From NCBI GenBank assembly GCA_003217735.2, contig CP031585.1, positions 3,459,501 to 3,523,500 on the forward strand: a stretch of DNA of 64,000 nucleotides, in the 5' to 3' direction. Below the pieces are notes generated by a model that was not told the DNA's origin, made no database searches, and saw only the letters and a program-made list of their open reading frames with translations. The stretch is from Marinibacterium anthonyi. GTDB lineage: Bacteria > Pseudomonadota > Alphaproteobacteria > Rhodobacterales > Rhodobacteraceae. Each line of letters begins with the position of its first letter. Within the stretch, counting starts at the first letter, position 1. This document shows, piece by piece, positions 1-64,000 of this stretch. The position numbers and the translations under genes were made by a program.

Positions 1-3000
1 ACCCTGTCCAGCATCGCAGCCCGCGCCGCCTCGGCCATCGTCGCGCGCGGCAACATCCGCTCGGACGCCGCACGCTCAATGCTCTTACGCAGGCTGTCCG
101 CCACCCCTGGGCACGATGAAAGCCTTATCGCACCGCCGGTCTACGAGGCTGCGCGCATCTGGCAGTCCGCCGAACCCGACATGGACGCGCTTGCGGGCGA
201 TCTGCTGCGCGACGATCTCGTCGACGCACTGCACACCGCAGGTGCGGAGGCGATTCCCAGGGACCGCCCCCCCTACTGGCACCAGCATGAGGCCTGGAAA
301 TCCGCGGACGCCGGGCGCAGCTACATGGTCACCAGCGGCACCGGGTCCGGCAAGACCGAGTGCTTCATGGTGCCGATGCTCAACGATCTGCTGAACTGCG
401 CCGATACCGGCGCGAAACACGGCGTACGCGGGCTGATCCTCTATCCGCTGAACGCGTTGATCGACTCGCAGCGCGAGCGGCTCGGATCGTGGATCAAGCC
501 CTTCGATGGCCGCATTTCCTATGCGCTCTACAATGGAGACACGCCCGAGACGCGCAAGCCGCTCCAGAAGCCCGCCCCGGCCGAGATCGGAGATCGCAAG
601 ACGCTGCGCAGCACGCCCGCGAACCTGCTCGTGACGAACGTCACCATGCTTGAATACATGCTCACCCGCGCACAGGATCGTGGCATTCTCGAGAAATCGC
701 AGGGCCAGCTGCGCTGGATCGTCCTTGACGAGGCGCACAGCTACGTCGGCGCGCAGGCCGCGGAGATGGCGCTGCTGCTTCGGCGCGTGCGCCAGGCCTT
801 TGGCGTCCGGCCCGAGGACGTCCGGCTCGTCGCCACCTCGGCCACCATCGGGGAAGGCCCCGAGACGGTCGATGCGCTGCGCAAGTTCGTGGCCAGCCTC
901 GGCGGGGTAGATCCCTCGCAGGTGGACATCATCATGGGGCGCGAGGAACCGCTTGTCCTGCCATCCCCCGCCAAGGACGGCCCCATCGGCGCGCTCGGCG
1001 ACACGCCCGAAGCGCTCTGGCGGGCGCTCGCCCCCCATCCCCGCGTCCAGAAGGCGCGCGCTATGTTGCGCTCTGGTGGCGCGCGGCTTTCCGAACTGGC
1101 GAAGGTGCTGGTCCCCGAAAGCCGCAGCGAGGCCGAGGCGGAAATCCTGCTTGATGCCATGGCGCAGGCGCAGGAGCCGGGGCAGCCCCCCCTTGCGCCT
1201 TGGCGGCTCAACGCCTTCGAGCGTTCGCAGGCCGGGCTCTGGGCCTGCGTCGATGCCGAATGCCCGAGGCGCTCCGAAGAACTCTGCGCCGAGGGCAGCG
1301 ACTGGCCTTTCGGTCAGATCCACCTGTTCCAGCGAGAGCATTGCGGCTGCGGCGCCCCGGTGTTCGAGATCGGCGCCTGCTCGGATTGCGGCACCCCTTG
1401 GCTGCTTGCCCAGGAAGAGATCGGCAAGATCCGCGCTCTGCGCCAGTCCGCGGCGGAAACTGAAGAGGATGATTTCCGACTGGACGTCGAGCCGGGCGAA
1501 GACAGCGATGGTACCAGCGCCAGTGAGACGCGCGTCATCGGCCCGGTAAAGCACGGGTATAAGCAGGAGTGCCTGCGTCACACCGACTCGGTTCTGCGCG
1601 ACATTGATACGGATGAGCCTGGGCACAGCAACCTGCACGTCTGTGAACCCGACAAACGCGGCTGCTGCGCCAATGCCCATTTCGAGCGCAGCCGGGTCGC
1701 AGTCCAACGCTTCGGCTCGCCCTTCCTTCTGGGGAACGCGATCCCGCAATTACTCGAGGCGCTTCCCCGCCCGGACGGCATCGACGGGCCTGCTCCACTT
1801 GGCGGGCGTCGCCTGCTGTCCTTCACCGACAGCCGACAGGGTACCGCACGCTTCGCCGCGAAGCTTCAGCAGGAAGCCGAGCGCGGCCTGACCCGCGCGG
1901 CGATCTGGCATGCGGTGCAGGGCAAGGCCGCCGGCGATCCGGAGAAGGCCGCCGAACTTCGGGGGCAGGTCGCGCTCATGCGCTCGAACCCGGCCTTCGC
2001 AAGCATGCTGCCAGACGCCGAAGCGAAGCTTGCCGAGGCTGAAGGCGGCCTTGCCCCGGTCAGCTGGAACGAGATGATCAACACGCTCGCGGACGTGCCG
2101 GACCTGCGCAGCTTTGCCGGAGACGTCTGGCAGGGGCGCGGCGCGAGCCATCCCTTTGGTGGTCTGACCCTTGCCAAGGAACCGGCCGCCCTTGCCCGGA
2201 TGCTTCTGCTGCGCGAGGTTTTCCGCCGTCCGAAATTGCAAAACAACGTCGAGACCATGGGCCTTGCACGGCTCTGCTGGCCCCAGCTCGAACGGCAGAT
2301 GGCCAGTGATGTCCCTGCGGCGCTGCGCGAAGCGGGGCATGAGGCACCCGTCTGGGTGGCGCTGGGGCTTGCGGCGATCGACCTTGCCTTCCGCAACAGA
2401 CTCGCCGTGCAGATGGAGCGCACGCCCGTCGATCTCGCCCACTGGATTTCGCCGAGGCAGGCCACGTCGCAAGTCGCTGAACCCGGGCTTGAGTTCGATG
2501 ACCGGACGACGGAACGAAAGACGCACAAGTGGTGGTCCGGCGCATCGAGCAAGGCCGGGCTGGTGCAACTTGTTTATCGCCTCATTGGCGGCAGTTCGGA
2601 GGCTCCGCTCGACCGCGAGCGCTGTGAGGCGGTGTTGACTGCCCTCTGGACTGCGCTTGTGCGATCCAAGGTTCTCACCCGCGCCGACCCCGGATGCTGG
2701 CAGCTCGACTTCACCCAGTCCGCTCTGATCGGGATGGACCATGCCTGGCTTTGTCCTGTCACTGGCAAGCTGCTACCTTATTCGCTCGCCGGTCTCACAC
2801 CCAACGATCCGGCATCGACGCAAAAGATGGAGCGGATCGCCCTGGCGCATCTTCCCGTCGCCAGCCCTGTGGGGCTGACCGTAGCGGAGCGCGCGCAGGT
2901 CGAGGCGTGGCTTGCCTCCGACGAAACCATCGCCGCCTTGCGCAGAAAGGGCATCTGGACGAATCTTCAGGACCGCGCCGCGACCTTCGCCCCCTTCCTG

Positions 3001-5988
3001 CGCGCGCAGGAGCATTCGGCGCAGATCGACCGTCAAAGCCTCAAGGGCTATGAAGACGCCTTCAGAAAAGGGCGCATCAACATCCTAAACTGCTCGACCA
3101 CCATGGAAATGGGCGTAGACATTCCCAACGTCGGCACGGTCGTCAACACCAACGTTCCGCCGGCTCCGTCAAACTATCGCCAGCGCATCGGCCGGGCCGG
3201 ACGACGCGGCGAGCCCTGGGCCATGTCCTTCACCTTCTGCAAGGACAAGCCGCTCGACTGGCAGGTTTTCCGCAATCCCGAAACGCTGCTACGCGCCGAG
3301 ATCCCCGCCCCCGCCGTGCGGCTCGACAGTCCGGTCATGATCGCACGCCACGTCAATGCCCTGCTGCTCGGCATGTTCCTGCGGCGTGACGGCGGGATCA
3401 GCATTCAGACGGCTATCGGAACGTTCTTCGGCACCCGCGATTTCAAGATCGATGAAGATTTGCCGAAGACCTGGGTCGAGGAATCCATGGCCGATCAGTT
3501 CCTGTCGGAGCTCGATGGTGCATGGGCGAGAGAGCCGGAGGTCGCAGAGGCCATTGCCCTGCTCGTTCGCGGCACAGTTCTCGAAGGCAAGGCGAACTTT
3601 TCCGCCAACACTGCGACAGCTTTTGCCGACCTGGTGAAACGCTGGCGGCTGGAATACGAGCGTTTGGTCGACGGCTGGCGCGCCGCTCCGCCGCGCGAGC
3701 CGGAAAAAGCGTTCTATTTTAACCGCGCGAAGCGCATGCGCCGCGAGTTCATGATGACGGAGCTGGCGCGGCGCGGCTTCACCCCTGCCTATGGCTTCCC
3801 GGTGGATGTCGTCACCTTCGACCATATCGGTGGAGATGGTGGGAAGGGCCCTACGCGGCAGCTCGAGATCGCAATCCGCGACTATGCTCCCGGGTCTGAA
3901 ATCGTCATCGACGGACTGGTCCATCGCTCGGACGGCATCCTGCCCGCCTGGAGCAATACCGCCGATGCTGACAGTCTCGACGACCTGCGTAGCCACTGGC
4001 GCTGCAGGACCTGCGCAGCCTTCGGATTGTCTCGTGAAAACGTGCATGAATGCCCGCAATGCGGCGATCCGGTGAACAACAACCAGCTGTTGCGCCCATC
4101 CGGCTTTCTCGGCCGGCGCAAGCCGCATGCCGGCTATGAGCAGGTCAGCTTCGTTGCTCCCGACCGCCCGCACGTGTCCAGCGGTGACGTGCCTTGGTCG
4201 AGCCTCGCAGACCCGTCCGTCGGTCGCCTGCGCAGCTCGCGGCTGGGGCATGTGCTCAATACCGCCTCGGGGCAATATGGACACGGCTATGCGATCTGTC
4301 TTGCCTGTGGCCAGGCCGAGCCGGAGCTTGGCTCAAGGCAAGATACCCCGGTCTCGCCCAGGATGCTGCTTCACAAGCCCTTGCAACCGATCCGCAACAA
4401 CCCGCGCCACGATGGAAACTGCCCCGGCGGAGACGAGGCCTCGCGTAAGATCCGCCGCAATGTGGTGCTCGGCAACGAGATCACGACGGATGTGTTCGAA
4501 TGGCAGCTGCGAGATCTTGGCAGCACCGACACAGACCGCCGCCGCGCCATGGCGATCGCCGCGAGCCTGCGCGAGGCGCTCGCCAAATCGCTCGGCATCG
4601 AGGCAGAGGATATGGGAATCGCAGCTGCCCCCAGCCTTCTCGAGGACGGCAAGCGCGCCATGTCGGTCTACCTCTTCGACCGCGCATCTGGCGGGGCGGG
4701 CTTTGCACCGCTGGCGCAGGACAGGTTGCCTGATCTGGTCGACCGCGCCAGCGGCATTCTTGATTGCCCGGCACAGTGCGCCTCTGGTTGTCCCGAATGC
4801 ATCCTGCGCGGCGACATCCAGTACGACATCGCTCTACTGGATCGCCCCGGCGCGCTGGAGACCCTCGCCAGTGTGCGGGAGCGGTTGAAACTCCCCGAGA
4901 CACTGAAGGTCTTCGGAGAACAGACACGCGCCCTGCCGGAGTCCCTGTCCGACTGGCTGGTGCCCCGGATGCGCGGAGGACAGGTCACCGACCTGGTGCT
5001 GTTCTTGCACGGAGACGCGGCACGCTGGGATCTGCGCGACCTTGCCAGCCGCTTGCCCCGCCGCGACGAAGCGCGCGTGTCCCAAGTCGTACTTCACAAG
5101 GACAGCGTCGCGAAACTAGCCCTGCCTGAAAAAGTCGATCTGGTCCGGTTCCTCGCCGAGTGCGGGGCGAGCCTGCATGCGATGCCGCAGCTTCCCACCC
5201 AGCAGGGCAAACCTGTTCTGTGCCAATTCAGCTATGACGGTGCTCTTCACGCCGTCGCGGCGGTCGCCGAAGAAAGCGCCCTGCCCGACGGAGGCTGGGG
5301 CCGTCCCGAGAGCGGGCCGATCCTGCTTGGCCCGCGCGCTGCCGAAGACCTCAGCCCGCGCCTGTCGGTCGAAAAGGTCGTCCAGTTCAAGGAAGGAAAT
5401 GCCGTTCACCGGGATGCCGGAAGCCGCTTCGACCGCAGTGTCGGGCATTTCGGTCACGAGTTTTGGAAACTGGTCCGCGAGATGCGTCCGCAGCTTCACC
5501 AGGATGTCCCCCTGAGCTCCGTCACCTATTCGGATCGCTACCTTCTGGCGCCGCTCCCGGTGCGGCTACTGTTCGAGCTGCTGCGGACAATGCCGGGGCG
5601 CGTCGAGAACACCGCGATCAAGGTCATCACTGCGGCGCAACACACCGACAACCGCTATGCCAGCCACACCATCGAGGACAACTGGACGGATGACAGCCTG
5701 CGCCTGCGGACAATGGAGGCCTTGCTTCCGGGGGTCAGGGTGAGCATCCTGTCGAAAAAGCTCTGCCCGCACCCGCGCAGTTTCGAGCTGACCTGGGAGG
5801 ATGGCCGCACAGCGCGCATCCATCTTGACCAGGGTCTCGGCAGCTGGACCGTAGCGCACATGCAGGCACCGCGCTTTGATGTGGAAGACGATCCGAAACG
5901 ACAGGCCTCCACGCTCGCGAAAATGACCTTCGAGCTGCGCAACCGTCAGCGAAGCGGTATCGAAACGCCGATCTGGGTGTCTTGGTGA
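1..5988 (+). CDS. DruE-like DEAD-box helicase with DUF1998/MZB region (5' partial)
   Basis: Very large superfamily 2 helicase, probably the DruE-type component of a Druantia anti-phage system. The frame is open to base 1 with no stop, and the 26 codons before the ATG at 79 read as plausible protein, so the true start probably lies upstream. Counting from that ATG (1969 aa): Walker A GTGSGKT near residue 87, DEAH near 217 followed by an alanine-rich helix, motif III SAT near 254, and motif VI QRIGRAGRRG near 1035. A CxxC...CxxC zinc ribbon lies near 1309-1333 and a C-x3-C-x3-C-x2-C cluster of MZB/DUF1998 type near 1563-1575. The last 390 residues match nothing I recognise. Giant size plus DEAD helicase plus DUF1998 fits DruE better than DISARM DrmA or a plain MZB helicase, but the expected DruH partner would be upstream and unseen. 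Helicase assignment is firm; the Druantia label is inference. Confidence 0.8.
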   Translation, partial: TLSSIAARAASAIVARGNIRSDAARSMLLRRLSATPGHDESLIAPPVYEAARIWQSAEPDMDALAGDLLRDDLVDALHTAGAEAIPRDRPPYWHQHEAWKSADAGRSYMVTSGTGSGKTECFMVPMLNDLLNCADTGAKHGVRGLILYPLNALIDSQRERLGSWIKPFDGRISYALYNGDTPETRKPLQKPAPAEIGDRKTLRSTPANLLVTNVTMLEYMLTRAQDRGILEKSQGQLRWIVLDEAHSYVGAQAAEMALLLRRVRQAFGVRPEDVRLVATSATIGEGPETVDALRKFVASLGGVDPSQVDIIMGREEPLVLPSPAKDGPIGALGDTPEALWRALAPHPRVQKARAMLRSGGARLSELAKVLVPESRSEAEAEILLDAMAQAQEPGQPPLAPWRLNAFERSQAGLWACVDAECPRRSEELCAEGSDWPFGQIHLFQREHCGCGAPVFEIGACSDCGTPWLLAQEEIGKIRALRQSAAETEEDDFRLDVEPGEDSDGTSASETRVIGPVKHGYKQECLRHTDSVLRDIDTDEPGHSNLHVCEPDKRGCCANAHFERSRVAVQRFGSPFLLGNAIPQLLEALPRPDGIDGPAPLGGRRLLSFTDSRQGTARFAAKLQQEAERGLTRAAIWHAVQGKAAGDPEKAAELRGQVALMRSNPAFASMLPDAEAKLAEAEGGLAPVSWNEMINTLADVPDLRSFAGDVWQGRGASHPFGGLTLAKEPAALARMLLLREVFRRPKLQNNVETMGLARLCWPQLERQMASDVPAALREAGHEAPVWVALGLAAIDLAFRNRLAVQMERTPVDLAHWISPRQATSQVAEPGLEFDDRTTERKTHKWWSGASSKAGLVQLVYRLIGGSSEAPLDRERCEAVLTALWTALVRSKVLTRADPGCWQLDFTQSALIGMDHAWLCPVTGKLLPYSLAGLTPNDPASTQKMERIALAHLPVASPVGLTVAERAQVEAWLASDETIAALRRKGIWTNLQDRAATFAPFLRAQEHSAQIDRQSLKGYEDAFRKGRINILNCSTTMEMGVDIPNVGTVVNTNVPPAPSNYRQRIGRAGRRGEPWAMSFTFCKDKPLDWQVFRNPETLLRAEIPAPAVRLDSPVMIARHVNALLLGMFLRRDGGISIQTAIGTFFGTRDFKIDEDLPKTWVEESMADQFLSELDGAWAREPEVAEAIALLVRGTVLEGKANFSANTATAFADLVKRWRLEYERLVDGWRAAPPREPEKAFYFNRAKRMRREFMMTELARRGFTPAYGFPVDVVTFDHIGGDGGKGPTRQLEIAIRDYAPGSEIVIDGLVHRSDGILPAWSNTADADSLDDLRSHWRCRTCAAFGLSRENVHECPQCGDPVNNNQLLRPSGFLGRRKPHAGYEQVSFVAPDRPHVSSGDVPWSSLADPSVGRLRSSRLGHVLNTASGQYGHGYAICLACGQAEPELGSRQDTPVSPRMLLHKPLQPIRNNPRHDGNCPGGDEASRKIRRNVVLGNEITTDVFEWQLRDLGSTDTDRRRAMAIAASLREALAKSLGIEAEDMGIAAAPSLLEDGKRAMSVYLFDRASGGAGFAPLAQDRLPDLVDRASGILDCPAQCASGCPECILRGDIQYDIALLDRPGALETLASVRERLKLPETLKVFGEQTRALPESLSDWLVPRMRGGQVTDLVLFLHGDAARWDLRDLASRLPRRDEARVSQVVLHKDSVAKLALPEKVDLVRFLAECGASLHAMPQLPTQQGKPVLCQFSYDGALHAVAAVAEESALPDGGWGRPESGPILLGPRAAEDLSPRLSVEKVVQFKEGNAVHRDAGSRFDRSVGHFGHEFWKLVREMRPQLHQDVPLSSVTYSDRYLLAPLPVRLLFELLRTMPGRVENTAIKVITAAQHTDNRYASHTIEDNWTDDSLRLRTMEALLPGVRVSILSKKLCPHPRSFELTWEDGRTARIHLDQGLGSWTVAHMQAPRFDVEDDPKRQASTLAKMTFELRNRQRSGIETPIWVSW

Positions 5989-6144
5989 TAAAACGGGCCG
6001 CGCCCTCGCCGGGTGCGGCCGCACTCTATTAGATTGTAGAGCGGGCGCAGAAGTCAAAGGAGTAGCTCGTAAAGTCGATCAGCGCCCTACCCTTCGTTTG
6101 GATGCCTGGAACCATGCTGCCGCTTCGGGCCGGATACCCGAGTG

Positions 6145-6330
6145 TCACTCCTTGGCCTCGTCTCCACGCTGGACCGCCAGCCATTCCGTCATAACCCTCC
6201 GCACAACTTCCGGTCGGGAAGGCAAATCTTCTTGCTCCCGCCGATAATCGTCGATCGCCTTGAGCATCTGACGATCCATGCGGATCGTGACTGGCTCGGT
6301 ATCCAGTTTTGGACGGCCCATTCTAGCCAT
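6145..6330 (-). CDS. Ribbon-helix-helix (CopG/Arc-type) regulator
   Basis: Protein of 61 aa with the pattern of a ribbon-helix-helix DNA-binding protein: a short basic N-terminus (MARMGRPKLD), a beta-strand segment (PVTIRMD), then two helices (QMLKAIDDYRREQ and SRPEVVRRVMTEWL). A strong GGAG ribosome binding site (6338-6342 on the complement) precedes the ATG. It is convergent with the large helicase gene and divergent from the 173-aa gene at 6453. Its promoter overlaps the promoter of that gene around a perfect palindrome, so autorepression together with control of the rightward module is likely. It could instead be an antitoxin, but no toxin-like gene lies next to it on the same strand. Confidence 0.75.
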   Translation of the reverse strand: MARMGRPKLDTEPVTIRMDRQMLKAIDDYRREQEDLPSRPEVVRRVMTEWLAVQRGDEAKE

Positions 6331-6354
6331 GTCGAATCTCCTTCAAGAAACTAC

Positions 6355-6388
6355 TTGACTATATGACGTCATAAATCTAAATTGTCAA
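6355..6388. promoter_or_regulatory. Overlapping divergent promoters for the RHH gene and the rightward module
   Basis: On the plus strand TTGACT (6355-6360) and TAAATT (6378-6383) are 17 bp apart and point at the 173-aa gene. On the minus strand TTGACA (6383-6388) and CATATA (6360-6365) are also 17 bp apart and point at the RHH gene. The two promoters occupy the same 34 bp, so one bound repressor could silence both. The assignment rests only on consensus match and spacing. Confidence 0.6.
6362..6373. promoter_or_regulatory. Perfect 12-bp palindrome, candidate operator
   Basis: TATGACGTCATA is a perfect inverted repeat in the shared core of the two divergent promoters, covering part of the minus -10 element and the plus spacer. 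RHH dimers bind short palindromic or tandem sites, so this is the natural operator for the adjacent 61-aa regulator. Binding is inferred. Confidence 0.55.
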
Positions 6389-6452
6389 GTGTGACGGGGA
6401 CTCTCACCTCCCCATCACACTCTAACCCCAACCGATCATCAGGAGATCGATC

Positions 6453-6974
6453 ATGGCTGACACCTGCACTACCACGCGCCTTGGCGCGGATGAACCCTTG
6501 CACTTCCGCCATTCCACTGTTTCGGGGCTGTTTTCCCAGTTGATCGCCGCCCTGGCCGCCGCAATCGAGGCTGAGCGCGACATTGAGCATGGCCTCTGGT
6601 CCGATCCCGGCTTCGACCGCTGGTTGAAGGCGGCGGAACTCGGGTGGGAGCGTGCCACCGGTCGCTGCTGCTCCGTCATCAACGCACCAGCTACCCGTCC
6701 GAGCGATGTCCCGCTCCAGCGTTTCGCACGTCACTTGCACTGGACGCTCGGCTGCGAGACCGCTGCCGAACTCCGAACTGCTCGCCAGGTCGTTGCGGGA
6801 CATCCGGACCTCTTTTCCTGGAACGGAAATTGCCCCGAGGCGCTGCGCGTCGCGCAGATGCTCGCGCGCGGTCAACAGCAGTTCGACGAGATCTGCATGC
6901 TCGACATGCTGAACCCGGCTGACGCTTCGGCCTCCCCCGAGGGTTGCTCCGGTTACGAGCCGTTCGCCGCCTGA
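6453..6974 (+). CDS. Uncharacterised 173-aa protein, first gene of the rightward module
   Basis: I do not recognise a family. The ATG has an AGGAGA ribosome binding site about 8 bases upstream and lies downstream of the divergent promoter. The protein looks soluble and mostly helical: residues about 20-60 read as an amphipathic helix pair (LFSQLIAALAAAIEAERDIE), with no signal peptide or membrane segment. Several cysteines are scattered (CCSVI, GCETA, NCPEAL, EICMLD) without clear CxxC pairs. It is followed by a strong hairpin and then by the GIY-YIG gene on the same strand, suggesting one transcript. Function unknown; coding status is supported by the start signals, length and position. Confidence 0.6.
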   Translation: MADTCTTTRLGADEPLHFRHSTVSGLFSQLIAALAAAIEAERDIEHGLWSDPGFDRWLKAAELGWERATGRCCSVINAPATRPSDVPLQRFARHLHWTLGCETAAELRTARQVVAGHPDLFSWNGNCPEALRVAQMLARGQQQFDEICMLDMLNPADASASPEGCSGYEPFAA

Positions 6975-7003
6975 CCTGAACAAACATCGCCCCGGCACCA
7001 TGA

Positions 7004-7030
7004 CGCCCTGACCCGCAACGGGTCAGGGCG
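7004..7030. repeat. Perfect 12-bp hairpin between two genes of the module
   Basis: CGCCCTGACCCG (7004-7015) and CGGGTCAGGGCG (7019-7030) are perfectly complementary around the 3-base loop CAA. No T-run follows, so it is not a classical terminator. It could be an mRNA processing or stability element, an attenuator between the 173-aa and GIY-YIG genes, or a protein-binding palindrome. Confidence 0.7.
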
Positions 7031-7077
7031 AGAACAGCCGTGCCCGCGTTCTCAGTCAACTTCCCGGAGGTCCAAAC

Positions 7078-8079
7078 ATGGCTCATCCCGCACACACTTC
7101 GCTCAAACCCGTTCCCGTTCGCGCACATATCTATATCGCCCCCACCCGGACCAAGCTCTTCCTGCCGCGCGGTTCCCGGAACCACGCACCGGAAAGCTGG
7201 GCGCGCGACTATCCCGGACCGATCAAAACGGAGTGGGACGCAATCGCTCGATCCAAGGGCTTCGAGCTGGTCAGCAGGGTCCGGGACAAGTTCCACGTTG
7301 TCTTGCGATGCCACACCTGCGGCGCTTTGACGGCGCAGAAGCTCTTCACCTTGCGCAGCGCCCAGCCAGCTTGTGCGAGTTGCAGGCATCACGCCATCCT
7401 GGCAATGGCGCAGAAGGCAGGCTTGGAATTTCAGGGCTACGATCCTGAATACCATAAGATCGGCATCTACCGCGCTCCATGTGGTCACACCGTGCGCCGA
7501 CAGTTCGGACAGATCGAACGGATCGCTGCCGGCCACTGCAAGTTGCGCTGCGAGACCTGTCATTCCGGAAAGGAAGCCGAGGAAGCAGCGGACCGGGGGT
7601 GGCAACTGCTGGGAAGCGATCCGGAAGGCAACCCGAACTACCGGATCTATCAGCACGGCTGTGGTCACACGCAGAGGGTGGCCCGCGCGAACATGCAGAG
7701 CGGCCGCTTCCAATGTACGGAATGTGGAGAGGGCTGGGCCACCGCGCCAAGCAACCTCTATGCCATTCGACTGGAGCTTCCGACCGGACTGAAGGTCGTG
7801 AAGCTCGGCTTCTCGCGCGACCCGCAGTCGCGTCTGCACCACCAGCTCTTGCTTCAACCCGGAATCCAGGCAGAGCTTCTGCGGGTCGTTCCGCAGCGGA
7901 CCGGCCACGCCGCATTGTGTCGCGAAAAGGCCCTCCATCGTGCGCTGAAGAAGTCCCATCCGGACGCGATCATCCCACATGAGCACTTTGAGGACTGGCT
8001 GTCGGTCAAGACCGAGATCTACGGGATCGAGATCGCGCCGCTCATTCTGAAGCGCCTGGACGACATCCGAAAGAAATAG
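7078..8079 (+). CDS. Zinc-ribbon / GIY-YIG nuclease-like protein
   Basis: Protein of 333 aa with two parts. Residues about 80-220 hold a CxxC...CxxC zinc ribbon (CHTCG ... CASC) and two repeated zinc-binding units, each starting CGHT and ending in a Cys pair (CETC, CTEC), similar to DNA-binding modules of homing-type nucleases. From residue 225 the pattern NLYAIRL ... VVKLGFSRDPQSRL, followed by E-K-A-L-H near 285 and HEHFEDW near 301, matches a GIY-YIG fold of the T5orf172/Mug113-like type. A textbook GGAGG site (7066-7070) precedes the ATG. It probably recognises and cuts DNA, or binds it without cutting. There are no signs of an intron or intein around it, so it is not an obvious homing element. 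It sits between the 173-aa gene and the protease gene. Confidence 0.72.
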   Translation: MAHPAHTSLKPVPVRAHIYIAPTRTKLFLPRGSRNHAPESWARDYPGPIKTEWDAIARSKGFELVSRVRDKFHVVLRCHTCGALTAQKLFTLRSAQPACASCRHHAILAMAQKAGLEFQGYDPEYHKIGIYRAPCGHTVRRQFGQIERIAAGHCKLRCETCHSGKEAEEAADRGWQLLGSDPEGNPNYRIYQHGCGHTQRVARANMQSGRFQCTECGEGWATAPSNLYAIRLELPTGLKVVKLGFSRDPQSRLHHQLLLQPGIQAELLRVVPQRTGHAALCREKALHRALKKSHPDAIIPHEHFEDWLSVKTEIYGIEIAPLILKRLDDIRKK

Positions 8080-8294
8080 CGGCCCAAGCGTGGCCCGGTT
8101 CCGGAACAGCCCTGTCCGGATCCGTAGCTGCCACAACGGCCCGGCCCGTTTGCCCGGAAGCGAAACCCGTACACCACAGCGTGCGGGACGCCCTGACCTG
8201 CGCCGTGGCGCACACTTACCGGACAGCGCCACCTCTTCTTCCCTGAACCTTCCCACGCCCCCTTCCGGATCGCGCACCAACCCGGGCGTCCTGA

Positions 8295-8310
8295 TCCGTA
8301 CAGTACGGAG
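8295..8310 (+). promoter_or_regulatory. Palindrome overlapping the ribosome binding site of the FtsH-like gene
   Basis: TCCGTAC-A-GTACGGA (8295-8309) is a perfect inverted repeat. Its right arm contains most of the GGAG (8307-8310) that serves the ATG at 8317. As RNA, UCCGU could pair with ACGGA across a 5-base loop and hide the ribosome binding site; as DNA it could be an operator. This GGAG also decides the start: it lies 6 bases before ATG 8317 and directly touches the TTG at 8311, which is too close. Confidence 0.5.
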
Positions 8311-8316
8311 TTGACA

Positions 8317-10548
8317 ATGACCCAACCTTCCCCCCAATCCCCCCTTCCAGAGAAAAATGGCGCGAAGCGCCCGCAGTGGTGGGCCTACGCCCAGGACTGC
8401 ATCGCGCGCCTGCGCGCAACCGAAGCCGACATCGTTGATCTCGAACGGCGTGCCTCGGCCGGCGACATCGCCGCAGGCGACACTTTGATGGAGTACGAAG
8501 GCGGCGACAGCCCGAAACCGCCTTCGCGCCGCGCAGTTTCCGGGATTGAGTCCGCCGCCGAGGCCATGGCGCGCGTCAGCAGCGCACCTCATCTGCCGCA
8601 GGACGAGTGGCGCGCGATCGCGGCAGAAGGCGGCGATCCCTTCGCCACCGCTCAGGACGGCAGCACCCGCTCCGCCATCCCGCTTCCCCTCCGCGACGTG
8701 ATCCTTCTGGCGCGCCTCGCCGCAACCTTCCGGGATGCGGAGGGCTGGGAGGCGGTTCTGCAACCCGGAGCGATGACGATGGTTGTCGGCCTCGAACCCA
8801 CCCTCTCCCTCGGCAAGTTGCTGACGGCCGCCATGCTGCCGGAGGGCTGGTCGACCCAGAGCCGGGCGCCTCGCGCGTCGCCGCATATGGTGCTCCAGCT
8901 GCCTGACCGGCCAGTTTCGGAAAAGGAACTGGAGCGCCTGCTTCACCATCCGGCGCCAATCCTGCTGCCTATCGCAAAGCAGGAGCACCTGCCAGCTCTC
9001 GTCGGCGCCGGCGAGACAGGCGCGCGCGTTCTGGTCCTCGAAAAGGTGAATGCCGATATCCTGCTCTTCGCCCTGAGCGTCAGCCACAGCGCGACCGGAC
9101 GGATCGATGCGGACAGCGTGCGGGCAATCTTGCCCAACGACGAAAGCCTGGCCGGTTTGGAGGCGGGACATCTGGCTATGGCATGCCGCGCGCCGACAGC
9201 CAGAGAAGTAGCAGAACGGATCTCGTTGATGACCAGGAAGGCGCCTACCGGCGAAGTCGCGCGGGTGCGCTCCGGTCCAGCCATCATCGACGGCACCACG
9301 CCCGCGCACGACGCGGTCCGGAACATAGTGGAGGACCTTGCGGCGTGGCAGGTTGGCGATCTGGACTGGAGCGAGATGTCGCGCTCGCTCTTGATCCATG
9401 GCGCTCCGGGGACGGGCAAGACCTATCTTGCCCGGCAGATGGCCGAGGCCGCTGGTGTCGCCTTGGTCGAGGGCAGCTTTGCCGACTGGCAGTCCCAAGG
9501 ACATCTTGGACATATGCTTGCCGCGATGATCAAATGCTGCGACGCGGGGATCGCGAAAGCACCTTCTGTCTTGTTCATCGATGAAATCGACTCTGTCGGA
9601 TCGCGCTTCGGCGGCGATCAGCACGGGATGAGCTACCGAACGCAAGTGGTGAACGGCTTCCTCCAGCAGATCGACCGGCTGGCACGCACCCCGGGCGTGA
9701 TCCTAATCGGGGCCTGCAACCAGATCAGCCGACTGGACCCAGCCATCACGCGACCTGGCCGGTTTGACCAGATCCACCGGATGCCACTTCCGTCGCTTGC
9801 AGATATCAGGCTGATCTTGCACAAAAGGCTGGCGGACACGCTGCCGGAAAACGAGATCGACAGCATGGCCCGCGCCGCTGTCGGCAAGACCCCCGCCGAA
9901 CTCGACGCCGCATTGCGTGCCGCCACCGCCGACGCGCGGCGGCAACGGCTGCCCATGTCATCAGACCTGATGCGCCGACACCTCGGGATCGATCGGCCCA
10001 ACCCGGACCTGCTCCGCCGTATCGCCGTCCACGAAGCCGGTCACGCGCTTGCCGCCGAGCTGCTGGTTCCGGGATCTGTCGTGAAGCTCAGCCTCTCTGA
10101 CCGCGACGGTCGGACCGAACGCCGTTCGACCTTCGTCGAGCTGACAGTCGAGGAGATCGAAAGAGAGCTGCTGATCCTCATGAGCGGGAGGGCTGCCGAG
10201 AAGCTGGTGCTTGGCACGATCTCTGGCGGGGCGGGAGGAGATCCAGAAAGCGACCTCGCCCTAGCCACTGAGTTGGTTCTGCAAATGGACCGAGAGCTGG
10301 GCCTTGGCCGCAACGGCCATAGCTGGTTGGGGCCTGCCAACATGCACCGGCTGTCCGAGGAGGAGAGGCAGCGGGTCCGTGCGAAGCTGGGTAAGGCCAT
10401 GAACCACGCTGCCAAACTCCTCACGCCACACATCGACCAGCTAGATGAAGTGGCAGCCGCGCTCATCGACATCCGAGAGCTCCACGGCGCGGCAATGAGG
10501 CGGCTGATCGCCGGACCGGATCGAGAACCCACACTTAGTCGTAGCTAA
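8317..10548 (+). CDS. FtsH-like AAA+ ATPase / M41 zinc metalloprotease without membrane anchor
   Basis: Protein of 743 aa. The N-terminal ~300 residues are unassigned and contain no transmembrane helices, unlike housekeeping FtsH. An AAA+ module follows: Walker A GAPGTGKT near residue 362, Walker B LFIDEID near 418, sensor GACNQ, and arginine finger segment RPGRFD. A peptidase M41 domain is then marked by HEAGH near residue 572 and a downstream acidic SDLALAT segment that supplies the third zinc ligand in FtsH. All catalytic residues look intact, so an active ATP-driven protease is predicted. Last gene of the rightward module, 237 bp after the GIY-YIG gene, closed by a terminator. Housekeeping FtsH would carry two N-terminal membrane helices and keep core neighbours; neither holds here, so this is an accessory paralogue. 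Target unknown. Confidence 0.82.
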   Translation: MTQPSPQSPLPEKNGAKRPQWWAYAQDCIARLRATEADIVDLERRASAGDIAAGDTLMEYEGGDSPKPPSRRAVSGIESAAEAMARVSSAPHLPQDEWRAIAAEGGDPFATAQDGSTRSAIPLPLRDVILLARLAATFRDAEGWEAVLQPGAMTMVVGLEPTLSLGKLLTAAMLPEGWSTQSRAPRASPHMVLQLPDRPVSEKELERLLHHPAPILLPIAKQEHLPALVGAGETGARVLVLEKVNADILLFALSVSHSATGRIDADSVRAILPNDESLAGLEAGHLAMACRAPTAREVAERISLMTRKAPTGEVARVRSGPAIIDGTTPAHDAVRNIVEDLAAWQVGDLDWSEMSRSLLIHGAPGTGKTYLARQMAEAAGVALVEGSFADWQSQGHLGHMLAAMIKCCDAGIAKAPSVLFIDEIDSVGSRFGGDQHGMSYRTQVVNGFLQQIDRLARTPGVILIGACNQISRLDPAITRPGRFDQIHRMPLPSLADIRLILHKRLADTLPENEIDSMARAAVGKTPAELDAALRAATADARRQRLPMSSDLMRRHLGIDRPNPDLLRRIAVHEAGHALAAELLVPGSVVKLSLSDRDGRTERRSTFVELTVEEIERELLILMSGRAAEKLVLGTISGGAGGDPESDLALATELVLQMDRELGLGRNGHSWLGPANMHRLSEEERQRVRAKLGKAMNHAAKLLTPHIDQLDEVAAALIDIRELHGAAMRRLIAGPDREPTLSRS

Positions 10549-10597
10549 CCTCCAGGAACTGCTTGGACCGTGCGACCAAACTGGATACCCTTCCCCC

Positions 10598-10617
10598 TGT
10601 GCTACAACTGTAGCACA
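10598..10617. promoter_or_regulatory. 20-bp palindrome resembling BlaI/CopY-family operators
   Basis: TGTGCTACA-AC-TGTAGCACA is a perfect 9-bp inverted repeat around 2 bases. Its core TACA-NN-TGTA is the signature bound by BlaI/MecI/CopY-type winged-helix repressors. It lies 50 bp after the protease gene, with no repressor gene of that family in the window and no obvious promoter next to it. It may be a leftover of a lost blaI-type locus or a site acting in trans. Confidence 0.5.
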
Positions 10618-10725
10618 TCGACGTAACACAGACAGCGATCCGCGCAGCGCAAATGACAGCGTTTTCAATGGCTTAAAATGCGGTCGAATTTTGCTCCGCG
10701 CCCTACCGCCGGAGCCAAAGATTTC

Positions 10726-10759
10726 AAGGGCTTAGAGGTTTCCGCCTCTGAGCCCTTTT
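10726..10759 (+). terminator. Rho-independent terminator
   Basis: Stem AAGGGCTTAGAGG (10726-10738) pairs with CCTCTGAGCCCTT (10745-10757) with one wobble, 6-base loop TTTCCG, and a T-run that starts inside the stem (TTTT, 10756-10759). It is the first terminator after the FtsH-like gene and probably ends the module transcript. Confidence 0.75.
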
Positions 10760-10961
10760 GCTTTGCCAACCGCCCGGAACGCCGAGAGATCCGCGTTCGG
10801 AACGGGGCGGTCCCGCGGTTTCGACCGCCATTTGCCGGATCGACCGGAGACACCCGGGACGCAGACGGGAGAGGGTTTTTCGGGCCATGGCGCCACCAAA
10901 GACCGCCGGGCAGCGCCCCGCGCGGCTAAGGCGGGATGCGGGGATCCAAGGGGTGTTTTGC

Positions 10962-11005
10962 CCGTTTTGTACAAACTTCCCGGGACGGATCGACCGTTTT
11001 GTACA
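10962..11005. repeat. Pair of direct repeats CCGTTTTGTACA
   Basis: The 12-mer CCGTTTTGTACA occurs at 10962-10973 and 10994-11005, 32 bp apart (about three helical turns), each ending in the palindrome TGTACA. Spacing on one DNA face and position 170-210 bp before the SDR gene suggest paired regulator sites; TetR-type factors often bind TGTACA-containing sites. Inference only. Confidence 0.45.
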
Positions 11006-11042
11006 TCCACCCAACCGGCCGTTCCGACCAGACCGTCGGGGG

Positions 11043-11070
11043 CCGGGCACAGGGCGCCGGGCACAGGGCG
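11043..11070. repeat. 14-bp tandem duplication
   Basis: CCGGGCACAGGGCG is present twice head to tail (11043-11056 and 11057-11070). Probably a replication-slippage product; no function suggested. Confidence 0.6.
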
Positions 11071-11174
11071 GGACGACCCATGCGCCAATCGGTATGCGAT
11101 TGTGCACGAACGGCCATTGAACCGGAGCATCGCAAGATACATGTCATGAGCATGCAATTGGAAAGGGTCCTCTC

Positions 11175-11930
11175 ATGGAAATCTCGTTCACCGGAAAAAC
11201 CGCGATCGTCACCGGCGCGGCGTCGGGCATCGGTCTGGCCATCGCCAAGGCTCTGGCCGCGTCCGGGGCGACGGTCGTCGTCGCCGATCTGAAACTGGAG
11301 AACGCGGAACGGACGGCCGGGGACATCGCCGATAAGGGCGGCAAGGCCTTTGCCTTTGCCGGCAACGTGGCGGATCCGGCCAGCGTCGAGGCGATGGTCG
11401 CCTTTGCCGAAGAGAAGACCGGCGCGCTGCACATGCTGGTGAACAACGCGGGCATTGGCGGCCCCGCCGCGAAACTGGGGGATTACCCGGTCGATGGCTG
11501 GAAGGCCGTCATCGACGTCAACCTGAACGGGGTGTTTTATGGCATCCGCTACGCGGTGCCGGCCATGCGCCGGGCCGGCGGCGGGTCGATCGTGAACATG
11601 GCCTCGATCCTGGGATCGGTCGGCTTCGCCAATTCGGGGGCCTATGTCGCGGCCAAGCACGGCGTCGTCGGCATGACGAAATCCGCAGCGCTTGAGCATG
11701 CCGAGGACAACATCCGCATCAACTCTGTCGGACCCGGGTTCATCGAGACGCCGCTTGTGGACGCCAACATGGACAACGACACCAAGACCTACCTGGAAAC
11801 GCAGGCGGCGCAGAACCGCCTGGGCACGCCGGAGGAAGTGGCGAACCTGACGCTGTTCCTGCTGTCGGACAAGGCCAGCTTCATCACCGGGTCCTACCAC
11901 GTGGTGGACGGCGGCTATACCGCCCGCTGA
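11175..11930 (+). CDS. SDR-family NAD(P)-dependent oxidoreductase
   Basis: Classical short-chain dehydrogenase/reductase of 251 aa, the normal family length. Seen: cofactor motif TGAASGIG near residue 14, NNAG near residue 91, catalytic Ser in the NMASILGS strand near 143, YxxxK as YVAAK near 157, and the C-terminal VDGGYTA typical of FabG-like and glucose-dehydrogenase-like members. An Asp (VVVADLK) after the second strand favours NAD(H). Substrate cannot be read from the sequence. Monocistronic: non-coding DNA lies on both sides, with paired TGTACA-containing repeats upstream. Confidence 0.85.
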   Translation: MEISFTGKTAIVTGAASGIGLAIAKALAASGATVVVADLKLENAERTAGDIADKGGKAFAFAGNVADPASVEAMVAFAEEKTGALHMLVNNAGIGGPAAKLGDYPVDGWKAVIDVNLNGVFYGIRYAVPAMRRAGGGSIVNMASILGSVGFANSGAYVAAKHGVVGMTKSAALEHAEDNIRINSVGPGFIETPLVDANMDNDTKTYLETQAAQNRLGTPEEVANLTLFLLSDKASFITGSYHVVDGGYTAR

Positions 11931-12413
11931 CGCCTGATCCCGGCGCGCCCGGGGACGCGCGAGACGCGCGGCCACGGGGGCGCGATGGACGGTCCCCGGG
12001 GCCCGCGCCCTGACCCCCTGCCCCCCCCTGCACCCCTGCGCCGTCTGGCGCGGGGGATCCGACGGAGCCAGGCAGATGAGGATCCGGAAACCCGCACCGC
12101 ATCCCCTGCGGCGGCACATGCCCCTGCCATTTCCGCCAAGGAATTTTTTCGCCGCGCAATCCGAATTTCAGGTCACGACCAGGGAAGGCGATATTCCGCG
12201 CATCCCGGATGATGTATTGCCATGGAATTTCCGCAATTAATATTGCCGCGAAAATTAAATTTAGAAAAATCAACGCACCCCTTAAACCATTAACGTTACA
12301 CATAAAATTCTTTATATTTCGAAATTTCTCAAAAAATAGAATCGTTGAAACGGAAAATTCAGCGCCACAAAATGATGAATATCCAGTGTCATCAGTGATG
12401 GATTGTGGGCGAT
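11931..12413. other. Intergenic region with a strongly AT-rich block upstream of the Hint gene
   Basis: No gene is convincing here. The first 250 bp are GC-rich with G/C runs. From about 12200 to 12400 the composition switches sharply to AT-rich, with many A/T runs (for example AAATTAAATTTAG). Such a block directly before a secreted-protein gene could hold its promoter, or be a target of H-NS/MucR-like silencing, or be acquired DNA. No clear -35/-10 pair was identified. Confidence 0.55.
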
Positions 12414-13325
12414 ATGGCGGAATATGTATTCAACTCGTACTACGGTTATGCACGCGACGGCGGCAGCGAAAACGCGTCGCAGACCTCGGCCACGGACGAG
12501 GCGGGCGTGTTGACCGACGAGGACGGGAATTCCACCTTCGATCCGGGCGAGACATTATACGTCGACGGATCCCCGGTCGGGACCTTCTATGCCGGTTATT
12601 TCCCGGGCGATCCCCCGGACATAAACAACTTTTACATCGTGGTCGAAGTCGACGACGACAATTTCATCATCTACGGCTACCCCGGCACGGCGGATTCGGA
12701 TCTGCCGAACACGTTCCACGAAATCGATGACGTGGATCCCGAGGAAACCATCACCGAATGCTTTGCCGCCGGCACGCAGATCGCGACGCCGACAGGCGAG
12801 CAAAGCGTCGAGACGCTGGCCATCGGCGACATGATCACCACGGCCGACGGGCGCGACGTGCCGGTGATGTGGATCGGCCGGCAAACGGTGCACAAGCTTT
12901 TCACACCCGCCGAACGGTTTCAGCCGGTCCGGGTGACCAGGGGCGCGCTTGGGCGCGGGCTGCCGCACAGCGACCTGGTGCTGACCGCCGATCATGCGCT
13001 GATCCTGGACGGTCTGGCGATCAATGCCGGCGCGCTGATCAACGAAACGACCATCCGTCGCGACCCGCTGCACAGCCTGGCCGACCATGTGACCTATTAC
13101 CATGTGGAAACCCGGGAACATGACGCGATCCTGGCCAATGGCGCGGCGGCGGAGACCTATGTCGACTATGTCTCGCGCCGGTTCTTCGACAATTACAGCG
13201 AATACCTGTCGCTTTACGGCGAAGAACGGGTGATCGCCGAAATGGGGATGCCCCGGATTTCCGCCGCGCGCCTTGTCCCGCAATCGATCCGCGCGGGGCT
13301 TGATGGTCTTCGGCTGGCGGGCTGA
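12414..13325 (+). CDS. Hint-domain (hedgehog/intein-like) protein
   Basis: Protein of 303 aa from this ATG; an in-frame GTG at 12405 is the alternative start and neither has a strong ribosome binding site. The first ~110 residues are acidic, rich in Asp, Gly, Tyr and Ser (DEDGNSTFDPGETLYVDG), resembling RTX-associated beta structure. From Cys116 the pattern CFAAGTQIATPTGEQ followed by VETLAIGD is a Hint_2 domain, as common in Rhodobacterales, with the block-B-like L-T-A-D-H-A segment near residue 193. Hint domains can self-cleave at the N-terminal Cys; here the domain runs to the C-terminus, so release of the N-terminal part or its transfer to a nucleophile is possible. No signal peptide; type I secretion is plausible from related proteins. 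Confidence 0.8.
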   Translation: MAEYVFNSYYGYARDGGSENASQTSATDEAGVLTDEDGNSTFDPGETLYVDGSPVGTFYAGYFPGDPPDINNFYIVVEVDDDNFIIYGYPGTADSDLPNTFHEIDDVDPEETITECFAAGTQIATPTGEQSVETLAIGDMITTADGRDVPVMWIGRQTVHKLFTPAERFQPVRVTRGALGRGLPHSDLVLTADHALILDGLAINAGALINETTIRRDPLHSLADHVTYYHVETREHDAILANGAAAETYVDYVSRRFFDNYSEYLSLYGEERVIAEMGMPRISAARLVPQSIRAGLDGLRLAG

Positions 13326-13340
13326 CGGGGAACCGGCCTG

Positions 13341-13384
13341 ACAGGGGCTGACGACAGGGGCTGACGACAGGGGCTGACAGGGGC
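13341..13384. repeat. 13-bp tandem repeat after the Hint gene
   Basis: The unit ACAGGGGCTGACG occurs at 13341-13353 and 13354-13366, with a near-complete third copy from 13367. It follows the Hint gene stop by 15 bp and resembles the gene's own last codons, so slippage is the likely origin. Confidence 0.65.
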
Positions 13385-13576
13385 CGATCACTTTGGCCGG
13401 ACAGCCCGGAAACGGCGACGGATCTGACGGCGTGACGCCCGGACAGGGGCGGATGAAGGGTGAAATGGCGGTCCGGGGCACGTGTCTGCCCCGGACGATG
13501 TCGCGCAAGCGCCTGCCGCTCATGCCCGAGGGGGAGGACCCGGCGCAGACCCCGGCGGGCGACGAAAGGGAGAGAG

Positions 13577-15562
13577 ATGCAGCAGCGGGACCGCGCGCCT
13601 CTGCACCCATCGGTTCCGGAACGGATCAGGCAGGCCTGGGATCTGGTCGCGGAAGGCCGGATCGACGCGGCCGACGCGGTGTTCAACGACATATTGGCAG
13701 AACAGCCGGCGCATCAGGCGGCCTTCATGGGGCGTGTCCACCTGGCCCGCGCGCGGCAGGAACATGACACCGCGCTGGCGATGCTGGACGAGCGGCTGGA
13801 CCAGGCCCGCGCCACCGGCGCCGCGTTTCCCGCCCGCATGGCGTTGAACTACCTTGAGGTCTGCATCATCTGCGCCCGCCCCGACCGCGTACCCGAAGCG
13901 GTGGACCGGCTGGCGCTGGACGCGGCCGCGTTCAACGACCGCGAACTGGTGCGCCTGTCGGTCGCCGCCGAACGGCTGGGTCTGACAGATGTGGTCATTC
14001 GTGTCATCGATTTGATGTCGCACATGGAAAGCCTGTCGGTGCCGGCGGGTCTGCGGCTGATGCAGATGGCGGTTGCGACCGGACAGGCCGATGTGGCCCG
14101 GGGGGTGCAGGCGGCCCTGCTGAAGAAGGTCGACGCCGCGGATTACCAGGCGCTTTGGGTCGAATTCGAACGCCAGGCGCATGGCCCGCGCGCCGCCTTG
14201 CAGGCCGCGCGCGATGCGACCCGCCCGGTGCGGGACACGGCCGGGGCGGCGGTTTTGGCGCAGGCGCTGCTGGATGCGGCCGAACCCCGGCTGGCACGCC
14301 GCTACCTGCGGTTCTGCCGCAGGCGCTGGCCGGACAGCGACATGATCCGCAAGCTGTCGGTGACCGGGTGCATCGCGACCGGAGAGCCCGAGGCCGCGCG
14401 CGCCGAGATCGCGAGCTGGGGCGCGGATACGCCGCCGCCCCTGGTCGCGGAGGCGGGGATCGAGCTGGCGACGGCGGTGGGCGATCTGGTGGGGATCGAG
14501 ACGGCGCTGGACACGCTGCAGGGGCGGCGCGCCATTCCACAGCTTCGCCTGCAGGTCTGTTTCGCCAAGGGCGACCTGGAGGGCGCGGAAGACCTGGTGC
14601 CGGCGGTCAGCGCGACGATGGGACGGGGACGCCGGGTGGTGGCGCATTTCGGGACGACGCATGTGGGCGCCGTGCTGAACGAGCTGCGCCTGTGGCGCCG
14701 GTTCGAAACCGACCGCGAGAGCGGCGCGCGCGCCTATTTCTTCGCGGCCAAGGATATCCTGGACGATCAGCAGGCGCGGCTGGCGGCGCTGGATCGCTGG
14801 CCGCGGGGACCGATCCCGCGGCAGGTGTTCCAGTACTGGGACAAGCCCGAGGTGCCGCCGGCGATCGGCCAGATCATGCATAGCTGGCAGTGCTGCGCGG
14901 GCGTGCGATACCGGCGGCTGGACAAGCGGGCGGCGGTCGCCTTTCTGAAGACCCGGTTCGACGGCGATCACGTGCGGGCCTTTCGGCTGGCCAACCATGC
15001 CTCGGAAGAAGCCGATTTCCTGCGGATCTGCCTGCTGTTGGCCGAGGGCGGCATCTATGCGGATGCCGACGACCGGCTGACCGGGCCGATCGGCGCCTTG
15101 CTGGAACACGGGCGGGGGATGCTGGTGTTTCGCGAACGCTTCGGCGCGGTGGCCAACAACGTGATCTGCGCCCGGGCCGGGCATCCGGTGCTGAAGATCG
15201 CCCGCGACCTTGCGATGGCGTCGCTGCTGGCGCGGGAAAACGACGGGCCGTGGTCCAAGACCGGGCCAGGGCTGCTGACGCGGGCGGTGGCGGTTTACCT
15301 GACCGGGGTGTCGGACGCGGACCTGCGCGACGACTTCCTGATCCGGCCCGAGATCGAGATGCGGCGCACGGTCTATCCCCATGTAAAGCTGCCCTACAAG
15401 AGCACGCCGCAATACTGGGACACCCGGTTCGGCAGCATCGGCAAGGCCGTCACCGACGCCCTTGTGCGCGCCTTCGCTCCGGCCGAACCGGTGACAAGCC
15501 CGGCAAACGGCCCGGATCAGATCAACAGGAAATCCCCGGTGAAATCGGACGCGTCGATCTGA
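13577..15562 (+). CDS. TPR-like repeat protein fused to an OCH1-type glycosyltransferase
   Basis: Protein of 661 aa starting at ATG 13577, which has a good AAGGGAGAG site; the frame is open further upstream but reads as arginine-rich non-coding sequence. Residues about 1-400 look like alpha-helical repeats (alternating Ala/Leu-rich helices, TPR/SEL1-like). Residues about 415-640 form a sugar-binding-region glycosyltransferase of the OCH1/GT32 type: IPRQVFQYWD at its start, then SEEADFLRICLLLAEGGIYADADD with the DxD metal/nucleotide-sugar motif near residue 498. No membrane helices. Likely modifies a cell-surface glycan or a secreted protein; the Hint gene upstream and the RTX gene downstream make a surface role credible. 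Its 3' end overlaps the convergent RTX gene by 46 bp. Confidence 0.8.
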   Translation: MQQRDRAPLHPSVPERIRQAWDLVAEGRIDAADAVFNDILAEQPAHQAAFMGRVHLARARQEHDTALAMLDERLDQARATGAAFPARMALNYLEVCIICARPDRVPEAVDRLALDAAAFNDRELVRLSVAAERLGLTDVVIRVIDLMSHMESLSVPAGLRLMQMAVATGQADVARGVQAALLKKVDAADYQALWVEFERQAHGPRAALQAARDATRPVRDTAGAAVLAQALLDAAEPRLARRYLRFCRRRWPDSDMIRKLSVTGCIATGEPEAARAEIASWGADTPPPLVAEAGIELATAVGDLVGIETALDTLQGRRAIPQLRLQVCFAKGDLEGAEDLVPAVSATMGRGRRVVAHFGTTHVGAVLNELRLWRRFETDRESGARAYFFAAKDILDDQQARLAALDRWPRGPIPRQVFQYWDKPEVPPAIGQIMHSWQCCAGVRYRRLDKRAAVAFLKTRFDGDHVRAFRLANHASEEADFLRICLLLAEGGIYADADDRLTGPIGALLEHGRGMLVFRERFGAVANNVICARAGHPVLKIARDLAMASLLARENDGPWSKTGPGLLTRAVAVYLTGVSDADLRDDFLIRPEIEMRRTVYPHVKLPYKSTPQYWDTRFGSIGKAVTDALVRAFAPAEPVTSPANGPDQINRKSPVKSDASI

Positions 15563-18006
15563 TCCGCGGTGACGCCGACCAGGATGACGGACCCGTCCCC
15601 GCCCAACTGATCAAGATCGATCTGGGTGGCGCTGGCGCTGCGCTGGGTGGTGGCCGCGGCAAGGTCCCGCGCAAAGGTCAGCGGGTCGATGGCGATGCCG
15701 CCCAGGTCGATCCGGTCGATCCCGTCCTGGAAATCGAAGATGATGTCGTCGCCGGTCACGATGGACTGCGGGCCGGCCGCGTCGTCGCCCAGGCTGAAGA
15801 CATCCGCGCCTGCGCCGCCGGTCAGCCGGTCATTGCCCGCCCCGCCCTGCAGAAAGTCCTGCCCCGTCCCGCCGACCAGCGCATCCACGCCGCTGCCGCC
15901 ATAAAGGCTGTCGTGGCCCCGGCCCCCGATCAGCACGTCATCGCCGTTGCCGCCATTCAGCAGGTCGTTGCCGTCATCGCCCGTCAGCCTGTCGCGCCCC
16001 TGTTCGCCAAAGAGAAAATCGTCCCCCTCGCCGCCCCAGAGCCGGTCGGCCCCGGTGCCGCCATACCCCACATCGCTGCCATTGCCGCCCCAGAACAGGT
16101 CGGCCCCGCCGCCGGCCAGCGCGGTGTCGGCGCCGTCGCCGCCGCGGATCGTGTCGTTGCCCGCAGCCATGGCATCCACGTTCGCCTGGTAGGCGTCTTC
16201 GCCCAGCAAGACCCGCAGCCGGGTCGTGTCATCGGTGGTCCAGAGCGATTGCAGGGTCAGAAGGGCATTGACCTGGCTGTTGGCGGATTGCCCGTCGGGA
16301 TCGATGAGACCGAAGTCCTTCAGCAGGGCGACGATCTTGTCGTCCAGGAAGAGATCGCCGATCAGCAGGTCGTTGCCGGCGCCGCCGTACAGCGCATCGG
16401 CCCCCGCGCCGCCCACCACGGTGTCCTCGCCATCGTTGCCGAACAGCCTGTCGTCACCGCCGGCGCCCATCACGATGTCATCGCCGTCATTGCCGTGCAG
16501 CAGGTCATTGCCGGCATCCGCCGGCAGGCCCAGGTCGCCCAGCAACAGGTCGTCCTCGGCGCCGCCGGCCATCTCGTCGTTGCCGGAATAGCCGATCAAC
16601 ACGTCTTCACCCGACGTACCGCGCATGTCGTCATCGGCGTAGGTCCCGGAATACGTCCCGCCCGGATAGGACAGCATCTGGTCCTGCGGCACCATTTCAT
16701 TGAAGGGCGAAGCGGTGCCGATGATCATCGCGGTGGCGTCGCCGTCGGTCGGCAAGCCGTCCGCGTCGAGCGCGACCGGGATCATGGTGCGGATGCCATA
16801 GGCGTCTTCGGAGAAGGTCGCATCGACCATTTCCCAATCGGTCCCCTGGTCCGAGCGCAGCAGCACGGGGGCGCCGCCGATGGTGAAGGTCCCGATGTAG
16901 AGATAGCCGTCGAGGTCGTACATCTGCCAGGTGTAGCCGATGGAGGTGATGCCGAGGTCGGCCAGATCGTCGCCAAGGGCCGGAATGTCCTGGCCATCGC
17001 CATAGGTGACAAAGCCGTCGGTGGTGATCACCTCCCAGCTGTCGGGGTCGTCCAGGGTCTGCGTGCGGATCAGGCTGGTGCCGGCGTAATTGGCGCTGCC
17101 GACATAGTAATAGCCTTCGAAATAGGTGATTTCGATGATGCCCAGTTCGGTTTCGGGGCCGGCGGTGTCGGAATAATCCGGCGTGACATCGGTCAGCGCG
17201 GCGTCGGTGCCGGCCTGCGCCAGGTCCACCTTGTGCATCTCGTAGCCGTTCCAGGTGGTGACATACAGATCGCCATCCTCGTCCACGAAGAAATCCGAGA
17301 TCGTGTCGGGTTCCATGCTGGCGACGTAGGTCCAGGTGCCATCGTCGGAATAGGTCCAGATCTGGGCATCGGCATCGTAATTCGAGGTGCCCACGATCAG
17401 CACGTCCGCACCGTCGGGCCCCTGGACCACCTGCATGGTGCGGATCGAGCTGTTGCCGTTTTCCGGATCCAGCGGGCCGCCCTGGATTTCCGTCCAGGTC
17501 ACGCCGTCGTCGGACACGAACATCTTGGTGGTGTTGTCGCTCATGTTCGCGGGGCGGGCGGTGGCGGCGTAAAGCTTGCCGTTGAATTCCTTGATCTCGC
17601 GGAACCCGGGATCGCCATCGTCCAGCCCGTCATGGGACGCATCCAGCACCTCGGTCCACGCCTGGGTCGTGAAATCGTATTGCCAGATCTCGCCGCCTTC
17701 CGATTTCAGCGGAGAGGCAAAATCGTCCAGTGCGAGGCTTGAGAGGTCACCGCTGTCGCGCAGCGCGTCGGTCCCGCCCATCGCATCGACCCGCAGAAAG
17801 GCGTTCAGCGCGCCGGGAATGTCGGGCTGGACGTTCCAGGTGCCGATGTACAGCTCGTCGACCCCGTCGCCGTTGCCGTCGAACATGTACCCGCTCCAGG
17901 CGTATTTGTTCGACGCGTCCCCGAACCCGGCGCCGACGTCTTCGGTCAAGTCGGTCAACGCCCCCGTTTCCGGATCATAGACATAGATCTGCGTTCCGAG
18001 CGCCAT
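15517..18006 (-). CDS. RTX (hemolysin-type calcium-binding) protein with beta-propeller-like N-terminus
   Basis: Acidic protein of 829 aa. Residues about 1-450 contain recurring blade-like units (GEIWQYD, GKLYAAT, DLYVTTWNG, YYYVGSAN, YLYIGTF), suggesting a beta-propeller or sugar/lectin-like domain. Two RTX blocks of GGxGxD nonapeptides follow, about 460-550 and 620-750, split by a ~70-residue helical insert. The C-terminus ends in DFTGDFLLI, like the uncleaved type I secretion signals of RTX proteins, and there is no N-terminal signal peptide. GGGAGA ribosome binding site. Exported by a type I system encoded elsewhere, then folded by calcium outside the cell. Adhesin or extracellular matrix protein is the likely role; no catalytic motif seen. 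Confidence 0.85.
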   Translation of the reverse strand: MALGTQIYVYDPETGALTDLTEDVGAGFGDASNKYAWSGYMFDGNGDGVDELYIGTWNVQPDIPGALNAFLRVDAMGGTDALRDSGDLSSLALDDFASPLKSEGGEIWQYDFTTQAWTEVLDASHDGLDDGDPGFREIKEFNGKLYAATARPANMSDNTTKMFVSDDGVTWTEIQGGPLDPENGNSSIRTMQVVQGPDGADVLIVGTSNYDADAQIWTYSDDGTWTYVASMEPDTISDFFVDEDGDLYVTTWNGYEMHKVDLAQAGTDAALTDVTPDYSDTAGPETELGIIEITYFEGYYYVGSANYAGTSLIRTQTLDDPDSWEVITTDGFVTYGDGQDIPALGDDLADLGITSIGYTWQMYDLDGYLYIGTFTIGGAPVLLRSDQGTDWEMVDATFSEDAYGIRTMIPVALDADGLPTDGDATAMIIGTASPFNEMVPQDQMLSYPGGTYSGTYADDDMRGTSGEDVLIGYSGNDEMAGGAEDDLLLGDLGLPADAGNDLLHGNDGDDIVMGAGGDDRLFGNDGEDTVVGGAGADALYGGAGNDLLIGDLFLDDKIVALLKDFGLIDPDGQSANSQVNALLTLQSLWTTDDTTRLRVLLGEDAYQANVDAMAAGNDTIRGGDGADTALAGGGADLFWGGNGSDVGYGGTGADRLWGGEGDDFLFGEQGRDRLTGDDGNDLLNGGNGDDVLIGGRGHDSLYGGSGVDALVGGTGQDFLQGGAGNDRLTGGAGADVFSLGDDAAGPQSIVTGDDIIFDFQDGIDRIDLGGIAIDPLTFARDLAAATTQRSASATQIDLDQLGGDGSVILVGVTADQIDASDFTGDFLLI

Positions 18007-18777
18007 GCCGGATCTCCCTCGAGTCGAATGTGATGGTGAAGATGTTCACTAGTTGACCGGGCGGAGAAGAGAGTTGGATTGGCGCCCAGTCAACCGGGAA
18101 AATTCAGAATTATTTTTGAACCGTCCTCGAAACATCCTTTCCGTGCCGATTGGTCTTTGGAACGCCGGCCCGCAAGATCGGGTTCCTCGGACTTCGGATG
18201 CAAAGGGCCTGCAATGATGGCGCGTGGATGGGGGGCGTGGGCCGTCCGCGGGACGGATGGAGGGGGGCGGATGCAATGTCGCGGGAGGGTAGAGTTTTGG
18301 GGTCGCATCAGGTGACGCCGATCCCGGTTTTTGTCAAACCATTGCGAAAATTCGCGAAACGGGAACGGAGGTGATGATTTTCGCCTGAGCACGGCGCCTG
18401 CGGCCGTGCATCGGGGCCAGCGGCCTGGCCGTCGCTGTGACGCGGATCGAGGCGATGGGATGCGGGGTTCTCCGGTGATCCGAACAGGCGGAAATCCACC
18501 GGAATGCAATTAAGAGGTGTAGTTAGAGATGTTATTGCAACTTTAAATGATCGGAAATCATCGTTCCATCCGGCAGGCCAAAGACAGGAATGGCAGGGTC
18601 GTGGCGCATTTCCGTGCGGATGCGATCAGCCGCCTGCCGCCGGTCCGCGATCCATTGCCGGGGTTGGGGAAAACAGGACAATACCCATTCACAAAACGGT
18701 ATATATAATTTCAATTCCGAAACACCCGCCAGCCCGGACGCCGCCGCGGATCTGTGCACCCGCGGCGCGCCGGACGT
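18007..18777. other. 771-bp intergenic region upstream of the RTX gene
   Basis: No convincing gene; open frames here have arginine/proline-rich composition expected of non-coding GC-rich DNA. It must contain the promoter of the leftward RTX gene. Seen: GTTGAC (18052-18057) and its inverted copy GTCAAC (18089-18094) near that start, a stem around GCACGG/CCGTGC near 18390-18408, and an AT-rich patch with TATATATAAT near 18702-18712. Unusual length for so compact a genome, so a small RNA or long 5' leader is possible. Confidence 0.5.
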
Positions 18778-19869
18778 TCAGACGTGGGGCATCGAGGCGC
18801 GGGCCACCACCATCAGTTCGCCCAGGTTTTCCTGGGTGATGTAGCCGCGCAGGTGGCCGTCGCGGGACACCACGAACACGGCGGCGGCGGATCCGGCCAG
18901 ATGGTCAAGCACCTGTTTCAACGACGCTTCGGGCGCCACTTCGGGCAGCCCCGTCACCATCAGGTCACCGGCCCGGACGTCGGCCCCGCCATTGGAGCCG
19001 TCCTGCGTCAGCGCGGCGAAGATCTGGGCGCGGGTGACGAAGCCCATCGCCTTGCCGTGATGGTCGGTGACGGGGAATTCGTGCTGCGTGGTCCTGAGCA
19101 CCGCGTCGGTGGCCGCCGACAGCGGGTCGTCGGGGTGCAGGGCGTGGAATTCGGTGATCATCGCGTCGCGCGCCCGAAAGCGGCCCGACAGGCTGCGGGC
19201 CGCGACGTCCTGGTTTTCCGAGGTGGCGGCGAAAAACACGAAGCCGGCGATCAGGATCAGGATCGGATTGCCGAGGTACAGCGCCAGAAGCCCCAGCCCG
19301 ATCGCCAGGATGCGCCCCACGCCCGAGGCGATCTCGGTCGCCCGGACCCGGTCGAATTTCAGCGCAAGGGCCGCGCGCAGCACCCGGCCGCCGTCCATCG
19401 GGAAGGCGGGCAGCATGTTGAAGACCGCCAGCGTCAGGTTGATCGTCGCCAGCTGGCTGATGAAGCTGGCGGCCGTGTAGTTGGTCATCCCGATCACGTC
19501 CAGCTGCGCGCCGAAGACCAGGGTCAGCACCGCCCAGATCACCACGTTCACCGCCGGCCCGGCCAGGGCGACGGCGATCTCGTCCCAGGGTTTTTCGGGC
19601 ATCCGTTCCAGCCGGGCCAGCCCGCCGATCGGCAACAGCGTCACCGACGGCGTCCGGATCCCGAAGCGGCGCGCCATCAGCGCGTGACCGAATTCATGGG
19701 CCAGCACGCAGGCAAAAAGCCCCAGCACGAACACCATGTTATACAGCGCGGCCTCTGGCCCCGTCGACTGGTAGACCGACAGCCCGATCCAGGCGAGCAG
19801 GATCAGGAAGGTGACATGAATGCGCACGTCCGAGCCGAAAAGGCGGCCCACCGAAAATGACCAGGTCAC
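18778..19869 (-). CDS. M50 site-2-type zinc metalloprotease with CBS domains
   Basis: Membrane protease of 363 aa. I chose the GTG at 19869 because an excellent GGAAGGA site precedes it by 4 bases; the upstream extension is arginine-rich and unlikely to be protein. Order of parts: TWSFSVGRLFGSDVRIH N-terminus typical of this family, two membrane helices, HEFGH zinc motif near residue 62, more helices, NMLPAFPMDGGR with the third zinc ligand near residue 148, a final helix pair, then two CBS repeats (about 230-355) that may sense adenine nucleotides. It resembles the SpoIVFB/Rip-like branch rather than RseP, since no PDZ domain is seen. Substrate unknown. Same strand as the serralysin gene but 144 bp apart. 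Confidence 0.88.
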   Translation of the reverse strand: MTWSFSVGRLFGSDVRIHVTFLILLAWIGLSVYQSTGPEAALYNMVFVLGLFACVLAHEFGHALMARRFGIRTPSVTLLPIGGLARLERMPEKPWDEIAVALAGPAVNVVIWAVLTLVFGAQLDVIGMTNYTAASFISQLATINLTLAVFNMLPAFPMDGGRVLRAALALKFDRVRATEIASGVGRILAIGLGLLALYLGNPILILIAGFVFFAATSENQDVAARSLSGRFRARDAMITEFHALHPDDPLSAATDAVLRTTQHEFPVTDHHGKAMGFVTRAQIFAALTQDGSNGGADVRAGDLMVTGLPEVAPEASLKQVLDHLAGSAAAVFVVSRDGHLRGYITQENLGELMVVARASMPHV

Positions 19870-20013
19870 GAGATCCTTCCTTTCGGCGCCGGGGCGCCCT
19901 TGCTGCGGCAACGCAGTGTCATGGCAAGATCTGGACCGCGTCGCCCGGGCGCGCAACCCGGCGCGCCGCTGTGCCGCAGATGAAACCCGGGTGAAACCCG
20001 GATGACGCGCCGG

Positions 20014-21546
20014 TCAGATCAGGAAATCATCCGCCGTCAGCCCCACCACGTCCGGTGCGATGATCTTCATGTCGGCGGTTCCGTCCCCGTCCACGTCGAC
20101 CGAGATGACGGTGCTTGCGTTCTTTTCCCAGGTCGCCGCCGACGGGCCGGTGCCGGTCAGCCCGCCACCGATGACCAGGGTCAGTCCGTCGGCCATCCGC
20201 GACAGGTCGATGTCGTCGACACCGGGGACAAAGGCCAGGATGCGGTCGTAATCGGCGCCCAGCGGGCTGTCGGTGGCGTCGGTAAAGACGAAGGCGTCCG
20301 CGCCGCCGTGGCCCCGCATCACGTCATGTCCTGCGGCACCGATCAGGGTATCGGCCCCCCGGCCACCGCGCAGGTCGTCGTCGCCGTCGAACCCTTTCAG
20401 CAGGTCGTTCCCGTCGTCGCCCCAAAGCACGTCCGCCCCGTTTCCGCCCAGCAGCGTGTCGTCCCCCGCCCCGCCCCGCAACACGTCGTCATGGGCCCCG
20501 CCGTTCAGCGTGTCGTTGCCGTCCTCGCCCCTGAGCACGTCGCGCCCGCCGCCGCCGTCCAGAAGGTTGTCGGCCTGGTTGCCGGTGATGGCATCGCCTT
20601 TCGACCCGCCCACCGCGTTCTCGATCAGGGCGCGCGGGTCGTCGTTGAACAGCATCGCGTTGGCCAGGTTGCCCCGCGCCAGGTGCGCCGGATCGTCCGA
20701 GAATTCATCCAGATCGGCCAGCTGCGCGGTCGAGAAGGTCGACCAGGCGCCCGGGCGCAGGTCGATCGTCAGGCGGGTGGTGTAATTGCCGAGATCATAG
20801 GTGTCGGTGCCGTCGCCGTCCCAGATCGTGCGAAAGATCCGATTGCCCTCGGGCGCGCCGGTTCCGGTGCCGTTGACGTACATCTCGCCGGTCTGGGCAT
20901 TGAACTTGTAGACGGTGTTCCCTGACCAGATTTCTCCGGTTTGCGCATAATTCGCCCCGTAAAGGAATTGCAGCGCGGCGATATCCATCATCATGTAGCT
21001 TTGCGGATAATCCACCGGACCGTTGTCATATCCGCTCGTCGTGTCGCCCACGTAGGAGGAATAGGTCATCACGGTGTATTCGAGGCTGTCATAACGCGTG
21101 CCGCCGTATCGCGGCGCGTCGTGGGCGTGTTCCAGCCCCATCATGTGCCCCGTTTCGTGCAGGAAGGCCACGCCGCCATAGGTGCCGATGCCGGCCTGAC
21201 CGGTGTCATTGCCAAAAAAGGCATCGCCGCCTTGCTCCGCTGGGTGCGGGTAATAGGCCGAAGCAGTCGGTTCGGCGCTGTCGGCGGTGTAGCGCAGCGT
21301 TGACGACACCTGGTCCCTGGACGCGTCAAAGTCCATCTGAGTGAAGCCCGACACCTCGGCCAGGGCGCGCCGTGCCGCCGCCTTCTGCATGCCGTTCAGC
21401 GCGGAAATGGTCGTGTCGTCGGTATAGCCGAAGTCCGATGCGCTGTCGGGAAAGGCATAGGTCAGGGTCGTGGTGGCCCATTTGTAATCGTAGATCCAGG
21501 ATCCGTAGATCGCATTGGTCTGGCCCGATGCCGTGACGCTTGCCAT
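20014..21546 (-). CDS. Serralysin-like M10 metalloprotease with RTX repeats
   Basis: Secreted zinc protease of 510 aa. The N-terminal half is a metzincin domain: HETGHMMGLEH (HExxHxxGxxH) near residue 129, then the Met-turn VMTYSSY near 158. A linker follows, and RTX nonapeptides (GGxGxDxLxG type, about seven) lie near residues 310-420, ending in a C-terminal region closing with TADDFLI, a type I secretion-type end. No N-terminal signal peptide, consistent with export by an ABC/MFP/TolC system; none is encoded nearby. GGAGAGG ribosome binding site. The catalytic residues are intact, so an active extracellular protease is expected. No adjacent inhibitor gene (Inh-type), which some serralysin loci carry. 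Confidence 0.88.
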   Translation of the reverse strand: MASVTASGQTNAIYGSWIYDYKWATTTLTYAFPDSASDFGYTDDTTISALNGMQKAAARRALAEVSGFTQMDFDASRDQVSSTLRYTADSAEPTASAYYPHPAEQGGDAFFGNDTGQAGIGTYGGVAFLHETGHMMGLEHAHDAPRYGGTRYDSLEYTVMTYSSYVGDTTSGYDNGPVDYPQSYMMMDIAALQFLYGANYAQTGEIWSGNTVYKFNAQTGEMYVNGTGTGAPEGNRIFRTIWDGDGTDTYDLGNYTTRLTIDLRPGAWSTFSTAQLADLDEFSDDPAHLARGNLANAMLFNDDPRALIENAVGGSKGDAITGNQADNLLDGGGGRDVLRGEDGNDTLNGGAHDDVLRGGAGDDTLLGGNGADVLWGDDGNDLLKGFDGDDDLRGGRGADTLIGAAGHDVMRGHGGADAFVFTDATDSPLGADYDRILAFVPGVDDIDLSRMADGLTLVIGGGLTGTGPSAATWEKNASTVISVDVDGDGTADMKIIAPDVVGLTADDFLI

Positions 21547-21644
21547 GATGCCTCTCCGTTCGCAGCGGGACGGAACATCCGTGGTGGGCCGTCCCGTCTA
21601 TCGTTCCGGTTGAACCATACCGTCGATGGTCCGGAGGGCCAGAC

Positions 21645-21670
21645 GAAAAAACGGGGGCCGAAGGCCCCCG
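21645..21670 (-). terminator. Rho-independent terminator of ndk
   Basis: On the minus strand GGGGGCC-TTC-GGCCCCC forms a perfect 7-bp stem followed by G and six T. It sits about 85 bp after the ndk stop and before the serralysin gene on the same strand, so the two are separate transcripts. Two further GC stems (21676-21693 and 21716-21733) lie between it and ndk. Confidence 0.85.
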
Positions 21671-21753
21671 CCGGGCGGGCTGCGCCAGCAGCCCGCAAAA
21701 CCTTGCGTCACCCGGCCGCGTCAGCGGCCGGCAACGCCCGGAAAACCGTCGGT

Positions 21754-22176
21754 TCAGCCGACGATTTCGCAGCCTGCGAAGAAATACGCGATCTCGACAG
21801 CGGCGGTTTCCGGCGCGTCCGAGCCGTGAACCGAATTCTCGCCGATCGATTCAGCGAATTCCGCGCGCACCGTGCCCGCAGCCGCGTCGGCCGGGTTGGT
21901 TGCGCCCATCACTTCACGGTTCTTGGCAATCGCGCCTTCGCCTTCCAGGACCTGCACCACGACCGGGCCGGACGACATGAAATCGCACAGTTCGTCGTAG
22001 AACGGACGTTCGGCGTGCACGGCGTAAAAGGCGCCGGCCTGTGCCTTGGTCATGTGGATGCGCTTCTGTGCGACGATGCGCAGGCCGGCATCCTCGAACT
22101 TGGCGTTGATCTTGCCGGTCAGGTTGCGGCGGGTTGCATCGGGCTTGATGATCGAAAAGGTGCGTTCCAGAGCCAC
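21754..22176 (-). CDS. ndk: Nucleoside diphosphate kinase
   Basis: Transfers phosphate from ATP to NDPs to balance nucleotide pools; cytosolic. The protein is 140 aa, the standard length, starting with GTG at 22176 behind a GGAGAG site; the longer open frame upstream is not coding. Seen: [11 protein letters not shown] at the N-terminus, and the active-site block [11 protein letters not shown] with catalytic His near residue 117. The ATP-binding residues look intact. Single-gene unit ended by the terminator downstream. Confidence 0.97.
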
Positions 22177-22302
22177 GGGATCTCTCCTGTCCTGCCGGTC
22201 CCCAGTGGCCCGGCGTTCAAATCGGCGCCCGCCTACCATGGGCCTGCGCCTTTGGGAAGGGCTCATCACCCGGCTCATTCCCCGGCCCCATTGCCCGGTG
22301 CC

Positions 22303-22334
22303 ATTCCCCCGCCCCATTCCCCCGCCCCATTCCC
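22303..22334. repeat. 13-bp tandem repeat ATTCCCCCGCCCC
   Basis: Unit present at 22303-22315 and 22316-22328 with a partial third copy; degenerate copies (CCCCGGCCCCATT) begin near 22279. It lies between ndk and the divergent Rv2525c-like gene, close to where the promoters of both should be. Confidence 0.6.
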
Positions 22335-22386
22335 AAACGGGCCGTCTGCGGCTAGCCTTGGGCACAGTCCCTCCGGATCGCTGCCC

Positions 22387-23463
22387 ATGCTGACCCGTCG
22401 CGCCTTTGGCCTTGGCCTTGTGTCTGCCCCGCTTCTGCCCGCGCCGCCGCGCGCGCAGGGGGCCGACAGCCGCGTCCATGTCATCGACATGGCCAACGCC
22501 GCCTTCTTCGACCGCACCCGCGCGCCCGCCGATCTTGGCAGTGCGTCGGGCTGTGCGCGGCCCAACACGTTCTTCTACGAGGTGCTGGTCAATTCCGGCG
22601 TCGACACCGTGCTGCGCTATTATTCCGACCAGAACAACGCCGGCCTCGCCTGCAAGAACGTCACCCGGCTTGAACGCGACATCCTGCACGATCACGGGCT
22701 GTCGCTGGCCATCGTCTACCAGTTCGAAGGCCGTGGGCAGAACCGCTATACCGGGCCCCGTGCGACGCGGGATGCCGGGTTCTGCCTGGATCGCGCCCGC
22801 GCCATCGGCCAGCCCGACGGCAGCGCCATCTACTTCGGGGTGGATTCCGATGCCGCCCTGAACACCGATGCCGGCGTCCTGGATTATTTCCGCGAGGTGC
22901 GGCGGGTGTTTGGCGGCCGCTACCGGGTGGGCATCTATGCCGCCGGCGCTCGCTGCCGGCTGATCCGGAACGCGGGCCTGGCCGATTATTTCTGGGTCCC
23001 CGAGGCGCCGGCCTGGGCCGGCACCCGCGATTTCCTCAATTCAGGTGACTGGACGGTGTTCCAGAACAAGACGGATATCGAAAAAAGCTTCATGACCGAC
23101 GGGCTGGACCAGCCCATCGCCATCGACACCGACATCGTGAACCCGGCGCAGGGCAACACAATCGGCGCCTTTCGCCGCGACGGGTCGATCGCCACCTACG
23201 ATCCCGCCCGCCTGCATGCGGTCCATGACGCCCGCCACTGGGTCACCGACGGCAAGCTGGACCTGCACGACACCCCCGGCACGGGCGGCGCGGGGCATCT
23301 GTGCATCGCCCGCACCGTGCATGTGATCGAAACCGCCGGGGACTGGGCCTGGGTGGATATCGACGAGGACGGCCTCGGCGACGGTTATTGCCTGCGCGCG
23401 GCGCTGTCGCCCCTGCCCCGCATGCCCGCCTGGCGCGGCGGCTGCACGCCGATGGACATCTGA
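22387..23463 (+). CDS. Secreted protein with Rv2525c-like glycoside-hydrolase-like domain (DUF1906)
   Basis: Protein of 358 aa from ATG 22387. The N-terminus [20 protein letters not shown] looks like a twin-arginine signal (RRxF then a hydrophobic stretch and Pro/Ala-rich cleavage region). Residues about 30-230 match the DUF1906/Rv2525c-like TIM-barrel family: [10 protein letters not shown] at the start, [38 protein letters not shown], and [10 protein letters not shown]. Residues about 270-345 resemble an SH3-like domain with [19 protein letters not shown]. The family is presumed to act on cell-wall or other glycans, but catalytic activity is not established. Divergent from ndk. The domain call is fairly good; the substrate is unknown. 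Confidence 0.75.
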
Positions 23464-23569
23464 GTGTTGCGTCGCACGGCCATCCGATCCAACGATTGGG
23501 TCGGGCCCATGTCCCGGCCCCCCCAACCCCCACGCCCGTTTTCCCGTCAGCCAGTTGTCGAGGCGCCCC

Positions 23570-24190
23570 ATGTTCCGCACGATTGCCCTTGTCGCCTGCC
23601 TTGCCGCCCCCGTTTGCGCGCAGCAGATCGAATACAGCTTCCCCGCCCAGACCTTTACCATGGATCCGGCCCACAGCACGCTGGTGTTCCGCGTCAATCA
23701 CCTGGGCTTTTCCCATTACACCGCCGGGTTCGATACGCTTGACGGCATGCTGGTCCTGGATCCGGACGCGCCGGAAAGCTCGGTCCTGTCGGTGACGATC
23801 CCGCTGGCCTCGCTGGATCTGGCGACGCCGCCCGCGGGCTTTCGCGACATGCTGCTGGGGCCCGACTGGTTCGATGCCGCCGCCTATCCGCAGATCACCT
23901 ATGTCTCGACCGCCATCACCCTGACGGGGGCCAAGACCGCCACGGTGGACGGCGATCTGACCCTGCACGGCGTCACCCATCCCGTGACGCTGCAGGTCAC
24001 GTATAATGGCGGCTGGGGCAAGCAGCCGTTCGAACCCCAGGCCCGCGCCGGATTCTCGGCGACAGGCACGCTGAACCGGTCGGATTTCGGCATGGTGAAC
24101 GGGCTTCCCCCCGCGGGAACCGACTTTGGCGTAGGCGATCAGGTCAGCTTTGTCATCGAAACCGAATGGATGGGCGAACCCTTCCGGTAA
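23570..24190 (+). CDS. YceI-family periplasmic protein
   Basis: Protein of 206 aa starting at ATG 23570 with a Sec signal peptide (MFRTIALVACLAAPVCAQ). The mature part shows the YceI lipocalin-like pattern: FTMDPAHSTLVFRVNHLGFSHY at the N-terminus, then SVTIPLASLDLATP, DWFDAAAYPQITYVSTAI, and the closing GDQVSFVIETEW. YceI proteins bind isoprenoid-type lipids such as polyprenyl chains or quinones in the periplasm; exact role unclear. It lies 106 bp after the Rv2525c-like gene and just before the ABC-F gene on the same strand; no functional link is evident. Confidence 0.9.
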   Translation: MFRTIALVACLAAPVCAQQIEYSFPAQTFTMDPAHSTLVFRVNHLGFSHYTAGFDTLDGMLVLDPDAPESSVLSVTIPLASLDLATPPAGFRDMLLGPDWFDAAAYPQITYVSTAITLTGAKTATVDGDLTLHGVTHPVTLQVTYNGGWGKQPFEPQARAGFSATGTLNRSDFGMVNGLPPAGTDFGVGDQVSFVIETEWMGEPFR

Positions 24191-24231
24191 CCCGCCTTCC
24201 CTGCCCCGCAAGGCTCTGCTAAAGCCGCGCC

Positions 24232-26091
24232 ATGCTTAGGATCGAAGACATCACCTATGCGGTCGAAGGCAGACCGCTGTTTCAGGGCGCCAGCGCCGTT
24301 ATCCCCGAAGGCCACAAGGTGGGCGTCGTGGGCCGCAACGGCACGGGCAAGACCACGCTTTTCCGCCTTATCCGGGGGGAACTGGCCCTGGAAGGCGGCG
24401 CCATATCGCTGCCCTCCCGCGCCCGCATCGGCGGCGTCGCGCAGGAAGTGCCGTCGTCGGACGTGTCGCTGATCGACACGGTGCTGGCCGCCGACACCGA
24501 ACGCGCCAGCCTGATGGCCGAATCCGAAACCGCGACGGATGCCCACCGCATCGCCGAGATCCAGACCCGGCTGGCGGATATCGACGCCTGGTCCGCCGAA
24601 GCGCGCGCCGCCTCGATCCTGAAAGGCCTGGGGTTCGACGACGAGGAACAGCTGAAGCCCTGTTCGGATTTCTCGGGCGGCTGGCGGATGCGCGTGGCGC
24701 TGGCGGCGGTGCTGTTCGCCCAGCCCGACCTGCTGCTGCTGGACGAACCGACCAACTATCTCGACCTTGAAGGCGCGATGTGGCTGGAAACCTACCTGGC
24801 CAAGTATCCCCATACCGTTCTGGTCATCTCGCACGATCGCGGCCTGCTGAACCGCGCCGTCGGCTCGATCCTGCACCTGGAGGACCGCAAGCTGACGCTG
24901 TACACGGTGCCCTACGACCTGTTCGCCAAGCAGCGCGCGGAAAAGATCGCGCAGGCCGAATCCATGGCCAAGAAGCAGGATGCGCGGCGCGCGCACCTGC
25001 AATCCTACGTGGACCGGTTCCGCTACAAGGCCGACAAGGCCAAGCAGGCGCAATCGCGGCTGAAGGCGATTTCCAAGCTGCAGCCGATCACCACGCCGCA
25101 GGAAGCCGCCCTGCACGCCTTTACCTTCCCCACGCCCGAAGAACTGTCGCCGCCGATCATCAACCTTGAAGGCGGCATCACGGGGTATGGCGGCAAGCCG
25201 GTCCTGGAAAAGCTGAACCTGCGCATCGACCAGGACGACCGGATCGCCCTGCTGGGCAAGAACGGCCAGGGCAAGTCGACCCTGTCGAAGCTGCTGTCGG
25301 ACCGGCTGGACCTGATGGCGGGCAAGATGGTGAAATCCTCCAAGCTGCGGATCGGCTATTTCGCGCAGCACCAGGTGGACGAGCTGCATATCGACGAAAC
25401 GCCGCTGGACCACCTGCGCCGCCTGCGCCCGTCCGAAGGGCCGGCCCGCTGGCGCGCGCGGCTCGCCGGCTTCGGGCTGGGCCCGGCACAGGCGGAAACC
25501 GACGTCGGGCGGCTGTCGGGCGGCCAGAAGGCCCGTCTGTCGCTGCTGATCGCCACGATCGACGCGCCCCACATGCTGATCCTCGATGAACCGACCAACC
25601 ACCTGGACATCGAAAGCCGCGAGGCCCTGGTCGAGGCGCTGACCGATTATTCCGGCGCGGTGATCCTGGTGTCGCACGACATGCACCTGTTGTCGCTGGT
25701 GGCCGACCGGCTGTGGCTGGTGTCGGGGGGCACGGTTCAGCCCTTCGATGGCGACCTGGAAGCCTATCGCGATTTCCTTCTGGTGCGCGAAAAGCCCCCG
25801 TCCCGGCAGGTGGAAAAGCTGAAGGCCAAGAAGCCGAAGCCGTCCAAGGAACAGCTGACATCGCTGCGTTCGGACGTTCGCAAATGCGAAAGCCGGATGG
25901 AGAAGCTGGAAGAAATGCGCGAGGAACTTGCGCGCCGGCTGGGCGATCCGTCGGCCTATCAAGAGGAAAACGCCGCCCGGCGCGAAGCCTGGCAGTCTAA
26001 ATATGCCGAGGTCATGCAGGCGCTGGAAAAGGCGGAATCGCTGTGGCTGTCGGCGTCGGAGAAGCTGGAAAAGGCGGAAAAGGCGGCCTGA
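24232..26091 (+). CDS. ABC-F family ATPase (YheS/EttA-like)
   Basis: Soluble protein of 619 aa with two ABC domains and no membrane segments, so a ribosome-associated translation factor rather than a transporter. First domain: Walker A GRNGTGKT near residue 35, signature SGGWRMRVALA near 147, Walker B LLLLDEPTNYLD. A helical linker (P-site tRNA interaction motif region) follows near 230-290. Second domain: GKNGQGKS near 343, signature SGGQKARLSL, Walker B DEPTNHLD. The last ~90 residues are a charged coiled coil (EKLKAKKPKPSKEQL onward). The SGGWRMR signature favours YheS-like members over Uup. A second ABC-F gene lies at 58.6-60.4 kb. Confidence 0.9.
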   Translation: MLRIEDITYAVEGRPLFQGASAVIPEGHKVGVVGRNGTGKTTLFRLIRGELALEGGAISLPSRARIGGVAQEVPSSDVSLIDTVLAADTERASLMAESETATDAHRIAEIQTRLADIDAWSAEARAASILKGLGFDDEEQLKPCSDFSGGWRMRVALAAVLFAQPDLLLLDEPTNYLDLEGAMWLETYLAKYPHTVLVISHDRGLLNRAVGSILHLEDRKLTLYTVPYDLFAKQRAEKIAQAESMAKKQDARRAHLQSYVDRFRYKADKAKQAQSRLKAISKLQPITTPQEAALHAFTFPTPEELSPPIINLEGGITGYGGKPVLEKLNLRIDQDDRIALLGKNGQGKSTLSKLLSDRLDLMAGKMVKSSKLRIGYFAQHQVDELHIDETPLDHLRRLRPSEGPARWRARLAGFGLGPAQAETDVGRLSGGQKARLSLLIATIDAPHMLILDEPTNHLDIESREALVEALTDYSGAVILVSHDMHLLSLVADRLWLVSGGTVQPFDGDLEAYRDFLLVREKPPSRQVEKLKAKKPKPSKEQLTSLRSDVRKCESRMEKLEEMREELARRLGDPSAYQEENAARREAWQSKYAEVMQALEKAESLWLSASEKLEKAEKAA

Positions 26092-26142
26092 CAGTATCTG
26101 TCAGACTGTCAGTGCGCTGACATTGCGGAGGAAGACAGACGG

Positions 26143-26769
26143 ATGGACGTCCAATTCGTGATGACAGCCTTTGTCACGCTGTTCGTGGTCATCGACCCGC
26201 TGGGCCTGACACCGCTGTTTGTCGCCCTGACGCAGGGCATGTCCGCCGATGCCCGCCGCCGGATCGGCCTGCGCGCCTGCGCGGTGGCGATCGTCGTGCT
26301 GACCGTCTTTGCCGTCTTCGGCGACAAGGTGCTGGGCTATGCCGGCATCTCAATGCCCGCCTTCCGCGTCGCCGGCGGGATCCTTCTTTTCCTGACCGCG
26401 CTGGACATGCTGTTCGAACGCCGCACCAAGCGGCGCGAAGACCAGGCGGACAAAAGCGTGCATGACCCGGACGACGATCCATCGGTGTTTCCGCTGGCGA
26501 TCCCGCTGATCGCCGGGCCCGGCGCGATCGCGTCGATGATCCTGCTGACCGGGCAGCACCCGGGGATCGAGGGGCTGGCGGTGTCGCTGGGCGTGATGCT
26601 GGCGGTGCTTGCCCTGGTCTTCTGCCTGTTCCTGGCCAGCGGGCTTCTGGAACGCGCGCTGGGGCAGACCGGCACCAACGTGGTGACGCGCATCCTTGGC
26701 ATGCTTCTGGCGGCGCTTTCGGTGCAATTCGTCATGGACGGGCTTGCCGCCTTCGGCATCGCCTCCTAG
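26143..26769 (+). CDS. MarC-family integral membrane protein
   Basis: Protein of 208 aa with about six membrane helices and the MarC/UPF0056 pattern: FVTLFVVIDPLGLTPLF in the first helix, the mid-protein loop rich in Asp/Lys (KRREDQADKSVHDPDDD), then PLAIPLIAGPGAIASMILL, and a C-terminal TRILGMLLAALSVQFVMDGL. The family was once linked to multiple antibiotic resistance but its transport function is not established. GGAGGAAG site before the ATG. Followed after 44 bp by the retropepsin-like gene on the same strand. Confidence 0.92.
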   Translation: MDVQFVMTAFVTLFVVIDPLGLTPLFVALTQGMSADARRRIGLRACAVAIVVLTVFAVFGDKVLGYAGISMPAFRVAGGILLFLTALDMLFERRTKRREDQADKSVHDPDDDPSVFPLAIPLIAGPGAIASMILLTGQHPGIEGLAVSLGVMLAVLALVFCLFLASGLLERALGQTGTNVVTRILGMLLAALSVQFVMDGLAAFGIAS

Positions 26770-26813
26770 CGCGGCCCGGTCCGGGCGCCTATATCCCATG
26801 TCAGGAGAGTGGC

Positions 26814-27395
26814 ATGAGTGAATTCCAGACCGGAAACCTGATCTATCTTGTGGTGCTGGGCGCGGCCCTGATCGTGATGTTCATCGTGAACCATCGCCAG
26901 GGCATCGGCGCGACCCTGCGCCAGATGATCAGCTGGTGTCTGATCTTTCTGGCGGTTCTGGCCGGCTATGGCCTGTGGGAAGACGTCAAGCGCACCGTGA
27001 TGCCGACGCAGACGGTCATCGCCTCGGAAAACCGCATCGTCGTGCCGCGCAGCCCGGATGGCCATTTCTACCTGACGCTGGATATCAACGAACGCCCGGT
27101 CCGCTTCATGGTCGACACCGGCGCCTCGGACCTTGTGCTGACCCGCGAGGATGCGGTGAAGGCCGGGCTGGACCCCGACAGCTTCAGCTATTTCGGCCGC
27201 GCCCGCACCGCCAACGGCGAGGTGCGCACCGCGCCTGTCACGCTGAAATCCGTGGCCCTGGGCCCTTACGTCGACCGCAACGTGACCGCCAGCATCAATG
27301 ACGGCGACATGGGCGGATCGCTTCTGGGGATGAGCTACCTGGACCGCTGGAGCCGGATGGAAATGGGGGGCGGGGAACTGGTCCTGACACGGTGA
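26814..27395 (+). CDS. Membrane-anchored retropepsin-like aspartic protease (TIGR02281 type)
   Basis: Protein of 193 aa. Two hydrophobic N-terminal segments (about 9-24 and 38-54) anchor it in the inner membrane. The protease domain begins near residue 75; the catalytic motif is VDTGASDLVL near residue 101. The C-terminal LLGMSYLDRW matches the conserved end of single-domain bacterial retropepsins. Such enzymes work as dimers in the periplasm; Caulobacter PerP, which cuts the polarity factor PodJ, is a known relative. GGAGAG site precedes the ATG. Convergent with holC. Confidence 0.88.
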   Translation: MSEFQTGNLIYLVVLGAALIVMFIVNHRQGIGATLRQMISWCLIFLAVLAGYGLWEDVKRTVMPTQTVIASENRIVVPRSPDGHFYLTLDINERPVRFMVDTGASDLVLTREDAVKAGLDPDSFSYFGRARTANGEVRTAPVTLKSVALGPYVDRNVTASINDGDMGGSLLGMSYLDRWSRMEMGGGELVLTR

Positions 27396-27424
27396 GACCC
27401 AGATCCTGACACGCTCCTGACAGG

Positions 27425-27883
27425 TCAGGCCTCGGCCTTCTTCTCCCAGCGGCCGCTTTCCTCGGACCAGTATTGCGCCTTGCACCCTGCCCCGGTCAGC
27501 GCCTTCCATTGGCCGCGCGCATGCTGCACCGCCTGGCCGTCGAGCCCGTCAAACAGGATGCAGGCGCGCTGTAGCTGGGCGACCTCGTCGGGCGCGATAT
27601 CGGCGCCGTCAACTGACATCGCACAGGCGAATCCGGCCAGATCCTGACGATCGGCTGTCAGGAGCACGGGCTGCAGCGCATCATGCGGGCCACCGGCCAG
27701 TCCATGCGGCAGGAAATGCTCCTCGGGGCCCTGCCACAGCTTTTCGTCCAGCCAGGACATCCGCCGCGCATCGGTGCCCCGCACGGCAATCCGCCAGCCG
27801 GCCTGCAGCGCGCGGTCCAGCAGCATGGGCAGCACGGCGTCCAGCGGCCGCCGGGTCAGGTGATAGAAATAGACGTCGCCCAT
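27425..27883 (-). CDS. holC: DNA polymerase III subunit chi
   Basis: Accessory clamp-loader subunit that links the replisome to single-strand-binding protein. It is 152 aa with the family start (VYFYHLTRRPLDAVLPMLLDRALQAGWR), then DEKLWQ...EEHFLPHG and the C-terminal QLQRACILFDGLD block and W near residue 125. Last gene of a minus-strand run pepA-VOC-holC: 6 bp after the VOC gene. pepA-holC linkage is also seen in enterobacteria, which supports the call. Confidence 0.92.
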   Translation of the reverse strand: MGDVYFYHLTRRPLDAVLPMLLDRALQAGWRIAVRGTDARRMSWLDEKLWQGPEEHFLPHGLAGGPHDALQPVLLTADRQDLAGFACAMSVDGADIAPDEVAQLQRACILFDGLDGQAVQHARGQWKALTGAGCKAQYWSEESGRWEKKAEA

Positions 27884-27889
27884 CCGGCT

Positions 27890-28285
27890 TCAGCCCCTGG
27901 GATCGTAATTGCCGATGGTCCAGACGTGCCCTTCGGGATCGCGCAGCGAATATTGCAGCCCGCCATAATCCTTCTGGGTCAGCGGCAGCACGATCGTCGC
28001 CCCCGCCGCCATCGCCTTGGCATTGTGCGTCTCGACGTCGCCCACGACCACGTACATCGTCGTGGTCTCGCGCCCCCCGGTGTCGCGGGGCGCGGTCATG
28101 TAGCGGGAAAACGGCGTGTCCGCCTCGGGCCCGAACATGAAGAGGCTCTCTCCCAACTTCATCTCTGCATGCACGATCGTGCCGTCATCGTCGCGGTGAA
28201 CCTGCAGTTCCTCCATGCCGATGACCTTCTTGAGAAACGCCAGCGCGCCCTCGCAGTCGGAATATCGGGTGGCCGGGATCAGCAT
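27890..28285 (-). CDS. VOC-family (glyoxalase/bleomycin-resistance-like) protein
   Basis: Protein of 131 aa from the ATG at 28285, chosen because AAGGAT precedes it; the longer frame overlaps the end of pepA. The paired beta-alpha-beta-beta-beta pattern of vicinal-oxygen-chelate proteins is visible: MLIPATRYSDCEGALAFLKK, then VHAEMKLGESLFMFG, TTTMYVVVGDVETH, and the C-terminal YSLRDPEGHVWTIGNYD. PhnB-like subgroup; no specific substrate can be assigned. It sits between pepA and holC, which are otherwise commonly adjacent. Confidence 0.85.
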   Translation of the reverse strand: MLIPATRYSDCEGALAFLKKVIGMEELQVHRDDDGTIVHAEMKLGESLFMFGPEADTPFSRYMTAPRDTGGRETTTMYVVVGDVETHNAKAMAAGATIVLPLTQKDYGGLQYSLRDPEGHVWTIGNYDPRG

Positions 28286-28319
28286 GTCACAATCCTTGGC
28301 TGTGCCTGCCGGAACAGGA

Positions 28320-29795
28320 TCAGCCTTCGTATCCGTCCGCAACCAGCCGGTTCAGCGCGGCCACACCCCAGCCGGTCGCCCCCTTGGGCGCGAAGGTCGA
28401 GTCGGTCTTCAACGACGCCACCCCGGCGATGTCCAGGTGGATCCAGGGCTGGCCTTCCTTGATGAAGCGCTTCAGGAACTGCGCCGCGGTGATCGACCCG
28501 CCGGCCCGTCCACCGACGTTCTTCATGTCGGCGATCGCCGATTTCAGCAGGTCGTCATAGCCCTGTCCCAGCGGCATCCGCCAGGCACCTTCGCCCTGCG
28601 ATTCAGCTGCCTTCAGGAAGCTCTGGCAGAACGTGTCGTCGTTGGAAAACACGCCGGCGTTTTCATTGCCGAGGCCGACGATAATCGCGCCGGTCAGGGT
28701 CGCCAGGTCGACGATGCCGGCCGGTGCGAACCGTTCCTGCGTGTACCAGAGCACGTCGCACAGGACCAGGCGGCCTTCGGCGTCGGTGTTGATGATCTCG
28801 ACCGTGTCGCCCTTCATGGACTTGACCACGTCGCCCGGACGGGTCGCGCGGGCGGACGGCATGTTCTCGACCAGGCCCACCAGGCCGACCACGTTGGCCT
28901 TGGCCTTGCGCAGGGCCAGCGCCTTCATCGTGCCGGCCACCACACCGGCGCCGCCCATGTCCATGGTCATGTCTTCCATGCCGGCCGCGGGCTTGAGCGA
29001 GATGCCGCCGGTATCAAAGACCACGCCCTTGCCGACCAGCGCCAGCGGCGCGGCGCCCTCTTCGCCACCCTTCCACTGCATGACGACCACCTTCGAAGGG
29101 CTGTCCGACCCGTGGCCGACGCTCAGCAGCGTGCGCATGCCCAGTTCGGCCAGCTGGTCTTCCTCCAGCACCTCGACCTCGAGCCCGATCTCGGTCAGCT
29201 CGGCCAGGCGGTTGGCGAATTCGGTTGTGGTCAGCACGTTGGCCGGTTCGTTCGTCAGGTCGCGGGTAAAGAACGCGCCTTCGGCGATGGCGGAAAAGCG
29301 CACGAAATCATCCGCGGCCTCGTCGGGGTTCGTCACCTGAAAGACGACGCCTTCGACCGGCTCCGCGGCGTCGGCCCCGGTCTTGTGTTCGCTGAATTCA
29401 TAGGCGCGCAGCTGCACGCCCAGAGCCATTTCCATCGTCTTGGGATGGCTGCCCGCCAGGACGGTCATCGCGCTCTTGCCCTTGAGCTTGCCAAGAGCGG
29501 CCCCCGCCTTGCGCGCCTCGATCGGCGTGACCCGACGGTCCATCACCAGCACGTCCAGCGCGTCGGCCGCCATGCCCGTGGGCCAGGCCAGCGACACCGT
29601 CTTGCCGACAGAGAGCTTGCCGAAGGCGTCGCTGTCGATCAGGCGCTGCAACGCCCCCCGCGTCAGCTTGTTGACCCGACGTCCTGCCGGGCTCAGCTTG
29701 CCGTCCGGTGTGACGAAGATTGCAACCCGCCCCGTGGCGGTCGCAATGCTGTCGAGGTCGGTTTCCAGAAACTGGATCGGTGCAAGCGCGCTCAT
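28320..29795 (-). CDS. pepA: Leucyl aminopeptidase (M17)
   Basis: Cytosolic zinc/manganese aminopeptidase of 491 aa, typical length. Start ATG 29795 has a strong AGGAGG site; the longer open frame reaches into the lptF promoter region. The C-terminal catalytic domain shows VGKGVVFDTGGISLKP with metal/substrate ligands near residue 265, the family signature NTDAEGRLVL near 345, and VDLATLTGA after it. In some bacteria PepA also binds DNA; nothing here tests that. Divergent from lptF with 124 bp between, the same arrangement as in Escherichia coli. Confidence 0.96.
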   Translation of the reverse strand: MSALAPIQFLETDLDSIATATGRVAIFVTPDGKLSPAGRRVNKLTRGALQRLIDSDAFGKLSVGKTVSLAWPTGMAADALDVLVMDRRVTPIEARKAGAALGKLKGKSAMTVLAGSHPKTMEMALGVQLRAYEFSEHKTGADAAEPVEGVVFQVTNPDEAADDFVRFSAIAEGAFFTRDLTNEPANVLTTTEFANRLAELTEIGLEVEVLEEDQLAELGMRTLLSVGHGSDSPSKVVVMQWKGGEEGAAPLALVGKGVVFDTGGISLKPAAGMEDMTMDMGGAGVVAGTMKALALRKAKANVVGLVGLVENMPSARATRPGDVVKSMKGDTVEIINTDAEGRLVLCDVLWYTQERFAPAGIVDLATLTGAIIVGLGNENAGVFSNDDTFCQSFLKAAESQGEGAWRMPLGQGYDDLLKSAIADMKNVGGRAGGSITAAQFLKRFIKEGQPWIHLDIAGVASLKTDSTFAPKGATGWGVAALNRLVADGYEG

Positions 29796-29919
29796 GTCGT
29801 CCTCCTGAAAGTCACATTCCTGACCTAGCCTGCGACCGGCTGCTTGACCAGAGAGCAGTTTTCCAGTCTGGGCAATTGCACTAGAATTCGCGAACCTGCA
29901 CGACGATCCGGAGACCACA

Positions 29920-31050
29920 TTGTCAAAATTCGACCGATACGTGCTCTCCCAGTATCTGTTGTTCTTCGGTTTCTTCTCGCTGATTCTGGTCGCCGTGTTC
30001 TGGCTGAACCAGGCGGTGGTGCTGTTCGACGTGCTGGTCGGCGACGGCCAGTCGGCCATGGTCTTCGTCGAATTCACCGCACTGGCGCTTCCCCGCCTGA
30101 TCCGCATGATCCTGCCGATGGCGACCTTCGCGGGCGTGATCTATGCCACCAACCGGCTGAGCAACGAAAGCGAGCTGACGGTGATGCAGGCCACCGGGTC
30201 GTCGCCCTGGCAGATGGCGCGGCCGGCGTTGTGGTTCGGGGTGATCGTGGGGCTGGCGATGGCGGTGCTGACCAATTTCCTGCTGCCGCTGTCGATCAGC
30301 CGGCTGCAGGTGCGCGAGGCCGAGATTTCGCAGAACATCGCGGCGCGGCTGCTGACCGAAGGCACGTTCCTGCACCCCACCGACGGGGTGACCTTTTACA
30401 TCCGCGAAATCGGGCTGGACGGCGCGCTGAGCGATGTCTTTCTGTCCGACCGCCGCGATCCGGCGGAAAGCGTGCTTTATACCGCCGCCCATGCCTATCT
30501 GGTGCGCGAAGACAGCGGCGCGCGGCTGATCATGGTCGACGGGATGGCCCAGGCGCTGAATGCCAAACGCGAGGCGCTGTCATTGACCCGGTTCGAGGAT
30601 TTTTCCTATGATATCAGCGCCCTGATGCCGTCCGGTGGCGAAGGCAATCGCAGTTACCGAGAGATCCCCACGATGGAGCTGATCACCGACCGGCAAAACA
30701 TCGCGGAGACCGAGAATCAGGGCCTGGGCAAGCTGACCGAAGAGTTGCACGTGCGCTTCACGCGGCCGCTCAGCTGTGTGGCGGTGTCGCTGATCGCCTT
30801 CTCGACGCTGCTTCTCGGCGGGTTTTCGCGCTTTGGCCTGTGGCGGCAGATGCTGGGCGCCTTCGGGCTGCTAGTGGTGCTGGAGACGCTGCGCGGCACC
30901 GTGTCGCCGCCGGTCGTGGCCAATCCGGCCATGTGGCCGATCCTGTACCTGCCCTCGCTGATCGGGTTCGCGATTGCCGGGCTGTTCCTGTACATGGCCG
31001 GCCGGCCGGGCCGGCTCAGGCGGCTGTTCCGGCGGGAGGCGGGCGCATGA
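29920..31050 (+). CDS. lptF: LPS export ABC transporter permease LptF
   Basis: Inner-membrane subunit of the LptB2FG complex that pulls lipopolysaccharide from the inner membrane. It is 376 aa: three N-terminal helices, a periplasmic beta-jellyroll part (about 125-260), and three C-terminal helices. Family pattern FDRYVLSQYLLFFGFFSLILVAVFWLNQ and ATNRLSNESELTVMQATGSS (coupling-helix region). The start is TTG at 29920, with GGAG ending 6 bases before it; no ATG fits. Its stop overlaps the lptG start as ATGA. A possible promoter is TTTTCC (29859-29864), 17 bp, TAGAAT (29882-29887). No lptB in the window. Confidence 0.95.
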   Translation: MSKFDRYVLSQYLLFFGFFSLILVAVFWLNQAVVLFDVLVGDGQSAMVFVEFTALALPRLIRMILPMATFAGVIYATNRLSNESELTVMQATGSSPWQMARPALWFGVIVGLAMAVLTNFLLPLSISRLQVREAEISQNIAARLLTEGTFLHPTDGVTFYIREIGLDGALSDVFLSDRRDPAESVLYTAAHAYLVREDSGARLIMVDGMAQALNAKREALSLTRFEDFSYDISALMPSGGEGNRSYREIPTMELITDRQNIAETENQGLGKLTEELHVRFTRPLSCVAVSLIAFSTLLLGGFSRFGLWRQMLGAFGLLVVLETLRGTVSPPVVANPAMWPILYLPSLIGFAIAGLFLYMAGRPGRLRRLFRREAGA

Positions 31051-32144
31051 TCCTGGACCGGTACTTTGCCCGCCGCTTCCTGTTGCAGCTGGCGATCATC
31101 ATGTGCGTGCTGCTGACGCTGATGTTCCTGATCGAGCTGATCGAACAGGTGCGCCGGTTCAGCGACAATGACGTCAGGCTGACACAAATCCTCTATCTTG
31201 TCAGCCTCAACGTCCCGGCGGCAATGTCCACCATCCTGCCGCTGATCACCATCCTGGCCACCGTGTCGCTGTTCATCGGCCTCGCCCGCAGCTCGGAACT
31301 GGTCGTGACGCGCGCCACCGGCCGGTCGGGGATCCGCGCGCTGCTGGCGCCGGCGGTGGTGTCCTTCCTGATCGGGATCCTGGCGGTCGCCATGCTGAAC
31401 CCGATCGTCGCCGCCAGCATGAACCAGTATCAGCGCATGTCCGAGATCTATCGCTCGGGCGAAATTTCCGCCGCCTCGCTGTCGGGCGAAGGCCTGTGGC
31501 TGCGCCAGGGCGACACCAGCGGCCAGTCGGTCATCCACGCCACCGGCTATGTGCCCGAGGATTCAGAGATTTTCGGCGTCACCGTATTGAGCTACGCGGC
31601 CAATGGCGGCCCGTCCCGGCGGATCGAGGCGACGTCGGCGAAGCTGGAAAACGATGGCTGGACGTTGAAGAAGGCCAAGATCTGGTCGCTGACAACCGAC
31701 GGCAACCCCGAGGCCACGGCCGAGACCTTCGAGACCTATCGCCTGCCCTCGACCCTGACGCCCGAACGGATCCGCGAAACCATCGGCGGGCGCATGAACA
31801 TTTCGGTCTGGGACCTGCCCAAGACCATCCGCCAGCTGGACGAGGCCGGGTTTTCCACCCTGCGCCACCGCGTCTGGTACCAGTCCGAACTGTCCCGGCC
31901 GCTGTTCCTGGTCGCCATGGTGCTGATCGGCGCCGCCTTCACCATGCGCCACGTCCGTTTCGGCGGCACCGGCCTGGCGGTGCTGATGGCGGTGCTGCTG
32001 GGGTTCGGGCTGTATTTCATCCGCAACTTCGCCCAGATCCTTGGCGAAAACGGCCAGATCCCCGTGCCCATGGCTGCCTGGGCCGCGCCCGTCGCCTCGG
32101 TCCTGCTGGCGCTTGGCCTTTTGCTGCATGCGGAGGACGGATGA
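31047..32144 (+). CDS. lptG: LPS export ABC transporter permease LptG
   Basis: Partner of LptF, 365 aa, with the same layout of three helices, a periplasmic jellyroll domain and three helices. Seen: ILDRYFARRFLLQLAIIMCVL at the N-terminus, GLARSSELVVTRATGRSG as coupling segment near residue 85, and SRPLFLVAMVLIGAAFTMRH near 290. The ATG overlaps the lptF stop, and its own stop overlaps the lptD start, both as ATGA, so translation is probably coupled. Confidence 0.95.
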   Translation: MILDRYFARRFLLQLAIIMCVLLTLMFLIELIEQVRRFSDNDVRLTQILYLVSLNVPAAMSTILPLITILATVSLFIGLARSSELVVTRATGRSGIRALLAPAVVSFLIGILAVAMLNPIVAASMNQYQRMSEIYRSGEISAASLSGEGLWLRQGDTSGQSVIHATGYVPEDSEIFGVTVLSYAANGGPSRRIEATSAKLENDGWTLKKAKIWSLTTDGNPEATAETFETYRLPSTLTPERIRETIGGRMNISVWDLPKTIRQLDEAGFSTLRHRVWYQSELSRPLFLVAMVLIGAAFTMRHVRFGGTGLAVLMAVLLGFGLYFIRNFAQILGENGQIPVPMAAWAAPVASVLLALGLLLHAEDG

Positions 32145-34270
32145 GACGCCCGCTTCTCTCCCTGATCGCCGCGCTCTGGCTGGCCACGCCCGCCATGGCG
32201 CAGGACGTCCAGACCGACGGACCGGCGATGCTGGTCGCCAACGAGGTCTATGTCACCGCCGACCGCAAGCTGGTGGCCGAAGGCCAGGTCGAGGCCTACC
32301 AGGGCGCCACCCGCCTGACCGCAAGCCGCATCGAATACGACCAGGCCAGCGGCACGCTGACGATCGAAGGCCCGATCCGCATCGAGGACGACCAGGGCGT
32401 CATCATCCTGGCCTCGGCGGCCGAGCTTGACGATCAGCTGAAGGATGGCCTTCTGACCGGCGCCCGGCTGGTGTTCAACGAACAGGTCCAGCTGGCCGCG
32501 ACCCAGATGACCCGCGCGGGCGGGCGCTATACCCAGCTGCTGAAGACGGCGGTGACGTCGTGCAAGGTCTGCGATGACGGCAAGCCGCCGCTGTGGTCGA
32601 TCCGCGCGCGCAAGGTGATTCACGACGAGCAGGAAAAACAGCTGTACTTCGAAGACGCCCAGCTGCGCGTCATGGATGTGCCGATCTTCTACCTGCCGCG
32701 CCTGCGCCTCCCCGATCCCACGCTGAAACGGGCGCGCGGCTTCCTGATCCCGGAAATCCAGACCACCTCGCAGCTGGGCACCGGCATCAAGGTCCCCTAT
32801 TTCGTGCCGATCGGCGACAGCGCCGACGTGACGCTTACACCGTACTGGTCGCCCAACACGCGCACGCTGGACTTCCGCTATCGCCAGGCCTTCTGGAACG
32901 GCAACGTGGAATTCGAAGGCGCCGTGACCCGCGACACCCTGCTGCCGGACGAATGGCGCGGCTACCTGTTCGGCAACGGCAGTTTCGATCTGAAGAACCG
33001 GTTCCGGCTGGATTTCGATGTCTCGATGGCCTCGGACGACGCCTATCTGAAGGAATACGGGATTTCCGACGCCGACCGCCTGCGCCGCGAGATCGAGCTG
33101 AGCCGGTCGGACCGCGACAGTTTCTTCGGCGCCTCGGCGGTGAACTTCACCTCGCTGCGCGACAGCGAGGATGCCGCGCTGCAGCCCACCAGCATGCTTG
33201 ACGTGCGCTACCAGCGCCGCAGCTACCCGTCCTGGCTGGGAGGCGAGCTGCGCACCACCCTGGTCGGCCATTCCCATGCCCGCGAATCCGACGAGGACAT
33301 CATCGGCCGCGACATGACCCGCACCACCGCCGAAATGATGTACCTGCACAGCTACTTCCTGCCGAACGGTCTGCGGACGGATCTGCGGGCGGGGGTGGCC
33401 GGCGACCTGTTCTTCATCCGCCAGGACAGCACCCAGAACGACACCGAGGCGGTGCTGACCCCGCAGACCGCGCTGACGCTGCGCTATCCGATGATCAAGC
33501 AGACCGCCGGCGGGTCGCACCTGCTGGAACCCATCGTCCAGGTCGCCTGGTCGGACGTGACGGGCGATGACGTGCCCAACGACGAAAGCAACCTGGTCGA
33601 ATTCGACGACGGCAACCTGCTGGCCCTGTCGCGGTTTCCCTCCGACGACCAGCGCGAGGACGGGCTGGTCTTTGCCTACGGCCTGAACTGGACCCGCACG
33701 CCGCGCGGCAAGGGCTGGGGCGCGCATGCAAGCTTTGGCCAGATCCTGCGCGACTTCAGCTCTTCGGAATTTTCCAGCTCGTCCGGTCTGTCGGGCAACA
33801 GGTCCGATTTCCTGGTCGCAGGCCAGCTGCTTTACAGCGACGACCTTACGCTGACGGCCCGCAGCCTGTTCGACGACAGCTTCGATTTCACCAAGGCCGA
33901 GGTCATCGGGACATGGGACACCGGGCGCAGCACGCTGCAGGGCAGCTACCTGTGGCTGGTGGCGGACGAAGCCGAGGGCCGCAGCGACGACGCGCACGAG
34001 ATCTTCCTGGATGGCGCCTACGAGATCAACCGGCACTGGACCGCCTCGGCCAACTGGCGTTATGACATCGCCGAAGAAAGCCCGACCCGGGCCGGCGTCG
34101 GCCTGGGCTACATAAACGAATGTGTCGAGCTTGAGCTGACCGTCGATCGCCGGTTCACCTCTTCGACAACGGTTGAGCCTTCCACGATTTTCGGCTTTAC
34201 CATCGCGCTACGCGGGTTCGGAACCGCCGACGGAGCAGAAAGATACACGTCCACATGCCAAAAGTCCTGA
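32141..34270 (+). CDS. lptD: LPS-assembly protein LptD
   Basis: Outer-membrane beta-barrel that inserts LPS into the outer leaflet with LptE. It is 709 aa with a signal peptide ending at AMA-Q (residue 20-21), an OstA/LptA-like N-terminal domain (about 30-140, repeated strands such as LTASRIEYDQASGTLTIEGP), and a barrel of alternating aromatic/hydrophobic strands. Cysteines at TSCKVCDDG near residue 143 and in the last barrel strands (NECVELEL, STCQKS) are candidates for the disulfides that mature LptD in other species. Encoded directly after its inner-membrane partners; the last 16 bp overlap the surA-like gene. Confidence 0.95.
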   Translation: MRRPLLSLIAALWLATPAMAQDVQTDGPAMLVANEVYVTADRKLVAEGQVEAYQGATRLTASRIEYDQASGTLTIEGPIRIEDDQGVIILASAAELDDQLKDGLLTGARLVFNEQVQLAATQMTRAGGRYTQLLKTAVTSCKVCDDGKPPLWSIRARKVIHDEQEKQLYFEDAQLRVMDVPIFYLPRLRLPDPTLKRARGFLIPEIQTTSQLGTGIKVPYFVPIGDSADVTLTPYWSPNTRTLDFRYRQAFWNGNVEFEGAVTRDTLLPDEWRGYLFGNGSFDLKNRFRLDFDVSMASDDAYLKEYGISDADRLRREIELSRSDRDSFFGASAVNFTSLRDSEDAALQPTSMLDVRYQRRSYPSWLGGELRTTLVGHSHARESDEDIIGRDMTRTTAEMMYLHSYFLPNGLRTDLRAGVAGDLFFIRQDSTQNDTEAVLTPQTALTLRYPMIKQTAGGSHLLEPIVQVAWSDVTGDDVPNDESNLVEFDDGNLLALSRFPSDDQREDGLVFAYGLNWTRTPRGKGWGAHASFGQILRDFSSSEFSSSSGLSGNRSDFLVAGQLLYSDDLTLTARSLFDDSFDFTKAEVIGTWDTGRSTLQGSYLWLVADEAEGRSDDAHEIFLDGAYEINRHWTASANWRYDIAEESPTRAGVGLGYINECVELELTVDRRFTSSTTVEPSTIFGFTIALRGFGTADGAERYTSTCQKS

Positions 34271-35484
34271 TCAGAGCGCTGCGCGCGCTGTCCGTCAGCG
34301 CCGGTCTTGCCGCCGCGATCTCGCCCGCGGCCCTGACCGCGCAGAACCTGTTCGCCCCCGCCATCACCGTGAACGGCGACGTGGTCAGCCGGTACGAGCT
34401 GAACCAGCGCGAACAATTCCTGCGCCTTCTCGGCGCGCCGTCGGATCCCGCGAAACTGGCGCAGGATCAGCTGATCGAGGACCGCCTGAAGTTCCGGGCC
34501 GCCAACGAATACGGCGTTACCGTCTCGCCCGAGGACCTCAGGGCCGGGATGGAGGAATTCGCCGGTCGCGCCAATCTCAGCTCGGACGAATTCGTCGGCC
34601 GGCTGTCCGAGGCGGGCGTGTCCGAACAGACCTTCCGCGATTTCGTCCAGGTCGGCGTGCTCTGGCGCGACGTGGTGCGCGGCCGGTTCCTGTCGCAGGC
34701 CCGGCCTTCGGATGCCGAAATCGACCGCGCCATGGGCGCCGGCGGCCGGGGCGGCCTGCGGGTGCTGCTGTCGGAAATCGTGATGCCGCTGACGCCGGAA
34801 AACCAGGACGCCGTGCGCGCAAGGGCCGAGGAAATCGCGCAGATCAAGAGCATCGACGCGTTTTCGGCCCAGGCCCGCGAAGTGTCGGCCACCAACACAC
34901 GTGACCAGGGCGGCCGCATGGACTGGGTGGCGCTGAACGATCTGCCGCCCGCGCTGCGGCCGGCGATCCTGGCGTTGTCGCCGGGCGACGTGACCCCGCC
35001 GCTGCAGCTGCCGAACGCCGTCGCGCTGTTCCAGCTGCGCGACATCGGCGAGATCACCGGCAAGTCGACATCCTATTCCGCCATCGATTACGCGATGTAC
35101 TTCATCCCCGGCGGGCGCACCGCCGAGGCGCTGTCGGCCGGCCAGCAGATCGCCAACAGCGTCGACACCTGCGACGATTTCTACGGCCTCGCCAAGGGCC
35201 AGCCCGCAGGCACGCTGCAACGCCAGTCGCAGGCGCCGGCGCAGATCCCCAGCGACGTTGCCGTGGAACTGGCCAAGCTCGACCCGGGCGAAACATCTCT
35301 GGCGCTGACCCGCAACAACGGCCAGTCGCTGATGCTGCTGATGCTTTGCGGCCGCACCGCCACCGCCAACGAAGACGCCTCGCGCGAACAGGTGGCCAAT
35401 GCCCTGACCGCACAGCGGCTCGAAGCCTATGCCAGCAGCTATCTCGACCAGCTCAAGGCCAACGCCATGATCAAGGTCGAATGA
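34255..35484 (+). CDS. surA: SurA-like periplasmic chaperone/peptidyl-prolyl isomerase
   Basis: Protein of 409 aa with a signal peptide ending near ALTA-Q, a SurA_N helical domain (ITVNGDVVSRYELNQREQFLRLLG) and one parvulin-type domain (about 165-265, seen as VLLSEIVMPLTPEN ... GGRMDWVALNDLPPALRPAIL). It would escort barrel proteins including LptD. The C-terminal third contains a Cys pair (TCDDFYG, MLCGRT). The start overlaps lptD by 16 bp, and its stop overlaps pdxA as ATGA. surA-pdxA-rsmA order is conserved widely in proteobacteria. Confidence 0.92.
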   Translation: MPKVLIRALRALSVSAGLAAAISPAALTAQNLFAPAITVNGDVVSRYELNQREQFLRLLGAPSDPAKLAQDQLIEDRLKFRAANEYGVTVSPEDLRAGMEEFAGRANLSSDEFVGRLSEAGVSEQTFRDFVQVGVLWRDVVRGRFLSQARPSDAEIDRAMGAGGRGGLRVLLSEIVMPLTPENQDAVRARAEEIAQIKSIDAFSAQAREVSATNTRDQGGRMDWVALNDLPPALRPAILALSPGDVTPPLQLPNAVALFQLRDIGEITGKSTSYSAIDYAMYFIPGGRTAEALSAGQQIANSVDTCDDFYGLAKGQPAGTLQRQSQAPAQIPSDVAVELAKLDPGETSLALTRNNGQSLMLLMLCGRTATANEDASREQVANALTAQRLEAYASSYLDQLKANAMIKVE

Positions 35485-36443
35485 CCCGGGCCCTGGTCCT
35501 CTCCTGCGGCGACCCGGCCGGGATCGGACCGGAACTTGCGGCAAAGGCCTGGGACCAGCTGCGCGCCGAAGTGCCCTTTGCCTGGATCGGCGATCCGGCG
35601 CATCTGCCGACCGGCGCCGCCTGGACCGAAATCCGGACCCCGGCCGAGGCACTGTCGGTCAGCGCCAATGCGCTTCCGGTCCTGGCGCATCCCTTCCCCG
35701 CCCCGGCACGTCCGGGTCAGCCCGATCCGGCCAACGCCGCCTCGGTCGTGGCGGTGCTGGACCGCGCGGTCGACCTGGTGATGTCGGGGGCGGCCTCGGG
35801 CCTGTGCACCGCGCCGATCAACAAGAAGGTGCTGATCGACGGCGCCGATTTCGCCCATCCCGGCCACACCGAATACCTGGCCGCCCGCGCCGGCGTCGAC
35901 CGCGTCGTCATGATGCTGGCCGGCCCCGACCTGCGCGTCGTGCCGACCACCATCCACATCGCCCTGTCGGACGTGCCGACGGCCCTCACGCCCGCGCTCC
36001 TGCGCGAGACGATAGAAATAACCGCCCGCGACTTGCGCGACCGCTTCGGCCTTGTGGCCCCCCGCATCGCGGTGGCGGGCCTGAACCCCCATGCCGGCGA
36101 AGGCGGCGCCATGGGCCACGAGGAACTGGCCTGGATCGCCCCCCTCGTCGAGACGATGAAGGCCGAGGGCCACGCGATCACCGGTCCACACCCCGCCGAC
36201 ACGCTGTTCCACGCCGCCGCGCGCGCCCGCTACGACGTGGCGATCTGCATGTACCACGACCAGGCGCTGATCCCAATCAAGACGCTGGATTTCGACCGCG
36301 GCGTGAACGTCACCCTGGGCCTGCCCTTCATCCGCACCTCGCCCGACCACGGCACCGCCTACGACATTGCCGGCAAGGGCATCGCCACCCCGACCAGCCT
36401 GATCGAAGCGCTCAAGCTCGCCCAACGCCTGGCCAACGCATGA
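35481..36443 (+). CDS. pdxA: 4-hydroxythreonine-4-phosphate dehydrogenase
   Basis: Vitamin B6 biosynthesis enzyme oxidising 4-phosphohydroxy-threonine with NAD. It is 320 aa, the usual length. Seen: [13 protein letters not shown] at the N-terminus, APINKKVL and the metal-binding HPGHTEYLA near residue 132, [11 protein letters not shown] near 200, [11 protein letters not shown] near 255, and [14 protein letters not shown] near the C-terminus. The metal-ligand histidines are all present. Start codon overlaps the surA stop. Confidence 0.96.
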
Positions 36444-36510
36444 GCTGCTGTTTCTTTCTCTTTACAAATACCCCGGCGCGCCCCCTGCCGCCCGCACCAA
36501 GGCTTCGGAC

Positions 36511-37353
36511 ATGAGCGCGATCGACACCCTGCCCCCCCTGCGCGAGGTCATCGCCAGCCACGGCCTTTCGGCGCGCAAATCGCTGGGCCAGAACTTTCTT
36601 CTGGATCTGAACCTGACCGCCAAGATCGCCCGTCAGGCCGGTGACCTGTCCGCCTGCGACGTGCTGGAAATCGGCCCCGGTCCCGGCGGCCTGACCCGGG
36701 GCCTGCTGGCCGAAGGCGCGCGCCGCGTGGTCGCCGTGGAAAAGGACAGCCGCTGCCTGCCCGCCCTGCACGAGATCGCCGCCGCCTATCCCGGCCGGCT
36801 GGAGATCCTGGAAGGCGACGCGCTGCAGATCGATCCCATGGCGCATCTGACGCCGCCGATCCGCATCGCCGCCAACCTGCCCTACAACGTGGGCACGGAA
36901 CTGCTGGTGCGCTGGCTGACGCCCGCGCAATGGCCGCCGTTCTGGCAAAGCCTGACGCTGATGTTTCAAAGGGAAGTGGCCGACCGCATCGTGGCGCAGC
37001 CCGGGTCAAAGGCCTATGGGCGCCTGGCGATCCTGGCCCAGTGGCGGGCCGAGGCGCGGATCGTGCTGTCGCTGCCGCCCGAAGCGTTCACCCCGCCGCC
37101 GAAGATTTCCAGCGCCGTGGTGCATCTGACCGCCCTGCCCGAACCGCGCTATCCGGCCGATCCGGCCGTTCTGTCGCGCGTGGTGGCGGCCGCCTTCAAC
37201 CAGCGGCGCAAGATGCTGCGCGCGGCGCTCAAGGGCGTCGCCCCGGATATCGAGGACCGGCTGGTCGCCGCCGGCCTGAAGCCGACGGACCGTGCCGAAA
37301 CGGTGCCTCTGGAAGGGTTCTGCGCGCTTGCCCGGGAAGTGGCCGGCACCTAG
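36511..37353 (+). CDS. rsmA: 16S rRNA dimethyladenosine transferase
   Basis: Dimethylates two adjacent adenines near the 3' end of 16S rRNA during ribosome assembly. It is 280 aa. Seen: SLGQNFLLD near residue 24, the SAM-binding [13 protein letters not shown] near 51, catalytic motif [11 protein letters not shown] near 123, and the C-terminal helical domain with [14 protein letters not shown]. It lies 67 bp after pdxA on the same strand and is the last gene of the lpt-surA-pdxA-rsmA run. Confidence 0.96.
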
Positions 37354-37372
37354 AAGGGCCGGGCCACTCGGG

Positions 37373-38053
37373 TCAGCTTGCGGCGGCCTGGCTCGAAGAG
37401 CTCTCGGGCGCGTCGTCCGACCCCTTGGCCGATTTCGCCTCGGACGTCTTGTCAGCCGGCGCATCCGCGGCGGCCGCGTCATCCGCAGGCTTGTCCTTCT
37501 TCGCCGTCGACCGCTTGCGCGGCGTGGTGCTGCGCGGCGTGCCCGACTTGGTGGACGACTTTGAGCTGCTCGACCGGCCCGAGGTTTTCTTCGGCGCGCT
37601 TTCCGGCGTTTCCACCAGGCCGCTGTCGCCTTCCGACGCCTCGTCCGAAGACGAGATGACCTCGATCACGTCAGGCTGCGGCGCTTCGGCGGGATCCGCG
37701 GACCGGCCGTTGGAGTCGCGTTCCTGGCGATCGGCCCGCTCGCGGTCGCGTTCGGCCTGGCGTTCGCGGTTCTGCCGCTCCTGCTCCTCCCGACGCTGAT
37801 CCTGCTCGCGCTGCGCTTCGCTCAGCATGCGCAGATAGTGTTCCGCATGCTGCTGGAAATTTTCGGCCGCCACGCGGTCATTGCCCAGCTGGGCATCGCG
37901 AGCAAGCTGGTTGTACTTGTCGATAATCTGCTGCGGCGTTCCCCGCACCTTGCCTTCGGGACCCGAGCTGTCGAACACGCGGTTGACAACGTTACCTCCA
38001 GAAGGACGGCTGCGGTTGGACTTAGACCGCGAACGTGATTTGGACGATCTCAT
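37373..38053 (-). CDS. DUF4167 domain-containing protein
   Basis: Protein of 226 aa. The conserved part is at the N-terminus: a Ser/Arg/Lys-rich leader (MRSSKSRSRSKSNR), then GPEGKVRGTPQQIIDKYNQL and AENFQQHAEHYLRMLSEA, the DUF4167 core found in alphaproteobacteria. A highly charged Glu/Arg/Gln helix follows (about 82-115), then a low-complexity tail rich in Ser, Ala, Asp and Lys. RNA- or nucleoid-associated function has been supposed from such composition, but none is established. Downstream of prmC on the same strand with a terminator between, so it has its own promoter. Convergent with rsmA. Confidence 0.88.
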   Translation of the reverse strand: MRSSKSRSRSKSNRSRPSGGNVVNRVFDSSGPEGKVRGTPQQIIDKYNQLARDAQLGNDRVAAENFQQHAEHYLRMLSEAQREQDQRREEQERQNRERQAERDRERADRQERDSNGRSADPAEAPQPDVIEVISSSDEASEGDSGLVETPESAPKKTSGRSSSSKSSTKSGTPRSTTPRKRSTAKKDKPADDAAAADAPADKTSEAKSAKGSDDAPESSSSQAAAS

Positions 38054-38251
38054 CTATTTGCTGTCAGCTTTTTTCTACCGTGTGTCGACCCGCTTCACGC
38101 CTCACGCGCTCTTATCGTTTCCAGGTCGACGACTTGTTGGCTTAACGTTGCGCGGGAGCGTAAACAGCGTCCAGCGCAGCAACATGTACGACTAAGCATG
38201 TCCGGCCCTTCGAAACAAGACCTTCCGGGCCGGAAAGTCGGATTTTACCAT

Positions 38252-38296
38252 CAAAAACCCTCAATTTCCGGTTCACTCCGGAAGTCGTCTCGAGGG
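38252..38296 (-). terminator. Probable Rho-independent terminator of prfA-prmC
   Basis: Read on the minus strand, CCCTC and GAGGG enclose an inner perfect stem TTCCGG/CCGGAA, and the structure ends in GTTTTTGA. It begins 11 bp after the prmC stop. Confidence 0.65.
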
Positions 38297-38307
38297 ATTT
38301 GCAGTGT

Positions 38308-39144
38308 TTATTCCGGCCGTCGGGCCAGCACGACGCGGTCCCTGCCGTCCAGATCCGGCAGGATGTCGACATCGGCAAAACCGGCGTCGCGGCAGATCTG
38401 CACCACGGCTTCGCCCTGGGTCGGCCCGATCTCAAGAACCAGCCGTCCATCCACCGCCAGGAAGCGCCGCACGCCCGCACAGATCTTGCGATAGGCGCTC
38501 AGCCCGTCGGCGCCGTCGGTCAGCGCCATGTCGGGCTCGTGCTCGCGCACTTCCGGGGCCAGGCCCGGCATCTCTGCGCGCGAGATGTAGGGCGGATTTG
38601 ATACAATGAGATCAAAGACATCGTCGACATGCGAGAACCAGTTCGACACCACGATCCGCGACCGGTTGTGAACCTCGTGCAGGATCGCGTTGGCACTGGC
38701 CTGCAGGCAGGCCGCCTCGCTCAGATCGACGCCCATGCCCAGCGACCGCGGCATCTCGGCCAGCAGCGTCACCAGGATGCAGCCCGACCCGGTGCCAAGG
38801 TCCAGGACGCGGTCGAACGGCTCGGCCAGGGCGACCTCGATCAGGGCCTCGGTTTCGGGGCGCGGATCCAGCACATCGCGGCTTACCTTGAACTTGCGTC
38901 CGTAAAAGGCGCGCTCTCCGACAAGGTGCGACACCGGGACGCGGACCGATCTGAGCGCGATCAGACGGTCGTAGCGTTCGGCGATATCCGGTTCCAGGTC
39001 CTCGGGCGCGATCAGGGTCACCCGCGCCGCTTCGATCCGGGCCGCGTGGGCCAGCAGGACGCGTGCGTCGCGCGCCGGGTCCGATACCCCCGCCGCCCTC
39101 AGCCGCGCCGTTGCCGCCGCCATTGCCTCTGCCGCTGTGGTCAT
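38308..39144 (-). CDS. prmC: Release-factor glutamine methyltransferase
   Basis: Methylates the glutamine of the GGQ motif in peptide release factors, using SAM. It is 278 aa with an N-terminal helical domain, [16 protein letters not shown] (SAM site) near residue 115, and catalytic NPPY near 185. It follows prfA with an ATGA overlap, so the enzyme and its substrate are co-translated, as in many bacteria. Confidence 0.96.
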
Positions 39145-40190
39145 CCGCCCATCTCCGCCATTCGCCGCGCCTGGTCGTCCGAGATCAGCGCATCGATCAC
39201 CTCGTCCAGGTCGCCGCCCAGGATCTGGTCCAGCTTGTAGAGCGTCAGGTTGATCCGGTGATCCGTCATTCTGCCTTGCGGGAAATTGTAGGTCCGGATC
39301 CGTTCCGACCGGTCGCCCGAGCCCACCTGCGCCGCCCGGCTGGCGGACCGTTCGCTGGCCAGCCGCTGCCGTTCGCGATCGAACAGCCGCGCGCGCAGCA
39401 CCTGCATCGCCAGCTCGCGGTTGCGGTGCTGCGATTTCTCGGAACTGGTGACGACGATGCCGGACGGGATATGGGTGATGCGCACCGCGGAATCGGTGGT
39501 GTTCACATGCTGCCCGCCGGCCCCCGACGACCGCATGGTGTCGATGCGGATGTCGCCCGGAGCAATCGCGATATCGACGTCCTGCGCCTCGGGCAGCACC
39601 GCCACCGTCGCGGCCGAGGTATGGATCCGCCCGCCGCTTTCCGTCGCGGGCACCCGCTGCACCCGGTGCACGCCGCTTTCGAATTTCAACCGGGCGAAGA
39701 CGCCCTCGCCCTGCACATGGGCGGTGACTTCCTTGATCCCGCCCAGTTCGGTCGCCTGTTCGTCGATCACCTCGAACCGCCAGCCATGGGCGTCGGCATA
39801 GCGCTGGTACATGCGCAGCAGGTCGGCGGCGAACAGCGCCGCCTCGTCCCCGCCGGTGCCGGGGCGGATTTCCAGCATGGCGGGCCGCGCGTCGGCGGAA
39901 TCCTTCGGCAACAGCGCGATCTGCAGGGCCTTTTCGACCTGCGGCAGCCGCGCGCGCAGCACCGGCAGCTCTTCCTCGGCCAGCGGCTTCATGTCGGGAT
40001 CCGACAGCAGCGCCTCGGCCTCCTCCAGATCCGCGCGCACGCCGCGCCAGACGGTGATCTGTTCGACCACCGGCCTCAGCTCGGAATATTCGCGGGCCAG
40101 TTCCGCAATGTCGCCGGACCCGTCGGCCATGGCAGCCTCGAGATAGTGAAAGCGTTGCGATATCTGGTTCAGGCGGTCTTCGGGGATCAT
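39141..40190 (-). CDS. prfA: Peptide chain release factor 1
   Basis: Recognises UAG and UAA stop codons. It is 349 aa from the ATG at 40190 (MIPEDRL), which fits the family start; an ATG at 40208 would add six residues and cannot be excluded. Seen: domain 2 with [11 protein letters not shown] containing the PAT anticodon-like tripeptide near residue 176, GGQ in [14 protein letters not shown] near 222, and the C-terminal [15 protein letters not shown]. Overlaps prmC by 4 bp. Confidence 0.97.
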
Positions 40191-40251
40191 TGATGTTCTC
40201 TGTGCCATCGCCACGCTTTGGTCAAGAGCCGGCCCATGGTAGCCTTTCCAT

Positions 40252-40644
40252 ATGAAGAACGCCCTTGCGATCCTGCTGTGCGCGTTGCCCGCCCTGGGCC
40301 TGGCCGACGTGGCCGGTCCGGGCGGCAAGGTGATCGATTGCTATTGCACCGATCGCAGCGGCGGGCGCATCGAACTGGGCGAGATGATCTGCCTGCGGGT
40401 CGACGGCAAGGCGTTCATGGCCCAGTGCCAGATGTCGCTGAACGTGCCGATGTGGCGCAAGATCCAGGACGGGTGCCTGACGGCGCGCCTGTCCCCGTTC
40501 GGTTCACAACCCGGCGATCCAGCCGTCGACCCGGGCCCGGTTCACGCCCAGGTCCGACCGGCCAAAGCGCAGACGCCCATATATCTTCAGCAGGTCACCG
40601 TCCTGGCGCGCCGTGGTGTAATCGGGAAATCCCCAGAGCTTTGA
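40252..40644 (+). CDS. Small exported Cys-rich protein of unknown function
   Basis: Protein of 130 aa with a Sec signal peptide ([18 protein letters not shown]). The mature N-terminal part has the pattern [13 protein letters not shown] ... [35 protein letters not shown], giving five cysteines likely to form periplasmic disulfides. I believe this is a conserved Rhodobacterales family without assigned function. The last ~30 residues are compositionally different and overlap the convergent DUF1499 gene by 141 bp, so the natural C-terminus may be shorter than this stop implies, or one of the two reading frames is shifted. Confidence 0.7.
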
Positions 40645-40911
40645 GCGGGTGACGAAGGTCATCATCCCCTCTTCGACCGATCCGGCCAGACGCGTGGTCC
40701 GCGGCGTGGCCAGCGCGACATTCGCCAGCCGCCCAAGCCCGTCCGGCCCGGTGTCGACAACCCGCATGACCCCGCCGGACAGATCGGCATCGGCCGAGAA
40801 ATCGGGCATTTCATGCCAGTCGGCCGGGTCGCTGGGCGCCAGCCTGATGTAGCCCACCACGATGGCGAGCAAAGCGATGATGGTAACAAGAACCACGATG
40901 TAGCGTCCCAT
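40504..40911 (-). CDS. DUF1499 domain-containing membrane-anchored protein
   Basis: Protein of 135 aa from the ATG at 40911 (MGRYIVVLVT). One N-terminal membrane helix (about 4-21), then a DUF1499-like domain exposed outside: mid-protein [34 protein letters not shown], followed by [27 protein letters not shown]1499 proteins are small envelope proteins of unknown function. The 3' third overlaps the oppositely oriented small exported-protein gene. Confidence 0.8.
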   Translation of the reverse strand: MGRYIVVLVTIIALLAIVVGYIRLAPSDPADWHEMPDFSADADLSGGVMRVVDTGPDGLGRLANVALATPRTTRLAGSVEEGMMTFVTRSKLWGFPDYTTARQDGDLLKIYGRLRFGRSDLGVNRARVDGWIAGL

Positions 40912-40995
40912 GGCGGTCCCACTGGCTTCTCTTGTTGCGGGCCGGGTTGCGGCCTTTTTCAAAGGCCGCCCGACGCAGGACCTGCCGCCGGCCTC

Positions 40996-41943
40996 TTATC
41001 TGTATGTCACGCCCGGCAGAACGCAGAGCAGTTCGAACAGCAGATTGGCCGCCGTCAGCGCGGTATTGCCTGACGGATCATAGGGCGGCGACACTTCGAC
41101 CATGTCGCACCCCACGATGTTCAAACCTCTCAGCGCGCGGATCAGTTCCATCGCCTGCGCCGTCGTCAGCCCCCCGATCTCGGGCGTGCCGGTCCCCGGC
41201 GCGAAAGCCGGGTCCAGGCTGTCGATATCATAGGAGACGTAAACGGGACCCTCCCCGATATCGCGACGAATTTCCGCACCCAGCGGCGCCAGCGACCGGT
41301 GCCACAGTTCGGGCGCCAGGAACTGCTGGAATCCCCAGCCCTGCGCCTCGGTGAAATCGGTGGCCGCATAGCCGGTGCCCCGCAGCCCGATCTGATAGGT
41401 TTTCTGGGGGTTTAGAAGGCCTTCTTCATAGGCGCGCCGGAACACCGTGCCGTGGGTTTCGCGTTCGCCGAACATCTCGTCGTTGACGTCGGCATGGGCG
41501 TCCACATGCACCAGCGCGACCGGCCCGTGACGTTCTGCCACGGCCCGCAGAATGGGCAGCGTCAGGGAATGATCCCCGCCGATCGCCACCGGGATCGCAC
41601 CGCTGCCCAGGATCGTCGTGTAGCTCTCGCGGATGATTCGCAGGCTGTCGGACAACGAGAACGTGTTGATCGCCAGGTCGCCCACATCGGCCATGTTCAG
41701 GCTGTCGAAGGGCGCCGCCCCGGTCTGGAGGTTGTAGGGCCGGATCATTGCGCTTTCGGCGCGCACCTGTTTCGGACCGAACCGCGTGCCCGACCGCCAG
41801 GATGTGCCGATATCCATCGGAATGCCAAGGATGGCCACGTCCAGCCCGTCCAGCACGCCGGCCTGCGGCAGCCGCATGAAGGTGTTCGGCCCGGAAAACC
41901 GCGCCAGGTCATTGCCGGAAATCGGCTGGTTCGGTGTCGTCAT
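40996..41943 (-). CDS. Guanidinobutyrase/guanidinopropionase-like ureohydrolase
   Basis: Binuclear-manganese ureohydrolase of 315 aa. Metal-binding motifs GGDHSLTLP near residue 126, HVDAHADVNDEM near 149, and SYDIDSLDPAFAPGTGTPEIGGL near 230 are complete. The neighbourhood of the second motif (DVNDEMFGERETHGTVFRRA) and the ends ELWHRSL and GCDMVEVSPPYD resemble Pseudomonas GbuA/GpuA, which release urea from 4-guanidinobutyrate or 3-guanidinopropionate, more than arginase. Start ATG overlaps the preceding agmatinase stop as ATGA. Exact substrate is inferred. Confidence 0.85.
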   Translation of the reverse strand: MTTPNQPISGNDLARFSGPNTFMRLPQAGVLDGLDVAILGIPMDIGTSWRSGTRFGPKQVRAESAMIRPYNLQTGAAPFDSLNMADVGDLAINTFSLSDSLRIIRESYTTILGSGAIPVAIGGDHSLTLPILRAVAERHGPVALVHVDAHADVNDEMFGERETHGTVFRRAYEEGLLNPQKTYQIGLRGTGYAATDFTEAQGWGFQQFLAPELWHRSLAPLGAEIRRDIGEGPVYVSYDIDSLDPAFAPGTGTPEIGGLTTAQAMELIRALRGLNIVGCDMVEVSPPYDPSGNTALTAANLLFELLCVLPGVTYR

Positions 41944-42902
41944 GCGCGCATGTTCCATCCCAGAAGGCAGATGATCTCCATCGCCACGTGGGCGCCGGCG
42001 ATCGCCGTCGCGCCCGTGGTGTCGAACGGCGGAGACACCTCGACCACATCGCCACCCTTTATGTTGATCCCCGCCAGGTCCCGCAGCAGGATCGCCGCCT
42101 GCCCCGAACTGAGCCCCCCCCAGACCGGCGTGCCGGTGCCGGGCGCGAACGCCGGGTCCAGCCCGTCGATGTCGAAGGTCAGATAGACCGGGCGGTCGCC
42201 GACGATCTCGCGCGTGGCCCTGGCAATCTCGGACGGTCCGCGTTCATGCACGCTGCGCGCATCGAAGGTGGTGATGCCCAGCGTGTCGGGATTGTTGGTG
42301 CGAATCCCGATCTGGACCGATGTCGCCGGGTCGATGAAGCCGCATTTGACCGCCTTGTAGAACATCGTCCCGTGGTCGATCCGGGTCATGTCGTCATCGG
42401 CCCAGGTGTCGGAATGCGCATCCACATGGACCAGCGACAGCGGCCCGTATTTCTCGTGCATCGCGCGCAGGATCGGGAAGCTGATGTAATGGTCGCCCCC
42501 CAGCGTGACGGGGGCCACACCGGCGGCCAATATTGTTCTGACATGATCTGTCAAAGCGTCAGGAAACGCCGGAACATTGGCATAATCAAAGGCCAGGTCC
42601 CCGTAATCCACGATGGTGAATTCCGACAGGGGATCAAAGCCCCAGCCATAGGGCGCATCCGGCGCCTGCAGGGCAGACGCCTCGCGGATCGCCCGCGGCC
42701 CCAGCCGCGTGCCCGGCCGGTTGGTCACCGCCTGGTCGAAAGGCACGCCGGTTACGGCAATGTCGACCCCGGTCAGGTCCTTGGTATAGCGCCGCCGCAG
42801 GAAGGACAGCGCGCCGCCAAAGGTGTTCTCGAACGAGGGGCCGCGCGGATCGGCGCGGGAAAAGGCCTGATCGACCTGGGTCTTTGCATCTTCCAAGCTC
42901 AT
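41940..42902 (-). CDS. speB: Agmatinase
   Basis: Converts agmatine to putrescine and urea. It is 320 aa from the ATG at 42902, which has an AAAGGGC site. Motifs: GGDHYISFPIL near residue 130, HVDAHSDTWADDDMTRIDHGTMFYKA near 152, and TFDIDGLDPAFAPGTGTPVWGGL near 233. The DHGTMF segment and SVQIGIRTN close by match classical SpeB. Second gene of a minus-strand run M20 amidohydrolase - speB - guanidinobutyrase-like. Confidence 0.92.
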   Translation of the reverse strand: MSLEDAKTQVDQAFSRADPRGPSFENTFGGALSFLRRRYTKDLTGVDIAVTGVPFDQAVTNRPGTRLGPRAIREASALQAPDAPYGWGFDPLSEFTIVDYGDLAFDYANVPAFPDALTDHVRTILAAGVAPVTLGGDHYISFPILRAMHEKYGPLSLVHVDAHSDTWADDDMTRIDHGTMFYKAVKCGFIDPATSVQIGIRTNNPDTLGITTFDARSVHERGPSEIARATREIVGDRPVYLTFDIDGLDPAFAPGTGTPVWGGLSSGQAAILLRDLAGINIKGGDVVEVSPPFDTTGATAIAGAHVAMEIICLLGWNMRA

Positions 42903-42952
42903 CTTGATGCCCTTTCGAGTGTCGGGGTGGGTGGGAGACGCTCGGAAGGGCA

Positions 42953-44116
42953 TCATCCCGCAGGCTGCGCCCTTTCGACCAGCCGCGCCAGGAACGACGC
43001 GCCCACCGGCGCCACCGCGTCGTTGAAATCGTATTCCGGATGATGCAGCCCCGCGCCTGGTCCCTGCCCGATGAACAGGTAGGCCCCGGGACGCGAGTTC
43101 AGCATGTAGGCGAAATCCTCCGCCCCCATCTCGCGTCGCCCGTCGGCTTCGACCTTGTCGTCGCCCGACACCTCGCGCGCCACCTCCGCCGCGAACCCCG
43201 CCTGCGCGGCATGGTTCACCGTCGCGGGATAGCCGACCTCATAGGTGAAATCGGCCTCGACCTCGAAGCTGGCGGCATGACCGGCGACGATCGTTTCCAT
43301 CCGCCGGCGCACCATGTCCTGCACGCGCGGATCGAAAGTGCGGATGGTGCCGTTCACATAGGCCGTGTCGGGGATGACGTTGTCCACGTTGCCGGCATGG
43401 ATCTGCGTGATCGAAATCACCAGGTCGTCCTGCGCTGAATTGTTCCGGCTGACGATGGTCTGGAAGGCCTGCGCGATGGCGATCGCCGCCACGATCGGAT
43501 CCTTGGTCTCGTGCGGCAGCGCGCCGTGCCCGCCGACTCCCTTGATATACAGGTCAAACGTGTCGACCGCCGCCATGATCGGCCCCGGCGTCGTCAGGAA
43601 CGCGCCTTCGCTCAGCCCCGGCGCATTGTGCAACGCATAGACCTCGGCGATGCCGAAGCGTTCCATGATGCCTTCGCGCACCATGACCTCGGCGCCCGCG
43701 CCATGTTCCTCGGCCGGCTGAAAGATGATCGCCGCCCGCCCGTTGAACTTGCGTGTCTCGGCCAGGTAGCGCGCCGCGCCCAGCAGCATCGTCGTGTGCC
43801 CGTCATGGCCGCAGGCATGCATCCGCCCCTCGTGGGTCGAGGCATAGGCCGCGCCGGTCTGTTCGATCACCGGCAGCGCATCGAAATCGGCACGCAGCCC
43901 GATGGTGCGCCCGGGTCCCTGGCCTTCGATGATCGCAACGATCCCGGTCTGCGCGATGCCTTCGTGAATTTCGTCCACCCCGAATTCGCGCAGCCGGTCT
44001 GCGATGAAGGCCGCCGTCTTGGGGCAGTCAAATCCCAATTCCGGGATCTGGTGCAAATGCTGGCGCCACGCCGTCAGGTCAGGAGCGAAATCGGCGATAC
44101 GGTTGACGACAGGCAT
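42953..44116 (-). CDS. M20-family amidohydrolase (hippurate-hydrolase-like)
   Basis: Zinc-dependent amidohydrolase of 387 aa from ATG 44116. Seen: IPELGFD near residue 25, LRADFDALPV near 77, MHACGHDGHTTMLLG near 99 with metal ligands, FQPAEEHGAGA near 134, dimerisation domain with GGHGALPHETKDPI near 185, and a C-terminal HHPEYDF ligand. Such enzymes remove acyl groups from amino acids or related amines. Its place before two ureohydrolase genes (51-bp gap) suggests it prepares or finishes a guanidino- or amino-acid substrate in the same pathway. Divergent from mazG. Confidence 0.9.
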   Translation of the reverse strand: MPVVNRIADFAPDLTAWRQHLHQIPELGFDCPKTAAFIADRLREFGVDEIHEGIAQTGIVAIIEGQGPGRTIGLRADFDALPVIEQTGAAYASTHEGRMHACGHDGHTTMLLGAARYLAETRKFNGRAAIIFQPAEEHGAGAEVMVREGIMERFGIAEVYALHNAPGLSEGAFLTTPGPIMAAVDTFDLYIKGVGGHGALPHETKDPIVAAIAIAQAFQTIVSRNNSAQDDLVISITQIHAGNVDNVIPDTAYVNGTIRTFDPRVQDMVRRRMETIVAGHAASFEVEADFTYEVGYPATVNHAAQAGFAAEVAREVSGDDKVEADGRREMGAEDFAYMLNSRPGAYLFIGQGPGAGLHHPEYDFNDAVAPVGASFLARLVERAQPAG

Positions 44117-44180
44117 GGAAAAACCCCGGCAAGTGGCAGTAGGACTGGCCGCATCTGACACCGAACCGGATGCCGCCGCA

Positions 44181-44996
44181 ATGCCCGATGATGCCCTGAT
44201 CCACGACCCCGACGCCGGGATGGACCGCCTGCTTGAAATCATGCGCAGGTTGCGCGACCCCGAAACCGGTTGCCCCTGGGACATCGAACAGACGTTTGAA
44301 ACCATCGCCCCCTACACGATCGAGGAAGCCTACGAGGTCGCCGATGCGGTCGAACGCGGCGCCATGGAGGAATTGGAAGGCGAATTGGGCGATCTGCTGC
44401 TGCAGGCCGTCTATTTCGCGCAGATGGCGGAAGAGGCCGGGCATTTCACCTTTCAGCGGATCGTGCGCGGCATTTCCGACAAGATGGTCGCCCGCCATCC
44501 ACATGTCTTCGGCGACGAAAGCCGCGACAAATCAGCCGAACAGCAGACTGTGGACTGGGAAACGATCAAGGCCGCGGAACGGGCCGGCAAGGCGCAAAAA
44601 GGCGCCCTGGACGGCGTTGCCCTGAACCTGCCCGCGCTTTTGCGGGCGCTCAAGCTGCAGAAACGGGCCGCGCGCGTGGGTTTTGACTGGTCCGATATCG
44701 GCGACGTTCTGGCCAAGATCACCGAGGAAGCCGGCGAATTGGCCGAGGCCCGCGACACGATGGGACCCGACGAGATCGAGGATGAATTCGGCGATCTGCT
44801 GTTCGTGATGGTCAACCTGGGCCGGCACCTGGGCGTCGACCCCGAAGCCGCCCTGCGCCGCACCAACGCCAAGTTCACCCGCCGATTCGGCGCGGTCGAG
44901 ACAAAGCTGGCCGAACGCGGCAAGACCCCGACGACCAGCGATCTACCCGAGATGGACGCGCTTTGGGACGCGGTAAAAGCCGAGGAAAGGCGCTAG
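44181..44996 (+). CDS. mazG: Nucleoside triphosphate pyrophosphohydrolase MazG
   Basis: House-cleaning enzyme that hydrolyses aberrant NTPs to NMP and pyrophosphate. It is 271 aa from ATG 44181, a length and start (MPDDALIH) that fit the family; ATG 44115 would overlap the divergent amidohydrolase start. Two MazG repeats: GCPWDIEQTFETIAPYTIEEAYEVADAV with the EExxE/ELGDLLLQ metal site near 52-76, and a second one, ITEEAGELAEA ... EIEDEFGDLLFVMVNL, near 180-215. Its last 4 bp overlap the convergent sulfotransferase-like gene. Confidence 0.95.
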   Translation: MPDDALIHDPDAGMDRLLEIMRRLRDPETGCPWDIEQTFETIAPYTIEEAYEVADAVERGAMEELEGELGDLLLQAVYFAQMAEEAGHFTFQRIVRGISDKMVARHPHVFGDESRDKSAEQQTVDWETIKAAERAGKAQKGALDGVALNLPALLRALKLQKRAARVGFDWSDIGDVLAKITEEAGELAEARDTMGPDEIEDEFGDLLFVMVNLGRHLGVDPEAALRRTNAKFTRRFGAVETKLAERGKTPTTSDLPEMDALWDAVKAEERR

Positions 44997-45871
44997 ATCA
45001 TCTCGATCCCAGCCATCGCGGACACCCTGTCCAGGTCGCGCGCGTAACGGTCTTGCAGAACGGTTCTTTCGGCCTCTCCAAAGGCGGCGATCCCCCTGGG
45101 CGTCGCGTCGTCGGCATGGCTCCTGACAACCTCCTGCCACTCATCGCGCGCCAGCGATCCGCCCCCGCGATAGATCGTCTGAAGCGCCATCAATCCCGCA
45201 TCGGTCGCGCTGAGGTTCAGCACCTCCTCCGGCTCTTCCAGATCCGTCAAAGGAACCTCTGGCAGGAGCTTTGTCAGGAGCGCGGCACTGCTGCCACGCC
45301 GATCATAAGGCACGACGACCAGCCGTTCGGGCCGCAGGATCTGTTGCATCTGCGCGATCAACTCGGGCCAGCCGCGATCCATGCCCAGGAACTTCGCCAC
45401 CAGCGCATCGAAATCGGCGACCGCGTTGTCCTCGGCCCGCTTGCGATAGGCCGAGACGTAGATTTCATCATAAGAGCGAAGCACATAGACGATCTGCAGC
45501 CGGGCGTCGCCAACCCCGTCCCGCAGGCATTGAAACCGCATCCCCGCCGCCGGAAAGAACCGCCCCTGGTAGAAATGGAACATCCGCCCGGGCACGTTTT
45601 CTTCGGAAATCACAAGCGCGCGCGCCGGATCCGGACTGAACTTCGCCACCGCCCCACGGACCGAACCGACGAACTTCCCATGACGTTGCCCTTCATGCCG
45701 CGGGCTTGGCAACCGCAGGGCCAACCGACCGCCCGGCACCCCGTCACGGCCCGGATACGCCACGTCATACCCTGCCCTGTCCAGCACCGACCGATTGTCA
45801 TGAAGGCACATCTGGAACGAACTCGACCCCGTCCGATGCGCCCCCGCATGCAGAAAGATCCGCTTGCCCAT
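44993..45871 (-). CDS. Sulfotransferase-like P-loop protein
   Basis: Protein of 292 aa from ATG 45871. The N-terminus KRIFLHAGAHRTGSSSFQ resembles the PAPS-binding loop of sulfotransferases, and a helix plus RSYDEIYVSAYRKRAE near residue 135 resembles the 3'-phosphate-binding segment. No membrane helix. It could be a true sulfotransferase acting on a surface glycan or a related P-loop protein; the acceptor is unknown. Divergent from the nucleoside hydrolase gene; 4-bp tail overlap with mazG. Confidence 0.72.
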   Translation of the reverse strand: MGKRIFLHAGAHRTGSSSFQMCLHDNRSVLDRAGYDVAYPGRDGVPGGRLALRLPSPRHEGQRHGKFVGSVRGAVAKFSPDPARALVISEENVPGRMFHFYQGRFFPAAGMRFQCLRDGVGDARLQIVYVLRSYDEIYVSAYRKRAEDNAVADFDALVAKFLGMDRGWPELIAQMQQILRPERLVVVPYDRRGSSAALLTKLLPEVPLTDLEEPEEVLNLSATDAGLMALQTIYRGGGSLARDEWQEVVRSHADDATPRGIAAFGEAERTVLQDRYARDLDRVSAMAGIEMI

Positions 45872-45980
45872 CCACGCCTCTTTTGGCGCAACGATGCGCA
45901 TTCCATTGCCTTTCCGCAATGGCTTCTGGACAAAGAGCCTGACCCTTGTCACTTTCCGCCCTCACCGACCCGGAGGTCTC

Positions 45981-46922
45981 ATGCCCCCTCGCAAGATCAT
46001 CATCGACACCGATCCCGGCCAGGACGATGCCATCGCCATCATGCTGGCGCTCGCCAGCCCCGAGGAGATCGACGTTCTCGCCATCACGGCGGTCGCCGGC
46101 AACGTGCCGCTGGCGCTGACGTCCAAGAATGCGCGGATCATCTGCGAACTGGCCGGACGGCCTGACGTGGCCATCTATGCCGGCTGCGACGCCCCGCTGA
46201 CCCGCCCTCTGGTGACGGCCGAACATGTCCATGGCAAGACCGGGCTGAACGGCCCGAACCTGCCCGATCCGACCATGCCGCTGCAGGATCAGCACGCGGT
46301 GGATTACATCGTCGACACGCTGCGCGGCTCTGATGCGGGGGCCATCACGCTGTGTCCGCTGGGGCCATTGACCAATATCGCAAAGGCGTTCAAGGCCGCG
46401 CCGGATATCGTTGAAAAGGTTCAGGAAATCGTTCTGATGGGGGGCGCCTATTTCGAAGTGGGCAACATCACCCCCACCGCCGAATTCAACATTTATGTCG
46501 ACCCGGAAGCCGCTGATATCGTTTTCAAATCCGGCGCACCGATCACGGTCATGCCGCTGGACGTCACGCACAAGGCGCTGGTCACCACCGCCCGTAACGA
46601 CGCCTTCCGCGCGCTGGGAACGCCCGTCGGCGACGCGGTCGCCCAGATGACCGATTTCTTCGAACGGTTCGACAAGGAAAAATACGGATCCAACGGCGCG
46701 CCGCTGCATGATCCCTGCGTCACCGCGTACCTCATCAATCCCGACCTCTTCAAAGGCCGCCACATCAATGTCGAGATCGAGACGACCTCGGACCTGACGC
46801 TGGGTATGACCGTGGCCGACTGGTGGGGCGTGACCGACCGGCCCGCCAACGCGACCTTCATGGGCGACATCGACGCCGACGGGTTCTTCACCCTCCTGAC
46901 CGAGCGCCTGGCCCGGCTGTGA
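45981..46922 (+). CDS. Inosine-uridine-preferring nucleoside hydrolase
   Basis: Cleaves the N-glycosidic bond of ribonucleosides for base salvage. It is 313 aa, the normal length. Seen: the Asp-rich calcium site IDTDPGQDDAIAIMLAL at residues 8-24, then VLMGGAYFEVGNITPTAEFNIYVDPEAA near 155-180, DVTHKAL near 195, and the C-terminal HDPCVTAYLI with catalytic His/Asp. A CGGAGG site precedes the ATG. Specificity (purine versus pyrimidine) cannot be told. The GNAT gene starts inside its stop (GTGA). Confidence 0.93.
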   Translation: MPPRKIIIDTDPGQDDAIAIMLALASPEEIDVLAITAVAGNVPLALTSKNARIICELAGRPDVAIYAGCDAPLTRPLVTAEHVHGKTGLNGPNLPDPTMPLQDQHAVDYIVDTLRGSDAGAITLCPLGPLTNIAKAFKAAPDIVEKVQEIVLMGGAYFEVGNITPTAEFNIYVDPEAADIVFKSGAPITVMPLDVTHKALVTTARNDAFRALGTPVGDAVAQMTDFFERFDKEKYGSNGAPLHDPCVTAYLINPDLFKGRHINVEIETTSDLTLGMTVADWWGVTDRPANATFMGDIDADGFFTLLTERLARL

Positions 46923-47371
46923 AGGCGGCGCTTCACCTCGCCCGGCCCGAGGATGCCGACAGGCTCGACACGCTTGTCGCCGCCTCGCATGCCGAACGGG
47001 GGATCGCCACACCGGACGCCCGGCGCCGGGCGGCGCTGGCGCCCCTTCTCGAAGGGTCGCCCCACGGCGCCGTCTACCTGATCGGGCCAGCGCGGGCGCC
47101 GGTCGGCTACGTGGTGGTCACCTTCGGCTGGTCGGTGGAATACGGCGGGCTCGACGGGTCTGTCGACCACCTGTACATCCGCCCGCCGGTCCGCAGACGC
47201 AGCATCGCCACCGAAATCCTGCTGTCGCTTGCCTCGGCGCTGTCTGATGCCGGCCTGTGCGCCCTGCACATGCGCCTGGATCGCGACGACGGCACCGCAC
47301 TGCGCCTGTCCCAAAGGACTGGATTCAAGCCGCGGGATCATTACATGTGGGTAACGCGCGCCCTCTCCTGA
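46919..47371 (+). CDS. GNAT-family N-acetyltransferase
   Basis: Protein of 150 aa starting with GTG at 46919, overlapping the nucleoside hydrolase stop. GNAT pattern: [12 protein letters not shown] near the start, [20 protein letters not shown], then the strand-turn [23 protein letters not shown], where the usual QxxGxG/A acetyl-CoA loop is replaced by RRRSIA. C-terminal [16 protein letters not shown] fits the end of the fold. Substrate unknown. Confidence 0.8.
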
Positions 47372-47393
47372 CATCTTTTCGACAGGACCTGCC

Positions 47394-48812
47394 ATGACGC
47401 TCCATATCCCGTTCGACAATTCCTACGCCCGCCTGCCCGAGGGTTTCTTTTCCTCCCAGGCCCCTACGCCGGTCTCTGCGCCGGACCTGATCGCCTTCAA
47501 TGCGCCCCTTGCCGAATTGCTGGGGATCGAAGCCGGCTCGCCCGAGGAAATGGCCCAGATCTTTGCCGGCAACCGGCTGCCCGATGGCGCCGAGCCGCTG
47601 GCGCAGCTGTATTCCGGCCATCAATTTGGCCATTACAATCCGCAACTTGGCGATGGTCGCGCGGTGCTGCTGGGGGAAACCATAGGCAAGGATGGCGTGC
47701 GCCGCGACATTCAGCTGAAAGGCGCCGGCCGCACCCCCTATTCGCGCGGTGGCGACGGGCGCGCCTGGCTGGGGCCGGTTTTGCGGGAATACATCGTGTC
47801 AGAAGCGATGCACGCTCTTGCCATTCCCACCACCCGCGCCCTTGCCGCCGTGTCGACCGGAGAGCCGGTTCTGCGCGAACGCGTCCTGCCCGGCGCTGTC
47901 CTGACCCGGGTGGCCAAAAGCCATTTGCGTGTCGGCACCTTCCAGGTCTTCGCCGCCCGGGGCGAGATCGACAAGCTGCGCCAGATCACCGATTTCGCGA
48001 TTGCCCGCCATTATCCAGAGGCCGACGGTCCGATGGGCCTGCTGACGGCGGTGCGGGATGCCCAGGCGAAGCTGGTCGCACAATGGATGGGCGTGGGGTT
48101 CATCCACGGGGTGATGAACACCGACAATTGTGCGATTTCCGGCGAGACGATCGATTACGGGCCCTGCGCCTTCATGGACAGCTATCATCCGCAGACGGTC
48201 TATTCCTCGATCGATCAGCAGGGCCGCTATGCCTATGCCCAGCAACCGGAAATCGCGGTCTGGAACATCGCGCAACTGGCCACCGCGCTGATCCAGCAGA
48301 TCGACGACAAGGATGCGGCCGTCGCCGAGGCCACCGCCATCGTGCACGCCATGCCGGACCTGATCCGCGACCATTGGCTGGCGATCTTCCGCGCCAAGAT
48401 CGGTTTGACCAGCGCCCGGCCCGAAGATGGCGACCTGATCGCCGATTTCCTGCGGCTGCTGGCCACTGACAAGGCCGATTTCACCAATGCCTTCCGTGGT
48501 CTGACCAACGGTACGGCGCGCGACTGGCTGCTGGATCGTGACGGCTTTGATGCGTGGTCCGCGCGCTGGCAGGACCGGTTGCAGGGCGAACCTGATCCCG
48601 AGGCCCGGATGCGCGTCGCCAACCCGGCCTTCATTCCGCGCAACCATCGGATCGAAGAGGTAATCGCCGCCGCACTGGATGCGGATTTCGCTCCGTTCGA
48701 ACGGATGAACCGCGTCCTGGCGCGCCCTTGCGACGATCAGCCCAAGGACGCGGACCTGATGGCGCCGCCGACCGAGGACCAGGTCGTGCGCGCCACCTTC
48801 TGCGGGACGTGA
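47394..48812 (+). CDS. selO: SelO-type protein adenylyltransferase (YdiU)
   Basis: Pseudokinase-fold enzyme that transfers AMP from ATP to Ser/Thr/Tyr residues; linked to oxidative stress in E. coli. It is 472 aa. Family markers: [19 protein letters not shown] near residue 65, [21 protein letters not shown] near 102, [28 protein letters not shown] near 235-262, and the C-terminal end [10 protein letters not shown]. The terminal Cys follows the usual bacterial form; no selenocysteine is coded. Starts 22 bp after the GNAT stop. Confidence 0.94.
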
Positions 48813-48917
48813 GGGGCGCGAGCGCATTTCGGGAACTTTGGACGTTGGCAGACCCCCGCCCGACAGGCTAAACCCGGAAGCCTAATCGCCCGCCCCATGT
48901 TCCATCCGACAGAGTGC

Positions 48918-49328
48918 ATGACCGACACCATCATTTCCCGCTGCGAGGCCAAGGGCCTGCGTATGACCGGCCAGCGCCGGACCATTGCCCATGTGCTTGA
49001 GGCCAGCCTTGACCACCCGGATGTCGAAGAGCTTTATGCCCGGGCGGTGCAACACGATTCCCAGATCTCGATCGCGACGGTCTACCGGACAGTGAAACTG
49101 TTCGAAGAGGCCGGGATCCTGGAGAAACTGGAATTCGGTGACGGGCGCGCGCGTTACGAGGATGCGGATCGGGACCACCACGACCACCTGATTGACCTGG
49201 CGACCGGTGCTGTGATCGAATTCGTCGACCCCGAGATCGAGGCGCTGCAGGAACGGATCGCGGAAAAGCTGGGCTATGAATTGCGGGGCCACCGGCTGGA
49301 ACTGTACGGGGTGCGCAAGAAGCGCTAG
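48918..49328 (+). CDS. Fur-family metalloregulator (Mur/Fur type)
   Basis: DNA-binding regulator of 136 aa from ATG 48918; an in-frame ATG at 48897 would add seven residues. Winged helix: GLRMTGQRRTIAHVLEAS, then SIATVYRTVKLFEEAGILEKLEF as recognition helix and wing. The metal-binding and dimer region starts DADRDHHDHLIDLATGAVIEFVDPEIEALQE. The CxxC pairs of enterobacterial Fur are absent (LIDLATG instead of LICLxCG), which is typical of the alphaproteobacterial Fur/Mur group controlling manganese uptake; the HHH heme motif of Irr is also absent. Ends 4 bp inside the convergent AbrB-family gene. Confidence 0.85.
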   Translation: MTDTIISRCEAKGLRMTGQRRTIAHVLEASLDHPDVEELYARAVQHDSQISIATVYRTVKLFEEAGILEKLEFGDGRARYEDADRDHHDHLIDLATGAVIEFVDPEIEALQERIAEKLGYELRGHRLELYGVRKKR

Positions 49329-50377
49329 GCGGCGACGCCGCGTTTTGCGCGGGCCAGGAACAGCGGCACGAGCACGGTCAGGATCAGCAACCGGACCAGG
49401 TGGCAAGCCGCGACAAGCCCCGGGTTGGCGCCAAGCACGGCGCCGAGGGCGATCATCATCTCGAACCCGCCGGGCGCAAAGGCAGCCACAATCCCAAGAA
49501 CCGGCATGCCAAGCCAGGCTGCGACGGGGATCGCTGCCGCGGCGGCGATCGCCGAACCGATGACCGTCGTCGCCGCGCCAGCGCCCAGGGCCTTGACGAA
49601 GGCATCCCAGGTGACGCCGGAAAACCGTGTCCCGATCAGGGCGCCAAGCACGATGAAGCCCACGTTCGCCACTTCGGGGGCCAGGCCGCCCGAGACCACG
49701 CCCAGCCCATGCGCTACCGCCGACACGACCATCGCGCCGATCATCAACCCCGCGGGCATGTGCAACCGGGCCAGCCCCCAACCGGCCCCCGCCGCCACGA
49801 CAATAAGGATCACGAAGGCGACCCAGCCGATGGGCTGGGCGCTCGACACTGCGTTCAGCGTCACTTCGACGCCGAAGACCAGGGCCAGCAGCGGGACCAG
49901 CAGGCTCATGGTCAAAAGACGCATGGATTGCACGATCGTCACGCGGGTCATGTCGACCTCGAGGCTGGTCCCCAGCCCGATGACGAAGCTCAGGTGCCCG
50001 GGCGTGGAGGCCAGGACCGCGCCGCGTCGGTCAAAATTGAAATACCGCCTCAGCACGAACTGGCAGAGCGCCATCGTCGCCGCCAGGCTGATCGTCAGCG
50101 CAACGAAGGCCAGCGGCCAGCGGGTCAGCGCCGACGTGGTTTCGGCCGTGACGATAGAGCCAAGGCCGATGCCCACCACCAGGAATGCCAGGGCTCGGAC
50201 ATGGGGCATGATGCCCAGGCGCAGGCCGAAGAGACCCGCAAGGGTCACCCCAAGAGCCGGCCCGGTCATGGTCGGCGCCGGAAAATGCACAAGCGCGCCA
50301 ACACCTGCACCGATTGCCGCGATTGCGAGGGTTAGCGCAGTGGAACTCAGTTCCGGTCGAGTGGGAATCCAACGCAT
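49325..50377 (-). CDS. AbrB-family (ammonia monooxygenase-like) membrane protein
   Basis: Integral membrane protein of 350 aa, about ten helices, from the ATG at 50377 with an AGGGGGC site. It is built of two similar halves, each with a LxxxGxxxGALVHFPAPTMTGP or MPAGLMIGAMVVSA-type segment, matching the AbrB membrane family (PF05145), not the AbrB DNA-binding regulators. Members are named after a putative ammonia monooxygenase, but their function is not established; transport is probable. Confidence 0.85.
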   Translation of the reverse strand: MRWIPTRPELSSTALTLAIAAIGAGVGALVHFPAPTMTGPALGVTLAGLFGLRLGIMPHVRALAFLVVGIGLGSIVTAETTSALTRWPLAFVALTISLAATMALCQFVLRRYFNFDRRGAVLASTPGHLSFVIGLGTSLEVDMTRVTIVQSMRLLTMSLLVPLLALVFGVEVTLNAVSSAQPIGWVAFVILIVVAAGAGWGLARLHMPAGLMIGAMVVSAVAHGLGVVSGGLAPEVANVGFIVLGALIGTRFSGVTWDAFVKALGAGAATTVIGSAIAAAAAIPVAAWLGMPVLGIVAAFAPGGFEMMIALGAVLGANPGLVAACHLVRLLILTVLVPLFLARAKRGVAA

Positions 50378-50495
50378 GCCCCCTGTTAGCAGCACCTTCC
50401 GGATTGCGCCATCCACCGGAATGCCCTGTCGCAATGGGAAAATTTCACAGCGTCCCGACCGAAAATTCAGCTGTGTCCGCCCAAGGCCATGACGA

Positions 50496-51806
50496 TCAGG
50501 CCGCCGAGTCGGACCGCAGACGCGGTTCGCGGGGGGCACGGCGGCGGTCCTTTCCGCCCTGCGGCTTCATCTCGTCCGGCACGGCAGAGAAATTGGCGGC
50601 CAGCCGGGTCATCGACCGGTGCGCGTTGCGGCATTCGGTGTCGATGTGTTCGATGCACCCCATCACCTTGGTCTGGAATTGCAGCAGCCGGTCGACGATG
50701 TCGGCGATCCCGCCCGAATCGCCGCTCAGCCCCGCCTCTTCGATACGGCACATCACCCGCGTCACGGCGAGCCCCGACACGATTCGTTGCAACTGGCGCA
50801 CCTGCACCACCAGCTCCTCGGTCCGCTTCAGCATCACGTCCGCGCGGGCGCTGAAATTGCGGGTGTGCGGCTGGATGATCTGCGCCTCGACCTCCATCGA
50901 GATCCCCTCGGGCAGGCCGTCTTCCGATTCGAACCGGCGAAACGCCTCGTGCAGCAGCGACACCGCAGCCAGGCCAAAGGAATCCTCGTCCAGCACCTGC
51001 AAAAGGCTCTCGTAGATCTGGCCCATGGTCGCGTTGGCGGCCTCGATCTCCTTGGTGAGCAGGTCATAGTTCTGCGAAATGATCTGGATGGTGATCGCCT
51101 TTTCGCCGAAGCGCGAGGCCTGGATGCGCAGGTTGGTCGGCGTGCCCCGGATGCTTTCGAAGGTGCCGCGCACTTCGTCCAGCTCGTTGCCGATCTTCAG
51201 GATGCAGCTCTTGAGCTCCTCCAGCCCGTCGAGAACCGGGTCGGGCTTGCGCCCCAGATGCGACCGGCGCGAGGCGATCTCGGACCGGACCCAGGCGGCC
51301 ATGGCGTCGCGATAGGACGTCCGGCCATGCTTTTTCAGGAAGTCGTCGATCATCTCGACGCCGCCCTCGATGCTCATCCCCTTGTGTTCCGCGTCCAGCA
51401 GCGCGGCATAGACGCCCTTGACCGTCTCGAAGATCGGGCTCGATGGTTTCAGCCGCACCGACACGAACCCGCCTTCCACTGGCAGGGCGATGGCGAAGAC
51501 CCAGTAATACCGCCCGTCCTTGGCCCTGTTCTTCACGTAGGCGCCGACCGGCTTGCCGGCCTTCAACCGTTCCCAGAAGACGCGAAAGACGCATTTGGGC
51601 ATGTCCGGGTGGCGGATCGTCTTGTGTGGCGCACCCAGCAATTCGCCCCAGCCATAGCCGGACAGGCGCTGGAAAGTCTGGTTCCCGGACAGGATCACGC
51701 CCCTGTCATCGGTGCGTGACATGAACAGGTCGTCGATTCGGAAATCGGCTACTTCCTGTTCGTACGAATTGGTCTTCGGCGCGCTGTCGGTCAAGTTCGC
51801 CCCCAA
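50496..51806 (-). CDS. PAS-domain sensor protein without recognisable output domain
   Basis: Soluble protein of 436 aa. Residues about 20-125 form an Aer-like PAS domain (DRGVILSGNQTFQRLSGYGWGELLGAPHKTIRHPDMP). Residues about 180-420 are nearly all helical with heptad-like spacing and no membrane segments. The conserved methyl-accepting hairpin tip (E-x-x-I-V-x-V, SS-E-Q-N) is not visible, nor histidine kinase or GGDEF motifs. The tail is basic (GGKDRRRAPREPRLR). Possibly a redox/light sensor working through a coiled coil with a partner. Confidence 0.75.
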   Translation of the reverse strand: MGANLTDSAPKTNSYEQEVADFRIDDLFMSRTDDRGVILSGNQTFQRLSGYGWGELLGAPHKTIRHPDMPKCVFRVFWERLKAGKPVGAYVKNRAKDGRYYWVFAIALPVEGGFVSVRLKPSSPIFETVKGVYAALLDAEHKGMSIEGGVEMIDDFLKKHGRTSYRDAMAAWVRSEIASRRSHLGRKPDPVLDGLEELKSCILKIGNELDEVRGTFESIRGTPTNLRIQASRFGEKAITIQIISQNYDLLTKEIEAANATMGQIYESLLQVLDEDSFGLAAVSLLHEAFRRFESEDGLPEGISMEVEAQIIQPHTRNFSARADVMLKRTEELVVQVRQLQRIVSGLAVTRVMCRIEEAGLSGDSGGIADIVDRLLQFQTKVMGCIEHIDTECRNAHRSMTRLAANFSAVPDEMKPQGGKDRRRAPREPRLRSDSAA

Positions 51807-51851
51807 AATCTGGCCCTTGCGTATTCCAGATAGCTACACATCAATCGCTAA

Positions 51852-53210
<1,359 letters not shown>

Positions 53211-53213
53211 CCC

Positions 53214-53720
53214 TTGCTGGAGGTCGCGACCCCATGCACGCCGGACGACTTCGATGCCGTCCGGCAACTGGCCTGGGCCTACCGCGACTTCCTGGCCAGC
53301 CTGCCGCCGCCCGACAATGTCGTTACGACTTTCGCTTACGACGTAGACGCTTACGCGGCGATCTTGAACCAGATAGACATTCTGCACGCCCCGCCTCGGG
53401 GGGCGCTGAAACTGGCGCGACTGGATGGTGTTGCGGTAGGCTGCGGCATGATGCAGACGATCGCCCCCGGCACGGCCGAGGTCAAACGCGTCTACATCAC
53501 CGAGTCCGCCCGTGGCACAGGCGCGGGCCGGGCCATCATGGGCGCGCTGATCGAAGACGCCCGCGCGCTGGGGTTCCAGCGCATCCAGCTTGATACCGGC
53601 CGCCCGCTGGTGGCCGCGCAAAAGCTTTACCTTTCGCTGGGGTTCCGTGAACGCACCCCCTACTGGGACCCACCGGCCGAGATCCTCGACCGACTGGTCT
53701 TCTTCCAGCTCGACTTGTGA
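53214..53720 (+). CDS. GNAT-family N-acetyltransferase
   Basis: Protein of 168 aa beginning with TTG at 53214, three bases after the enolase stop, with AAGGG as ribosome binding site in the enolase end; no ATG fits. Acetyl-CoA fold is clear: VKRVYITESARGTGAGRAIMGALIEDARALGF near residue 85-117 with the RGTGAG loop, then IQLDTGRPLVAAQKLYLSLGFRE. Substrate unknown. Its stop overlaps a possible GTG start of the cupin gene. Confidence 0.85.
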   Translation: MLEVATPCTPDDFDAVRQLAWAYRDFLASLPPPDNVVTTFAYDVDAYAAILNQIDILHAPPRGALKLARLDGVAVGCGMMQTIAPGTAEVKRVYITESARGTGAGRAIMGALIEDARALGFQRIQLDTGRPLVAAQKLYLSLGFRERTPYWDPPAEILDRLVFFQLDL

Positions 53721-53743
53721 TCACAAATCTCCCAAAGGCCCCC

Positions 53744-54169
53744 ATGACCGCGACCGCCGATCAGATCATCGCCGCCCTGAACCTGACGCCCCATCCCGAG
53801 GGCGGCCATTACCGCGAGACCTGGCGCAGCGCCGGCGACCCGCGCGCCCATGCCACGGGGATCTATTTCCTGCTGAAGGCGGGCGAGCGCAGCCATTGGC
53901 ACAAGGTCGATGCGGATGAGCTTTGGATCTACAATGCCGGCGCGCCGCTGACGCTGTCCATCGCGAAAACCGAGGCCGGGCCGGCGCGCGATCACATCCT
54001 TTCGCCCGATCTGTCCACCGGCGAACCGCAGGTGCTGATTCCCACGGATCACTGGCAGGCCGCCGCAACCACCTGCGACTGGACGCTGGTCACCTGCATC
54101 GTTTCACCAGGTTTCGACTTTGCCGGCTTTACCCTGGCAGCCCCCGGTTTCGACATTCCCCGCGCCTGA
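53744..54169 (+). CDS. Cupin_5 (DUF985) family protein
   Basis: Protein of 141 aa from ATG 53744 (AAAGG 7 bases upstream); GTG 53717 is an alternative start overlapping the GNAT stop. The DUF985 cupin pattern is clear: LNLTPHPEGGHYRETWRS near the start, GIYFLLKAGERSHWHKVDADELWIYNAGAPL with the HxH and E metal-type residues, and the C-terminal CIVSPGFDFAGFTLA. Function of the family is unknown; some members are sugar- or nucleotide-related. Confidence 0.88.
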   Translation: MTATADQIIAALNLTPHPEGGHYRETWRSAGDPRAHATGIYFLLKAGERSHWHKVDADELWIYNAGAPLTLSIAKTEAGPARDHILSPDLSTGEPQVLIPTDHWQAAATTCDWTLVTCIVSPGFDFAGFTLAAPGFDIPRA

Positions 54170-54238
54170 TCCCCGATGCGGGGTCGTTACCCCGACGGGA
54201 CTATTGCCCGAACGCCTACCGGTCGCCACACTCATCCC

Positions 54239-55129
54239 ATGGACCACACCGCCGCCCTTGCCGCCCTGCCGGAAACCACCCGTGCCCGCCTGACCGAACG
54301 GTCCGATGCGGCCGGGCTGAGGCACCTGACATGTCACTTGGGCGCCCTGCTCCTGACAGGCAGTTACATCACCCTGCAACTGCCACTCTGGCCGCTGATG
54401 ATGGTGCCGCACGGGATCGGGATCGTGTTCCTGTTCACGCTGGAACACGAATGCACCCACCAGACACCGTTCAAGACGACGCGTCTGAACGACGCGGTGG
54501 GACATGGCGCGGGCCTGCTGATCGGGCTGCCCTTCACCTGGTTCCGCTATTTCCACTTTGCCCATCACCGGTTCACCAATGACCCCGATAGGGATCCCGA
54601 ACTGGCAGACGGCGGGCGTCCGTCGAACTGGCGCGCGTGGATCCTGTATCTCGGCGGCTGGGGCTATTGGACGGGCGTGACGCAGGGGCTGGTGCGCAAC
54701 GCCCGCGGGCAATTCGATGCACCCTACCTGCCGCCCCGGCGCCACGCCGCGATGAAACGCGAGGCGCGGATCCTGCTGGCAATCTATGCCGCCGCGCTGG
54801 CCAGCCTTGTGATCACACCCTTCCTGCTGTGGGTCTGGTTCCTGCCGCTGCTGCTGGGCCAGCCGTTCCTGCGCGCCTACCTGCTGGCCGAACACGGGCT
54901 GTGCCCACCGGTGGCCAACATGCTGGAGAACTCGCGCACGACCTTCACCAACCGGGCGATCCGGCGGCTGGCCTGGAACATGCCTTATCACGCCGAACAC
55001 CATTCCTTCCCCGCCGTCCCCTTCCACCACCTGCCCGAGTTGCACACCGAACTGAAACCGATGCTGAAATCGACCTCGCCGGGCTACGTGGCCTTTACGA
55101 AGGACTACGTGCAGACGCTGGAGAGCTGA
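54239..55129 (+). CDS. Fatty acid desaturase family protein
   Basis: Membrane di-iron enzyme of 296 aa from ATG 54239. Three histidine boxes are in order: HECTHQ near residue 70, [10 protein letters not shown] near 106, and [19 protein letters not shown] near 250. About four membrane helices lie between them. Could introduce a double bond or hydroxyl group into a fatty acyl chain, or act on a carotenoid; not resolvable here. Its last 35 bp overlap the convergent anmK gene. Confidence 0.88.
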
Positions 55130-56219
55130 CGATCCCCCCGCCCACCAGCGCGCGCACGCCCGTGGTCGTGGGGCACGACGTCGCCATCCCCCGCGCCACC
55201 CGAACGGCAAGATAGGCAAAGGCCTGTGCCTCAAGCATGTCGCCGTCCAGTCCGGCGGCCTCCACCGGTTCGACGGGACAATCCAGCGCCACGCGCAGCA
55301 TCTCCATCAGGACCGGGTTCTTGCGGCCGCCCCCGGTCACCAGAAGGCGTTCGGGCGGTTCGGGGCAATGGTCCAGCCCCTGCAGGACACCGGCGGCGCA
55401 CATGCCCGTCAGGGTCGCGGCGGCATCGGCATCGCTCAGCTCTGAGACCAGCGCGATCATCTCGGCGAAATCGTTGCGGTCCAGGGATTTGGGCGGCATG
55501 CGGGTGAAATAGGGCTCGGCCAGGAACAGTTCCAGCGCGCCGGTTTCCACCTTGCCCTGCGCGGCGATCGCACCGTCACGATCGTATTCCAGCCCCAGCC
55601 GGGACTGCACCAGATCGTTGACCGGCGCATTGGCGGGCCCGGTATCGAAGGCCAGCAAGGCCGCCGGCGCTTCCGGGCCGGGTTTGCGCGGATCGACCCA
55701 GGTCAGGTTGCCGACACCACCCAGGTTCAGAAAGGCCACGGGCCGCGCCGCCCCAATCCGGCGGGCACAGGCGAAATGGTAGAACGGCGCCAACGGCGCG
55801 CCCTCGCCCCCCAAACGCACGTCGTCGCTGCGGAAATCCCAGACCACCGGCACCCCCAGCCGATCCGCCAGCGCCGCGCCATCGCCCACCTGAAGCGTGC
55901 CCTGCAGGCGCGGCGCATGGGCCAGCGTCTGGCCATGAAAGCCCACCACGTCCACGTTCCTGAAACCCGACAGCACCTCGGCATGGACCGCGTCGATCAC
56001 TTTCGCGGCGGCGTCGACCTCCGGACCCGACCAACGCCCCAGCGCCGCCCGCAGAACCGCCCGTTCCGTCGCGCAATATTCCCGATATGCCGTCTCGCCG
56101 AAGCCTGTGATCACATGTCCGTCGGTCTCGATCACCGCGGCGTCGACGCCGTCCAGAGAGGTTCCCGACATCGCGCCCAGTGCCCGGATCGTTCCCGCGC
56201 CCTTCACGGCCTTATTCAT
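55095..56219 (-). CDS. anmK: Anhydro-N-acetylmuramic acid kinase
   Basis: Phosphorylates and opens 1,6-anhydroMurNAc during cell-wall recycling. It is 374 aa. Seen: [17 protein letters not shown] near the N-terminus (ATP site), [11 protein letters not shown] near residue 93, [13 protein letters not shown] near 165, [16 protein letters not shown] near 190, and [13 protein letters not shown] near 310. Divergent from tyrS, 63 bp apart. Confidence 0.95.
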
Positions 56220-56282
56220 GGCCTTTTCCTTTGCCTGACTGCCGCCTATACACTGCCTCGCATTTCAAAGCCGAGGCAAGCC

Positions 56283-57530
56283 ATGACCTACCATCCGAAA
56301 TCGGACTTCATGCGCGTCATGATGGAACGCGGATTCCTGGCGGACTGCACGGATTATCAGGGCTTGGACGACGCCCTGATCTCCGGCCCGCAGACGGCTT
56401 ATATCGGCTATGACGCTACGGCGAGATCGCTGCACGTGGGCCATCTGCTGAACGTGATGATGCTGCGCTGGTTCCAGAAATGCGGGCACAAGCCGATCAC
56501 GCTGATGGGCGGGGGCACGACGAAGGTGGGCGATCCGTCGTTCCGGTCGGACGAACGGCCGCTGCTGGATGCGGCCGCGATCGACGACAATATCGCCGGA
56601 ATGCAAAAGGTCTTTGCCCGCTACCTGTCCTATGACGACGGCCAGGCGATGATGCTGAACAATGCCGAATGGCTGGACGGGCTGAACTACCTTGAGTTCC
56701 TGCGCGACATTGGCCGGCATTTCAGCGTCAACCGGATGCTGTCGTTTGAATCGGTGAAATCCCGGCTGGACCGCGAACAATCGCTGTCCTTCCTGGAATT
56801 CAACTACATGATCCTGCAGGCCTATGATTTCCTGGAACTGAACCGCCGCTACGGCTGCATCCTGCAGATGGGCGGGTCGGACCAGTGGGGCAACATCATC
56901 AATGGCATCGACCTGACCCGCCGCGTGGCGGATCACGAGATCTTCGGCCTGACCTCGCCGCTGCTGACCACGTCGGATGGCCGCAAGATGGGCAAATCGG
57001 CCGGCGGGGCCGTCTGGCTGAACGGCGACATGCTGAGCCCTTACGAATTCTGGCAGTTCTGGCGCAACACGACAGATGCCGACGTGGGCCGGTTCCTGAA
57101 GCTTTATACCGAGCTTCCGGTCGAGGACTGCGACCGGATGGGCGCGCTGGAGGGAGCCGAGATCAACGAGGCCAAGATCCGGCTGGCCAACGAGGTCACC
57201 ACGATGCTGCACGGGGCCGAGGCGGCAAAGGCGGCCGAGGCGACGGCGCGCGAGGTCTTCGAGAAAGGCGGCGTTGGGGACGATCTGCCGACGCTGACGC
57301 TGTCGGCGGCCGATCTGGGCGACGGGATTTCCATCGTGCAGCTGATCGTGCGCTCGGGCCTTGCCAAGACCGGCAAGGAGGCCAAGCGGCTGATCGCCGA
57401 GAATGGCGCGCGGCTGGACGATGCGCCGCTGACCGATGCGGGGCTGATGGTGGATGCGGCCGCGCTGGCCCGGCCCATCAAGCTGAGCGCCGGCAAGAAA
57501 CGCCACGCGCTGGTCCAGCTGGACGGCTGA
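56283..57530 (+). CDS. tyrS: Tyrosyl-tRNA synthetase
   Basis: Class I synthetase of 415 aa. Seen: [17 protein letters not shown] with the HxGH motif near residue 46, [17 protein letters not shown] near 198, KMGKS (KMSKS loop) near 240, and a C-terminal S4 RNA-binding domain (about 350-410, [28 protein letters not shown]). No frameshift or missing catalytic residue. Confidence 0.97.
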
Positions 57531-57543
57531 CGGGCCAAATGGG

Positions 57544-57561
57544 TGTCCCACGCGTGGGACA
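57544..57561. repeat. Perfect 18-bp palindrome after tyrS
   Basis: TGTCCCACGCGTGGGACA reads the same on both strands and begins 14 bp after the tyrS stop. No T-run follows within 10 bp, so it is not a standard terminator. It could be a protein-binding site or a dispersed palindrome. Confidence 0.75.
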
Positions 57562-57676
57562 TCCGCCGACCTCAGGAAATTCAAGGACTTGCAAAGGCGC
57601 GTTTACCCCTTGGCAAGACGTGCCAAAGATTTCCACAGGTCGAGGTTAACCAGACATTAGCACTTGAGGCGCTCTT

Positions 57677-58576
57677 ATGGCGTCCATGTTCGATTCCGTT
57701 CCGCTCTCACCCAGGCCCCGGCCCCTGACCCAGAGCCCCGCGTATTTCCGGGCGCTTCTTGCCGCGGGGGAAAAACCCCGCCGGCTGGCCGATGAAACCC
57801 TGTTGACGACCCGGCGGCTGCCCGCCGGGCTGCGTGTGACCCGGATCAACCGGGCGGATCTTGAACCGCAGCTGCTGCCGCTGCTGGTGAAGGATGCCGG
57901 CATGTCGCGGCACCCCTTCCTGCTGGCGCCCGACCGCCCCTGTCCCGACCTCGCGCGGCTTGGCGCGCTGCGAATCGGGCGCAGCCCCGCCGCGATCGAA
58001 TTGCCGCTGGACGGGGACCTGGCCGCGGGACTGGATCCGGTCTGGCGGCACCGGCTGGGCCACGCGGTGCGCCACGACGTGTCCGTGTCCTGCACCAACC
58101 TGCCCATGGATCCCGGTCATTGGATCTTTGGCGACCAGCGGACCGACCGGCGGCGCCGGCTGCCGCCCAGCGTGCTGACGCTGGCCTATGCCGCCGCCAA
58201 CCCGGGCGATGCGAAACTGTTCACCGCCCACGTGGGGCCGACCCGCATCGCTGCGACGCTGATCCTGCTGCATGATTCTGTCGCGACCTGGCACATGGCG
58301 CGCACCACGCCCCATGGACAGGCCAGGGCCGCCCATTACCAGCTGCTGTGGGAAGCGATGTGCTGGCTGGCGGAACGGAATTACAACCGGTTCGACCTGG
58401 GCAGCCTGGGGTCCGGTGCGCCGGATACGGATGCGTTCCGCCTGGGCACCGGGGCGATGGCGCGCCCGCTGGGCGATGTCTGGGCCTGGTGGCCACCGGC
58501 CGGGCGGTTGGCGCCGGCCCGGTTCCGCAAACCGCCGCCCGCCCCGGCCCGTCCGCCCGCGCGTCCCGTGCCCTAA
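57677..58576 (+). CDS. FemAB/BioF2-like acyltransferase
   Basis: Protein of 299 aa with a GNAT-like fold of the FemAB/BioF2 type: VRHDVSVSCTN near residue 134, LAYAAANPGDAKLFTAHVGPTRIAATLILLHDSVATWHMARTTPHGQ near 175-215, then AAHYQLLWEAMCWLAERNYNRFDLGSLG near 219-246 as the characteristic helix and strand. The N-terminal ~50 residues and the proline-rich tail (PPPAPARPPARP) are probably disordered. It may transfer an aminoacyl or acyl group to a glycan or lipid carrier; acceptor unknown. Overlaps the convergent uup by 4 bp. Confidence 0.78.
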   Translation: MASMFDSVPLSPRPRPLTQSPAYFRALLAAGEKPRRLADETLLTTRRLPAGLRVTRINRADLEPQLLPLLVKDAGMSRHPFLLAPDRPCPDLARLGALRIGRSPAAIELPLDGDLAAGLDPVWRHRLGHAVRHDVSVSCTNLPMDPGHWIFGDQRTDRRRRLPPSVLTLAYAAANPGDAKLFTAHVGPTRIAATLILLHDSVATWHMARTTPHGQARAAHYQLLWEAMCWLAERNYNRFDLGSLGSGAPDTDAFRLGTGAMARPLGDVWAWWPPAGRLAPARFRKPPPAPARPPARPVP

Positions 58577-60393
58577 CCTTCGGCCTTCTCTTCCAGATGC
58601 AGCCATTCCTCCTCGGCCGCGGACAGCTTTTCCTGCCGTTGGACAAGGGCTTCGGTCGCCTTGCGGAACTTGACCGGCTCGCGGGTGAAAAGCTCGGGAT
58701 CAGCCATCAGCTGTTCCAGCTTGCCGATCTCGGCTTCCAGCCGCTCGATCTCGGCCGGAAGCGCCTGGAGCCGATGTCTTTCGGTAAAGGACAGGCCCGC
58801 CTTGGGTTTTTCGGCGGACTTCGCCGCACCGGCACCGGCCTTGGTGTCTGGCTTGGGGGCCGGCTTGGCCTCTGCCCCCGCGCGATCCGGGCGTTGGGCA
58901 ATGTAATCGGACCACCCGCCGGCATAGGCGGTGGCCTGCCCGTCGCCTTCCATCGCGATGGTGGTGGATGCGACACGGTCCAGGAAGTCGCGGTCGTGGC
59001 TGACCAGCAGCACGGTGCCGTCGTAATCGTCCAGCAGTTCCTGCAGCAGGTCCAGCGTTTCGATGTCCAGGTCGTTGGTCGGTTCGTCCAGCACCAGCAC
59101 GTTCGACGGTTTGGCCATCAGCCGCGCCAGCAGCAGCCGCGCCTTTTCCCCGCCCGACAGCGAACGGACCGGCGCACGCACCTGGCGTTCGTCGAACAGG
59201 AAGTCCTTGAGGTAGCCCACCACGTGACGCGGCTGGCCCCGCACCATGACCTGGTCGGCCTGCCCCGAAACGTTCATCGACGGATCCGTCGTCAGGCTGT
59301 CCCACAGCGTCAGGTCGGGATCCAGCTGCGCGCGGGCCTGGTCGAAGACGGCGATTTCCAGGTTTGTGCCGTGCTTTACGGTGCCGGCGTCCGGTTCGAC
59401 CTCGCCCAGCAGGATCTTGAGCAGCGTGGTCTTGCCCACGCCGTTGGGCCCCACGAAAGCCACCCGGTCGCCCCGGTTCACCAAGATGGAAAAATCCTGC
59501 GCGATGGGCTTTTCGGCGAAGGCCTTGGTGATGTCGGTCGCCTCGATGACCTTCTTGCCGGATTTCGGCCCCGATTCGAGCGCGAAATCCGCCGTCCCCT
59601 GCCGCCGGATCTGGCTGGCGCGGTCGGCGCGCAGATCCTGCAGGGCGCGGACCCGGCCCATGTTGCGCTTGCGCCGGGCGGAAATGCCTTCGACGGCCCA
59701 ACGGGCTTCGGCCTTGATCTTGCGGTCAAGCTTGTGGCGCGCGTTGTCTTCGTCGTCCCAGACCTTGTCGCGCCATTCCTCGAAACCGTCAAAGCCCCGG
59801 TCCTGCCGGCGCACCGCGCCCCGGTCGATCCAGAGCGTGCCCCGGGTCAGCGCGCGCAGGAAGGCGCGGTCGTGACTGATCAGGACAAATGCCTCGCGGG
59901 TGGTCCTGAGCTGGTTTTCAAGCCAGCCAATGGCTTCGATGTCCAGGTGGTTGGTCGGTTCGTCCAGCAGCATCAGGTCCGGCGCTTCGGCCATCAGCCG
60001 CGCCAGGGCCGCGCGCCGCCGCTCGCCGCCCGAGGCGACGCCGACCGCGCGCGCGGGATCGAATTTCAGCCCCTCGGCCACCTGTTCGACCTTGTAGAGT
60101 TCGCCCGGATCCAGCGAGGCGGAGGCGAAATCGCCCAGCGTGGCGAACCCCGCCATGTCCGGGTCCTGCTCCATATAGCCGACCGACGTGCCCTGGGGCA
60201 CGATGACCTGGCCCCGGTCGGGTTCGACCAGGCCTGCCATGACCTTCATCAGGGTCGATTTGCCCGACCCGTTGCGCCCGACAAGGGCCAGGCGGTCGCC
60301 CTCGTGCACCACGAGGTCGAGGTCGGAAAAGACAGGGTCGCCGCCGAAGGTCAGCGAGATGTCGGTGAGTTGCAAAAGTGGGATACGGGCCAT
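58573..60393 (-). CDS. uup: ABC-F family ATPase Uup
   Basis: Soluble twin-ABC protein of 606 aa. First domain: Walker A GRNGSGKS near residue 39, signature SGGERRRAALA near 121, DEPTNHLD. The inter-domain linker is long and basic (RKIKAEARWAVEGISARRKRNMGRVRAL). Second domain: GPNGVGKT near 319, signature SGGEKARLLLA, DEPTNDLD. A C-terminal coiled coil (about 525-600) as in Uup follows an Ala/Pro/Lys linker. Uup acts in translation and has been linked to transposon excision and branched-DNA binding in E. coli. Distinct from the ABC-F at 24.2-26.1 kb. Confidence 0.93.
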   Translation of the reverse strand: MARIPLLQLTDISLTFGGDPVFSDLDLVVHEGDRLALVGRNGSGKSTLMKVMAGLVEPDRGQVIVPQGTSVGYMEQDPDMAGFATLGDFASASLDPGELYKVEQVAEGLKFDPARAVGVASGGERRRAALARLMAEAPDLMLLDEPTNHLDIEAIGWLENQLRTTREAFVLISHDRAFLRALTRGTLWIDRGAVRRQDRGFDGFEEWRDKVWDDEDNARHKLDRKIKAEARWAVEGISARRKRNMGRVRALQDLRADRASQIRRQGTADFALESGPKSGKKVIEATDITKAFAEKPIAQDFSILVNRGDRVAFVGPNGVGKTTLLKILLGEVEPDAGTVKHGTNLEIAVFDQARAQLDPDLTLWDSLTTDPSMNVSGQADQVMVRGQPRHVVGYLKDFLFDERQVRAPVRSLSGGEKARLLLARLMAKPSNVLVLDEPTNDLDIETLDLLQELLDDYDGTVLLVSHDRDFLDRVASTTIAMEGDGQATAYAGGWSDYIAQRPDRAGAEAKPAPKPDTKAGAGAAKSAEKPKAGLSFTERHRLQALPAEIERLEAEIGKLEQLMADPELFTREPVKFRKATEALVQRQEKLSAAEEEWLHLEEKAEG

Positions 60394-60460
60394 GCGCGCC
60401 AGCTAATCAGCGCGGCGGTCGCCGTCAACGGGGCTTGTTGACGGGGGGCTGCCGGCGCTT

Positions 60461-62119
60461 CTATTCGGCGGGGATCTTCTGCTTGTCGGGCACCTCGAGG
60501 GCAAAGCCGTAGGTGGCGCGTTCGGCATAGGCGCCGGCGGCGATGTCGCGGGTATAGCGGTGAAAATGCCAGTGGTAGAGGCAGGCGGTCACGAAGCGCG
60601 GGGCGCTGATGGCGTCGCGGCCCAGCTCGGCCTTCTGAATGCGGTACTGGCGCAGGTATTCGCGGCTCATCGCCTTCAGCTCGCCCTCCCGCGCCATGGC
60701 GCGCGCCAGGCGACTGGCCATGATAGCGGCACCGATCCATTCCCTTGGCGCCGAGGGCGTGACGCCCTGGCTGGCCAGCATCGCCGCCTTGCGGCGGTTG
60801 GCACCGTCGGCGCGGACGATGTCGGTCCGGATCCGCCCGAAATAGGCGTCGGGCGTATAAAGGCGTTCCATCAGCGCGCTGTGCCCCAGTTTCAGCGCGT
60901 CGGGCGTCATGTTCCGGGGTTCGAAATTGACGGCGGCGTCGCCGGTGCGGATGCGGCCTTCGTCCGAGAGCCTCTTGAACAGCGGCGTGCCGGGGATCGC
61001 CGACAGGATCGAGACCACCGTGGCGGCGATGCCGTTGGCGGAGGTGAAGTCGTATTGCCGGTCGAAAATACCCGGATCGTCGTTGTCGAAGCCCACGATC
61101 ATGCCCATGTCGACGATGATCCCGGCCTGACGAATTCGCAGCAATTTGTCAGACAGGCTGTCGCCGCGCACGTTCTGGACCTTGCGGATCTCCTTCAGAG
61201 ACTCCTCGTTTGGGCTTTCTATACCGATGAAAACGTTCGAGATATTTGCCTGGAACATCAGATCGAGAAGCTCGGGCTGATCGGCGAGGTCGATCGTCGC
61301 CTCGACGGCGACGCGCATCGGGTAACCGCGGGCCTTCTGCCAGTCGATGAGGTCGAGCAGCAGCGCCCGGGCGGCCTTTTTGTCGCCGATGAAATTGTCG
61401 TCGACCAGCATGACCGACCCGTAACCGGCGGCGAAGGCGGCGTCGATTTCGGCCAGAACCTGGGACGGGGCCTTGGTGCGGGGACGGCGGCCGAAGATGA
61501 CGATGATGTCGCAGAATTCGCACAGGAACGGGCAGCCGCGCGAGAACTGGGCCGGCGCGGTGACATAGGCATCGGCCGGGACCAGGTCGAACCGCGGGGT
61601 GGGCACGTCGCGCACGTCGGGCTTTTCGTCCATCTCGTAGCGTTTCAGCGTCGGGCGGCCATGGGCGTAATCGTCCAGGAATTGCGGCCAGGTGCCTTCG
61701 GCTTCGCCGATGAAGATCGCGTCGGCGCGGTCGTGAAACGGCGCTTCGTTCACGGTGACATAGGGGCCGCCGACCACCTTGATCGCGGGAAAATCGGCAA
61801 CGCGGTCGAGCCAGTCGAACATCCGCTCGCGCTGGACGATCATGCCGGTGATGGCGATGACGTCGAAGTCGCGCAGCACTTCGGGATCTATCTGTTCGAT
61901 CTGTTCGTCGAAGAGCACAAAGTCGTGAGGTTCGGGGGTCAGCGCGGCCAGAACGGTGACGGCACCAACCAGCATCCGGCTTTTCTTGGCCCCCGGCAGC
62001 AGCGGCAGCGAATAGTCGAACCCGTAATAGCTGGGTTCGAATCGCGGCGAAATCATGGCGATCCTCAGCTTGCGCGGCTCGGCATTTCCAGAAATCTCCT
62101 GCGTCTCCAACAGGTTCAT
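60461..62119 (-). CDS. B12-binding-domain radical SAM protein
   Basis: Protein of 552 aa from the ATG at 62119 (MNLLETQE), chosen for its GGGAGGC site. The N-terminal ~170 residues form a cobalamin-binding Rossmann-type domain (LRIAMISPRFEPSYYGFDY ... DVIAITGMIVQRERMFDW). The radical SAM cluster motif CPFLCEFCD (CxxxCxxC) is near residue 193. The TIM-barrel follows with VMLVDDNFIGDKKAA and FIGIESPNEESLKEIRK. The C-terminal part resembles the DUF4070 region. Such enzymes methylate or rearrange lipids, antibiotics or cofactors; the substrate is unknown. Upstream is a 167-bp AT-rich leader. Confidence 0.88.
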   Translation of the reverse strand: MNLLETQEISGNAEPRKLRIAMISPRFEPSYYGFDYSLPLLPGAKKSRMLVGAVTVLAALTPEPHDFVLFDEQIEQIDPEVLRDFDVIAITGMIVQRERMFDWLDRVADFPAIKVVGGPYVTVNEAPFHDRADAIFIGEAEGTWPQFLDDYAHGRPTLKRYEMDEKPDVRDVPTPRFDLVPADAYVTAPAQFSRGCPFLCEFCDIIVIFGRRPRTKAPSQVLAEIDAAFAAGYGSVMLVDDNFIGDKKAARALLLDLIDWQKARGYPMRVAVEATIDLADQPELLDLMFQANISNVFIGIESPNEESLKEIRKVQNVRGDSLSDKLLRIRQAGIIVDMGMIVGFDNDDPGIFDRQYDFTSANGIAATVVSILSAIPGTPLFKRLSDEGRIRTGDAAVNFEPRNMTPDALKLGHSALMERLYTPDAYFGRIRTDIVRADGANRRKAAMLASQGVTPSAPREWIGAAIMASRLARAMAREGELKAMSREYLRQYRIQKAELGRDAISAPRFVTACLYHWHFHRYTRDIAAGAYAERATYGFALEVPDKQKIPAE

Positions 62120-62286
62120 GACATGCCTCCCAATCAACAAATAAATCTTGAATTGCAGCAAACAACTTCGCTGTAAGTAACTTAGCTCACACTTCATGAT
62201 TGAAGTCTGCAAGAAAATGACACGATTGCCCGACCACCAATATGCCGATCAGGGCAAAGTTATCGAGGCGATCGCAAACCGGCGAT

Positions 62287-63027
62287 CTAGCCGGCAACCG
62301 CGCGCAGCAGCTTCTTGCGGGCAGGGGGAATGGCGCCGATTTCAAGTCCGGTGAAGACGTGCAGCGTGTTCATCTGCCGGTCTACGACCGCATGATCGCT
62401 GACCCAGCCGCCCATCATCAGGTAGGTCCGCAACAACGGCGGCATCTTCAGCATCGCCTTCTTCGCATCCGGCTTGCGGCGCAACCGCGCGGCATAGCGG
62501 AAGATCTCGGGCGCCTTGACCCGGGGCAGCCAGCGATTGGGCGCCAGGTGGCGGGCCTTGAGCACGGCGAAGGCGTCCAGGTAGGTGTCCGTCTCGGTCC
62601 CCGCGAAGGAAGAGCAGCCGAACAGCATTTCGACCCGCTGGTCATCGACCAGCCGGGTCATCGCCCCCCAGGCCACGCGCAGAATGTCGGGATCGGACCA
62701 GTCGGGGTGGATGCAGAACCGCCCCACCTCGACCATGCGGCCCTGGAAATCGGCCAGAGCCGACAACCCGTAATACTGCGCCGAATAACAGCGGTCGAGT
62801 TCGCCGCCGTGTTCCAGAAGCAGCAACCGAAAGCAGCAGACCAGCGTCCCGGACCGCAGATCGCGCACCATGACATGCAGACAGGTTTTGTCGAAAACGT
62901 CACAATCCGGCCCCTGAAGCCCGAAGCACAGCCCCCGCAGGGCCTGTGCCTGGGCCAGGTCCCCCGGCCCCGCGGCCAGCGCGGCATGGTATTTTCCACG
63001 GGTCAGCGACGGCAGTTTCAGCGGCAT
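62287..63027 (-). CDS. olsB: Ornithine lipid acyl-ACP N-acyltransferase OlsB
   Basis: GNAT-like enzyme of 246 aa that makes lyso-ornithine lipid from ornithine and 3-hydroxyacyl-ACP. Start ATG 63027; a TTG at 63033 is in frame but less likely. Pattern: AQALRGLCFGLQGPDCDVFDKTCLHVMVRD near the start, YSAQYYGLSALADFQGRMVEVGRFCIHPDW near 83-112, MLFGCSSFAGTE, and the C-terminal YLMMGGWVSDHAVVDRQMNTLHVFTGLEIG. The usual partner olsA is not next to it. The hemolysin-like naming of this family is a legacy label. Confidence 0.85.
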   Translation of the reverse strand: MPLKLPSLTRGKYHAALAAGPGDLAQAQALRGLCFGLQGPDCDVFDKTCLHVMVRDLRSGTLVCCFRLLLLEHGGELDRCYSAQYYGLSALADFQGRMVEVGRFCIHPDWSDPDILRVAWGAMTRLVDDQRVEMLFGCSSFAGTETDTYLDAFAVLKARHLAPNRWLPRVKAPEIFRYAARLRRKPDAKKAMLKMPPLLRTYLMMGGWVSDHAVVDRQMNTLHVFTGLEIGAIPPARKKLLRAVAG

Positions 63028-63130
63028 CGGCAACGGCGTCCTGTCAGCAACGACTCAGGGTCCGGCCGCGGCTAGCACACCGGATCCGACAATTATGTGA
63101 CGCCGACGGTCGAAGGAAAAGGCGGGCCAA

Positions 63131-63161
63131 GAAAAAGGCGGGCCGGCACAGAGCGGCCCGC
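63131..63161 (-). terminator. Rho-independent terminator of bamE
   Basis: On the minus strand GCGGGCC and GGCCCGC form a perfect 7-bp stem with a 10-base loop, followed by CTTTTTC. It lies 112 bp after the bamE stop. Confidence 0.75.
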
Positions 63162-63272
63162 ACCGGGGTCGAAAAGGTAAACGGACAAGGGAATCAGGCG
63201 CCGGCCCCAAGCGATTGCCCGGAACACCGGCCCCAAGCAATGTCCCCGACATACTGGCCCCGAATACTGGCC

Positions 63273-63734
63273 CTAGAGACCGCCCGGACGATAATTTCCG
63301 AGGTTGCCGAACAATTGCCGCAGGAAGGTCTTGTCGGTGATTCCCGAACTGGTGACCCGCCGCGTCAGCGGAACGACATTGCCGTCTTCCAGCGCGTAGG
63401 TCTCGATATTGCGGACGACGCCGGAGTCATCGAAGCTGATCGCGACCAGCTTGCGTTCGACTTCCTTGGGTTCGGCGGCGCCGAAATAGCGCATCTTTGT
63501 CGACAGATAGTAATAGTCGCTGTTGGGCAGGACCCCCACCGACGACGGCGTCCCGACGGATTCGGCCACGCTGTCGCGCGTATCCACGCCCACGACCAGC
63601 TGCGCCAGTTCGGCATCCGACGGCGCATAGCCGTGGTTGCGGTATTGCACCGTGCAGGCCCCAAGGCCGACAGCCAGCGCCAGTGCCGCCATCAGGCGGA
63701 GCCCGGGCCGGGATCGGGTCGCTCTTGGGATCAT
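63273..63734 (-). CDS. bamE: Outer-membrane assembly lipoprotein BamE (SmpA/OmlA)
   Basis: Lipoprotein of the beta-barrel assembly machine. It is 153 aa from the ATG at 63734. The signal ends in a lipobox LGAC with the modified Cys near residue 27. BamE pattern: VVGVDTRDSVAESVGTPSSVGVLPNSDYYYLSTKM, then AISFDDSGVVRNIETYAL near 110. Divergent from the DUF177 gene, as commonly seen in Rhodobacterales; 86 bp between them must hold both promoters. Confidence 0.9.
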   Translation of the reverse strand: MIPRATRSRPGLRLMAALALAVGLGACTVQYRNHGYAPSDAELAQLVVGVDTRDSVAESVGTPSSVGVLPNSDYYYLSTKMRYFGAAEPKEVERKLVAISFDDSGVVRNIETYALEDGNVVPLTRRVTSSGITDKTFLRQLFGNLGNYRPGGL

Positions 63735-63820
63735 GTCTGCCTCTTGTATTGCCGTATCATGCCTTTTATCCCGATACCCCAATCCGCCCTTGGGGTTCAA
63801 GAAACGAAAAGAGGCCTGGA

Positions 63821-64000
63821 ATGACCGATCAGCCGCAGCAAGCCGACAAGATCCGCGTCGCGGACCTGAGCCAGCAGGTCCCGACCCCGTTCCGCATCGT
63901 GCCCGACGCGGATGCGCTGAAGGGACTCGCGGCGGTTCTGGACCTGGATGGCCTGCGCAAGCTGCGCTTTGAAGGCACCATCGCCGCGCAAGGCCAGCGC
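63821..64000 (+). CDS. DUF177 (YceD) family protein, 3' partial
   Basis: The first 60 codons of a frame that runs off the window. N-terminus KIRVADLSQQVPTPFRIVPDADALKGLAAVLDLDGLRKLRFEG matches the DUF177/YceD family, whose members affect 23S rRNA levels and usually lie before rpmF and plsX. GAGG lies 7 bases before the ATG. The rest of the gene is outside the window. Confidence 0.85.
   Translation, partial: MTDQPQQADKIRVADLSQQVPTPFRIVPDADALKGLAAVLDLDGLRKLRFEGTIAAQGQR

Follow-up and report, generated by a model that had tools for sequence, protein, structure and literature searches.

Beside a Druantia helicase gene in Marinibacterium anthonyi lies a compact block of four genes, and the locus raises the question of whether these genes form a unit and what such a unit might do. 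We analysed a window of 64,000 nucleotides around it (GenBank assembly GCA_003217735.2, contig CP031585.1, positions 3,459,501 to 3,523,500). The original prediction, made from the letters alone, placed an RHH regulator, a 173-residue protein, a zinc-ribbon GIY-YIG protein and an AAA+/M41 protease in one block and knew of no described system with this exact set. All four genes are present: a divergent gene for a 61-residue RHH (CopG-type) regulator (6148..6330, minus strand, stop codon at 6145-6147; Pfam RHH_1, E 2.5e-4) and, on the plus strand, genes for P173, a helical-bundle protein of unknown family (6453..6974), a GIY-YIG-like nuclease (7078..8079) and a soluble AAA+/M41 zinc metalloprotease of 743 residues (8317..10548; Pfam AAA, 2.9e-26; Peptidase_M41, 5.5e-12). 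In agreement with this, neither the open-licence literature nor PADLOC yielded a description of this gene set.

The neighbour, predicted to be a DruE-like helicase, proved to be the DruE3 helicase of a complete Druantia III system (79..5988, plus strand; PADLOC DruE3, 1972 bits), with DruH3 upstream (L002:16558-19872, E 1.8e-58). Only these neighbouring genes supply the DruH and DruE3 pair of Druantia III; the RHH, P173, GIY and M41 proteins had no Druantia match in PADLOC. Druantia III and the module share a 16.6-kb island in tRNA-Asn, the module at its far end. Here attR (10701..10719, plus strand) is a 19-bp copy of the tRNA-Asn(GTT) 3′ end, the same 19 bp being found at the tRNA-Asn end in L002, and an exact 14-mer of the att repeat occurs in the genome only at 3453639 and 3470203. 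The module also lies at the end of four other tRNA-Asn islands whose cargo differs, and since other modules adjoin other cargo (e.g. type III R-M, TIR-NLR, Dsr1), we ruled it out as a part of Druantia. An ordinary tyrosine integrase was seen by eye beside the tRNA in three of the five complete tRNA-Asn islands, and none was seen by eye in this island or in G269. The single terminator assigned to the module by the original prediction (10726-10759) falls outside it, beyond attR, and is probably the former downstream terminator of tRNA-Asn.

Gene order, with RHH divergent and followed by P173, nuclease and soluble AAA+/M41 protease, was kept, including orientation, across Rhodobacterales loci, and its fixity in dozens of loci rules out a chance neighbourhood. 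The co-occurrence elsewhere that had been proposed as a check was found, with order and orientation fixed beside many different neighbours, defence genes included, and did not refute the prediction. Judged by sequence comparison, the four-gene block is a real, conserved unit. The M41 gene lay downstream in 47 of the 51 GIY-YIG loci having enough sequence, and a nuclease lay immediately upstream of M41 in 63 of 72 M41 loci: 47 GIY-YIG and 16 PD-(D/E)XK-like, the latter detected with a profile built from the slot proteins of these very loci. Nine of the 72 had no GIY or PD nuclease, one of which has a CoiA-like protein. Profiles detected P173 in only 46 of the 72 loci and RHH in only 47. Across the 112 fetched loci, RHH matches at E 1e-5 or better numbered 62, every one of them antisense to the module. 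Four of the 51 GIY loci were without M41, as were the plasmid loci L017, L021, L026 and L027; nuclease and P173 may therefore work alone or be harmless.

The GIY type was present in 48 of 390 genomes of the order (its own included) and in none of the 288 other genomes in a 289-genome sample of the class. Distribution of the module was patchy, and many copies were on plasmids, some adjoining relaxase or repB/repC genes. In two genomes (G251, G304), a unit of 4.3-4.7 kb that is essentially the module occurs again as a near-identical copy, with differing flanks. By eye, the ends of these duplicated units had no inverted repeats or target duplications, which rules out a simple transposon, and TGACAGCGTT led nowhere as an end motif. 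A phage module was also rejected, since no GIY relative was confirmed in viral contigs and the two Vibrio phage matches were distant (25% identity). For M41, the best 12 of 44 phage records span only roughly one quarter of the protein's length, within its AAA region. A remnant of M41 lies close to the edge of one viral contig (L247).

The protease had been predicted to lack FtsH membrane helices, and hydropathy bore this out: the highest 19-residue value within the first 330 residues of the window protein was 1.62, and 1 of 103 M41 proteins (own included) exceeded 1.9. The Walker A motif was found in all 103 and HExGH in 97; among the six exceptions, L166 has HEARH, and a looser pattern found nothing in the other five. 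The module protein resembles FtsH and other M41 AAA+ proteases in its fusion of AAA+ to M41, with HExxH and Walker A, and aligned with FtsH structures over residues 326-732. Unlike FtsH, it has no membrane helices, a ∼320-residue N-terminal region of its own, an accessory distribution and a nuclease neighbour. An M41 match of some kind occurred in 389 of 390 genomes, where scoring took two candidates per genome so that M41 counts are lower bounds; M41 was found in L136, L184 and L187, all absent from that listing. Housekeeping FtsH was set aside by separating module-type places from general M41 matches by score and profile coverage, a cut of our own.

The upstream gene product had been described as a zinc-ribbon GIY-YIG protein. 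It matched the PHROG 681 endonuclease family (E 7.5e-9), carries several pairs of conserved Cys that resemble a zinc ribbon or treble clef and has, in the AF2 model, a C-terminal domain of beta-beta-alpha-beta-alpha topology (E225-233, E239-246, H249-257, E264-273, H276-293). Y228, K242, G244, R252 and E283 were invariant in 36 sequences, with Cys conserved too, and model and alignment together give the protein the GIY-YIG arrangement of this topology with Y, K-G, R and E; GIY-YIG nucleases keep Y, (K/Y)-G, R and a catalytic E. The window protein had no Pfam GIY-YIG match at 0.05. Foldseek (best E 0.069) returned no GIY-YIG structure among the 50 matches listed, and a PDB profile search gave five weak matches, none of them GIY-YIG. 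Within the 36-member family, MUG113 was matched by 11 and T5orf172 by 9 (best E about 0.001). The family is thus like T5orf172/MUG113-type proteins in C-terminal topology and conserved residues, and differs from them in the weakness of its Pfam matches and in the several Cys-pair modules in front. The GIY-YIG assignment, drawn from weak profile matches and topology, is supported but weak.

The nuclease slot is exchangeable, as far as can be read from gene content and phylogeny, with unrelated nucleases recurring on one scaffold. On the M41 tree, the PD label changed 10 times, at least 8 of them forced by starred branches, and the GIY label 20 times, 16 of them forced (both by a quick method). 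When seven slot proteins were scanned with Pfam, only one passed the curated cut-off, three matched below it, two had no match at E 0.1 to 1, and the seventh, CoiA-like, matched at E 0.086. L019 and L020 have a tyrosine-recombinase domain in the slot preceding M41.

P173 was modelled with six helices (AF2 mean pLDDT 83.6). It matched no PHROG or PADLOC family and gave a sub-threshold match in Pfam (E 0.09); the best PDB match (E 0.087) was below significance, with no known fold matched. We rejected a HEPN-type toxin, since Foldseek matches to HepT chains were weak and below significance (E 0.087, TM 0.27). P173 is a candidate inhibitor or adaptor.

A covarying RNA hairpin, close to the promoter, precedes P173 in both GIY and PD module types. 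In the window, the structured leader (6388..6431, plus strand; fold z -3.59) consists of hairpin 1 followed by CUAACC, and the predicted fold of positions 6376-6455 places a second hairpin (GAUC..GAUC; 6433..6449, plus strand) around the AGGAG ribosome-binding site. In relatives, 53 cells showed compensatory change versus 15.3 when shuffled, and 90.6% were paired. AGGAGA was invariant in 35 leaders, all chosen for holding that motif; leaders were picked by an AGGAGA..ATG pattern (37/87), so this conservation is partly due to selection. Searching 98 sources with RNA model R2 yielded 82 matches. Our own placement rule assigned a sense match to the leader at 55 of the 80 module loci, a good number of these being weak, with E as high as 4.2, and 18 matches were the same hairpin read in the reverse direction. 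Eight fell outside the rule, three within an over-long RHH call (L126, L155, L168) and five truly elsewhere; one additional weak match, in L002, was left out of this count. The window's own leader had no R2 match; its match to model R3 was weak (E 0.61), yet the sole one in the window at E 2. Among the matches listed, leader matches in 26 genomes were every one at a module. Ten further loci gave no match at a module except L025, and the tyrosine-recombinase loci L019 and L020 had none. RNAalifold and a first model (R1) found no base pairs in a MAFFT leader alignment because the hairpin arms were misaligned. Over 6100-10800, Rfam gave just two hits, both below threshold (E 2.2, 3.6) and both away from the leader, and the hairpin appears to be an undescribed RNA structure.

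The original prediction had the block under one divergent promoter. Only one promoter-like site, TTGACT-17-TAAATT, was found, on the plus strand (6355..6383; 0.5 expected by chance), and the promoter search found none for the RHH gene. Within the spacer of this site lies the palindrome TGACGTCA (6364-6371), which may serve as the RHH operator.

Genes upstream of the module appear strongly associated with defence when set against an unmatched control. PADLOC families numbered 277 in upstream neighbours and 20 in control regions, the control being random chromosome and not matched accessory DNA. The scan covered 138 of 247 upstream and 143 of 201 control proteins, a random part being left out, and the counts exclude near-duplicates and proteins under 150 or over 2100 residues. 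Upstream families include BrxC, type I REase, PycC, pAgo and DrmA; those in controls include a reverse transcriptase, whose model matched at E 2.8e-46, and viperin, matched weakly. The commonest family, mad3, was about equally frequent in the two sets (5 in controls, 6 upstream).

Two further kinds of known system bear comparison with the module. The AAA part of the window protease matched PADLOC IetA (E 4.4e-23), and IetAS likewise couples an AAA ATPase to a protease within an accessory locus. IetS is a separate subtilisin-like serine protease. In contrast, the match here was confined to the AAA region (residues 353-538), and the C-terminal part is M41, fused to the AAA; IetA with a separate IetS was not found. 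PMC12799240 describes an MBL-fold nuclease paired with a trypsin-like or caspase protease in Hachiman, AVAST, Lamassu, DRT and canu loci, and activation of a pro-nuclease by its partner protease is proven there for enzymes unrelated to those of the module. These pairs likewise set a nuclease gene beside a protease gene in defence loci and were repeatedly acquired (PMC12799240). In contrast, the module contains other families, a GIY-YIG-like or PD-(D/E)XK-like nuclease and an AAA+/M41 metalloprotease, together with P173, RHH and an RNA leader.

Its recurrence, swapped-in unrelated cutters, own RNA leader and antivirus-gene neighbours make the module look like an undescribed immune or element-protection system. 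The comparisons support the defence or element-maintenance design that the original prediction thought plausible. Most likely, the module would direct a nuclease at invading DNA, under tight repression and under the rule of its protease. Fixed order, recurrent nuclease exchange, defence neighbours, kept catalytic motifs, the leader, the duplicated unit and the pro-nuclease logic proven for unrelated enzymes argue for such a reading. Against it stand the GIY loci without M41, the M41 loci without a GIY or PD nuclease, the incomplete detection of P173 and RHH, the lack of a known fold match for P173, the weak profile matches of both nuclease types, the leaderless loci L019 and L020 and the unmatched control. 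We give an even chance to the block being an anti-invader module that pairs a nuclease with its protease, is self-contained and moves horizontally. The RHH protein and RNA leader would keep the operon nearly silent, with P173 as a small protein that either restrains the nuclease or passes it on to the protease. Invading DNA, or a phage taking over the cell, would upset the silent state, whereupon the AAA+ ring would unfold and cleave P173 (or else a gate of the nuclease), and the freed nuclease would cut DNA. The switch would then sit in the AAA+/P173 pair, so that unrelated folds could replace the nuclease with the rest unchanged. More tentatively, and short of an even chance, the module may represent a new immune class: an AAA+/M41 and P173 sensor-protease core with an RHH repressor and RNA leader as switch and a plug-in nuclease slot refilled with unrelated folds (GIY-YIG, PD-(D/E)XK, perhaps CoiA-like or tyrosine recombinase), the 4.3-kb cassette being mobile as a unit.

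Other readings overlap with one another and with this one, and their likelihoods need not add up to a whole. It is unlikely that the module serves addiction or element maintenance. Here the nuclease would be the toxin, P173 the antitoxin and M41 the enzyme that degrades P173, and a cell that lost the island or plasmid would die. Type II toxin-antitoxin loci commonly encode RHH autoregulators, tight control through a leader would be in keeping with a toxic product, and copies on plasmids or at island ends fit this reading. However, the RHH gene is divergent and not co-transcribed with the nuclease, enrichment beside defence genes is strong, loci without M41 exist and, to our knowledge, an antitoxin-degrading protease dedicated to and inside such a locus is unusual. 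The same anatomy would suit a safety catch, in which M41 degrades the nuclease until an infection depletes ATP or inhibits the protease and so sets the nuclease free, for defence or addiction. This would explain the near-constant protease alongside the GIY nuclease (47/51), but one protease would need to recognise unrelated nuclease folds, and the nuclease loci without M41 again count against it, making it unlikely. That the nuclease (a homing-type GIY-YIG or PD-(D/E)XK, sometimes a tyrosine recombinase) and the AAA+ protease move or copy the cassette is distinctly improbable: the near-identical copies in G251 and G304, the recombinase domain in L019 and L020 and the islands without a visible integrase favour it, whereas the copy ends show by eye no inverted repeats or target duplications, three islands have an ordinary integrase and we know of no AAA+/M41 protease as a mobility part. 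An accessory set with a regulatory or housekeeping role (protein quality control and a DNA-repair nuclease) merely travelling with islands is very improbable given the patchy distribution, nuclease exchange, mobile islands and defence neighbours, even though M41 proteases are commonly housekeeping and broader soluble AAA-M41 relatives adjoin unrelated genes, e.g. a metallophosphoesterase.

If the anti-invader reading is true, the module would be a second, independently evolved way for bacterial immunity to place a nuclease under protease control, here by an ATP-driven AAA+ machine instead of trypsin or caspase. Beyond the original prediction, the comparisons point to an exchangeable nuclease, P173 as a core member, a structured RNA leader and a position at the tRNA-island end. 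The exchangeable slot would open a direct test of what the protease core recognises, and a covarying 5′ leader on what may be a defence operon would reveal how operons of this kind stay silent. The module would also be a marker for tRNA-Asn islands in Rhodobacterales.

The four genes beside the DruE3 block of the window, which belongs to a 5.56-Mb contig of a 6.8-Mb genome, were all present as first described: a divergent gene for a 61-aa RHH protein adjoining that block (6148-6330), followed by genes for a 173-aa protein (P173; 6453-6974), a Cys-rich, 333-aa GIY-YIG-like protein (GIY; 7078-8079) and a 743-aa AAA+/M41 protease (M41; 8317-10548). One promoter-like site was found upstream of P173 (6355-6383); the terminator that the original prediction had assigned to the module (10726-10759) falls outside it. 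P173 was predicted to form a six-helix bundle (mean pLDDT 83.6), and comparison of this model with the PDB gave no significant match. The GIY model was confident (pLDDT 90.2) with the expected C-terminal topology visible, and no GIY-YIG structure was among the PDB matches listed. The proposed lack of FtsH membrane helices was borne out. The protease aligns with FtsH structures over residues 326-732.

Among the 390 genomes of the order, GIY occurs in 48 and P173 in 45 (own genome counted in both) and, by our own classification, module-type M41 genes occupy at least 92 places in at least 69 genomes. M41 lay within 4 kb of GIY in 50 of 63 GIY-holding clusters, and wherever the genes were found together they ran P173-GIY-M41 on a single strand. 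Local searches of 112 fetched loci placed M41 downstream in 47 of 51 GIY loci; 72 M41 loci had GIY upstream in 47, a PD-(D/E)XK-like protein (PD) upstream in 16, a detectable P173 in 46 and a detectable divergent RHH gene in 47. The co-occurrence, order and orientation on which the prediction had turned are thus conserved, with cargo varying between islands. Independently, six closer GIY queries against a collection with one genome per species (84,980 species) returned 56 loci, with M41 in 48, P173 in 49 and RHH in 35. Of these, 52 belong to Rhodobacterales and two to alphaproteobacterial MAGs that are unplaced; the remaining two are short contigs, from MAGs with the labels Oceanospirillaceae and Rhodospirillales. 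In a class-wide sample of 289 genomes, the own genome alone matched. The module or its parts also lie on plasmids of Paracoccus, Rhodobacter, Antarctobacter, Tritonibacter, Sulfitobacter and Roseovarius. Four Paracoccus and Sulfitobacter plasmid loci (L017, L021, L026, L027) carry RHH, P173 and GIY without M41, one close to repB and repC. On a Neorhizobium plasmid (L032) separate genes encode AAA and M41, and more distant soluble AAA-M41 genes adjoin a metallophosphoesterase gene (L034, annotated; viral contigs L249 and L250, by eye).

The recurring members of the module are RHH, leader, P173 and protease, and the variable member is the cutter. Directly upstream of M41, 24 of the 103 loci with a long M41 gene encode a ∼185-aa PD protein. 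One (L022) exceeded the Pfam cut-off for PDDEXK_5 (E 4.9e-7), those of L028, L194 and L210 matched below the cut-off, and those of L135 and L233 had no match; the others were called by homology, since the PD profile was built from these slot proteins themselves. Elsewhere the slot holds a 374-aa protein weakly like CoiA (L165; E 0.086) or a 201-aa tyrosine-recombinase domain (L019, E 8e-19; L020, E 7e-20). On a tree of the 103 M41 proteins, made with a quick method, the PD label requires 10 changes (8 forced by starred branches; shuffled labels, 21.7) and the GIY label 20 (16 forced; shuffled, 34.0). These changes indicate that the nuclease has been exchanged repeatedly on one scaffold.

Three elements follow one another in the RHH-P173 gap: a hairpin whose position is fixed, the motif CUAACC and a second, small hairpin enclosing AGGAG. 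In the window, the leader has a folding energy of -24.4 kcal/mol, compared with -15.0 for shuffles (z -3.59). A covariance model built from five leaders (R2) matched 29 GIY-type, 13 PD-type, one CoiA-type (E 0.67) and 12 unlabelled loci; none of 15 control loci matched, nor did five further controls with model R3. In the 24 best R2 matches (39 chosen sources; four among the five model-building leaders), 90.6% of cells pair and 53 show two-sided changes with zero one-sided, against 15.3 (sd 3.2) in shuffles and at most 12 in slid structures; the structure guided the alignment, a bias in favour of this result. In 26 whole genomes (16 carrying the module and 10 with neither a GIY nor a module-type M41 match), with at most 150 of up to 3,811 candidates scored in each, all 21 R3 matches at E ≤0.05 lay at modules; they came from 11 of the 16 module genomes. 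The other five, own genome included, had none at that threshold; the window leader matched weakly (E 0.61) at the expected place. Among plasmid loci of the GIY or PD type, eleven had a leader match (E ≤0.04); L019 and L020 had none, and Rfam had no match at the window leader. The simplest reading is that the leader is an RNA; it may alternatively be a palindromic DNA site.

Upstream neighbours (247 non-redundant proteins from 69 loci; 138 scanned) matched 277 PADLOC families at E ≤1e-10 versus 20 for controls (201 proteins; 143 scanned; best E 2.5e-53, zero below 1e-100), with related models multiply counted in both sets and the controls being 20 regions ∼150 kb away that were not accessory-matched. 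Among the 25 upstream families listed, BrxC, a type I restriction enzyme, PycC, pAgo, HerA and DrmA reached E <1e-100; by Pfam, many neighbours are also ordinary transporters and enzymes. A TIR-NLR protein (E 3.2e-9) and a methyltransferase neighbour the module at L166, and Dsr1 at L014. The parts fit a nuclease module governed by its protease, tightly silenced and directed against invading DNA, a reading with about an even chance of being right. An addiction module is an unlikely alternative reading of the same genes, and slightly less likely is that the protease acts as a safety catch on the nuclease. Protease-governed cutting has precedent in the protease-activated nucleases proven in Hachiman and AVAST (PMC12799240); the enzyme families described there differ, so the module would resemble these pairs in working, as a nuclease under a protease, without belonging to them. 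We found no description of this gene set in the open-licence literature, outside which most subscription papers lie.

The module appears to move as a unit. In G251, two copies with differing flanks share 99.8% identity across 4275 bp, a stretch that starts 63 bp past the RHH stop and ends 18 bp past the M41 stop. Two copies in G304 are 99.98% identical over 4657 bp; here an assembly error is possible, because locus L180 of a relative combines the flank upstream of one copy with that downstream of the other. That mobility is itself the module's function is improbable, the least favoured reading of the three. The near-identical G251 copies (L166, L167) differ at the protease active site, HEARH in one and HExGH in the other.

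In the own genome, the 3′ end of tRNA-Asn(GTT) (L002:13980-14054), CCCTACCGCCGGAGCCAAA, is repeated at window 10701-10719, 153 bp past the M41 stop, and the exact 14-mer CTACCGCCGGAGCC occurs at just these two sites, 16,564 bp apart. Between them lie an IS3-like transposase (by eye), DruH3 (E 1.8e-58), DruE3 and the module. Druantia type III is complete within this island (DruH3, L002:16558-19872; DruE3, window 79-5988). The same repeat pair bounds module-ended islands in G269, G302, G371 and G286; in G346, G067 and G026 the contigs break. Cargo comprises type III R-M in G371 (MTase_III, E 7.7e-147), type I R-M genes (by eye) and PDC-S21 (E 9.9e-91) in G302, and, in G286 and G269, metabolic genes among others. 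Directly after tRNA-Asn, a 602-660-aa protein with a tyrosine-integrase-like end (by eye) is encoded in G371 (L240:431-2296) and as the first gene of the G302 (L238) and G286 (L241) islands; a Pfam search at E 0.1 left that of G371 without a match, and no tyrosine integrase was seen by eye in the own or G269 islands. Each of L240, L238 and L241 also encodes a small coiled-coil-like protein (96-129 aa). On a 42.8-kb viral contig (L247), a prophage-like edge with an integrase-like C-terminus precedes a truncated M41 89% identical to that of the window, which suggests that prophages use the same site. A tRNA-Ser (TGA) lies at window 37242-37337, and the same tRNA type adjoins the module in L137 and L211.
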